Shown here piece after piece: positions 1-38,109 of a stretch of 38,109 bases of DNA. The stretch is from positions 1 to 38,109 of the forward strand of contig DATKNH010000117.1 of assembly GCA_035541455.1 (NCBI GenBank), in the 5' to 3' direction. The stretch's first letter is position 1. Each line of letters begins with the position of its first letter. The notes beneath the pieces were generated by a model that had not been told where the DNA came from, did not search any database, and saw only the letters and a list, made by a program, of their open reading frames with translations. The position numbers and the translations under genes were made by a program. Source of the stretch: Syntrophorhabdales bacterium. Lineage in GTDB: Bacteria > Desulfobacterota > Syntrophorhabdia > Syntrophorhabdales > WCHB1-27.

Positions 1-404
1 CCGACGTCCTTCAGCGCCTGGCTGCAACGTTTACTTATTTTGCTTTGCTGCTTATCCAGACAGGTGAGCAGTCTGCCTTCTCCCGGCTGTATGGCTGAGC
101 AGTATGCTTTCAGGTCGTCTTTACACTCGTTTGCCACATAGGTCAGGGCCGTGACTGCTCGCTCCAGCTGGGCGGCTGCATCATACAATGAATATTCGCA
201 GCGTGGTGACAGTTTGTCCTCATAGGCAAAGAGACAGGCAAGAAGACGCCCTTCGCCGGGTGTTACATTCTTGCAGTAAGTTTCAAATTCCTTCTGACAG
301 CCGTCGAGAACCGTTTCTACGGGCCCTTTGTCTGCTGCCAGCGCGTCACCGGTAAAGAGTACTGCAAGAAAAAAGCACAACCCCAAAATCAATCCACGGC
401 CCAT
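1..404 (-). CDS. Exported cysteine-rich repeat protein (GLG1-like), 3' end cut by the window edge
   Basis: The minus strand reads open from an ATG at 404 to the first base of the window, so the C-terminus is missing. A strong ribosome site (AGGAGG) lies just upstream. Residues 1 to about 25 form a signal peptide ending in ALA-AD. Two repeats follow, with identical spacing of four cysteines (C-x7-C-x12-C-x11-C), each containing PGEGRLL. This is the pattern of the cysteine-rich GLG1 family (Pfam Cys_rich_GLG1), found in eukaryotic Golgi proteins and in small exported bacterial proteins of unknown role. The cysteines probably form disulfides in the periplasm. It is divergent to the selenocysteine lyase at 670, so the two could share control from the spacer at 405-669. 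Function unknown; the family call is fairly sure. Confidence 0.8.
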   Translation of the reverse strand, partial: MGRGLILGLCFFLAVLFTGDALAADKGPVETVLDGCQKEFETYCKNVTPGEGRLLACLFAYEDKLSPRCEYSLYDAAAQLERAVTALTYVANECKDDLKAYCSAIQPGEGRLLTCLDKQQSKISKRCSQALKDV

Positions 405-586
405 CTTTTTCTCCTCCTTCTTTCATCGTTTTTTGTGGTCTCCTGCAACGACCCCAGATAAGCTTGCGCTCCATTGATAATAGCATGGTCCCGATACTCA
501 CTCAATATAGTTGTGGATTAGACGAAGCGTTCTTGTAATGAGAGTCGTCGATCCAGGCGTTCGCGAGCGCAAGTTCAAATCGAAGC

Positions 587-615
587 TTGACACCTGAGGT
601 CGAGGGACACAGAAT
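587..615 (+). promoter_or_regulatory. Putative sigma-70 promoter for the MerB-like lyase
   Basis: TTGACA at 587-592 is a perfect -35 hexamer, followed 17 bp later by CAGAAT at 610-615 (4 of 6 matches to a -10). Transcription would start near 622, about 48 nt before the GTG at 670. A second -10-like hexamer, TATACT, at 631-636 has no good -35 partner. The rest of the 265-bp spacer at 405-669 holds the operator at 615-629 and nothing else I can support. Confidence 0.45.
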
Positions 616-629
616 TGCACTAGGTGCAA
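615..629. promoter_or_regulatory. Palindromic operator candidate TTGCAC-TAG-GTGCAA
   Basis: A perfect 6+6 inverted repeat with a 3-bp centre overlaps the end of the putative -10 and the expected transcription start of the lyase gene. That is where a repressor would block initiation. No regulator gene lies in the window next to it. The partner protein is unknown. Confidence 0.4.
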
Positions 630-669
630 GTATACTAAACTCAAAACCCAGGTAGAAAGGAGAAGCGCC

Positions 670-1377
670 GTGGAAGAAGACAGACTGGTGCAAAAAGCCT
701 ACACTGCTGTCACGGAACATTTTGTGAAGACCGGGAGGGCACCGCACTATACGGAACTTTCAGCAACACTCGGGCTGAGCCCTGAAAAGGCGAGGCAGGT
801 GCAGCGTAAGGCGGCCGAAGCTTCCGTTGCCTGCTGGTTCGTGAACGAGACAGATTATGTTGAGTCATGGGCGCCCTTTTCAAATGTGCCTACCCACTAT
901 CTCATAACCATAAAGGGAGAGCAAAAGTGGTACGGGCAGTGAGGGCTTGAGGCGCTGGCCGTGCGCTGGCTCTTTCCCGGAAGTGAGATTCGCATAGAGA
1001 CGCGTTGCCTGGATTGTGGCGAGCCCATACTTGTTCGAATGCGCGATGAGAATATACTCGAAGTTGATCCAACCACCGCCGTAGGACACGTGAACATCCC
1101 GTTCTCGAATGTGTTAACGGGAAAGGCAACCTGGGGCTTGGCTTGAAGCCGCATGAACCTCTTCCGGTCGGAAGAGCACGTGAAAAATTGGCCACACTAT
1201 GATCCCGTTTCAGCGGAGTCTATCATGCCTTTGTCCAGCTGGGCGCAGGCATTCAGTGGACCACTCATGCGGAATCGTTTGGCGCCGGATTACCTCTCCC
1301 ACGCGAAGGAGTATGCCTCTGAGCTGTTCGTGTCGCTAAAGAACATGGGAAAGGCAGGTCAGTTCTGGACTCCGTAA
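670..1377 (+). CDS. saoL: MerB-like organometallic lyase with two selenocysteines (SaoL-type)
   Basis: GTG start at 670 behind AAAGGAG (657-663); stop TAA at 1375-1377; 235 residues if both in-frame TGA codons (940-942 and 1144-1146) are read as selenocysteine. Residues 1-60 form a helical winged-helix-like domain as in MerB. U91 sits where MerB C96 lies, in the context UGLEAL against CALDTL of E. coli MerB as I remember it. E94 replaces MerB D99. CLDCGEP (C113, C116) aligns with the region of structural C117, and U159 sits where C159 lies, shortly before LFRSEEHVKNW. MerB cleaves carbon-mercury bonds with C96, C159 and D99, so selenolates here would be strong ligands for Hg, As or another soft element. 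No frame change occurs across the gene. A conventional gene caller would report three fragments or a pseudogene. The symbol saoL is from memory of a recently named family. The substrate is not proven. Confidence 0.85.
943..978 (+). promoter_or_regulatory. Candidate bacterial SECIS for selenocysteine 91
   Basis: Directly after the first TGA, GGG (943-945) can pair with CCC (976-978), GAG (949-951) with CUC (970-972), and GCGC (952-955) with GCGC (963-966). The apical loop is UGGCCGU (956-962), with G as its second base. The loop starts 14 nt after the TGA, slightly closer than usual. A 3-nt bulge and a 3x3 internal loop make this weaker than the second element. Confidence 0.5.
1152..1182 (+). 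promoter_or_regulatory. Candidate bacterial SECIS for selenocysteine 159
   Basis: CUCUUCC (1159-1165) pairs perfectly with GGAAGAG (1170-1176) around a GGUC loop (1166-1169). A lower stem of 4 bp (CAUG 1152-1155 with CGUG 1179-1182, one G-U) extends it. The loop begins 20 nt after the second TGA. A 7-bp stem, a loop opening with GG, and this distance match what is known of SelB-binding hairpins; E. coli fdhF also has GGUC in its loop. The codons in the stem also encode the conserved LFRSEE residues. Confidence 0.72.
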
Positions 1378-1403
1378 TAGGGATTCCGAACCCTGACGTT
1401 TGT

Positions 1404-3581
1404 TTACGCTTTCTCGATCCGGCACATAAGCGCTGTGTGAGGCCAGCCGCCGATCTCCGGGCTGCAAAATTCCGGTGTGTCAGGGCAAAGCACGTTGGCG
1501 TTCGATTCGAACACACCGAATAGATCGGGCTCAGCCTCCTGCCGCTCAGGAAACCACCAGCCGTGATCTGCATCTGCCATGCGCCGATCGACCATGTCGG
1601 AAAGAGCGAGGCGCATGCGGATGCTCCCTAGGGGAGTCTCCAGCTTGACGTTGTCGCCTTCAAGGAGCTTCAGGCTCTTTGCCGTTTCCGGGTGGATGGT
1701 CACCAGAGGATCGGGTCTTCTTTTTCTCGCAGCCTCGATCTGCCTCTGTTCTGAGTGATACATCGGCATGAATCGGCTTCCCGTTATGAGAACAAGAGGG
1801 AACGTCTCGGTCAGCTTCTCGGCTCCCACCGGACTGTGTGCCATCTCCCGATAAACCGGAAGGGGCTCGCAATTAAGGGCCTCGAAGGTGCTCGACCGTA
1901 GCTCCACCTTTCCTGATGGCGTACCGAAACCGTATTTCTTATAGCGTCCGAATTCCGGCTTTCCGAAGAGTCCGTTCTGTTCAAGGAGCTGGTCAAACGT
2001 CAGGCCCACAGGTGCGAGCCTGAAGTTCCACACCTCGTCAACGGTTTCCCATGGCCACTCTGCGCTTTGTCCAAGCCGCACTGCCAGACCGCGCCAGAAA
2101 TCATAGGTGTTGCGACGCTCGTAAAGGGGCTGGATTCCTCTCGGGCAGGCCACGCAGAAAGCGCCTGTCAGCCAGAGTTCTGTCGTCTCGACCGTAGAAC
2201 ATATGGGAAACACGTAATCGGCAAGCGCTGCAGAAGGGGTGAGGTAGTAGTCGCCGACTGCGTAGAGTTCCAGGCTCTTCAGGGCTTCATAGGTGTGATG
2301 CGGATTCGGCAGCGACAGCAGGGGGTTGCTGGCCACCGAAATAGCGGCAGTGACCGGATAAGGTTGTTTCGTGATCATGGCGTCAAACACCGAACGCGCG
2401 TGAGCCGTGCAGGTCATATCAGCATTCGGCGGACGCATGTAGGTGCGGGGAAGGCGGCGGTTTGCGTCATCGTTTCTCGACCACCCCGGAAAACCGAAAA
2501 AAGGGTATCTGTCAGCGCCCAGCTGCTTTGCGCGCTGTGCAGCCGGTATCGCGTCGTTGCGCTGCATTTCCTCGTCGCTGATGATGCTCCCGATCGGATC
2601 ATTGCAGCCCAATGTCTCACCACCGGGAATATCCATATTTCCCGTGAGGGCCTTGAGGCAGCATCTCGCCCTCGCAGCCTGGGTGGCGTTGATGCCCTGC
2701 TTGTCAATACCGAAGCCCCAGGTGATAACTGCTGGTTTTGTCGAGGCGTAGCAGCGGGCCGAAGCGATTACCTGCTCGGGAGTGAGCCACGTGATCTCCG
2801 CCACTTTTTGAGGCGTGTAGCTTTGGGCCGCGGCCTTGAGATCTTCGAACCCGACGGTCCAGTTGGCCACGAATTCAGGATCATAGAGACCTTCTTCGAT
2901 GATGATGCGTATCCAGCCAAGCATAAGGGCCGCGTCCGTTCCGGGCCTGATGGGTAGCCACATATCTGCTTTCTCCGCCTCTGCAATACGGCGGGGGTCT
3001 ACAACAATAAGCTTCGCGCCGTTATTCTTTGCATGGAGGATCATGGGATAGAGACCTACAGGCTCCGATTCTGATGGGCCATGCCCCCAGAGCACCACGC
3101 ATTTGGTGTGCAGTACGTCAGGCCAGGTGAAGCCGCCGAAGGTTGCGTATTCAACCGCCTGGGTCGGGCACATACAGACTGTATTTGCGCCGCACACATT
3201 CGGGGAACCGAAGAGGTTGAAGAATCTGCGCTCGTCCCAGTGGTACGTGCGTTTGGTGCCGTGTGTAAATGCGAGGGCTTCCGCTCCGTGCTTGTCGCGC
3301 AGGTGTTCGAGCTTCTCCGCCACTTCGTCCAGCGCCTGTTCCCAGCTGAGGCGCTGCCATTTCCCCGAACCTTTGTCACCCTGCCGTTTCACTGGATAAT
3401 TAATTCTGTCGGGGTGATGGACATGATCCGCCATCAGGGCTCCTCTGGAGCATATCTTGCCCCTCGTTATAGGATGTTGCGGATCCCCTGTCACCTTGAC
3501 GATTCTGCCGTTTTCCAGTTCCAGAAGAAGACCGCACCGGGGATGGCACAAACCACAATAAGATCGTCTGCTCTCGGCCAT
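1404..3581 (-). CDS. Molybdopterin-dependent oxidoreductase (DMSO reductase/CISM family), cytoplasmic
   Basis: 725 residues; ATG at 3581 behind AAAGGAGGG. C9-x2-C12-x3-C16 and C44 bind an N-terminal [4Fe-4S] cluster. The molybdopterin domain follows, with a likely Mo ligand Cys in NTVCMCPTQ (C136 or C138). The C-terminal dinucleotide-binding domain starts near residue 600 (LITGSRFMPMYHSE) and ends with the family-typical segment rich in DHGWWFPER and IGGWPHTA. There is no twin-arginine signal, so the enzyme is cytoplasmic. Family members include thiosulfate/polysulfide reductases, acetylene hydratase, transhydroxylase and formate dehydrogenases; the residues seen do not choose among them. No FeS or membrane subunit is adjacent, so it may act alone as acetylene hydratase and transhydroxylase-like enzymes do. 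It is convergent with the selenocysteine lyase, only 26 bp apart. Confidence 0.9.
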   Translation of the reverse strand: MAESRRSYCGLCHPRCGLLLELENGRIVKVTGDPQHPITRGKICSRGALMADHVHHPDRINYPVKRQGDKGSGKWQRLSWEQALDEVAEKLEHLRDKHGAEALAFTHGTKRTYHWDERRFFNLFGSPNVCGANTVCMCPTQAVEYATFGGFTWPDVLHTKCVVLWGHGPSESEPVGLYPMILHAKNNGAKLIVVDPRRIAEAEKADMWLPIRPGTDAALMLGWIRIIIEEGLYDPEFVANWTVGFEDLKAAAQSYTPQKVAEITWLTPEQVIASARCYASTKPAVITWGFGIDKQGINATQAARARCCLKALTGNMDIPGGETLGCNDPIGSIISDEEMQRNDAIPAAQRAKQLGADRYPFFGFPGWSRNDDANRRLPRTYMRPPNADMTCTAHARSVFDAMITKQPYPVTAAISVASNPLLSLPNPHHTYEALKSLELYAVGDYYLTPSAALADYVFPICSTVETTELWLTGAFCVACPRGIQPLYERRNTYDFWRGLAVRLGQSAEWPWETVDEVWNFRLAPVGLTFDQLLEQNGLFGKPEFGRYKKYGFGTPSGKVELRSSTFEALNCEPLPVYREMAHSPVGAEKLTETFPLVLITGSRFMPMYHSEQRQIEAARKRRPDPLVTIHPETAKSLKLLEGDNVKLETPLGSIRMRLALSDMVDRRMADADHGWWFPERQEAEPDLFGVFESNANVLCPDTPEFCSPEIGGWPHTALMCRIEKA

Positions 3582-3777
3582 GGAACGCCCTCCTTTGTCC
3601 TTCTAAAGTGCTATAAGCAAATCCTGTGAACGCCAGTTTCAGCTTTGTATGTCATCCGTCGATGCCTTAGCCAGTCGGAGGCGAAGATACGTGGCCTCCT
3701 TGAAACCAGTTTAGCAGCATATCAGGAGAGATTCTACGGATTTTTCGTTAAGGAATTGGATGGCATTTCCTTACCAG

Positions 3778-4827
3778 TCACAGAGAATTGATGACGGCGT
3801 CGCCTACTTCCCGGGTCGTGGCTGAACCGCCGAGATCAGGCGTCTTGATGCCCTGCTCACCGGTGACAGCCTCGAGGGCTTTCTCTATGGCTTGTGCTGC
3901 CTCTGTATAGCCAAGGTGCTCCAGCATCATGGCGCCCGACCATATCTGACCGATCGGGTTTGCGACGCCTCTCCCAGCGATGTCCGGTGCGGATCCGTGT
4001 ACCGGCTCAAACATCGAAGGAAATTCCCGCTCCGGGTTGAGGTTCGCCGACGGAGCAATCCCGAGGCTTCCTGCAATGGCGGGCCCGAGGTCTGACAGGA
4101 TGTCGCCGAAGAGGTTGCTGCCTACCACGACGTCGAACCTCTCCGGGTGCAGCACGAACTGGGCGCATAAATTATCGATATGGTACTGGTCGGCTTGTAC
4201 ATCCGGGTACTTCCGGGTGATGGACCAGAAGACCTCATCCCAGAAGGGCATGGTGTAAATGATCCCGTTCGATTTCGTGGCCGAGGTCACATGTCTCTTC
4301 CTCTTCCGGCCCAGCTCGAACGCAAAGCGCGTGACGCTTTCCACTCCCTTCCGCGTAAACACGGATTGCTGTATTGCCATCTCCGATTCAGTGCCGTCAT
4401 ACAGCCTGCCGCCCACATTCGAGTACTCGCCCTCGTTATTTTCGCGGACCACGCAGATATCGATATCTCCCGGATTCAGGTTCCGAAGGGGGCTTGTCAC
4501 ACCCCTGAGTAATCTCACAGGTCTCAGATTCACGTATTGCCTGAACGTGCGTCGGATAGGGATCAAGAGGCCCCAGAGTGAAACGGCATCGGGTACGCCG
4601 GGTGCACCCACCGCACCGAGATAAATGGCATCATGCCGCTTAAGAATCGCGAGTCCGTCCTGCGGCATCATCGATCCGTTCGCGAGATAATATTCGCAAC
4701 TCCACGGGAAAGTCTGCCATGTTATGCTGAAACCGAACTTCTTCCCTGCGGCGTCGATGACGCTCATCCCTACCGGTGCGACTTCCTTGCCGATGCCGTC
4801 ACCGGGAATTACTGCTATTCGTTTCAT
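3778..4827 (-). CDS. Tartrate/D-malate dehydrogenase-type beta-decarboxylating dehydrogenase
   Basis: 349 residues, the normal size for the isocitrate/isopropylmalate dehydrogenase family. It oxidises a 2-hydroxy acid with NAD and usually decarboxylates it. The N-terminus IAVIPGDGIGKEV is the family start. Substrate arginines are likely R102 (NLRPVR) and R128 (VREN); catalytic Y135 and K185; metal ligands D218, D242 and D246; the NAD loop is FEPVHGSAPDIAGRG (273-287). The segment SLWGLLIPIRR (83-93) matches the tartrate dehydrogenase/D-malate dehydrogenase branch better than LeuB, and no leuC or leuD is nearby. It lies on the same strand as the thioesterase at 4888, 60 bp downstream of it, and may share its transcript. 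Substrate uncertain within this branch. Confidence 0.85.
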   Translation of the reverse strand: MKRIAVIPGDGIGKEVAPVGMSVIDAAGKKFGFSITWQTFPWSCEYYLANGSMMPQDGLAILKRHDAIYLGAVGAPGVPDAVSLWGLLIPIRRTFRQYVNLRPVRLLRGVTSPLRNLNPGDIDICVVRENNEGEYSNVGGRLYDGTESEMAIQQSVFTRKGVESVTRFAFELGRKRKRHVTSATKSNGIIYTMPFWDEVFWSITRKYPDVQADQYHIDNLCAQFVLHPERFDVVVGSNLFGDILSDLGPAIAGSLGIAPSANLNPEREFPSMFEPVHGSAPDIAGRGVANPIGQIWSGAMMLEHLGYTEAAQAIEKALEAVTGEQGIKTPDLGGSATTREVGDAVINSL

Positions 4828-4887
4828 CTTTTCCTCCGTAGCTTTCCGAAATCGCTATCATTAGTGTCTCCAGACAGGGAGCCTCTT

Positions 4888-5358
4888 CTAAGGGTTCTCC
4901 CGCTCCTGCTTACGGATGTTTCGTCGGGCCAGAGCTTTGCGGAAACGGCGCTCCTGTTCCTCATTTTCGAGGATCAGAGGCGCAACCGGCGTAGGCTTTG
5001 AATCAGCGCCCAGGGCCACGTAGGTCAGGTATGCTGAAGCCGCGTGACGCACCTCTCCCGTGAGCAGGTTTTCAGCCTCGACTCTTACGCCTACATCCAT
5101 GGAAGTCCTTCCAGCCATGTTGATGCTTGCTTTGAAGGTCACAAGATCTCCGACGAGGACAGGATGATCGAAACTCAAACGGTCTATCGATACTGTAACC
5201 ACATTGCTCCGGGCGTGCCGGTAAGCAACTGCTCCGCCCGCATCGTCAATGAGTTTCATTATTACGCCGCCATGTACATTGCCTGCGATGTTTGCATCTT
5301 GCGGAGACATGAGTTGAGCCATCAGCACCGCGCTCTCGCTGACTTTCTTCCCTTCCAT
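4888..5358 (-). CDS. Acyl-CoA thioesterase, hotdog fold (YciA/ACOT7-like)
   Basis: 156 residues; the ATG at 5358 follows AGAGGAGG. NVHGGVIMKLIDDAGG (27-42) is the hotdog helix of cytoplasmic acyl-CoA hydrolases, with HGG at 29-31 and acidic residues at 38-39. The central strand pattern (SFDHPVLVGDLVTF, then a segment beginning INMAGRTSMDVGV) is typical of the YciA/BACH group. A charged C-terminal tail (about 130-156) is an extension. It hydrolyses acyl-CoA to free acid and CoA; chain-length preference cannot be read. It is divergent from the short-chain dehydrogenase at 5485 and upstream of the dehydrogenase at 3778-4827. Confidence 0.88.
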   Translation of the reverse strand: MEGKKVSESAVLMAQLMSPQDANIAGNVHGGVIMKLIDDAGGAVAYRHARSNVVTVSIDRLSFDHPVLVGDLVTFKASINMAGRTSMDVGVRVEAENLLTGEVRHAASAYLTYVALGADSKPTPVAPLILENEEQERRFRKALARRNIRKQERENP

Positions 5359-5484
5359 TAAATGCCTCCTCTAAAGCCGGTGATAGTATTCCATGTTGTT
5401 ACTTAGCGTACTTGAAGCTAAATAGCAATCAAATACCCATGGGCTTCATCTGTTCTATATTCTCTTACAGGAAAGGAGGTTTAT

Positions 5485-6183
5485 ATGGATCGTATTGTTC
5501 TTATCACCGGCTCCACTCGTGGTATAGGCTATGCGACTGCCGCTGAATTCCTGAAGCATGATGATCGTGTGATCGTCTTCTGTCGGCATGAGGTTCATAC
5601 GGACGTAGCCGTGAGGCGTCTTGGGGGTATCGGCAATGAACAAAATGTCCTGGGTCTTGTGGGTGACGTCAGGGAAGAAAAGGATGTGAAGAAGATTGTG
5701 GGGCAAAGCCTAAGATACTATGGCAGGATCGATGTTCTGATTAACAATGCGGGCGTTGCTGCGTACAGGTCCATCGAAGAGACGAGCGGGAAAGAGTTTG
5801 ACCGAATCATAGAGACCAACCTGAAGGGGACCTTTCTCTTTATGCGCCATGTCATTCCGGTCATGAAACGGGAGAAGAAAGGTGTCATCATCAACATCTC
5901 CTCAGCGATGGGCATTGAAGCAGAAGCTGATTTCTCGGCCTATTCCGCATCTAAGTTCGGTGTGATCGGCCTTACAAAAGCAGCCGCCGAGGAGATATCC
6001 GAGCAACAAATTCCCGTCTATGGGGTGCTACCTTGGGCCGTCGACACTACACTGCTTGCAGGCAGCGGCCTCGAGCTCGACCCCGCGGATGTGCTTGAAC
6101 CTGAATACGTAGCCCGCAAGATTTTCAATGTCGCCAAGGGAACGAAAAAATCCGGCGCGCTAATTAAAGTCTATCCGAGATAG
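5485..6183 (+). CDS. Short-chain dehydrogenase/reductase (FabG-like SDR)
   Basis: 232 residues; ATG at 5485 behind AAAGGAGG. A classical SDR: the nucleotide motif TGSTRGIG is at 8-15, NNAG at 87-90, catalytic N112 and S139/S140, and Y153-x3-K157. Acts in the cytoplasm on a hydroxyl/keto pair with NAD(P). D61 at the end of the third strand (GDVREE) is the usual adenine contact. It ends 300 bp before the next gene. Substrate cannot be assigned; 3-oxoacyl reductase annotations are common for this group but are not supported by any fatty-acid gene nearby. Confidence 0.9.
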   Translation: MDRIVLITGSTRGIGYATAAEFLKHDDRVIVFCRHEVHTDVAVRRLGGIGNEQNVLGLVGDVREEKDVKKIVGQSLRYYGRIDVLINNAGVAAYRSIEETSGKEFDRIIETNLKGTFLFMRHVIPVMKREKKGVIINISSAMGIEAEADFSAYSASKFGVIGLTKAAAEEISEQQIPVYGVLPWAVDTTLLAGSGLELDPADVLEPEYVARKIFNVAKGTKKSGALIKVYPR

Positions 6184-6192
6184 ATTTTACAA

Positions 6193-6430
6193 AAGACTTT
6201 CGTTCCACGAGTTAGGCGCTCCCGGTCTGACCCGCGCTCCGCTCCGCCTCCTTCGGCTCTCATTGCGAACATTTCCCCAGATTGTTTGTGCTCTGGCGAT
6301 TCGCAAAATTACTTGTGTTTACGCTTACTCATGCCTCGGAGTCAGGCACGCCGCGCCGCGCCCATACGGATGCGCGGCACCAGTCGTCTCCACTGCCGGG
6401 CTCCCGCGATACTCGTTCCACGAAAGTCTT
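6193..6430. repeat. Hairpin-rich element with 20-bp terminal inverted repeats (MITE-like)
   Basis: The 301-bp gap between the SDR and the radical SAM gene carries AAGACTTTCGTTCCACGAGT at 6193-6212 and its inverted copy at 6411-6430 (17 of 20 matches). Inside are two further inverted repeats: TTGCGAA/TTCGCAA (6263-6269 and 6300-6306) enclosing CCAGA/TCTGG, and GCCGCGC/GCGCGGC (6355-6361 and 6372-6378). The short ORFs here have no recognisable protein and no ribosome site. A small non-autonomous mobile element or a structured RNA are the two readings. No clear target-site duplication was seen. Confidence 0.45.
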
Positions 6431-6484
6431 CCGTCTGGCCTGCGATCTGTACCGGATTTTAGTGACATCAATACGTTGAACTAT

Positions 6485-7636
6485 TTAGATGTAATGTTCT
6501 AGTAACAGTGACAGCTGCTTCTCCACGCCCCCGGGTTCTTTCTCTTCAATCTCCCGGATGGCTTTTTTGAGCCGTGCGTATGTAACCTGGTCGTTGAGGT
6601 CGTCGAGGCTCCGATACATACCCGCTCTCCTGCCCATCCTGTACACGAGCCTTTGCTCGTTACTGAGGGCAAAATAACGGTCGATGAGATCGAGGATTTT
6701 TTGTTTATCTTCCGGTAGTTTCCCGTCGATCTCCTCGAGGAGATTAAGTATGTGATCGCTCTTTATAGAGCTCGTGATGCCGTCGAGATGTTCGACGAGG
6801 AGCCTTATTTCTTTGACTATCTCTTCGTCGGAAGGAAGCAGGAAGTCGCCGCTTTCCAGCTTCTTGTAGAGCAGCATTCCTTTTACTACCTTGAGTGTCC
6901 TGAACCTTATGTAATCGGGATCGATCTCGTTGAGTGCATCTGCTGTTTCGAGAGCATGTTCCCGCCACCACGTGCGGCCTCCGAGACCACACACAACGTA
7001 TTCGGAGAGCTCTATCCCAGCTTCTTTAACCCTTTTGCCGGCGGTTACGTGCTGCTCCTTGGTCACCCCTTTGCGCATGTACTTGAGTAAAAAGTCTGAG
7101 CCGGTCTCCATGCCCAGGTGAAGGCGCGTCAGTCCCGCTTCTTTGAGACGCTTCAGATCCTCAGCGGACCACAGCTGGGCCAGGGTTTGGGAACGGGCAT
7201 AGGAAGTAATCCTGTCAATAGTGGGGAAGGTTTTCTTGAGATAGAGAAGCGCCGCAATCAGGTCGTCAGGCTTCATTACCAGGGAGTTTGCATCCTGGAT
7301 GAAGACGTTCTTCGCGCCGAAATACATCCAGACGACAACACTCCTGAAACACTCATTGAAGGTCTGCCGGGCAAAGAGGCTCTCGACGAAGCCTTCAGAA
7401 AGCTTCCCTCCGTGGCCCTCTTTCCATGAAAGCGCAATGATTTCGTCCTGGATTTTCTTGACGGTGTCTATGTCTCTCTCGATATCGGTGCGAGACCTTT
7501 TCTCGAACTTTTTGCCCTTGTAGAGGTGGCAGAATTCGCATTTATTCCAGGGACAGTTCCGTGTGAAGCGAACGAGAAGGCTGTAGGCCTCGCTTGGCGG
7601 CCTTATGGGCCCGATCTCGAACCTCAGACTGCTCAT
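6485..7636 (-). CDS. Radical SAM protein (HemN/Elp3-like fold group)
   Basis: 383 residues. C28, C33 and C36 in RNCPWNKCEFC form a CX4CX2C cluster-binding motif, a known variant of CX3CX2C. The segment beginning RLHLGMETGSD is the SAM-contact strand of Elp3/HemN-like enzymes, and CGLGGRTWWREHALETADAL is the glycine-rich segment that follows. It should cleave S-adenosylmethionine with a [4Fe-4S] cluster; the substrate is unknown. The ATG (7634-7636) overlaps the TGA of the 42-residue gene upstream (ATGA), so translation is probably coupled. The C-terminal 100 residues are helical and charged with no assigned domain. Confidence 0.88.
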   Translation of the reverse strand: MSSLRFEIGPIRPPSEAYSLLVRFTRNCPWNKCEFCHLYKGKKFEKRSRTDIERDIDTVKKIQDEIIALSWKEGHGGKLSEGFVESLFARQTFNECFRSVVVWMYFGAKNVFIQDANSLVMKPDDLIAALLYLKKTFPTIDRITSYARSQTLAQLWSAEDLKRLKEAGLTRLHLGMETGSDFLLKYMRKGVTKEQHVTAGKRVKEAGIELSEYVVCGLGGRTWWREHALETADALNEIDPDYIRFRTLKVVKGMLLYKKLESGDFLLPSDEEIVKEIRLLVEHLDGITSSIKSDHILNLLEEIDGKLPEDKQKILDLIDRYFALSNEQRLVYRMGRRAGMYRSLDDLNDQVTYARLKKAIREIEEKEPGGVEKQLSLLLEHYI

Positions 7637-7761
7637 TCTTTCTCGGGGTGCACGGGAAAAGCAGGCGTAGACATTTTCGACATCTGTTTCTTACGTCTTT
7701 TTCCGAGGTTGGCTTTCTTCCTTTTGCGTTTCAGCTCTGTCATTTTCGTATTGGATGGCAT
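7633..7761 (-). CDS. Small very basic protein, 42 residues, coupled to the radical SAM gene
   Basis: Absent from standard ORF length cut-offs. ATG at 7761 follows AAAGGAGGAATT, an excellent ribosome site. The product is rich in Lys/Arg over residues 11-26 (KRKRKKANLGKRRKK in part) and ends TPAFPVHPEKE. Its stop codon overlaps the radical SAM start by 4 bp. The charge suggests RNA or ribosome binding. A leader/core RiPP precursor is less likely because there is no Cys and no glycine cleavage motif. I do not recognise a named family. Confidence 0.65.
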   Translation of the reverse strand: MPSNTKMTELKRKRKKANLGKRRKKQMSKMSTPAFPVHPEKE

Positions 7762-7960
7762 AATTCCTCCTTTGAAGGTGAGACTTTAACGTATCATAAA
7801 ACATCGTTTGCCTCAACATTGCCGGACACCACCCCGGTCACCAGAGCGGCTATCAGACCTCTGACGGCAAATGAAGCGGCGTGGGAATTCAGAATCTCTT
7901 AGTATACAGTCTGAGGTCTGATGTCAATTGCCCGAGGTCGGCTTTGGGGTTACTTTTCTC

Positions 7961-7989
7961 TTGCATATTGAAGGTTTATGCGCTAAACT
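7961..7989 (+). promoter_or_regulatory. Putative sigma-70 promoter of the rpsB operon
   Basis: TTGCAT (7961-7966) and TAAACT (7984-7989) are separated by 17 bp, giving a leader of about 105 nt before rpsB. In many bacteria this leader is bound by S2 for autoregulation; I see no clear conserved structure to confirm that here. The remainder of the 338-bp spacer 7762-8099 shows no gene. Confidence 0.45.
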
Positions 7990-8099
7990 ACTCGACTGTA
8001 GTTCAAAACCATTCTGCACGTCTTTCAATTGGCAGCAAGGTGCACCTCAGTGTCTGCTCCCAAAGTGCGAAAGGCGGAAGAAAATAACCGGAGGTCTTG

Positions 8100-8900
8100 A
8101 TGTCTAATCTCACCATTAAGCAGTTGCTCGAAGCCGGTGTCCATTTCGGGCACCAGACAAAACGCTGGAATCCGAAAATGAAGCCTTACATTTTCGGGGC
8201 CAGAAACGGCATTTACATTATTGACCTGCAGAGGACGTTGAAGATGTTCAAAGAGGCGTATAACTTCGTAAAAGAGGTTGCCTCCCGAAATGAGTATGTA
8301 CTTTTTGTGGGGACGAAAAAGCAGGCCCAGGAGGGAATCGTCGAGGAGGCCAAAAGGTGCAGCGCATTCTACGTGAATGTGCGCTGGTTGGGCGGCACCC
8401 TGACAAACTACCAGACGATCGAAAAGAGCATCGACAGGCTTCGCAAGTACGAGGAACTGAAAGGGAGTGACATCTTCAAAGTGCTGCCAAAAAAGGAAGC
8501 TATTAGCGTAGACAAGGAGATAGAGAAGCTGGAAAAGAATCTCGGGGGCATAAAGGGTATGGATCGCCTGCCCGGCGCCCTCTATATTGTTGATCCGAAA
8601 AAAGAGTACATTGCGGTAAACGAGGCTAAGAAACTGGGCATACCAACAGTGGGTATCGTTGATACCAACTGTGATCCCGACGATATAGACTACATTATTC
8701 CCGGGAACGACGATGCCATCAGGGCGATCAAGCTGATCACCAGCAAGATCGCCGATGCGGTTCTCGAAGGTCGCGCTCTGTACGTTGAGGAGTTTGAAGC
8801 CAAGGAAGAAGAGAAGGAGGGCCCAAAGCCTTTCATTGACGAGAGCGTGCTCGAAGAGAAATACGACGAAGATGAGACTGATGGGGCTGATGAAGTATAG
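8100..8900 (+). CDS. rpsB: Ribosomal protein S2
   Basis: Small-subunit protein S2, 266 residues. The ATG at 8100 is preferred over a TTG three bases earlier because CCGGAGG (8088-8094) is 5 nt from the ATG and only 2 nt from the TTG. Family signatures: the start of the N-terminal domain ([14 protein letters not shown]), [14 protein letters not shown], and [10 protein letters not shown] near residue 200. The last 35 residues are a highly acidic tail (EAKEEEKEG to the end), common in this lineage. It heads the long operon running to 15377. Confidence 0.98.
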
Positions 8901-8903
8901 CGT

Positions 8904-9009
8904 GTGAGTCCCAATAGTCATTGGCCCCGAAGGGGTAGCGAGCACGGCTCGCGCGAGAGAGGAGGCTCCACGGACTTTGTTCGTGGAGGGGGCGACGTGA
9001 GTCCCAATA
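8904..9009. repeat. Intergenic insert between rpsB and tsf bounded by 13-nt direct repeats
   Basis: GTGAGTCCCAATA occurs at 8904-8916 and again at 8997-9009, enclosing 80 bp of short palindromes. One is CTCCACG (8966-8972) pairing with CGTGGAG (8982-8988). The direct repeats resemble a target duplication or a slipped repeat. The right part (8982-9009) recurs inverted at 15452-15479. The stem lacks a T-run, so it is not an intrinsic terminator. Confidence 0.55.
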
Positions 9010-9027
9010 AATTGAAGGGAGTGTTTG

Positions 9028-9633
9028 ATGGAAATATCTGCAGAATTAGTTAAGAAACTACGCGAAAAGACAGGTGTAGGGCTCATGGATTGCAAAGAAG
9101 CCCTCAGGTCCGCTAACGGCGACATGGAGAAAGCGGTTGACTATCTGCGCGAGAAGGGTCTGGCAAAGCTGGCGAAGCGCGCGGGACGGGCAGCCACCGA
9201 AGGTTCGATATCGGCTTACATCCACACAGGTGGTAAGGTAGGAGCCATGGTGGAAGTGAACTGCGAGAGTGACTTTGTTGCCAAGACCGGCGAGTTTCAG
9301 GCGTTTGTGAAGGATGTGGTGATGCAGATCACCGCTTCAAATCCGCTCTACGTGAGAAGAGAAGAGGTTCCGGCCGAGGTCCTTGAAAGAGAGAAGACCA
9401 TTTACAGGAACCAGGCGCGGGAGTCGGGGAAACCAGAGAAGATCCTGGAAAAGATAGCTGAGGGAAAATTGGAAAAGTTCTACCAGGAAGTTTGCCTGAT
9501 GGAGCAGCCCTTCATTAAGAACCCGGACATTACCGTGAAAGAATTACTCGAGGAGCTGGTGACAAAGCTCGGCGAACACATCCTGATCAGAAGGTTTGTC
9601 AGATTTCAACTTGGGGAAACCGTGGAAAGCTAA
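9028..9633 (+). CDS. tsf: Translation elongation factor Ts (short form)
   Basis: EF-Ts recycles EF-Tu from GDP to GTP. 201 residues, shorter than the roughly 280 of E. coli and of the size found in Thermus and many deltaproteobacteria. ATG at 9028 is chosen over TTG at 9025 because AAGGGAG (9015-9021) is 6 nt from it. The N-terminal signature TGVGLMDCKEAL and the core signature ESDFVAKTGEF are present. It abuts pyrH: its TAA (9631-9633) is followed at once by ATG. Confidence 0.97.
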   Translation: MEISAELVKKLREKTGVGLMDCKEALRSANGDMEKAVDYLREKGLAKLAKRAGRAATEGSISAYIHTGGKVGAMVEVNCESDFVAKTGEFQAFVKDVVMQITASNPLYVRREEVPAEVLEREKTIYRNQARESGKPEKILEKIAEGKLEKFYQEVCLMEQPFIKNPDITVKELLEELVTKLGEHILIRRFVRFQLGETVES

Positions 9634-10344
<711 letters not shown>

Positions 10345-10346
10345 CG

Positions 10347-10904
10347 ATGCAAAACGTCTCTCTTGGAGAGTTCGAGGAGAAGCTGAAAAAATCGGTCAAT
10401 GCTCTTAAGAAAGATTTGTCAAGACTGCGCACCGGTGTGGCGTCCCCCAGTCTTCTTGAGGACATAAGGATTATCTATTATGATCAGCCGACACCGCTTA
10501 ACCAGGTGGCTTCAATTTCCTCACCTGACAGCCGCACCATCGCAATCCAGCCCTGGGATACCTCAGCTATCGGCGAGATAGAGAAAGCAATCCAAAAGTC
10601 TGATCTCGGAGTTAACCCTCTCAACGATGGTAAAATCATCCGGCTCATTTTTCCCAAGCTCACGGAGGAGAGAAGGAAGGAACTGGTGAAGCAGGGGAGC
10701 AAGATGGTGGAAGCTACGAGAGTATCCATCAGGAACATCAGAAGGGACATGAACGAGAAGCTGAAAAAAATGGAAAAAGATAAGGAGCTTGCCAAGGACG
10801 ATAGTTTCAAGCTCCAGGAAGATGTACAAAAGATGACCGACCGGTACATAAGTCTCTCAGAGAGTATCTACTCAGAGAAAGAGAAAGAGATTCTTCAATT
10901 CTGA
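10347..10904 (+). CDS. frr: Ribosome recycling factor
   Basis: 185 residues, the usual RRF length. It splits post-termination ribosomes with EF-G. The three-helix body is clear: the N-terminal helix around LKKDLSRLRTG, the beta-barrel head with ISSPDSRTIAIQPWD, and the C-terminal helices with SIRNIRRDMNEKLKKMEKD. GGTGAGGGGG (10331-10341), inside the end of pyrH, serves as ribosome site. tsf-pyrH-frr order is conserved across bacteria. Confidence 0.98.
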   Translation: MQNVSLGEFEEKLKKSVNALKKDLSRLRTGVASPSLLEDIRIIYYDQPTPLNQVASISSPDSRTIAIQPWDTSAIGEIEKAIQKSDLGVNPLNDGKIIRLIFPKLTEERRKELVKQGSKMVEATRVSIRNIRRDMNEKLKKMEKDKELAKDDSFKLQEDVQKMTDRYISLSESIYSEKEKEILQF

Positions 10905-10915
10905 CAGCCGGCACA

Positions 10916-11632
10916 ATGGACTTCAATCAGGAGAGATTGCCCCTTCATGTTGCCATTATTATGGATGGTAACGGCAGGTGGGCAAGACAGAGAAATCTGC
11001 CCCGCATTCAGGGCCATATGGCCGGTATCGAATCGGTGCGGGAAGCGGTAACCGCAACGAGGGAGATCGGCATACCCTACCTGACCCTTTATGCCTTTTC
11101 AAAAGAGAATTGGTCGAGGCCTCAGGATGAGGTACGGGGCCTCCTGCAACTTCTGGAGCTCTATCTCCAGAAAGAGCTGCCCATGATGATGGAGCATCAG
11201 ATCCGATTCTGCGCGATCGGTGATTTGCGTGATTTGCCGAAAAAGCTTCAGTCCATGCTGAACGATGTGATGAAACAGACGGCAAAACACAAGGCGCTGA
11301 CGTTGAACATAGCCCTTTCTTACAGCGGAAGAGAGGAGATACTGCACGCCGTGAGATCACTGCTGGAAGAGATGAAAACAGGGCGCGTCAAGCGCGTCGA
11401 TGAAAAAGTCTTTGCCCGGTACCTGTACACTGCCTCCATGCCTGATCCCGACCTCCTCATCCGCACCAGCGGCGAAATGAGACTCTCGAATTTCCTGCTC
11501 TGGCAAATGGCGTACACAGAGATCTACGTGACTGAAACCCTTTGGCCGGACTTCCGGAGAGAAGCCTACGAAGAGGCCTTGATGGAATTCACCAGAAGGG
11601 AACGCAGATTCGGAAGCCTGAAGGAAGATTGA
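10916..11632 (+). CDS. uppS: Undecaprenyl diphosphate synthase (cis-prenyltransferase)
   Basis: 238 residues. It condenses isopentenyl diphosphate onto farnesyl diphosphate to make the C55 carrier lipid for peptidoglycan and O-antigen. IIMDGNGRWA holds catalytic D17, and the conserved cis-prenyltransferase segment around RTSGEMRLSNFLLWQ is near residues 180-195. It begins 11 nt after frr, and cdsA begins at the base after its stop. Placed with dxr in the same operon, it is the end user of the MEP isoprenoid pathway. Confidence 0.97.
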   Translation: MDFNQERLPLHVAIIMDGNGRWARQRNLPRIQGHMAGIESVREAVTATREIGIPYLTLYAFSKENWSRPQDEVRGLLQLLELYLQKELPMMMEHQIRFCAIGDLRDLPKKLQSMLNDVMKQTAKHKALTLNIALSYSGREEILHAVRSLLEEMKTGRVKRVDEKVFARYLYTASMPDPDLLIRTSGEMRLSNFLLWQMAYTEIYVTETLWPDFRREAYEEALMEFTRRERRFGSLKED

Positions 11633-12430
11633 ATGCGGGAGCTCACCAAGCGGATTCTGTCGGGGCTATGCATAGGTCCCGTTGTTCTCCTCCTTTTCCT
11701 TTTTCTGCCGGCGCGCTGGTTCCTGGTTTTCCTTTTCATCGTGATGTGCCTGGCGACCTATGAATTGCTTTCTATCTCGGGCACAAGACAGAAGCTGCTC
11801 ATCGGCGCTCTTGCGGTTCTTTCGATCATCCCCTTATACGGGTCTTCGCCACGCGCATTCATTGCGTGGCTCCTCTTCTCGCCCCTTGTTTTCCTTGTGT
11901 ACCGCATGATTATGTCAGGCGAGGAATCAGAAGGCGTCAACGAGGAGATCGCCTCCCGCGTAGCAGTAATAGTTGTTTCACAGATTTTTATTGTCCTCCC
12001 TCTTTTTTATTTCTACCTGCTCAGGGAGGTGAACCTCTATCTTCCCATCATCCTCGTTCTCACCATATGGGCGAGCGACACGGGCGCCTACTTCATCGGT
12101 AAGACTTTCGGAAAGAAGCGGCTCGCACCCGCGATCAGCCCGAAGAAGACATACGCGGGGTTGTTCGGGGCACTCTTCGGCGGGGCAGTGCTGACGCTTG
12201 CTTGCGGCAGGATGCTCGACATGTCCATTTTTGAATCGGTCGCGGTCGGCGCGGTGATCGGTCTTCTTGGCCAACTCGGCGATATATTCGAGTCTATCGC
12301 AAAGAGAGTGTACAGCGTGAAAGACTCCTCCGGCCTTATCCCGGGCCACGGGGGCATGCTCGACCGGATAGACAGTTTTCTTTTTACGACACCCTTTCTC
12401 TACCACTACTTGGTAGGTCTCTCGAAATGA
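11633..12430 (+). CDS. cdsA: Phosphatidate cytidylyltransferase (CDP-diacylglycerol synthase)
   Basis: 265 residues with about eight hydrophobic segments; inner-membrane enzyme that makes CDP-diacylglycerol from CTP and phosphatidate, feeding all phospholipids. The CdsA signature is intact near the C-terminus: SIAKRVYSVKDSSG, then LIPGHGGMLDRID. Its start touches the uppS stop and its end overlaps dxr by 4 bp (ATGA). Confidence 0.97.
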   Translation: MRELTKRILSGLCIGPVVLLLFLFLPARWFLVFLFIVMCLATYELLSISGTRQKLLIGALAVLSIIPLYGSSPRAFIAWLLFSPLVFLVYRMIMSGEESEGVNEEIASRVAVIVVSQIFIVLPLFYFYLLREVNLYLPIILVLTIWASDTGAYFIGKTFGKKRLAPAISPKKTYAGLFGALFGGAVLTLACGRMLDMSIFESVAVGAVIGLLGQLGDIFESIAKRVYSVKDSSGLIPGHGGMLDRIDSFLFTTPFLYHYLVGLSK

Positions 12431-13578
12431 AAAAGCGGATCGTAGTACTGGGCTCAACAGGCTCCATAGGAAGAGCAACGCTTGAAGTCATAGAGAAGCA
12501 TCAGGACCGTATGGAGGTCTACGGACTTGCCTGCAAAGAGAATGCTGAGCTGTTCGCCGCTCAACTCGCAAAGTGGAAGCCCAGGTACGCCTGTGTATTT
12601 GATCCTGAACGGGCGCGCGAGGTTTCCTTTGGCGACGCCGAAGAGCTCAGCGGTCTGGCCGGCATGAAAGAAATGGTGCGGACCGACGCCGACATCATTG
12701 TAAACGCCCTGCCGGGAAGCATTGGATTGGAGCCGACGCTGGAAGCACTTAAGAACGGAAAGACCTTGGCGCTGGCGAATAAAGAGAGTCTTGTTATGGC
12801 AGGCAGGCTGATCGCGAATCTGGCCAGTGAGGCGCCTGCCAGGCTGATCCCCGTGGACAGCGAACATTCCGCACTTCACCAGCTTCTGAACTGCAGCAAT
12901 GGTGCGGAGGTTGAGACTCTTATCATTACCGCGTCGGGTGGTCCTTTCAGGAAAGCCACGAAGGAAGAACTGCGAAAGGTTCGGCCGGATGACGCAATGA
13001 AACATCCTACCTGGAAGATGGGCAAAAAGATCACCCTTGATTCAGCCACCCTCACCAATAAGGGTCTTGAAGTAATAGAGGCTCATTGGCTCTTTGGCCT
13101 GGAGCATCATCGGATAAAGGTGATGATACATCCGGAAAGCATCGTACACGGCATGGTGGAGATGCGAGACGGCTCGATATTTGCATATCTTGCACATCCG
13201 GACATGAGGATTCCTATTTCGTATGCGCTCAATGAAGAGTCGAGAACGGAACTCTCATTCGGCAAAGTGAAGCTGGCCACGCTTCGCAAGCTCACCTTTG
13301 CTGTGCCGGATGTGGAGCGCTTCCCTGCGCTGAAGCTTGCCTATGAAGCGCTTGACGCAGGTGACAGCGCTTGCATTGTTTTCAATGGGGCAAATGAGGT
13401 TGCCGCGACTGCTTTCATGGAGGGACGTATCGGGTTCACTGATATATCTCGCCTGATTGATGAGGCGTTGACCCATCATACGCGCATCCCCATAATAAAA
13501 GATGAGCACACCATATGGGAAGTGCACAGGTGGGCGCTGCACTACGTAATGGAGCGTCTGAGGAGGTCTAGTGATTAG
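12427..13578 (+). CDS. dxr: 1-deoxy-D-xylulose 5-phosphate reductoisomerase
   Basis: 383 residues, normal for Dxr (IspC), the first committed MEP-pathway step. The NADPH loop is GSTGSIGRATLEV near the N-terminus. The metal and substrate region has VDSEHSALHQ, SGGPFR and, around residue 200, a segment beginning KKITLDSATLTNKGLEVIEA. C-terminal EVHRWALHYV is also typical. It overlaps cdsA by 4 bp and rseP by 8 bp. Confidence 0.97.
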   Translation: MKKRIVVLGSTGSIGRATLEVIEKHQDRMEVYGLACKENAELFAAQLAKWKPRYACVFDPERAREVSFGDAEELSGLAGMKEMVRTDADIIVNALPGSIGLEPTLEALKNGKTLALANKESLVMAGRLIANLASEAPARLIPVDSEHSALHQLLNCSNGAEVETLIITASGGPFRKATKEELRKVRPDDAMKHPTWKMGKKITLDSATLTNKGLEVIEAHWLFGLEHHRIKVMIHPESIVHGMVEMRDGSIFAYLAHPDMRIPISYALNEESRTELSFGKVKLATLRKLTFAVPDVERFPALKLAYEALDAGDSACIVFNGANEVAATAFMEGRIGFTDISRLIDEALTHHTRIPIIKDEHTIWEVHRWALHYVMERLRRSSD

Positions 13579-14680
13579 CATAATCTATGCCGTAATTGCT
13601 CTGGCTGTGCTCATATTCGCGCATGAGCTGGGCCATTTTATAGTTGCGCGGCTGGCCAATGTGAAGGTGCTGGCGTTCTCACTCGGTTTTGGAAGAAAGC
13701 TCCTGAAGTTCACGAGAGGCGAAACGGAATATGCGATTTCCGCAGTGCCACTCGGCGGCTACGTCAAGCTTCTCGGCGAATCGCCGGATGAAGAGGTGCC
13801 TGAAGAGGAAATCCCCAGATCGTACACGCACAAGCCGCCCCTGGTAAAGATTCTTATCGGTTTTGCCGGTCCCTTCTTCAACATCGTACTTGCCTGCGTT
13901 ATTTTCTTTGTTATTTTTCTGTCCGGCCAGTCGGTCCTTTCCACGAAAGTCGGCAGCGTGGAAAAGGGATTTCCAGCCGATATCGCGGGTATCAAGCCAG
14001 GAGACGTGATAACGAGCATCAACGGGAAGCCGATCGAGGAATGGTCTGAGCTGATGGATACCATGGCAAAGAGCAACCTTGCGCCGATGAAGTTCGGGGT
14101 GAGAAGGGACGGCCAATCCTTAGAGATAGTGATAACCCCGAGAGAGATGGAATCGACAAACATATTCGGCGAGAAAGTTACGCGCAAGATCATCGGCATC
14201 GTCGCTTCAAACACCTTCCTTGAGAGAAAAGAGACGCTGGGCGGGGCTGCGTCGAAGGCTGTGGTGCAGACGTATGTACTCTCGGAACTCACCGTGGTGG
14301 GCATAATCAAACTGATCAAGGGGAGCATTTCGCCGAAAAATATCGGCGGCCCCCTTCTTATTCTTGAAGCCGCCGGGAAACAGGCAAAAGAGGGCAAGAG
14401 AAGCTTCGCCTATTTCATTGCTATCATCAGCATTAACCTCGCAGTAGTGAACCTGTTGCCAATCCCGATACTGGACGGGGGTCACATCTTCTTCTATCTA
14501 ATCGAAATGGTTGTGCGCCGCAGGATTTCTCAGCGTGCTATCGAGATTTCTCAAAAGGTAGGGATCACAGTCCTTATCATGATCATGGTCCTTGCTTTTT
14601 CAAACGATCTCTGCCGTCTTTTCCCTAACAATTATGTTTGCAAGTCCATTTACTCCAAGAGGCTCGATAGTGGCGGATAG
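13571..14680 (+). CDS. rseP: RseP-type site-2 intramembrane metalloprotease
   Basis: 369 residues; GTG start at 13571 behind GAGGAGG. HELGH at 18-22 supplies two zinc ligands and the catalytic Glu. Near residue 290, NLLPIPILDGGH supplies the third ligand. One PDZ domain lies between (about 110-190, centred on PADIAGIKPGDVITSINGKP), whereas E. coli RseP has two. Four membrane segments are apparent. It cuts anti-sigma factors and leftover signal peptides in the inner membrane. Position after dxr is a conserved arrangement. Confidence 0.96.
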   Translation: MISIIYAVIALAVLIFAHELGHFIVARLANVKVLAFSLGFGRKLLKFTRGETEYAISAVPLGGYVKLLGESPDEEVPEEEIPRSYTHKPPLVKILIGFAGPFFNIVLACVIFFVIFLSGQSVLSTKVGSVEKGFPADIAGIKPGDVITSINGKPIEEWSELMDTMAKSNLAPMKFGVRRDGQSLEIVITPREMESTNIFGEKVTRKIIGIVASNTFLERKETLGGAASKAVVQTYVLSELTVVGIIKLIKGSISPKNIGGPLLILEAAGKQAKEGKRSFAYFIAIISINLAVVNLLPIPILDGGHIFFYLIEMVVRRRISQRAIEISQKVGITVLIMIMVLAFSNDLCRLFPNNYVCKSIYSKRLDSGG

Positions 14681-15377
14681 GCCATTAAAGGGACAGACTG
14701 TAACCCTCGCAATCGATAACTCGCTTGGCTTCTTAAATCTTGGAGTGGCTGCCGATGGGAAACTGCTGGAAGAGAGACACGCCACGTTCGAGAAGCCGAC
14801 ATCCGAAATCCTGTCGGTGCACGTCAGGAACTTCCTCGCCGGTCACGACTATGTCATTACGGACGTCGGGCTTATCATAGTCACGCTGGGACCTGGATCG
14901 TTCACGGGGATCCGGGTGGCTCTGGCTTTTGCAAAGGGTCTTGCGTCGGGGCTCGGCGCGGGCCTCGTGGGCGTATCCACTCTGGATGTCCTCGCTTATC
15001 CCTTCAGGTACTTGAAAGAAGGATATGTCTGTCCCTTGATCGATGCAAAGAAAGGTGAAGTCTTCCTGGCACTCTATCGTGTGTCACAAGGCCGGTTCGA
15101 GAGGTGCACAGAGTATCAATCGCTTCGACCTGCAGTGATTGTCGATATGATAAGAACGCCGTGCGTCCTGTTCGGCTCAGGTTTAAGGCTCTGCGAGGAG
15201 AAGCTTGCACCTGTCAAGGGTCTCACTCTTATCAATGATGATTTCCAGAGAGTGAGAGCGGAGGCTCTGCTGCAGCTCGGTCTGGAAGTGTACGCTTCAG
15301 GTATCCGGAATGAGATCGCACCCATTTATGGCAGAAGGTCCGAGGCAGAGATAAAGTTCAACGTCACCGTGGGGTGA
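14670..15377 (+). CDS. tsaB: tRNA threonylcarbamoyladenosine biosynthesis protein TsaB
   Basis: 235 residues from the GTG at 14670, behind AAGAGG (14657-14662). A longer reading from 14592 would overlap rseP by 89 bp and is rejected. The ASKHA-fold segment LAIDNSLGFLNLG and the signature TLGPGSFTGIRVALAFAKG identify the YeaZ/TsaB family, the scaffold partner of TsaD in t6A37 tRNA modification. It overlaps rseP by 11 bp and ends the operon. TsaD and TsaE are not in the window. Confidence 0.93.
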   Translation: MADRPLKGQTVTLAIDNSLGFLNLGVAADGKLLEERHATFEKPTSEILSVHVRNFLAGHDYVITDVGLIIVTLGPGSFTGIRVALAFAKGLASGLGAGLVGVSTLDVLAYPFRYLKEGYVCPLIDAKKGEVFLALYRVSQGRFERCTEYQSLRPAVIVDMIRTPCVLFGSGLRLCEEKLAPVKGLTLINDDFQRVRAEALLQLGLEVYASGIRNEIAPIYGRRSEAEIKFNVTVG

Positions 15378-15440
15378 CCCTCCACGGTAGGTTCGTTACG
15401 GCTCACGCTTCGCTGCCATTTCTATTTTCTATTATCGCTC

Positions 15441-15449
15441 TGGTATACT
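15441..15449 (+). promoter_or_regulatory. Extended -10 element for the DUF39 gene
   Basis: TGGTATACT gives a TGn-extended -10, without a good -35 hexamer. It lies 114 bp before the GTG start at 15563, in the 185-bp spacer after tsaB. The dispersed repeat at 15452-15479 would lie at the start of the transcript. Confidence 0.3.
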
Positions 15450-15451
15450 AT

Positions 15452-15479
15452 TATTGGGGCTTACGTCGCCCCTTCCACG
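15452..15479. repeat. Dispersed repeat, inverted copy of 8982-9009
   Basis: 28 nt matching the reverse complement of 8982-9009 at 25 positions (core ACGTCGCCCC). Both copies are intergenic and near genes on the plus strand, one before tsf and one before the DUF39 gene. Probably a member of a genome-wide intergenic repeat family. Confidence 0.55.
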
Positions 15480-15562
15480 GGTATCCGGCTTGCCCGCGGG
15501 AATCTATTTTGTTTACCGCGCCGTGATCGTAAGGCTTGAGCACGTGACTCAGGAGGATTAGA

Positions 15563-16771
15563 GTGAAGACCATTGAAGAGATAAATGAGAAGATCAAGAA
15601 AGGCAAAGCGGTTGTTGTGACAGCAGAAGAAATGATAGGAATTGCCAAAGAGAAAGGAATGAAGGGCGCGGCGAAAGATGTGGACGTGGTTACAACAGGA
15701 ACGTTCGGTCCCATGTGTTCCAGCGGCATGTTTCTGAACCTTGGCCATTCAAAGCCAAGAATAAAGATCGGAGGGGGCATCTGTCTTCTCAATGATGTGC
15801 CTTGCTACACGGGGCTTGCGGCGGTTGATGTGTATCTCGGCGCGACTGCGCTGCCCGAGGAGGACCCGAGAAACAAGGTCTATCCCGGCGAGTTCAGGTA
15901 CGGAGGTGCGCACGTTATAGAAGAGTTTGTCGGTGGGAAGAATCTCAGGCTGATCGCAACCAGTTACGGCACTGACTGCTATCCGAGACGGAAAATAGAA
16001 ACATATATCAACAAAGAAACAGTGAATGAGGCGTACCTCTACAATCCGCGGAACTGTTATCAGAACTACAACGTCGCGGTCAACGGCAACGACAAGGTGA
16101 TCCATACATACATGGGTCTTTTGAAACCGAATTTCGGCAATGCGAACTACTGCAGCGCCGGACAGCTTTCTCCTCTCCTGAAAGATCCGATGTACCGCAC
16201 GATCGGTATTGGTACCAGAATTTTTCTGGGGGGCGGTATAGGATACGTCTCCTCACATGGTACCCAACATAACCCGTCAGTGATGCGCACTCCCGAAGGT
16301 GTGGTCCGGGCGCCTGCGGGAACCCTTGCGGTCACAGGCGACGCGAAGCATATGAGCCCGTCCTTTCTGAAGGGCGCCAGTTTTACCGGGTATGGGGTCA
16401 CGCTCTTCGTCGGTATAGGGATTCCCATTCCGGTTATCGATGAAGAAATGGCTTATTTTACTTCGAGGAGTGACTCTGATCTTGTGACACAGATAGTCGA
16501 CTATGGAAAAGATTATCCTAACCGGGTTCCCGGGAGTCTCGGTGAGGTAAGTTATGCGCAATTGAAGTCAGGCAGCCTCAGACTCAACGGCAAAGAGATT
16601 ACTGCTTCACCCATCTCCAGTTATTCGAAAGCGGTGGGAATTGCGATGACGTTGAAGGAGTGGATGCTCGCGGGTCGGTTCATGCTGACGTCCCCGGTCC
16701 AGCCTCTTCCTGGTGTGGATGTGGGCATCAAGATGAATACGCTGGAAGAATGGATACCAGAGGAGGTGTGA
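15563..16771 (+). CDS. DUF39 homocysteine biosynthesis protein (aspartate-semialdehyde sulfurtransferase-like)
   Basis: 402 residues; GTG start with AGGAGG 6 nt upstream. It matches the DUF39 family, which in methanogens (MA1821 of Methanosarcina) is implicated in making homocysteine directly from aspartate semialdehyde and sulfide. Two cysteines in conserved-looking places are C52 (GPMCSSG) and C139 (SYGTDCYP); paired cysteines are thought to carry the sulfur. There are no C-terminal CBS domains, as in shorter bacterial forms. The methanogen partner, a NIL-domain ferredoxin, is not next to it. This route suits sulfide-rich anaerobic habitats. Reaction inferred from family knowledge. Confidence 0.85.
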   Translation: MKTIEEINEKIKKGKAVVVTAEEMIGIAKEKGMKGAAKDVDVVTTGTFGPMCSSGMFLNLGHSKPRIKIGGGICLLNDVPCYTGLAAVDVYLGATALPEEDPRNKVYPGEFRYGGAHVIEEFVGGKNLRLIATSYGTDCYPRRKIETYINKETVNEAYLYNPRNCYQNYNVAVNGNDKVIHTYMGLLKPNFGNANYCSAGQLSPLLKDPMYRTIGIGTRIFLGGGIGYVSSHGTQHNPSVMRTPEGVVRAPAGTLAVTGDAKHMSPSFLKGASFTGYGVTLFVGIGIPIPVIDEEMAYFTSRSDSDLVTQIVDYGKDYPNRVPGSLGEVSYAQLKSGSLRLNGKEITASPISSYSKAVGIAMTLKEWMLAGRFMLTSPVQPLPGVDVGIKMNTLEEWIPEEV

Positions 16772-16791
16772 GCGGGTGAAGCAATGCCCTC

Positions 16792-17304
16792 TTATTTTGC
16801 CTTGACCGGTATCTTCTTGGTCTCCTTGATTGCTCGTGCGGTTTTTGGAAGCGTTATGTCGAGAACGCCTTTCTTAAAACTGGCCTGCACCTTATCGGTA
16901 TCCACCTCGACGGTAAGAGGAATAGTTCGTGTGAAGGCGCCATAGGAGCGTTCCATCCGGTAGTAATCTTTTCCTTTATCCTCGGTTTCCTGTTTCTTTT
17001 CGCCTTTAATAGTCAGTGTGTCCCGGGTAAGCGACACCTCTACGTCCTTTTCATCCATGCCGGGCAACTCCATGGAAACCTTGATCTCCTTGTCAGTTTC
17101 GGAGACATCGACATGCGGCGTGAACACTGCGGACATCCTTTTCTCCACTGGTGCCCATGGCGATAACTGTAACCCTCCGAAGAAGTCATCGAACAGTTTA
17201 TTCATCTCCCACTGGAACGCACCGAAGGGATACTCCCACTCACGCCTGACGTCCAGCTTTGTTCCCGGTGCAACTTTGGGTGTAACTTCTTTTTTTGCTG
17301 CCAT
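16792..17304 (-). CDS. Small heat-shock protein, Hsp20/alpha-crystallin family
   Basis: 170 residues. The alpha-crystallin domain runs from about 62 (FTPHVDVSETDKEIKVSMEL) to about 155, with ELPGMDEKDVEVS and the closing motif FKKGVLDITLPK. It holds unfolding proteins in soluble oligomers, ATP-independently, in the cytoplasm. C-terminal KKIPVK contains an I-P-V anchor like the IXI motif. GAGGAGG precedes the ATG. A promoter is visible at 17391-17419, giving an 80-nt leader in which GAAGGC and GTCTTC could pair around the ribosome site; a thermosensor is possible but unproven. Convergent with the DUF39 gene, 20 bp apart. Confidence 0.95.
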   Translation of the reverse strand: MAAKKEVTPKVAPGTKLDVRREWEYPFGAFQWEMNKLFDDFFGGLQLSPWAPVEKRMSAVFTPHVDVSETDKEIKVSMELPGMDEKDVEVSLTRDTLTIKGEKKQETEDKGKDYYRMERSYGAFTRTIPLTVEVDTDKVQASFKKGVLDITLPKTARAIKETKKIPVKAK

Positions 17305-17390
17305 GAAGACGCCTCCTCAGCTTTGTTCTGCCTTCGCTATGCACATAGTTCTATCCGTCGTGCGAAAGGCCAAAAATGCTTAACCTTTAA

Positions 17391-17419
17391 AGTATCATCA
17401 TCGGTAGAATTAGTGTCAA
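17391..17419 (-). promoter_or_regulatory. Promoter for hsp20
   Basis: Read on the minus strand: TTGACA (17414-17419), a 17-bp spacer, then GATACT (17391-17396). This is a good vegetative sigma-70 match. I see no HrcA CIRCE repeat and no convincing sigma-32 promoter. Confidence 0.55.
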
Positions 17420-17454
17420 GAGCCACGCCCGCCGTCTGGTGCCTCGATTCGTTG

Positions 17455-17898
17455 CTACGCCCTGGCCGCCAGATACTCTCTTAGATTTTTCCTGAAGGCC
17501 TCCGGTATAGGCACCATGGTGCGCTTATTGTAGTCAAAAGTCATCAGGCCTGTTTCGACGAGTGCGACCAGGGTATCACCTTTTGCGAAGCGGTGAAAGA
17601 GCCGGAAGCCGGATCGTCCCATTTCTCCTACATGGCTCTCTACACGTATCCTGTCAAAGAGAGATGCCTCCCCGGCGGTGGTAACTGCGAGGTCTCCCAT
17701 GATGATGCCGGTCCTGTTATCACCGAAATCGTTCTCAGCCACGCCCAGGAGGTCAAAGAGGTGGACTCGCGCTTCGTGAGTAATCCTTGCCAGCGCATCG
17801 TGGCCCACGCGGCCCATGTGAGTGAGATGGCCTATCTGAACCTGAAATTCATAACGAAACTCGTAGACAGGCTGCTCCAGGAGTTGGACACATGGCAT
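17455..17898 (-). CDS. Acyl-CoA thioesterase, 4HBT hotdog family
   Basis: 147 residues from the ATG at 17898. The frame is open back to 18033, but that extension overlaps the start of the divergent gene and looks non-coding. A TTG six codons upstream of the ATG, close behind GGAAGGGA, is an alternative start. The pattern beginning YEFRYEFQVQIGHLTHMGRV is a hotdog entry strand. The closing strands VALVETGLMTFDYNKRTMVPIPEAFR resemble the YbgC/4-hydroxybenzoyl-CoA thioesterase group, though the usual D-x-D-x2-GH motif is altered. Likely hydrolyses an acyl-CoA; substrate unknown. Divergent from the FliD-like gene. Confidence 0.78.
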   Translation of the reverse strand: MPCVQLLEQPVYEFRYEFQVQIGHLTHMGRVGHDALARITHEARVHLFDLLGVAENDFGDNRTGIIMGDLAVTTAGEASLFDRIRVESHVGEMGRSGFRLFHRFAKGDTLVALVETGLMTFDYNKRTMVPIPEAFRKNLREYLAARA

Positions 17899-18008
17899 TG
17901 TGAGGTTGTACAACAGTTCCCTTCCGGAGGTCAAGCCTGCCTTGTTAACTTTTTCCACGGATGATCGATAACCAGACAAGGAGCAATTCCAGAAGGGATT
18001 GGTGTTTG

Positions 18009-19949
18009 ATGGAGATAGGGCAGGTTTATGCACTGGCTAACCAACTCGCTTCCGTGGTGAGCGCGAGGTACGGCAGGGCCCAAGCCGTTGCGGCCCAGGC
18101 CGTTGCGACCGAAAGCGCAGGTATGGCGCTCGAGCCGAGGCTACCCAGCGAAGACGCTCTTCGGGCGATCGCCACTGGCGTCGCAGAGTATATCGCGACC
18201 AATAAACTCATGTCCGACGAGGGCTATCAGGCGTTCAAGGCAGAGTTTGTTTCGGATATTCCACGAGCCCTCTTGACGTTGAATGAGATGAAACTTGTGG
18301 AGAAGCTTTCTGAGCAATTGCTGGCTCAGACTCAGGTGGTGATGAACCAGCTCACCAATGAGACGGAACCGCAAGTTTCGCCTGCATTCAAACTGCAACC
18401 GGAAATAGCAGCTGCCCAACCAGATGGAAAGAACCTGGGGGAGGCTGACGAAGTGTCTGTTGCCCGCAATTCGGGTGATGTGATTGCGATTGAGATGCCT
18501 GCGCAGATTTCTGGACGCATCTCTCTGGCGTTTATTAAAGCTCCTCTGTTGATCGAAACAGGTCGACGCTCCACGGATGCCGGTCCTGACGAAATTCCCG
18601 CACCACCAATGGAAGAGGTTCCTGCCGGAACGGAAGAAGGAGCCGCAAGCTGGTCGATTCATAATAGCGTCCTGCTATCAGGTGACGAAAGAATCACACC
18701 GACCATCATCTCAACACCTCTTAATCTCGCAGTAAAGCTGCCTGGTGAGCCGATAGTCGTAACCGGGCCTGTTGTTAGGGCGAGCAGCGTTGCCGAAAGT
18801 TCTTCGGTGGCCCCCGTCGCGCAAACGTTCAGCGGCGCCCAGCAGCAGCAGGCGGACTCAGACGTTCCTTTTACACTTTCAAGTGAGGGCCCTGGACATC
18901 CCCTGTTGCGCGCGGACCTCAAGATGTTGCTTGGCGGTAAGACGGGTGAGCTTCGCATTCATTACGATGAAGCACTGATCGTGAGCAAAGTGGCTGTGCT
19001 TGTTGAACAAATGAACGGCCTGGCCCGCATTTACGAAGAACAGGGTAGGAGTGTATCAGCCGGCCGGAAAGAGCCCATTTCTGATGATAGTCCTCTGGTG
19101 CGACAGGTATTGGCCAGTGCACTCGGAATCGTGATGGACAGCAATAAGGTCTTCAGGAATCCGGCCTCCATCGGAATTTCGGCAACACATGACGGCCTGC
19201 TTGCGCTCGACCCAACGCTCTTGAAGACTGCTCTCGCATCACATAAAGAAGAAACTGTAACGATTCTCAAGTCCATAACAGGTTCACTCTACGACAATAT
19301 CGGCCTCTATGTTGATCCCCGAATACTGGCGCGTTTCAGCGAGCTCCTCCAAAGCGGTGTTCCGGACAAAGCTGATCGGTCCAGAAAAGAAGAGGAGCGC
19401 CGCTGGCAAAAGGATAAGGACCTCCTTGATAAGAAGTACATGGAGCTGGAACTCCTGCTGGAAGAGTCGGGGAAACTGCGGGATTGGTTTATGAGCGTGG
19501 TTACGACTCTTGGAAGCGGCACGACGGAAAGCGACCCTGCCGATCACGTCGCGAAGCGACCTTTGCCCGCTGTTGACCTGACCTGGGACGAGGATGATGC
19601 GCCCGTGGTAGACAGACCCGGAGAACCGGGAGAACATCTTGTAGAGCAGTTCGTTGCGTCTACCTCTCTTGCACTGCAGGAGGAAGATGCCGCTGCATCT
19701 ATCAAACTTCTGCTCAGGAGAAAATCTCTGTCCGATAAACTTATTGTCGAGAAGCCGCCATTGGAGCCAAAGACAGCCATGGTCTGTCTTGCGAACGAAG
19801 AACTCGTCATGGAGAAAATCGAGATTGAGCGGCAGAACCTCTTCAAAGAGCTGGATAGGCTTGCAAGGACCACGGCCGCAGCGAGAGGATACCAGTCCCG
19901 TTTTCCGTTGCCGCCGCCTATGGCGGCGTTTGTCTCCAGCGAAGGCTGA
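18009..19949 (+). CDS. Orphan protein with FliD-like C-terminal domain and coiled coil
   Basis: 646 residues from the ATG at 18009 (AGAAGGGA 17991-17998). I do not recognise the protein as a whole. Residues about 1-115 are helical; about 120-320 are low-complexity, Pro/Ala/Ser/Glu-rich and probably disordered. From about 350 the sequence follows the FliD (hook-associated protein 2) C-terminal pattern: DDSPLVRQVLASALG, then ASIGISATHDGLLALDPTLL, then KEETVTILKS. A charged coiled coil follows (KADRSRKEEERRW to ELELLLEESGKLRD, about 470-515), as in FliD. There is no signal peptide or membrane segment, and no flagellar gene is in the window. It may be a divergent filament-cap or adhesin-like protein, or a repurposed FliD. 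The last 130 residues have no assignable domain. A hairpin at 20010-20026 lies downstream. Confidence 0.6.
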   Translation: MEIGQVYALANQLASVVSARYGRAQAVAAQAVATESAGMALEPRLPSEDALRAIATGVAEYIATNKLMSDEGYQAFKAEFVSDIPRALLTLNEMKLVEKLSEQLLAQTQVVMNQLTNETEPQVSPAFKLQPEIAAAQPDGKNLGEADEVSVARNSGDVIAIEMPAQISGRISLAFIKAPLLIETGRRSTDAGPDEIPAPPMEEVPAGTEEGAASWSIHNSVLLSGDERITPTIISTPLNLAVKLPGEPIVVTGPVVRASSVAESSSVAPVAQTFSGAQQQQADSDVPFTLSSEGPGHPLLRADLKMLLGGKTGELRIHYDEALIVSKVAVLVEQMNGLARIYEEQGRSVSAGRKEPISDDSPLVRQVLASALGIVMDSNKVFRNPASIGISATHDGLLALDPTLLKTALASHKEETVTILKSITGSLYDNIGLYVDPRILARFSELLQSGVPDKADRSRKEEERRWQKDKDLLDKKYMELELLLEESGKLRDWFMSVVTTLGSGTTESDPADHVAKRPLPAVDLTWDEDDAPVVDRPGEPGEHLVEQFVASTSLALQEEDAAASIKLLLRRKSLSDKLIVEKPPLEPKTAMVCLANEELVMEKIEIERQNLFKELDRLARTTAAARGYQSRFPLPPPMAAFVSSEG

Positions 19950-20080
19950 TATCGATTTGAAGTCCGTGGCCTTGTCGAATTGCTGACGCCTGTCGACAAA
20001 TTGTGATCCAAGGGCTCAAAGCCTTTCGTCGTTGTTAGATGAATATTGTATGAATTTAAGGTGTTACGCTTATGGCTACA

Positions 20081-20096
20081 TGGCATGAGTATTGCT
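20081..20096 (+). promoter_or_regulatory. Sigma-54 promoter (TGGCATG-N4-TTGCT)
   Basis: TGGCATGAGTATTGCT matches the RpoN consensus TGGCACG-N4-TTGCW at every position but one, with the GG (20082-20083) and GC (20094-20095) at the required spacing. Transcription would start about 20107. It is not followed by an ORF. No enhancer-binding protein gene is in the window. Confidence 0.7.
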
Positions 20097-20106
20097 TGAG
20101 CAGTAT

Positions 20107-20212
20107 CAATCAAGGAGAAAATTAAGCTACGACTGAGGGGGAGCACCCTCTTTCCCCGTGGTCTCCTCCGCCCCCCAGAGCCCCATGGGGCTCTGGGGTC
20201 CCCCCTTTTTTT
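20107..20212 (+). ncRNA. Candidate sigma-54-dependent small RNA of about 106 nt
   Basis: Bounded by the sigma-54 promoter and a strong intrinsic terminator. No start codon with a useful reading frame follows the GGAG at about 20113. The RNA can fold into a short hairpin (GAGGG/CCCTC, 20135-20150). Alternatively GGGGGA (20137-20142) pairs with UCCCCC (20199-20204), enclosing the terminator stem. GGAGA near the 5' end can pair with UCUCC at 20162-20166. The 749-bp spacer 19950-20698 also holds a weak hairpin after the FliD-like gene (20010-20026) and the RND promoter region. Confidence 0.55.
20173..20212 (+). terminator. Rho-independent terminator
   Basis: A perfect 26-nt palindrome (20173-20198: CCCCAGAG, CCCCATGGGG, CTCTGGGG) folds into an 11-bp GC-rich stem. 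After TCCCCCC comes a run of seven T (20206-20212). It ends the candidate small RNA and would also insulate the RND operon downstream. Confidence 0.8.
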
Positions 20213-20295
20213 GTGCGGTCAGGGTTCCGGATGTGGGCTCATAACGAGGGACTTTGCGGCGAGCCGCTCGATCTTACCTTCGGCTGTTGTCAAAC

Positions 20296-20342
20296 ATTAC
20301 GGGTTTGTAATTTTCGCGTAATCACCGTGTCAGATCTATAAT
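20296..20342 (+). promoter_or_regulatory. Candidate control region of the RND efflux operon
   Basis: A perfect -10 hexamer TATAAT (20337-20342) lacks a well-spaced -35. An inverted repeat ATTAC-N6-GTAAT (20296-20311) lies upstream, where an activator or TetR/MarR-type regulator could bind. The transcript would have a leader of about 350 nt before 20699. Regulator gene not in the window. Confidence 0.3.
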
Positions 20343-20698
20343 TTATACTGGCATCATAAAGGGACGGCAGCCGACGATACGGCAGTTGGAGAAGAGAAGA
20401 ATCGCAGTCTCTTCACGCCGCATAGCAGGTTGACAAGGCGCGCGTTGCTGTATTACGCTACTTAAGTTTGCGTAACCAAAATGTTTTGAGGGGACTGGGC
20501 AGGCGACGGAATAGCTGATCAACTGAAAAAAGTTCAAAAGATGAGCCTTGCCTGTCCGAGTAACAAAAATCCGTTGTAACGTTTTTCAAACATCTGACGA
20601 CTAAATAAAGAGGAGTGAAGCCTGCTTTATGGCTGAGTCTTTGCATGAATTGAGCAAAAGAGACTTCGTGCCCGACACAAGAACCTGAGTAAGCCACT

Positions 20699-21922
20699 AT
20701 GCCCGCACAAGAAGCCGAAAGTAACGCACAATCACACTACACAGGCTCGTCTTCGCGGCGCAAACGCTGGTGGATATTCCTTCTGGTAATCTGCCTGCTG
20801 GCCGTCGGGGTTTATGCGCTTCTCGTCAAGACGGGGAAAATACCTTTTGGAGGTAGTGCTAATCAGGCTAAGGCCCCTCCTCCCGGCCTTCCCGTCGTGG
20901 CGGTCCCGGCAAAGAAGGGCGACTTCAATATTTTTATCACGGGACTTGGCGCGGTTACCCCTGTTTACACGGTGACAGTAAAGAGCCGCGTCGATGGTCA
21001 GTTGATGGAGGTGCTCTATCGCGAAGGCCAGATGGTGAAGCAGGGAGACCTTCTTGCCGTTATCGACCCTCGGCCTTTTCAAGTCCAACTCATGCAGGCT
21101 GAGGGGCAATTGGCCCGTGATGAGGCACTGCTGAAGAACGCCGTTATTGACGTGGAACGCTACCGTGTGCTCTGGCAGCAGGATTCAGTTCAGAAGCAGC
21201 AGCTTGACACGCAGGAGGCGTTGGTCCGCCAATACGAAGGAGTAGTGAAGACGGACCGCGGATTGATCGACAGCGCGAAGCTTCAACTCATCTACTGTCG
21301 TATCATGTCGCCGATAAGCGGCAGAGTGGGCCTGAGGCTCGTGGATCCCGGCAATATTGTTCATGCGACCGATCCTAACGGTCTCCTCGTCATCACGCAG
21401 CTTCAGCCTATCACAGTGATCTTTCCAATTTCGGAAGATTACCTTCCTCTCGTGGTCCCCAAGCTCAGGGCGGGCAAGGAATTGATTGTCGAGGCCTATG
21501 ATCGGGAGGACAAGCACAAGCTTGCAGTAGGATCGTTGCTCACCATCGACAACCAGGTGGATCCTACAACGGGCACGGTTAAATTCAGGGCGATTTTCCC
21601 GAACAAGGGAGACGAGCTTTTCCCCAATCAGTTTGTCAACGCGCATCTGCTGGTTGACCTCAGAGTTGGGGCCACGATCGTCCAGACTTCCGCAATACAG
21701 CGCGGCCCGCGGGGCACTTATGTGTATGTGGTAAACAAGGACAAGACGGTGACGCAGCGCCTGTCCGAGATTGGAGAAACCCAGCGCGGTCAAACCATCA
21801 TAAAGGCAGGCGTGGAGCCGGGTGAACTGGTCGTTGTCGATGGCGCGGAAAGGCTGCGAGACGGCGCACGGGTGGAGGTGAAGGTCCAGGCGGATGATAG
21901 AACGCCTAAAGGCGGCCGATGA
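20699..21922 (+). CDS. RND efflux periplasmic adaptor (MdtA-like membrane fusion protein)
   Basis: 407 residues. A membrane anchor at about 20-42 ([20 protein letters not shown]) is followed by the lipoyl domain in two halves ([24 protein letters not shown] and [16 protein letters not shown]) around an alpha-hairpin. Beta-barrel and membrane-proximal domains come after (from about 245). It bridges the inner-membrane pump to the outer-membrane channel. Its TGA overlaps the ATG of the next gene (ATGA). The ribosome site is weak. Gene order adaptor-permease-permease-outer-membrane factor is that of mdtABC with a NodT-type partner. Confidence 0.93.
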
Positions 21923-24900
21923 ACCTTTCACGTATTTTCATTCTGCGGCCGGTCGCAACGACGCTGCTCATGGTAGCGATCATCCTGGCCGGCGCTGTGG
22001 CTTACAAACAGCTACCGGTATCTGCTCTTCCACAGGTTGACTACCCAACTATTCAGGTCCGCACATTCTACCCCGGGGGAAGCCCGGATGTTATCGCCTC
22101 ATCGATAACAGCGCCGCTCGAGCGCCAGTTCGGCATGATGCCGGGTTTGACGCAGATGACGTCCACAAGTTCCAGTGGCGCGTCAATAATTACGCTGCAG
22201 TTCACACTGGAACTGAGCCTGGATGTTGCAGAGCAGCAGGTGCAGGCGGCGATCAACGCGTCCTTTACCTACCTGCCGCGCGATCTTCCGATCCCGCCTG
22301 TCTACAGTAAAGTAAACCCTGCTGATGCGCCGATTCTTACTCTGGGTTTGACTTCTGATTCGCTGCCCATGCCTCAAGTCGAGGACCTTGCGGACACGCG
22401 TTTTGCCCAGAAGATCTCCCAGTTGCCCGGTGTTGGTCTCGTGAGCATCAGCGGCGGGCAAAGGCCGGCGGTGCGTGTTCAGACCAACCCTAAAACACTC
22501 GCCGCCTATAATATGACCATGGAGGACCTGAGAGCAGCTATTGTGGCGGCCAATGTCAACCAGGCTAAAGGCAGCTTTGACGGTCAGCGGCAGGCCTATA
22601 TCATAGGAGCCAACGACCAGCTCTTTTCGGCGAAGGAGTATCGATCCCTGGTAGTCGCCTACCGTAACAACGCGCCCGTCCGGCTGACCGACGTGGCCGA
22701 GGCGATTGACGATGCGGAAAATGTGAGGCAGGCTGCCTGGGTCAATAATTCTCCTGCAGTGATCGTCAACATCCAGCGCCAGCCCGGAGCCAACGTCATC
22801 GAAGTCGTGGATCGGATCAAGCGCCTGTTGCCGCAACTCCAGAGCTCATTGCCGCCCTCCGTGCACGTAACAGTTCTGACTGACCGGACAACGACGATTC
22901 GGGCATCCGTCAGGGATGTACAAATTGAACTGCTGCTGGCCGTAGTGCTGGTCGTGCTGGTCATTTTTCTATTCTTGCGAAATTTCTCGGCAACCACAAT
23001 CCCGAGCGTGGCGGTTCCTCTATCTCTTGTCGGAACCTTTGGCGCCATGTACCTCCTGGGATTCAGCTTGAACAACCTCTCCCTCATGGCTCTCACGATC
23101 TCGACCGGCTTCGTGGTGGATGATGCTATCGTCATGATCGAAAACATATCGCGCTTCATTGAGGCGGGCGATTCGCCCCTGGAAGCCGCTCTCAAGGGAT
23201 CCAAACAGATCGGCTTCACCATCCTGTCTTTGACCGTCTCTTTGATCGCCGTGCTTATCCCGTTGCTTTTCATGCAGGATGTGGTGGGACGCCTGTTCCG
23301 TGAATTCGCTGTTACACTGGGAGTGACTATTCTTATCTCGGCTGCAGTGTCGCTGACCCTGACTCCCATGATGTGCGCGCGGCTGCTCAAGCATATACCT
23401 GAGGAGCAACAGGGCAGGTTCTACAGGACCTCGCAACATGTCTTTGACAGAACGATTGCCTACTATGGCCGTACCCTGCGCTGGGTGCTTGCGCGTCAGA
23501 AGCCTACGCTCCTTGTTGCAGCGGGTACTCTTGTACTGACGGTGCTGCTCTATATCTTTGTCTCTAAAGGTTTCTTTCCGGTGCAGGATACAGGCCTTAT
23601 ACTGGGCATTTCCGAAGCTCCGCAATCGATATCGTTTGATCTCATGGGGCGTGAGCAGCAGGCGCTTGTACGAGCGATCTTAGAGGATCCTGCGGTTGAG
23701 AGCCTTTCTTCGTTTATAGGCATAGACGGCATCAACACGACCCAGAACAGTGGAAGAATCCAGATTAACCTGAAGCCGCTCGAAGAACGCAGGATGAGCG
23801 CAAGCGACGTGATCAGGCGCCTCCAGTCACGGGCGGAAAAAGTTGAAGGGATCAAGCTTTTCATGCAGCCTGTACAGGACCTGACGGTTGAAGACCGTGT
23901 GAGCCGCACCCAGTTTCAATACTCACTCGAGGACCCCAACATCGATGAGTTGAACAGCTGGGGTCCTAAGTTTGTTGAAGCCCTGAGCAAGAACCCCGAG
24001 TTAAGAGATGTCAGCAGCGATCAGCAAGACAAAGGATTGAACCTCGCGGTGACGATAGACCGCGCCACGGCCGCGCGCCTCGGCATCGCTCCCCTTGATA
24101 TTGACAACGCGCTCTACGATGCTTTCGGACAACGACAGGTTTCTACGATTTTTACGCAGCTGAACCAGTACCGTGTCATCCTCACTGTCAAGCCGGAATT
24201 TCAGCAGGGTCCTGCAGCGCTGCAGGGTATATACCTTCGCTCGCAAGGCGGCGGACAGGTGCCGCTGGGTACGATTACTCAGACAACCGAAAAGAACGGA
24301 CCGCTGGTAGTGACGCGCCAGGGACAGTTTCCGGCACTTACAATTTCGTTCAACCTTGCTCCCGGAGCAGCGCTGGGCGATGCGGTGGACGCGTTTGAAA
24401 CAACTGCGGAACAGATGAACATGCCGGCCAGCATCCAGGGAAGTTTTCAGGGTACTGCCAAGGCGTTCAGAGCGGCGCTCCGCAATGAGCCTCTTTTAAT
24501 CTTAGCCGCCCTTGTGACGGTCTATATCGTGCTCGGAATACTCTACGAAAGTTATATCCACCCCATTACCATCTTGTCCACCTTGCCGTCCGCGGGTGTG
24601 GGGGCTATACTGGCTCTTCTCACTTGGCGCACAGAGTTGTCTGTCATTGCAGTCATCGGTATCATTCTTCTGATCGGTATTGTGAAAAAGAATGGCATCA
24701 TGATGGTCGACTTTGCTTTGCAAGCAGAACGCGATGAAGGGAAGAACCCGGAGGAGGCCATATATCAGGCATCCCTGCTCCGTTTTCGTCCCATTATGAT
24801 GACCACCATGGCTGCCTTGCTCGGGGCGCTGCCCCTTGCCTTGGGCCGGGGCGTGGGTTCTGAGCTTCGCCACCCCCTCGGTATCACGATTGTCGGTGGA

Positions 24901-25017
24901 CTCATCTTCAGCCAGCTCCTCACCCTTTATACAACGCCGGTCATTTACCTTGCCTTTGACCGCCTGGCGAAGCGCATAAGAGGACCGCGCTCGCCTGAGC
25001 CGGAGAGCGAGGAGTGA
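21919..25017 (+). CDS. RND efflux permease, MdtB-like
   Basis: 1032 residues, normal for a hydrophobe/amphiphile RND pump with 12 membrane segments. The proton-relay aspartate pair is present in TM4 ([14 protein letters not shown]) and the relay lysine in TM10 ([16 protein letters not shown]). The two large periplasmic loops follow TM1 and TM7. It is paralogous to the next permease; MdtB and MdtC form mixed B2C trimers in E. coli, so a heteromer is likely here. Substrates in MdtABC include bile salts and novobiocin; here unknown. Confidence 0.94.
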
Positions 25018-25058
25018 TCAATGGACGGCACTGATCACCCGCAGTCCAGAGACGAATC

Positions 25059-28000
25059 ATGAATATTTCGGCCCTGTTCATCAAGAGACCTGTTGCCACA
25101 ACGCTTCTGACTATCGGACTCTTTCTAGCAGGTGCAGTGGCCTTTGTCCTGCTTCCTGTATCACCGTTGCCTCCTGTAGATTTTCCCACGATCAACGTGC
25201 AGGCCAATCTCCCCGGTGCAGACCCCGAGACCATGGCAACATCCGTTGCTGCTCCTCTGGAGCGGCAGCTGGGACACATAGCGGGCGTCGCGGAAATGAC
25301 CTCTTCGAGCACACGGGGCCAGACCAGCATCACGCTCCAGTTCGACCTGGACAGAAACATCGACGGTGCGGCCCGTGATGTCCAGGCAGCGATTAACGCT
25401 GCCCGCGGATTCCTGCCGCCAAACCTTCCGCAAAATCCGCGCTACCGCAAGTTCAATCCTGCCGATGCACCGATACTGATCATTGCACTCACGTCCGATT
25501 CGATAGACACGGCACAGATGTACGATGCGGCCACGAGCATCATGGCGCAGAAGCTGTCGCAGGTGCGAGGGGTCGGGCAAGTGTTTGTTTGGGGCAGTTC
25601 CCTGCCTGCTGTTCGTGTAGAACTAAACCCGACGGTGCTCAGCAAGTACACGATCGGTCTGGAGGACGTACGTACTGCAATCGCCAGCACCAACGTGCTT
25701 CGGCCTAAGGGTCAGGTCTCTGACGGAGTCAGGACATGGGAAATCCAGACCAACGACCAGCTCCGCAAGGCGTACCAGTATCATCCTGTGGTCGTTGCCT
25801 TCAGGAACGGGGCAGCAGTAAAGCTCACGGATGTTGGCGACGTGCAGGATTCGGTGGAAGACATTCGCGCCTCGGGGCTTATGAATGGCAAACCCGCGGT
25901 AATGGTGGTCATCCTTCGCCAGCCTGCGGCCAACATCATCGACACGGTAGATCGCGTGACCGCCCTGCTCCCTCAACTGGAAGCAGCCATGCCCGGCGGT
26001 ATAAAGGCGTCGATCGTACAGGACCGGACCCCACCCATTAGAGGGTCCCTGCGTGACGTGGAACGGGCACTCATGATATCGGCATTTCTTGTCATACTGG
26101 TCGTCTTCGCATTTTTGCGGAATATCCGGTCAACGGTCATCCCGGGCGTTGCCGTGGTTGTATCTCTTGTGGGAACGTTCGGGGTGATGTATCTCTTCGG
26201 CTACAACCTGGATAACCTGTCTCTTATGGCTCTCACGGTCGCTACCGGGTTCGTTGTGGACGACGCCATCGTTGTCCTCGAGAACGTTACGCGTCACATA
26301 GAACAGGGGATGAAGCCCAGACAGGCAGCGTTCCTGGGAGCCCGGGAGATAGGTTTCACGGTCCTTTCCATGAGCACTTCCCTGGTTGCCGTCTTCATAC
26401 CGATTCTCCTCATGGGAGGCATGGTCGGGAGGCTCTTCCGCGAGTTCGCGGTCACGCTCTCTGTGGCAATCGGTCTCTCTCTTGCCATATCCTTATCGAC
26501 AACACCCATGATGTGTGCACATATTCTCAAAGGTAATGAGAGGCGCCATGGCGCTGTGTATCGGGCTAGCGAGCGAGCGTTCAACTGGATGCATCGCCGC
26601 TATGAAATAACACTCGGCTGGGCCTTGCGCCACTCGCGGATCATGCTTGCGCTTATCCTGCTGACTGTAGTGACCAACGGCTTTCTCTTCTGGGTTATCC
26701 CCAAAGGTTTTTTCCCGGAACAGGACACAGGCCGCATCGGCGGCAGCATTCAGGCAGACCAGGATATCTCGTTTCAGGCCATGAAGGAGAAGATGGCTAC
26801 CGCCGTCGACATTCTCATGCGTGATCCGGACGTACAGGACGTGTCTGCTTACACCGGCACAGGCAGCGGTACAAACGTCGCCGGACTCTTTCTTTCCCTG
26901 AAACCCTTCGAGAAGCGAAAAGCGACTGTGAGGCAGGTGATTAACAGGATGCGGCCGAAGCTTATGGCGCTCCCGGGTGCGCCGACCGTTCTTCAGCCCG
27001 TGCAGGAGCTTCGTATAGGCGGACGGCAGAGTCGCGCACTCTATCAGTACACGCTTATGAGCACCGATCTTGCACAGCTTATGTCCTGGGCTCCGCGTAT
27101 GACCGCGAAGGTGCGCACCTTGCCCGAGTGTGTTGATGTGAGCAGCGATCAACAGAACAGAGGGCTGGAGGCCAATCTGGTGATTGATCGCCCGACCGCC
27201 TCGCGCTTCGGCATTACGCCGCAACTTATCGACAATACGCTCTATGACGCGTTCGGCCAGAATCAGGTCTCCATAACCTACACCCAATTGAACCAGTACC
27301 ATGTGGTAATGGAAGTTGCACCTCCCTTCTGGCAGAGGCCTGAGACGCTGCGGGACATTTATGTCAGGCCTGCCGGCGGCTCAATGGTGCCCCTTAGCGC
27401 ATTCACCCACTACGAGCAAAGACCCACCTCGCTCTCTGTCAATCATCAGGGGCAGTTCCCGGCCGTGACTATTTCCTTCAATCTCGGTCCGGGCTATGCC
27501 CTCGGGGACGCAGTAAAAGCAATAGAGAAAGCCAAACGGGAGATGGGAATGCCGGATGCGATACGGGGGCAGTTTATGGGCACGGCCCAGGCATATGAGG
27601 CTGCCCTGGCGAGTGAACCGCTCCTCATTCTTTTTGCGCTCATAGCGGTCTACATTGTTCTTGGCATCCTTTACGAGAGCTATATCCATCCGATCACAAT
27701 CTTATCGACGTTGCCCTCCGCCGGCGTGGGTGCCATGCTTGCCCTCCTAGCCTGGCGCACGGAGCTGTCGGTCATCGCGGTGATAGGAATTCTTCTTCTT
27801 ATCGGCATAGTGAAGAAGAATGGTATTATGATGGTAGACTTTGCCTTGGAGACGGAGCGCAGGGAGAAAGCGAGACCGGAGGAGGCGATCTACAAGGCAT
27901 GTCTCTTGAGGTTTCGGCCGATCATGATGACCACCATGGCGGCAGCGCTCGGTGCCTTGCCCTTAGCTCTTGGGACAGGGGTTGCCTCGGAACTGCGCCG

Positions 28001-28175
28001 CCCTCTCGGTATCACCATCGTCGGCGGACTGATTTTCAGCCAGGCTCTCACCCTCTACACAACGCCGGTGATGTATCTCTACCTCGATCGATTCAGACTG
28101 TGGTTGAGAGGCAAGCGTAAGGAAGGTCACCCGAGCATGACGAACGGAATAGTAACCGATCCGGAGAGTCTGTAA
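25059..28175 (+). CDS. RND efflux permease, MdtC-like
   Basis: 1038 residues; the ATG at 25059 is 41 nt after the first permease. TM4 has [14 protein letters not shown] with both aspartates and TM10 has [15 protein letters not shown], so this copy also looks proton-active. The region from [19 protein letters not shown] onward is nearly identical to the neighbouring permease, consistent with an old tandem duplication. The ribosome site before it is weak. Confidence 0.94.
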   Translation: MNISALFIKRPVATTLLTIGLFLAGAVAFVLLPVSPLPPVDFPTINVQANLPGADPETMATSVAAPLERQLGHIAGVAEMTSSSTRGQTSITLQFDLDRNIDGAARDVQAAINAARGFLPPNLPQNPRYRKFNPADAPILIIALTSDSIDTAQMYDAATSIMAQKLSQVRGVGQVFVWGSSLPAVRVELNPTVLSKYTIGLEDVRTAIASTNVLRPKGQVSDGVRTWEIQTNDQLRKAYQYHPVVVAFRNGAAVKLTDVGDVQDSVEDIRASGLMNGKPAVMVVILRQPAANIIDTVDRVTALLPQLEAAMPGGIKASIVQDRTPPIRGSLRDVERALMISAFLVILVVFAFLRNIRSTVIPGVAVVVSLVGTFGVMYLFGYNLDNLSLMALTVATGFVVDDAIVVLENVTRHIEQGMKPRQAAFLGAREIGFTVLSMSTSLVAVFIPILLMGGMVGRLFREFAVTLSVAIGLSLAISLSTTPMMCAHILKGNERRHGAVYRASERAFNWMHRRYEITLGWALRHSRIMLALILLTVVTNGFLFWVIPKGFFPEQDTGRIGGSIQADQDISFQAMKEKMATAVDILMRDPDVQDVSAYTGTGSGTNVAGLFLSLKPFEKRKATVRQVINRMRPKLMALPGAPTVLQPVQELRIGGRQSRALYQYTLMSTDLAQLMSWAPRMTAKVRTLPECVDVSSDQQNRGLEANLVIDRPTASRFGITPQLIDNTLYDAFGQNQVSITYTQLNQYHVVMEVAPPFWQRPETLRDIYVRPAGGSMVPLSAFTHYEQRPTSLSVNHQGQFPAVTISFNLGPGYALGDAVKAIEKAKREMGMPDAIRGQFMGTAQAYEAALASEPLLILFALIAVYIVLGILYESYIHPITILSTLPSAGVGAMLALLAWRTELSVIAVIGILLLIGIVKKNGIMMVDFALETERREKARPEEAIYKACLLRFRPIMMTTMAAALGALPLALGTGVASELRRPLGITIVGGLIFSQALTLYTTPVMYLYLDRFRLWLRGKRKEGHPSMTNGIVTDPESL

Positions 28176-28195
28176 TTTTGGGGAGGAATGTGAGA

Positions 28196-29638
28196 ATGCG
28201 TTCGGTATGGTCCAATCTTTTGTTCGTGCCTATCATGGCTGCGGTTTTAAGCAGTTTCAGCGGGTGCTCCGTGGGTCCCGATTACGTCAGGCCAACAGTA
28301 GAGACGCCGGCCGCATACAAGGAGAACGAAGGCTGGAAACAGGCTGAGCCCGGTGACCATCTCGTGCGCGGAGCCTGGTGGGAGATATTCGACGATTCCG
28401 AATTGAACAGGCTGGAAGAACAGGTCAATGTTTCGAACCAGAACCTGGCTGCTGCAGAAGCACAATTCAGACAGGCCCTTGCGCTTGTCGATGTAGCACG
28501 GGCGAGCTACTTCCCGACCGTGACCGCCGGAGGGTCTGCTACTCGTTCTTTGAGATCGGCGAACGCACTAGGAAGTACCACGTCCACCACGGGGCACACG
28601 TTCAATGATTACCTGGCGCCGCTCACTGCTTCTTGGGCCGTGGACGTATGGGGCCGCGTTCGCCGCCAGGTCGAATCCAGCGCGGCAAGCGCTCAGGCCA
28701 GCGCGGCGACGGTGGAGTCGGTCCGCCTGCTCACGCAGGCCCAGGTTGCGCAGAATTATTTTCTTCTGCGCATGCTGGATGCGCAGAAGAAACTCCTTGA
28801 TGAAACTATTGTCGCCTATCAAAAAAGTCTCGAGCTGACGCAGAACCGTTATGCGAGCGGCGTCGCGTCGAGGGCTGACGTGCTTCAGGCCGAGGCTCTG
28901 CTTAAGTCTACACAGGCCCAGTCAATAGACATAGGAGTGCAGCGAGCACAGCTTGAACACGCTATCGCTGTGCTTCTCGGCAAACCAGCATCCCTTTTCT
29001 CTCTTCCGGCCATGCCGCTTACTGCATTGCCGCCGGCAATACCCGTTGGTGTGCCTTCCAAGCTACTCGAACGCAGACCCGACATTGCCACAGCTGAACG
29101 GAATATGGCAGCGGCAAATGCGCAGATCGGTGTTGCCAAAGCGGCCTTTTTCCCAACCGTCACGCTGAACGGATCGGTCGGTTATGAAAGCACTGACACA
29201 TCAAATTGGCTGACGTGGCCAAGCCGCTTCTGGTCGCTCGGAGCAGGGGTGTCGGAAGTGGTTTTTGAAGGCGGCCTGAGGAGGGCGCAGACCAAAGCCG
29301 CGCGAGCGGCGTACGAGGCGACGGTTGCATCCTATCGGCAGACTGTCCTGACCGCATTTCAACAGGTGGAAGACAATCTTGCGGCGCTGCGTATCCTGGA
29401 GGGAGAAGCCCAGGTGCAGAGGGGAGCATTGCTGGCAGCCAGGCAATCAGTGACTGTCGCGCTCAACCAGTACAAAGCGGGAACGGTTAACTACCTCAGT
29501 GTAATCGTGCTCCAGGCAGCAGCACAGAACAGCGAGATAACAGCCATAACGATCCAGGGCCGCCGTATGGCTGCTGCGGTGAACCTCGTCCAGGCCCTCG
29601 GCGGAGGCTGGAACGCATCGGAACTCGCCGAGAAATGA
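28196..29638 (+). CDS. Outer-membrane efflux lipoprotein (NodT/TolC superfamily)
   Basis: 480 residues from the ATG at 28196, which is 9 nt after GGAGG; the TTG at 28180-region and GTG at 28190 are too near or upstream of that site. Lipobox SFSGC (about residues 20-24) gives a lipid-anchored N-terminus, followed by SVGPDYVRPTV, typical of this family. Two repeated alpha-hairpin halves follow, with the usual LLERRPDIATAERNMAAANA at the start of the second. It is the exit duct for the RND pump. The gene ends the operon. Confidence 0.94.
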   Translation: MRSVWSNLLFVPIMAAVLSSFSGCSVGPDYVRPTVETPAAYKENEGWKQAEPGDHLVRGAWWEIFDDSELNRLEEQVNVSNQNLAAAEAQFRQALALVDVARASYFPTVTAGGSATRSLRSANALGSTTSTTGHTFNDYLAPLTASWAVDVWGRVRRQVESSAASAQASAATVESVRLLTQAQVAQNYFLLRMLDAQKKLLDETIVAYQKSLELTQNRYASGVASRADVLQAEALLKSTQAQSIDIGVQRAQLEHAIAVLLGKPASLFSLPAMPLTALPPAIPVGVPSKLLERRPDIATAERNMAAANAQIGVAKAAFFPTVTLNGSVGYESTDTSNWLTWPSRFWSLGAGVSEVVFEGGLRRAQTKAARAAYEATVASYRQTVLTAFQQVEDNLAALRILEGEAQVQRGALLAARQSVTVALNQYKAGTVNYLSVIVLQAAAQNSEITAITIQGRRMAAAVNLVQALGGGWNASELAEK

Positions 29639-29644
29639 CAGATC

Positions 29645-29791
29645 GTCGCACGAGCGTGCGACTAAGAAGACCGCTCATTTCATTCGCCAGGACGACAGCG
29701 CTGCGGGCTATGACGATCGCTTCGCCACGGAAAACATAGAGGGAAGAGGGAAACCGCTTCGCTAGGAAGATCGTCACGCTTCTCGCGTGAC
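29645..29791. repeat. Palindrome cluster downstream of the efflux operon
   Basis: The 327-bp spacer 29639-29965 has no gene. GTCGCACG-AG-CGTGCGAC (29645-29662) is a perfect 8-bp stem just after the operon stop, without a T-run. A partial copy of the repeat found at 34121 lies at 29753-29771 (18 of 19), and GTCACGC/GCGTGAC (29773-29791) forms another stem. Confidence 0.5.
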
Positions 29792-29908
29792 CAGGAAGCA
29801 TTTAATCCTAAAAACTTTTGGCTCTTTTATTGGATGCATTTTTTCCGTCGTCCATCTTCTCTTTTTTCATCTTTCTTTACCCCCATCTTCCTAGCGAGCG
29901 TAGTGAGC

Positions 29909-29955
29909 GATCTTCCCCCCTTCGGGGACTTCGCATCTTCCGAGCGAAGCGGTCT
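29909..29955 (-). repeat. 47-bp dispersed repeat, copy A
   Basis: Matches 34121-34167 in inverted orientation at 46 of 47 positions. It contains short palindromes (CCCCGAAGGGG type). It sits just beyond the 3' end of the isochorismatase-family gene. REP-like intergenic repeat. Confidence 0.7.
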
Positions 29956-29965
29956 GCTTCATTGG

Positions 29966-30580
29966 TCAGATGATATTGGTCGACTTCTCCACTACAAGAA
30001 TCTTAGCCATGTTCTCCAAAGAGCGCTCGTGTGCAGTTTTATCTGCTGACGATACACAGTCGGAAACGACCACCGGATAAAATCCCCTGTTGGATGCATC
30101 CCGCGCCGAGGACTCGATGCCGATTTCAGTTGCTATGCCGGTGAATATCAACGTTGTGACGCCTCTGTTACGCATCATGTATTCGAAATTGGTCCCGATG
30201 AAGATGCTTGCGGTGTGCTTGTCCAGCACAATGTCATCAGGCTCAGGCCTGACTGCCTCCAGTATTTCCCGATCTCTGGACCCTATGGCCATGAACGGGG
30301 GCAGCTTGCCGATATCATCAACATTGAAGCGTTTCATCATCGAATAGTAACGCCAGGAGGAATCAAAGCCCCTGGGAGAAGGCGTTATCTTTGTATAGAC
30401 AACCGGCATCCTCTTTCGCAATTCCTGAATCAGATTCTTCAGGTTGGCTGTAAATTCATCCTTATTGAATATCTTATCCACCAGCCCGTTCTGGACATCC
30501 CATACGACGAGGCATGAATGCTGTGGCTGAATCATCTCTCGGATATTCTCATAGACCGGAACACCATACGCATCCTTCAT
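29966..30580 (-). CDS. Isochorismatase-family protein lacking the nucleophilic cysteine
   Basis: 204 residues from the ATG at 30580, which follows AGAGGAGG; a start 6 codons upstream would lie before that site. D28 (VVWDVQNG) and K121 (LDKHTAS) match the Asp and Lys of the cysteine-hydrolase triad. The segment TGIATEIGIESSARDA (147-162) has Gly154 where the Cys normally sits. The fold family includes nicotinamidases, carbamoylsarcosine amidases and isochorismatases; the last needs no Cys. Reaction therefore uncertain. A promoter and a palindromic operator lie directly upstream. Confidence 0.85.
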   Translation of the reverse strand: MKDAYGVPVYENIREMIQPQHSCLVVWDVQNGLVDKIFNKDEFTANLKNLIQELRKRMPVVYTKITPSPRGFDSSWRYYSMMKRFNVDDIGKLPPFMAIGSRDREILEAVRPEPDDIVLDKHTASIFIGTNFEYMMRNRGVTTLIFTGIATEIGIESSARDASNRGFYPVVVSDCVSSADKTAHERSLENMAKILVVEKSTNII

Positions 30581-30595
30581 ATGAACCTCCTCTTT

Positions 30596-30612
30596 CACGT
30601 TTTAGAAACGTG
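30596..30612. promoter_or_regulatory. Palindromic operator candidate CACGTTT-TAG-AAACGTG
   Basis: A perfect 7+7 inverted repeat with a 3-bp centre lies between the -10 and the ribosome site of the isochorismatase-family gene, over the expected start of transcription. A repressor site is the simplest reading. Same layout as the 615-629 operator but a different sequence. Confidence 0.45.
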
Positions 30613-30616
30613 CCTA

Positions 30617-30644
30617 ATTGTACCACCAGCCGGTCGAACGTCAA
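30617..30644 (-). promoter_or_regulatory. Promoter for the isochorismatase-family gene
   Basis: On the minus strand: TTGACG (30639-30644), 16-bp spacer ending in TGG, then TACAAT (30617-30622), an extended -10. The rest of the 301-bp gap 30581-30881 is AT-rich from about 30775 to 30850 and shows no gene. Confidence 0.55.
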
Positions 30645-30881
30645 GCTGAAAGCGTCGCTTGAGCATTGCCTCTTTGCATAACGCCCTGCAGTGTGTTACA
30701 TGAGAACGGGGCCGGGAAGGTAACTGAGCATCAGAAGCTCATGAGATTGGTGACTGGAAGGCGAGTATGAATGCCACCTTATGTAATACAAAAGTGTCTT
30801 ATATATACAAAAAAGTTGAGATTAAAACTACATTGATGAGCTAAATGTTACATGAAATGCCGGAGGCTTGGACGCGCTCAT

Positions 30882-31064
30882 TCACTTCTTGATATACGCG
30901 TTAAGGCCCACAATAAGCGGCTTCCCATCCACTTCGGCACTTGTGACAGTGTTCCCGTGGGTACTGGCCACTACAAGAGTCTTGCCGGATGCGGAAGGCG
31001 TCGGTTTGTCGAGGTCGATTTCAATGAAGAGCTTGTTATCCTTGATCTCTACTTTCATGGCCAT
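30882..31064 (-). CDS. Conserved small protein, 60 residues, function unknown
   Basis: ATG at 31064, behind AGAGGAG; a longer reading to 31124 lacks a ribosome site. The product begins MAMKVEIKDNKLFIEIDL and ends VDGKPLIVGLNAYIKK, with PTPSASGKTLVVASTHGN in between. From memory this sequence type recurs in many proteobacteria and some phages as an unnamed single-domain protein; I cannot give a function. Probably all-beta and soluble. Divergent from the GIY-YIG gene 66 bp away. Confidence 0.75.
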   Translation of the reverse strand: MAMKVEIKDNKLFIEIDLDKPTPSASGKTLVVASTHGNTVTSAEVDGKPLIVGLNAYIKK

Positions 31065-31130
31065 GGTTGATTCTCCTCTCTGTTTGTTGAGAATCACTTT
31101 ACCTGCACGATTAAAAGGTGTCAATCAAAA

Positions 31131-31397
31131 ATGAAAAACCGGGTGCCCACCTATGTCTATATCGTGGAGTGTTCCGATAAGACTCTATATACCGGATCTA
31201 CCGGCGATATAGAAAAGCGCATCAGGGAACATAACAGCAGCAGAGGGGGCGCTAAATACACTCGAAGCCGCAGGCCGGTGAGGCTCGTTTATGTTGAGGC
31301 CTGTGCCACGCTCTCAATAGCGTTAAGAAGAGAAGCGGAGATAAAGAAATTGTCCAGGCCGCAAAAATTGTTACTCTCAAAAGAGACAGGGAGATAG
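31131..31397 (+). CDS. GIY-YIG domain protein (YhbQ/UPF0213-like)
   Basis: 88 residues, the single-domain size. VYIVECSDKTLYTGSTGDIEKR carries the YIG-like pair, the conserved YTG and Arg of the GIY-YIG fold, followed by EHNS, GGAKYTR and the glutamate in LRREAEIKKLSR. YhbQ-type proteins are proposed DNA nucleases in repair; the biological role is poorly known. No mobile-element context here. It lies just upstream of the M24-RidA genes but a separate promoter intervenes. Confidence 0.88.
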   Translation: MKNRVPTYVYIVECSDKTLYTGSTGDIEKRIREHNSSRGGAKYTRSRRPVRLVYVEACATLSIALRREAEIKKLSRPQKLLLSKETGR

Positions 31398-31428
31398 AGC
31401 AAAACTGTTTCTCTACCGTCTTGTTTGC

Positions 31429-31456
31429 TTGACAACATACAAGATACTGGTATGAT
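31429..31456 (+). promoter_or_regulatory. Strong sigma-70 promoter for the M24-RidA genes
   Basis: TTGACA (31429-31434), 16-bp spacer ending in TGG, then TATGAT (31451-31456): a perfect -35, a 5-of-6 -10 and an extended TGn. The start would be near 31463, leaving a leader of about 97 nt before 31560. Confidence 0.7.
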
Positions 31457-31559
31457 GATGTGTTCGGTTTAAAAGGCCGCAAGGCACCGGAACCAAACTG
31501 CAGTTTTGCGGAAGGTGGAGCGGCGGCTGCGAAGGTAAGAATGAACGAGGAGGAGAGGA

Positions 31560-32753
31560 ATGGCGGATGATCCAAGAGAAGCCTTAACTTTGGGCGTATC
31601 AGACAGGGAACTCGAGCGGCGATGGGCCGCAGTGCGCACCGCGATGAAAGAGAAGTCGCTGGACGTCCTTGTGATGCAGGATACGAACGAATGGCTCGGT
31701 GGCTATGTGAAGTGGTTTACCGACGTGGCTGCGCGGAACGGCTACCCCATGACTGTTGTTTTTCCGGTGGATGATCTGATGACCACCATCACCAGCGGCG
31801 GCAGGCCCCCTGGAGATATGGGTCCCCCGGCATGGCAGTTTCGCGGCGTGAAAGCCAGGTTGAGTGCGCCTTACTTCCCGAGCATCAATTACAGCACCAC
31901 CTACGATGCAGACCTCGTTATCGAGACGCTCAAAAAGGACAAGAAGCGTAAGATAGGTATGATCGGCGAGGGCAGAATATCCTACGCCTTCTACGAATAT
32001 CTGATGAAGCGCATGCCGGAAGCAACGTTCGTCAATGCAACGGACATGGTGGATGAGATCAAAGCTGTCAAGAGCTCCGAGGAGATAGACCTCATCAAAA
32101 AAACTTGCGCGCTGCAGGATGAAGTCATGACCTATGCGAAAACAATAATCAAACCCGGGCGCAAGGTCTTCGAGATAGTTGCGGACGTCATTCATAAAGC
32201 AACACTTCTCGGAAGCGAGGAACAGCTTGTTCTTGCGGGCTCCGGTCCGCTCGGGCGTCCTCCAACGTACCAGAAGCGACAGCACCAGAACAGAACCCTG
32301 AAAGAGAATGAGGCGTTCAGTCTTTTGATCGAGGTGAACGGGCCGGGCGGCATGTATGCAGAACTTGGCCGCGCTTTTTTTACAGGCAATGTACCTGCAG
32401 AGCTCTCCGAGGCGTACAGACTTTGTTGCGAGGCCCAGCAGGTTTCACTGAAGCTGCTCAAGCCGGGCGCTGACACAAAGACAATCTGGGATGCGAATAA
32501 TGAGTTTCTGGTGCGTCACGGCAAGACACAGGAGACGCGTCTCTACGCCCACGGCCAGGGATATGATCTGGTGGAGCGGCCCGCAATCAGGGACGATGAG
32601 CCGATGAAGCTCAAAGCAGGCATGAATATCGTCGTGCATCCTGCTATCGGCTCCGACAGGCTCTGGGTCTCGGTTTGCGATAATTACCTGGTTACAGAGA
32701 ATGGAGCGAGCCCCTGTCTCCACAAGTTTCCGCAGGAGGTCTCCTCGGTGTAA
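31560..32753 (+). CDS. M24/creatinase-fold protein with degenerate metal ligands
   Basis: 397 residues; ATG at 31560 behind GAGGAGGAGAGG. The N-terminal creatinase/prolidase-type domain covers about 15-165 and the pita-bread M24 domain about 175-390. Where metal-dependent M24 peptidases have D, D, H, E, E, this protein appears to have E258 or N260, E268, H331 (YAHGQG), H360 (VVHPAIG) and no acid near 373. The two-metal site is probably lost, as in creatinase, which hydrolyses C-N bonds without metal. Likely an amidine/amide hydrolase rather than an aminopeptidase. It is followed by a RidA fusion in the same direction, which fits handling of nitrogenous intermediates. Confidence 0.8.
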   Translation: MADDPREALTLGVSDRELERRWAAVRTAMKEKSLDVLVMQDTNEWLGGYVKWFTDVAARNGYPMTVVFPVDDLMTTITSGGRPPGDMGPPAWQFRGVKARLSAPYFPSINYSTTYDADLVIETLKKDKKRKIGMIGEGRISYAFYEYLMKRMPEATFVNATDMVDEIKAVKSSEEIDLIKKTCALQDEVMTYAKTIIKPGRKVFEIVADVIHKATLLGSEEQLVLAGSGPLGRPPTYQKRQHQNRTLKENEAFSLLIEVNGPGGMYAELGRAFFTGNVPAELSEAYRLCCEAQQVSLKLLKPGADTKTIWDANNEFLVRHGKTQETRLYAHGQGYDLVERPAIRDDEPMKLKAGMNIVVHPAIGSDRLWVSVCDNYLVTENGASPCLHKFPQEVSSV

Positions 32754-32830
32754 GCAGCACCATGTGGGGCGCTAGTTCGCAGGAAGATGAGTAACGAAAA
32801 GATAAGACGAAAAGGGAGGAGGGCAAGACT

Positions 32831-34117
32831 ATGAACTGGGACGTCAAATACTATCCTGAATTCTGGGAAGGGAAAAAACTGGCCTACCCGCACGTGCCAA
32901 AGGAACATCCCAAATTTGCCCGCAGCATAGTAGTGGGAAACCTTATCTTCGTCTCGGGCTGTACCGGGCAGGACACCATAGAGGGCAAACCGACATCGGA
33001 ACAATTTGTGGATCAAATGAACATGGCTCTCTACAAGGTGAAACTTGCCATGGAGGAAGCCGGAAGCTCGATGGACAATATTGTGAAAACCCTTATGCTC
33101 GTGAAACGGCAGACTGACTATAAAGCCATGCGCACGACAGAGGTGGACTACTACCTGAAGAATGCGTCTCACCTTGTGGAGAATCCGCCGGCAAGCACGT
33201 TCATCGCACCCCTTTCCCTGGCACGCCCCAAGTTCCTGCTCGAGATGGACGTAATCGGCGTCCTCGACAGAAATGCGCCTGACTGGAAAGTTACGTATTA
33301 CAGCGAGGCCTGGGGTGGCAAGAAACTGGCCTACCCGCACGTGCCAAAGGAGCATCCCAAATTTGCTCGAACCGAAGTGGTTGGCAATCTCGTCATCATC
33401 TCGGGCTGCGAGGCCCTTAATCACGATACCGTGAAAACCGAAACCATGGATTTCAAAGAGCAGACATTGATAGTGCTGGAGAAGATCAAAGCGGGCATGG
33501 AGGAAACCGGCGGGTCACTGGAGAATCTGGTAAAGACCTACGTGCTGCTGAAAGATGTCCGGAACTATGCGCTCTATCGGGAAGTGGAGCGGGAGTTCTT
33601 CCGCAAGCATGCACCGGCCCTGACAAAGAATCCCCCTGCCAGCACTGTCATCAACGCGAGCAGTCTGGCGCTTCCGGAATTTCTGGTGGAGGTGGAAGGC
33701 TTTGGCATTGTTGATAAGAAGGCGCCAGGTTGGGGAACGGAATATTTCGGGAGCAACAAGGAAGCCTCGAACAGCGCTACAGCGGGTAAGCTTCTTTTTC
33801 TATCTGGTTGTGACGGGTCAAACCCGCAAACGGGAAAGATGGAGACGACTGTCTTCGAAGAGCAGGTAAGCAGAGCCTTTGACAAGGTTAAGGCGGCGCT
33901 GGAACAGGCGGGCAGCTCCATGAATAAGATGGTCAAGACGTTTATGCTTCTCAGCAATCTTGACAACTATCCCAGAATGCGTAAGGCAGAGGTTGAGTAC
34001 TATGAGAAGCACGCGCCATATCTCGTTGAGAAACCTCCGGTGAGTACCTTTATGACACTGAACAGTCTCAAACATCCGGACGCTCTCTTCGAGGTAGATG
34101 TTACTGCAATGATCTGA
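32831..34117 (+). CDS. Triple RidA-domain (YjgF/YER057c) fusion protein
   Basis: 428 residues; GGGAGGAGGG just upstream of the ATG. Three RidA-like domains in tandem: about 1-147, 148-295 and 296-428. Each has a core like VGNLIFVSGC, an EEAGSSMDNIVKT-type helix and PPASTF-type strand. Canonical RidA is about 130 residues and works as a trimer that hydrolyses reactive enamines/imines, so one chain here could form a whole pseudo-trimer. The Arg that binds the substrate carboxylate is matched only in domain 1 (LARPKF); domain 2 has LALPEF and domain 3 LKHPDA. Domains 1 and 2 share 16 identical residues (GKKLAYPHVPKEHPKFAR in part). It lies 77 bp after the M24 gene, probably the same transcript. 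Confidence 0.85.
   Translation: MNWDVKYYPEFWEGKKLAYPHVPKEHPKFARSIVVGNLIFVSGCTGQDTIEGKPTSEQFVDQMNMALYKVKLAMEEAGSSMDNIVKTLMLVKRQTDYKAMRTTEVDYYLKNASHLVENPPASTFIAPLSLARPKFLLEMDVIGVLDRNAPDWKVTYYSEAWGGKKLAYPHVPKEHPKFARTEVVGNLVIISGCEALNHDTVKTETMDFKEQTLIVLEKIKAGMEETGGSLENLVKTYVLLKDVRNYALYREVEREFFRKHAPALTKNPPASTVINASSLALPEFLVEVEGFGIVDKKAPGWGTEYFGSNKEASNSATAGKLLFLSGCDGSNPQTGKMETTVFEEQVSRAFDKVKAALEQAGSSMNKMVKTFMLLSNLDNYPRMRKAEVEYYEKHAPYLVEKPPVSTFMTLNSLKHPDALFEVDVTAMI
32876..32922 (+). repeat. Internal direct repeat of the triple RidA gene (mate at 33323-33369)
   Basis: 47 nt identical at 45 positions to 33323-33369, exactly 447 bp (149 codons) downstream, which is one domain length. The flanking domain sequence is much less alike, so this patch is under strong selection or was homogenised by gene conversion. 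Confidence 0.85.
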
Positions 34118-34120
34118 ACT

Positions 34121-34167
34121 AGACCGCTTCGCTGGGAAGATGCGAAGTCCCCGAAGGGGGGAAGATC
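34121..34167 (+). repeat. 47-bp dispersed repeat, copy B, in a palindrome-rich spacer
   Basis: Inverted match of 29909-29955 (46 of 47). The 214-bp gap 34118-34331 also holds GCCC-TTC-GGGC (34169-34179), CTTTAGCTAAAG (34227-34238), AAGCTATAGCTT (34248-34259) and TTTTTCGC/GCGAAAAA (34258-34265 and 34279-34286). None is followed by a proper T-run. Confidence 0.7.
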
Positions 34168-34331
34168 GCCCTTCGGGCTTGGAAGAGGGAAGATAGAATA
34201 CCAAATAACAGTCGATGCAAGGAGCACTTTAGCTAAAGAAGGGAACTAAGCTATAGCTTTTTCGCGCTGGCGGCTCCGGCGAAAAACGAAATAAGAATTA
34301 AAAAGATGACGGAAGAAGAAGGGGAGACGTG

Positions 34332-35273
34332 ATGGAATACCGCAATCTTGGTAAATCTGGGCTCAAAGTATCCGTCCTCGGACTGGGAGCGAACAACTTT
34401 GGATGGTGGCTCGACGAACAGCGTTCAACCGTTGTCTTAAACCACGCTTTGGACTTGGGGATCAATTATCTCGATACTGCGGATTGGTACGACATGGGAA
34501 AGTCCGAGGCGTATATCGGCCGGACACTGAAGGGACGACGAAGCGAGGTGATAATTGCCACCAAATATGGCCAGCCCATGGGCGAAGGACCCAATGATCG
34601 CGGTGGCTCGCGCTGGTACATCATGAGGGCGGTGGAGGCGAGCCTGAAAAGACTGCAGACGGATTATATCGACCTGTATCAGATGCACTGGCCTGATCCG
34701 ACGACACCGATTGAGGAGACGCTCCGCACCCTAGACGACATAGTGAAGTCGGGCAAGGTGCGCTATATAGGCTGCTCCAATTTTGATGGATGGCAGCTTT
34801 CAGAGGCGATGTGGACGTCGCATGCCAACAACCTGAACAGCTTTATTACGGTTCAACCGAGATACAATCTTTTCGAACGGCAGATTGAGCGGGAACTGGT
34901 GCCCTGCTGCAAAGCACACGGCGTGGGCATCATCCCCTGGGGGCCTCTGGCCGGAGGATTTCTGACAGGAAAATACAAGCGTGACGAAAAGCCAAAAGCT
35001 CCTGCCGAAGGGGAACCTGAACTGAAGGCATACAGCGAGCTGTACCACGGTGTCATAACAGATACGAATTGGGACAGGCTTGAAAAACTGCAGGCGTTTT
35101 CGAAGGCGCGGGGCCACACGGTCAGTGAACTGGCTATCGCGTGGTTGCTCGCACACCCGTGGGTGCCGTCAGTGATTGCGGGCGCAACAAGAACCGAGCA
35201 GCTGGATATGAACTTGAAAGGCGCTAACTGGAAATTGATTGCGGAAGACGTAGCTGAGATAGAAAAGATATAG
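34332..35273 (+). CDS. Aldo/keto reductase
   Basis: 313 residues; ATG at 34332 preferred over GTG at 34329 because AGGGGAG (34319-34326) lies 5 nt from the ATG. The catalytic tetrad is D48 and Y53 (LDTADWYDMG), K78 (ATKYG) and H119 (QMHWPD). The NADPH site is suggested by GATRTEQLDMNL near the C-terminus. A (beta/alpha)8 barrel of the potassium-channel-beta/YghZ branch. Reduces an aldehyde or ketone with NADPH in the cytoplasm; substrate not determined. It follows the RidA fusion after a repeat-rich 214-bp gap, so may be transcribed separately. Confidence 0.92.
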   Translation: MEYRNLGKSGLKVSVLGLGANNFGWWLDEQRSTVVLNHALDLGINYLDTADWYDMGKSEAYIGRTLKGRRSEVIIATKYGQPMGEGPNDRGGSRWYIMRAVEASLKRLQTDYIDLYQMHWPDPTTPIEETLRTLDDIVKSGKVRYIGCSNFDGWQLSEAMWTSHANNLNSFITVQPRYNLFERQIERELVPCCKAHGVGIIPWGPLAGGFLTGKYKRDEKPKAPAEGEPELKAYSELYHGVITDTNWDRLEKLQAFSKARGHTVSELAIAWLLAHPWVPSVIAGATRTEQLDMNLKGANWKLIAEDVAEIEKI

Positions 35274-35439
35274 ACAACCGATTCGGCTTCAAGCGTATTC
35301 TCACGCGTGCCCGCAAGAATTTCAAATATCAAATGTTCCAAACCAGGGGCCGCAGTTCAGTTCGGTTTGGATTTCGGTGATTTGGTATTGTTTAGATATT
35401 GGAAATTAGGATTTAGAATTTTCTCGCCGCTGTATCTCG

Positions 35440-36207
35440 CTAGCCGTGACGGTTTTCTTTGACCCATGGCATCAGGAGTCGTTCGGCAAGGGCCACTGCC
35501 CCGAAGAGAAGAATACCCAGTACGCTCAGCGCAACCAGCGATGCCCACGCCAGCGGGCTGTTTATCTGGGAGTTTGCTACCATGAGCAGATTCCCGAGGC
35601 CCTCGGTAGATCCCACGAATTCCCCTATGACGCCTCCTATCACGGCCAGCGTCACAGCGACTTTGGCGCCTGAAAATACGAAAGGCAGCGCAGCGGGAAA
35701 CTGGATCTTCATGAAGATCTGAAGTCTTGATGCGCGAAGAGCGCGGGCGAGATCGAGCAATTCTTCCGGTGTCGACCGTAACCCTGCAGCCGTGTCCACA
35801 ACGACCGGGAAGAACGCAACCAGGAAGGCAACTGCCAGTTTCGACTCTAACCCTGTTCCGAGCCAGACAAGTATGATGGGTGCCACAGCGACCTTGGGTA
35901 TAGACTGGGTGGCGACGATAAGCGGATAGAAGGTGAGGTTCAGAATCTGAGAGCTTGTCAGCGCCACGGCGATTGGAATCCCGAGCGCCATGGCAAGCAG
36001 AAAACCGTAAAGACATTCCTTGAAGGTAACCCAGCCCTCCGACAATAGCAGTTTATACTGGTTTACCATTGAATGAACCACGAGAGACGGCCCCGGCAGC
36101 ACCACTGTAGAAACTGAGAACTGCGTTACGTACAACTGCCAGATTCCTACTACCAGGACGATGCCCGCGGCGGGGAAGAAAATCCTCGAAAGATGCTGAC
36201 TGTTCAT
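35440..36207 (-). CDS. ABC importer permease (taurine/nitrate/NMT1 type)
   Basis: 255 residues from the ATG at 36207, which has GGAG upstream and starts 4 bp after the ATPase stop; a longer reading to 36252 would overlap the ATPase. Five to six membrane segments. The EAA loop that docks to the ATPase is at about 150-175 (ELLDLARALRASRLQIFMKI), with the G in the following PAALPFVFSG region. Inner membrane; moves the substrate delivered by the protein at 37067. Last gene of a three-gene operon. Confidence 0.92.
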   Translation of the reverse strand: MNSQHLSRIFFPAAGIVLVVGIWQLYVTQFSVSTVVLPGPSLVVHSMVNQYKLLLSEGWVTFKECLYGFLLAMALGIPIAVALTSSQILNLTFYPLIVATQSIPKVAVAPIILVWLGTGLESKLAVAFLVAFFPVVVDTAAGLRSTPEELLDLARALRASRLQIFMKIQFPAALPFVFSGAKVAVTLAVIGGVIGEFVGSTEGLGNLLMVANSQINSPLAWASLVALSVLGILLFGAVALAERLLMPWVKENRHG

Positions 36208-36211
36208 CGCG

Positions 36212-37033
36212 TCAGTCTCCGCGGACCAAACATGCGCCGTCCGTAACACCAAGAGCCACGGATGCGCTCATCTGGAACTCGCAAAATTTCGGCGTGTACC
36301 GTACTTCCGACGAACGAGGGTAGGGGAAATCCACCCGCATGTGAACCGCTATTTTGGCCGGGCGGGGCGTGAAGACAAGGACCTGGTCGGAAAGGTAGAC
36401 GGCCTCTGTGATGCTGTGTGTCACGAACACGATGGTTACGTTGGTGACTTTCCGTATGTTCAGGAGCAGGTCATTCATCCCCATCCGGGTGAGCTCGTCG
36501 AGCGCGCCGAAAGGTTCATCCATGAGCAAGAACGAAGGCTTGTGGATCACAGCCCTGCAGAGAGAAACGCGTTGCTGCATGCCGCCGGATAACTGGTTCG
36601 GCCAGTTCTTCTCGAAGCCGCCCAGGCCCACGAGTTCAAGCAGTTCCATTGCCCTGCGCCGCGCATCCGGACCATTCTTCTTCAGTATTTCCATGGGGAA
36701 GAGGACATTGTCGAGCACCGTTCGCCATGGCATGAGATTGGGTGTCTGAAAGACGAAGCCGAAATCGGGCTGTGGACCGACCACGTCTTCTCCGCGGACC
36801 TGCACCGTGCCCTCCGTGGCATCAGTGAGTCCGGCGAATATCCGGAGCAGGGTGGTCTTTCCGCATCCGCTGGGGCCGAGAAAAGAGACGAGCTCGCCTT
36901 GCTCTATCTCACACGATATGCCGTCGATAACAACCAGAGGTTCTTTGTTGTCGCGCCTCTGGAAGACCTTGCGAACGTTCTGTGCGCGGCCAAAGGGCGC
37001 GCCACTTTTTGTTCCACCGCCGTTTCCCGACAT
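36212..37033 (-). CDS. ABC importer ATP-binding protein
   Basis: 273 residues. Walker A GPSGCGKTT (53-61), Q-loop FQTPNLMPW (95-103), signature LSGGMQQR, Walker B FLLMDEPFGALDE and the switch His in VTHS are all intact. The Q-loop and LMPW pattern are those of the SsuB/TauB/NrtD group. It energises the permease at 35440. It lies 33 bp after the binding-protein gene and 4 bp before the permease gene. Confidence 0.95.
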   Translation of the reverse strand: MSGNGGGTKSGAPFGRAQNVRKVFQRRDNKEPLVVIDGISCEIEQGELVSFLGPSGCGKTTLLRIFAGLTDATEGTVQVRGEDVVGPQPDFGFVFQTPNLMPWRTVLDNVLFPMEILKKNGPDARRRAMELLELVGLGGFEKNWPNQLSGGMQQRVSLCRAVIHKPSFLLMDEPFGALDELTRMGMNDLLLNIRKVTNVTIVFVTHSITEAVYLSDQVLVFTPRPAKIAVHMRVDFPYPRSSEVRYTPKFCEFQMSASVALGVTDGACLVRGD

Positions 37034-37066
37034 GACGAGCTTTCCTGATCAGCCCCTCAGCAGCTC

Positions 37067-38089
37067 CTACGGAAGAATAGGCGGCTCTGGCAGAAAGCCG
37101 GTCGCGTAAAGGTCTTCCACCTTCGGATGAGTACCCGCTACATCCAGATTCGTAAGCACGAAATCAAGGCTTGTTTTCATTTTGGCCGGAGAGAACCAGC
37201 CGAGGCCGTTCTTCTGCGTATCGGGTACAACGGCCAGATCCTTCAGGATAGCAAGCTCAGCTATAATCGCATTGCGGTCGAGCCCTTTGGCATATTTCAT
37301 CTGGCGGTCAGCGGCCTCGGACGGATTGGCCAGAGCATCCTTCCAGCCTCGCAAGCTGGCCTTGACAAAGCCTTTCATGATCTGAGGATTTTTCTTGAGA
37401 TACTCTTCTTTTGCGCCAATGCCGTTCGAATAGAGAACCAGGCCGTGATCAGCCAGGAGAAAGGTCTTGACCGTTGCGCCTTTGACCTCGCGCTCCAGTC
37501 CAGGCTTGGACATGACAAAAAACTCGATCGATTTGAGCTGACCGCTGAGAAGCATGGTCGCTTTGGCAGCAGGCGCCACATTGACCACCTTCAGTGTGGA
37601 GGGATCGACACCATTCATCTTCATGAAACCTTTGATGATGTTGGGGACAAAACTGCCGGCGCTGCTACCCATCTCCAGGCCTTTCAGATCAGTGACCTTC
37701 GTCACATTTGCTCCAGGGTCAAGGGAGAACACAGCATAAGGAGATTTCTGATAATTAACCGCGACCATCTTGATGGTTGCGCCTGCTGCGCGGCCGAGCA
37801 CGAGTCCCGGCACATCGATGAGTCCGATCTCAGCTAAACCGGATTCAACAGACTGCATCACCTGCGCTGTCCCCTGACTCGGTATGATCTTTACGTTCAG
37901 CCCTTCTTCCTTGTAGTAGCCCTTGTCCAGTGCGACGTACCACGGCGCATGACGTCCCAGGACGATGAAATCAAGTGAGAACGTGATATCGACGGGACCG
38001 GCCGCAAGTGCCGCAGTTTCTCCGAGAAATCCTGCTGCCATAAAAAGAAAAGCTACAAGCGCCAACAGGTAACGAACTTTTCCGTGCAT
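37067..38089 (-). CDS. ABC importer substrate-binding protein, NMT1/THI5-like
   Basis: 340 residues; ATG at 38089 behind AAGGGGG. Signal peptide at 1-30 with cleavage at ALA-AG. The mature N-terminus (DITFSLDFIVLGRHAPWYVALDKGYY) and the EEGLNVKI strand are the start of the NMT1 (Pfam) domain, which binds small heterocycles, sulfonates, nitrate or aromatic acids. The group is large in anaerobes degrading aromatics; the ligand cannot be read. First gene of the importer operon; its upstream control region lies beyond the window. Confidence 0.93.
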   Translation of the reverse strand: MHGKVRYLLALVAFLFMAAGFLGETAALAAGPVDITFSLDFIVLGRHAPWYVALDKGYYKEEGLNVKIIPSQGTAQVMQSVESGLAEIGLIDVPGLVLGRAAGATIKMVAVNYQKSPYAVFSLDPGANVTKVTDLKGLEMGSSAGSFVPNIIKGFMKMNGVDPSTLKVVNVAPAAKATMLLSGQLKSIEFFVMSKPGLEREVKGATVKTFLLADHGLVLYSNGIGAKEEYLKKNPQIMKGFVKASLRGWKDALANPSEAADRQMKYAKGLDRNAIIAELAILKDLAVVPDTQKNGLGWFSPAKMKTSLDFVLTNLDVAGTHPKVEDLYATGFLPEPPILP

Positions 38090-38109
38090 ACGTTCCCCCT
38101 TCTCGTTAT

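Follow-up and report, generated by a model that had tools for sequence, protein, structure and literature searches.

Does the stretch between positions 670 and 1377 of the analysed DNA, in which three same-frame ORFs are separated only by TGA codons, represent a decayed gene or one protein that incorporates selenocysteine (Sec) at two positions, and, if the latter, what might that protein do? The window (the whole stretch analysed, 38,109 nucleotides of contig DATKNH010000117.1 from the Syntrophorhabdales bacterium assembly GCA_035541455.1) had been examined in a sequence-only reading, which proposed a MerB-type organometal lyase with Sec at both catalytic cysteine positions, each TGA being followed by a hairpin, and suggested the SaoL family as its identity. 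In what follows, G, C and L numbers denote the genomes, contigs and loci of this analysis, G000 being the genome of the window.

A single reading frame with two in-frame TGA codons

Translation of 670-1377 (+) with TGA read as Sec gives one protein of 235 residues, with U at positions 91 (TGA at 940-942) and 159 (TGA at 1144-1146) and a TAA stop, whereas under table 11 the frame falls into three ORFs. The GTG start is preceded, at a distance of 7 nt, by the probable ribosome-binding site AAAGGAG (656-662) and matches the start of close homologues. The protein matches the Pfam MerB domain (PF03243) at 72 bits (cut-off 27). Profile alignment to MerB and MerB2 chains places U91 on MerB Cys96, Glu94 (949-951) on Asp99 and U159 on Cys159. 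TGA is an ordinary stop in this organism, as 9 of 18 genes checked in the window end in it. The observation made from sequence alone is thus correct, including the hairpin downstream of each TGA described below.

Conservation of both TGA codons in a protein family

A search of 148 related genomes with stops read through revealed 12 further double-TGA loci in other genomes, 39-80% identical over most of their length, and one more locus that is cut by a contig end and shows the first TGA only. A profile search of 395 genomes of the phylum added more. The 29 aligned members each contain two internal stops, always TGA and always at these two columns, and all 29 match PF03243 over the cut-off. A later search of one class gave 8 more distinct loci, all with both TGAs, bringing the total to 37 distinct full-length loci (39-81% identical), none of which has another internal stop. 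Two homologous loci (L096 and L097) have frame breaks but keep a TGA at each site. No member of this clade has Cys or another stop at these positions, so the condition that the sequence-only reading had set for its own refutation was examined and did not refute it. Chance is therefore excluded as an explanation. The homologue in Desulforhabdus sp. TSK is 73% identical. Several genomes carry paralogues of the gene on different contigs (three copies in G126, two in G459, and also G120, G181, G452 and G458), although contamination is not excluded. No relatives were found in viral contigs, and plasmid MerBs are only 21-29% identical.

Selenocysteine machinery and SECIS elements

The genome of the window encodes selA (578 bits), two selB (395 and 387 bits), tRNA-Sec (selC; 71 bits) and selD (363 bits, itself with an in-frame TGA). 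The two SelB genes (G000 contigs C116:112932-114812 and C102:2058-3938; L103 and L104) are 88% identical, reflecting a duplication or a second strain in the assembly. All 26 carriers in the phylum sample have selA, which is consistent with Sec incorporation but weak as a discriminating test, since 355 of the 395 genomes have it.

Each TGA is followed at the right distance by a SECIS-like hairpin. After U159 the sequences form a hairpin at nt 16-33 from the UGA (1159-1176 in the window), comprising a 7-bp stem (CUCUUCC/GGAAGAG) and a GGUC loop, in which 97.9% of cells are paired and two pairs show changes on both sides, far better than any slid register. After U91 a GCUGGC stem (954-970) closes a 5-nt loop with an invariant GU, the loop being CGUGC in the window's own clade; 168 of 168 cells are paired over 28 distinct sequences, with one G-C to C-G flip. 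Synonymous codons are frozen exactly at these elements: F165 is TTC, R166 is CGG and S167 is TCG in 29 of 29 members and L96 is CTG in 28 of 29, although Arg, Ser and Leu use many codons elsewhere and the rest of the gene shows about 95% of the expected synonymous diversity (Mann-Whitney p=3e-4, with sequences that are not independent). Folding energies alone support hairpin 2 only weakly (mean z of -1.1 against a background of -0.16) and hairpin 1 not at all, and codon constraint and pairing were used instead. The sharpest evidence came from loci fetched after the alignment was made. In L122 and L125, Arg166 has become Val or Ala, yet the closing pair C-G has flipped to G-C and the loop GU is kept; the RNA hairpin is conserved where the protein is not. 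The E. coli fdhF SECIS element similarly presents a hairpin just downstream of the UGA with a GGUC-type apical loop at nearly the same distance (nt 22-25, against nt 21-26 here), but in the present family two elements are found in one short gene.

Predicted structure and active site

A model calculated with AlphaFold2 from the family alignment, with Cys standing in for Sec, displays a mean pLDDT of 94.4. Its closest PDB matches are MerB2 (PDB code 5c17; Z of 17.4 over 193 residues) and MerB (PDB codes 3f0o and 3f2f; Z of about 16 for the crystal structures), while unrelated chains reach 8.3 at most. U91, Glu94 and U159 are invariant among the 29 aligned members, and the CLDCG motif (residues 113-117; 1006-1020) is nearly so, its near-invariant Cys pair including Cys113, which aligns with MerB Cys117. 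In MerB the two cysteines hold the mercury and Asp99 assists proton transfer (PMC4525700). As inferred from sequence and fold alignment, the active-site layout is that of MerB, although the Cys96, Asp99, Cys159 triad itself is replaced by Sec91, Glu94 and Sec159. Overall identity to MerB is only about 20%, and the protein scores far below the NCBIfam MerB cut-offs (31.2 against 193 bits and 27.4 against 200 bits).

Genomic context and association with hgcA

Clustering of all ORFs within about 9 kb of 34 loci gave no recurring neighbour family, the first seven clusters being overlapping frames of the gene itself, and no mer genes or any conserved partner were found beside it. In the window the gene is convergent with a molybdopterin oxidoreductase and lies near ordinary housekeeping genes. 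Two long ORFs of the window, at 8025-9125 (-) and 17961-19949 (+) (366 and 662 residues), have no Pfam match at E<=1e-5.

In contrast with the absence of conserved neighbours, a co-occurrence with the mercury-methylation gene hgcA was observed. In one and the same 395-genome sample, hgcA occurs in 21 of 26 carriers against 97 of 369 non-carriers (Fisher p=4e-8; 19 against 95 and p=1.7e-6 if only hits over the cut-off count). When stratified by family the excess remains (21 observed, 14.9 expected, permutation p=8e-4), and with genome size added p=0.003. These values should be read with some caution, as family membership was transcribed by hand from lists that omit 20 selA-negative genomes, the genomes are related and many are incomplete assemblies. 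By contrast, there is little link to merA, which occurs over its cut-off in only 2 of 26 carriers, against 16 of 369 others. The genome of the window has hgcA over the cut-off on contig C134 (L114), beside an HgcB-like ferredoxin sequence and ORFs that look like arsR, an ACR3 arsenite transporter and an arsenate reductase, all recognised by eye.

Proposed function

The most plausible explanation of these data is a stand-alone organomercurial lyase of the MerB fold in which both metal-binding catalytic residues are Sec. The sequence evidence shows that two UGA codons are read as Sec91 and Sec159 through two SECIS hairpins, giving a predicted MerB-fold protein with U91, E94 and U159 where MerB has C96, D99 and C159, and this double-Sec reading is near certain. 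The presence of selenium in the protein itself, cleavage of the Hg-C bond, substrate and mechanism are inferred. In this view, the selenolates would capture R-Hg+, most likely CH3Hg+ made by the cell's own HgcAB or by its neighbours; both selenolates would chelate the metal and polarise the Hg-C bond, and E94 would help to pass a proton to the leaving carbon, releasing RH (methane) and leaving Hg(II) held by two Se, later removed by small thiols, sulfide or another protein. Because merA is usually absent, the Hg(II) is probably exported, precipitated as sulfide or re-methylated rather than reduced. The lyase assignment rests on the fold, the conserved acid and the hgcA association and is held with moderate confidence, with less confidence in the exact substrate. 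It is weakened by the absence of hgcA from 5 of 26 carriers and its presence in many non-carriers, by the absence of mer genes or any conserved partner beside the gene, by the replacement of Asp99 with Glu, whose competence is presumed, and by the possibility that Hg(II) release from two selenolates may be slow; the lack of folding-energy support for hairpin 1 also counts against the explanation as a whole.

The interpretation offered from sequence alone is thus partly supported: the MerB-type fold (predicted), Sec at both catalytic positions, Glu in place of Asp99 and the presence of selA, selB, selC and selD hold, whereas the SaoL name does not, and its argument that tighter metal binding by selenolates may imply a substrate different from that of MerB remains inference. 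It is possible, although unlikely on present evidence, that the same double-Sec lyase acts on another organometal or organometalloid (methylarsenite, organotin, organolead or methylated tellurium) and that the hgcA link reflects a shared anaerobic habitat. Glu for Asp99 and Sec for Cys could shift specificity, and neither a merA link nor mer neighbours were found, but the hgcA association survives family stratification and genome size, and the fold and residue layout are those of MerB. A non-catalytic selenolate trap or chaperone, binding Hg(II) or CH3Hg+ in methylators for storage or delivery, is somewhat less likely still. Selenolates hold Hg very tightly and no dedicated Hg(II) acceptor such as MerA is present in most carriers, yet the invariant acid E94 at the proton-relay position and the complete MerB active-site layout suggest catalysis.

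A pseudogene, or a TGA reassigned to an ordinary amino acid, is all but excluded. Although the frame is broken twice under table 11 and L096 and L097 have frame breaks, the same two TGAs in all full-length homologues down to about 40% identity argue decisively against it, as do the SECIS constraint, the Sec machinery and the use of TGA as a stop in the window. Membership of the SaoL family is very unlikely, for the reasons given in the following section.

Net methylmercury in sediments depends on methylation minus demethylation. Methylation by HgcAB is known, but how anaerobes without canonical MerB degrade methylmercury is an open question, and a large 2021 survey reported that none of the genomes encoding MerB without MerA carry hgcAB (PMC8261052). 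A MerB-type gene that standard annotation splits into three fragments would escape such a survey, and its co-occurrence with hgcA would change that picture. Tentatively, and with slightly less than even likelihood, the family may represent an unrecognised selenium-based methylmercury demethylase with two catalytic Sec residues, carried chiefly by mercury-methylating Desulfobacterota-type bacteria, giving methylators their own merA-independent demethylation and overlooked because annotation breaks the gene at both UGA codons. As far as could be found, it would also be the first lyase with selenium at both metal-gripping positions.

Relationship with SaoL and other selenocysteine-containing sequences

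SaoL (NF040728), the MerB-like organometallic lyase of the SAO system (the Sec-assisted organometallic system), is the nearest named selenoprotein and, similar to the present family, is a MerB-like selenoprotein with a presumed organometal substrate. It is the best NCBIfam match of the protein, but at 45.3 bits against a cut-off of 140, and no other NCBIfam model matches the family. The genome of the window has no SaoL over the cut-off. SaoL has a single Sec in a CU motif (PMC13188914, Table 1), which is lacking here. A true SaoL found in a genome of the same phylum (L110, G291:C22:26008-26394; 148.5 bits) reads CAID...GCU, thus keeping Cys96 and Asp99 with its Sec at the MerB C160 position, whereas the present family reads U(G/A)xE...U(S/A), with Sec159 followed by Ser or Ala. 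No protein family recurs beside the gene and its neighbours in the window are ordinary genes, as judged by ORF clustering and domain matches rather than by profiles for SaoB, SaoC, SaoP, SaoT and SaoX; the association found here is with hgcA, not with a sao operon. The table of 119 selenoprotein families in a 2026 review (PMC13188914) lists no double-Sec MerB, and full-text searches found no description of one, although a mention in the two original Haft papers that define SaoL and related selenoproteins cannot be excluded. The protein probably works like a MerB, but should be filed neither as canonical MerB nor as SaoL.

Other variants were observed in the genomes searched. L021 (G079:C171:6535-6990) is a MerB-like protein with Cys96 and Asp99 but TGA at the Cys159 position only, a possible single-Sec MerB variant. 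L060 (G387:C171:4566-5147), a longer MerB-like protein, has TGA (FTUDC) where its close relative L059 (G353:C306) has TGC (FTCDS), which may reflect a real Sec or a point mutation. Finally, two matches to the MerA profile (G260:C109:14250-15620 and G164:C25:44971-46341; about 411 bits, under the cut-off) contain one in-frame TGA and are possible Sec-containing disulfide oxidoreductases.
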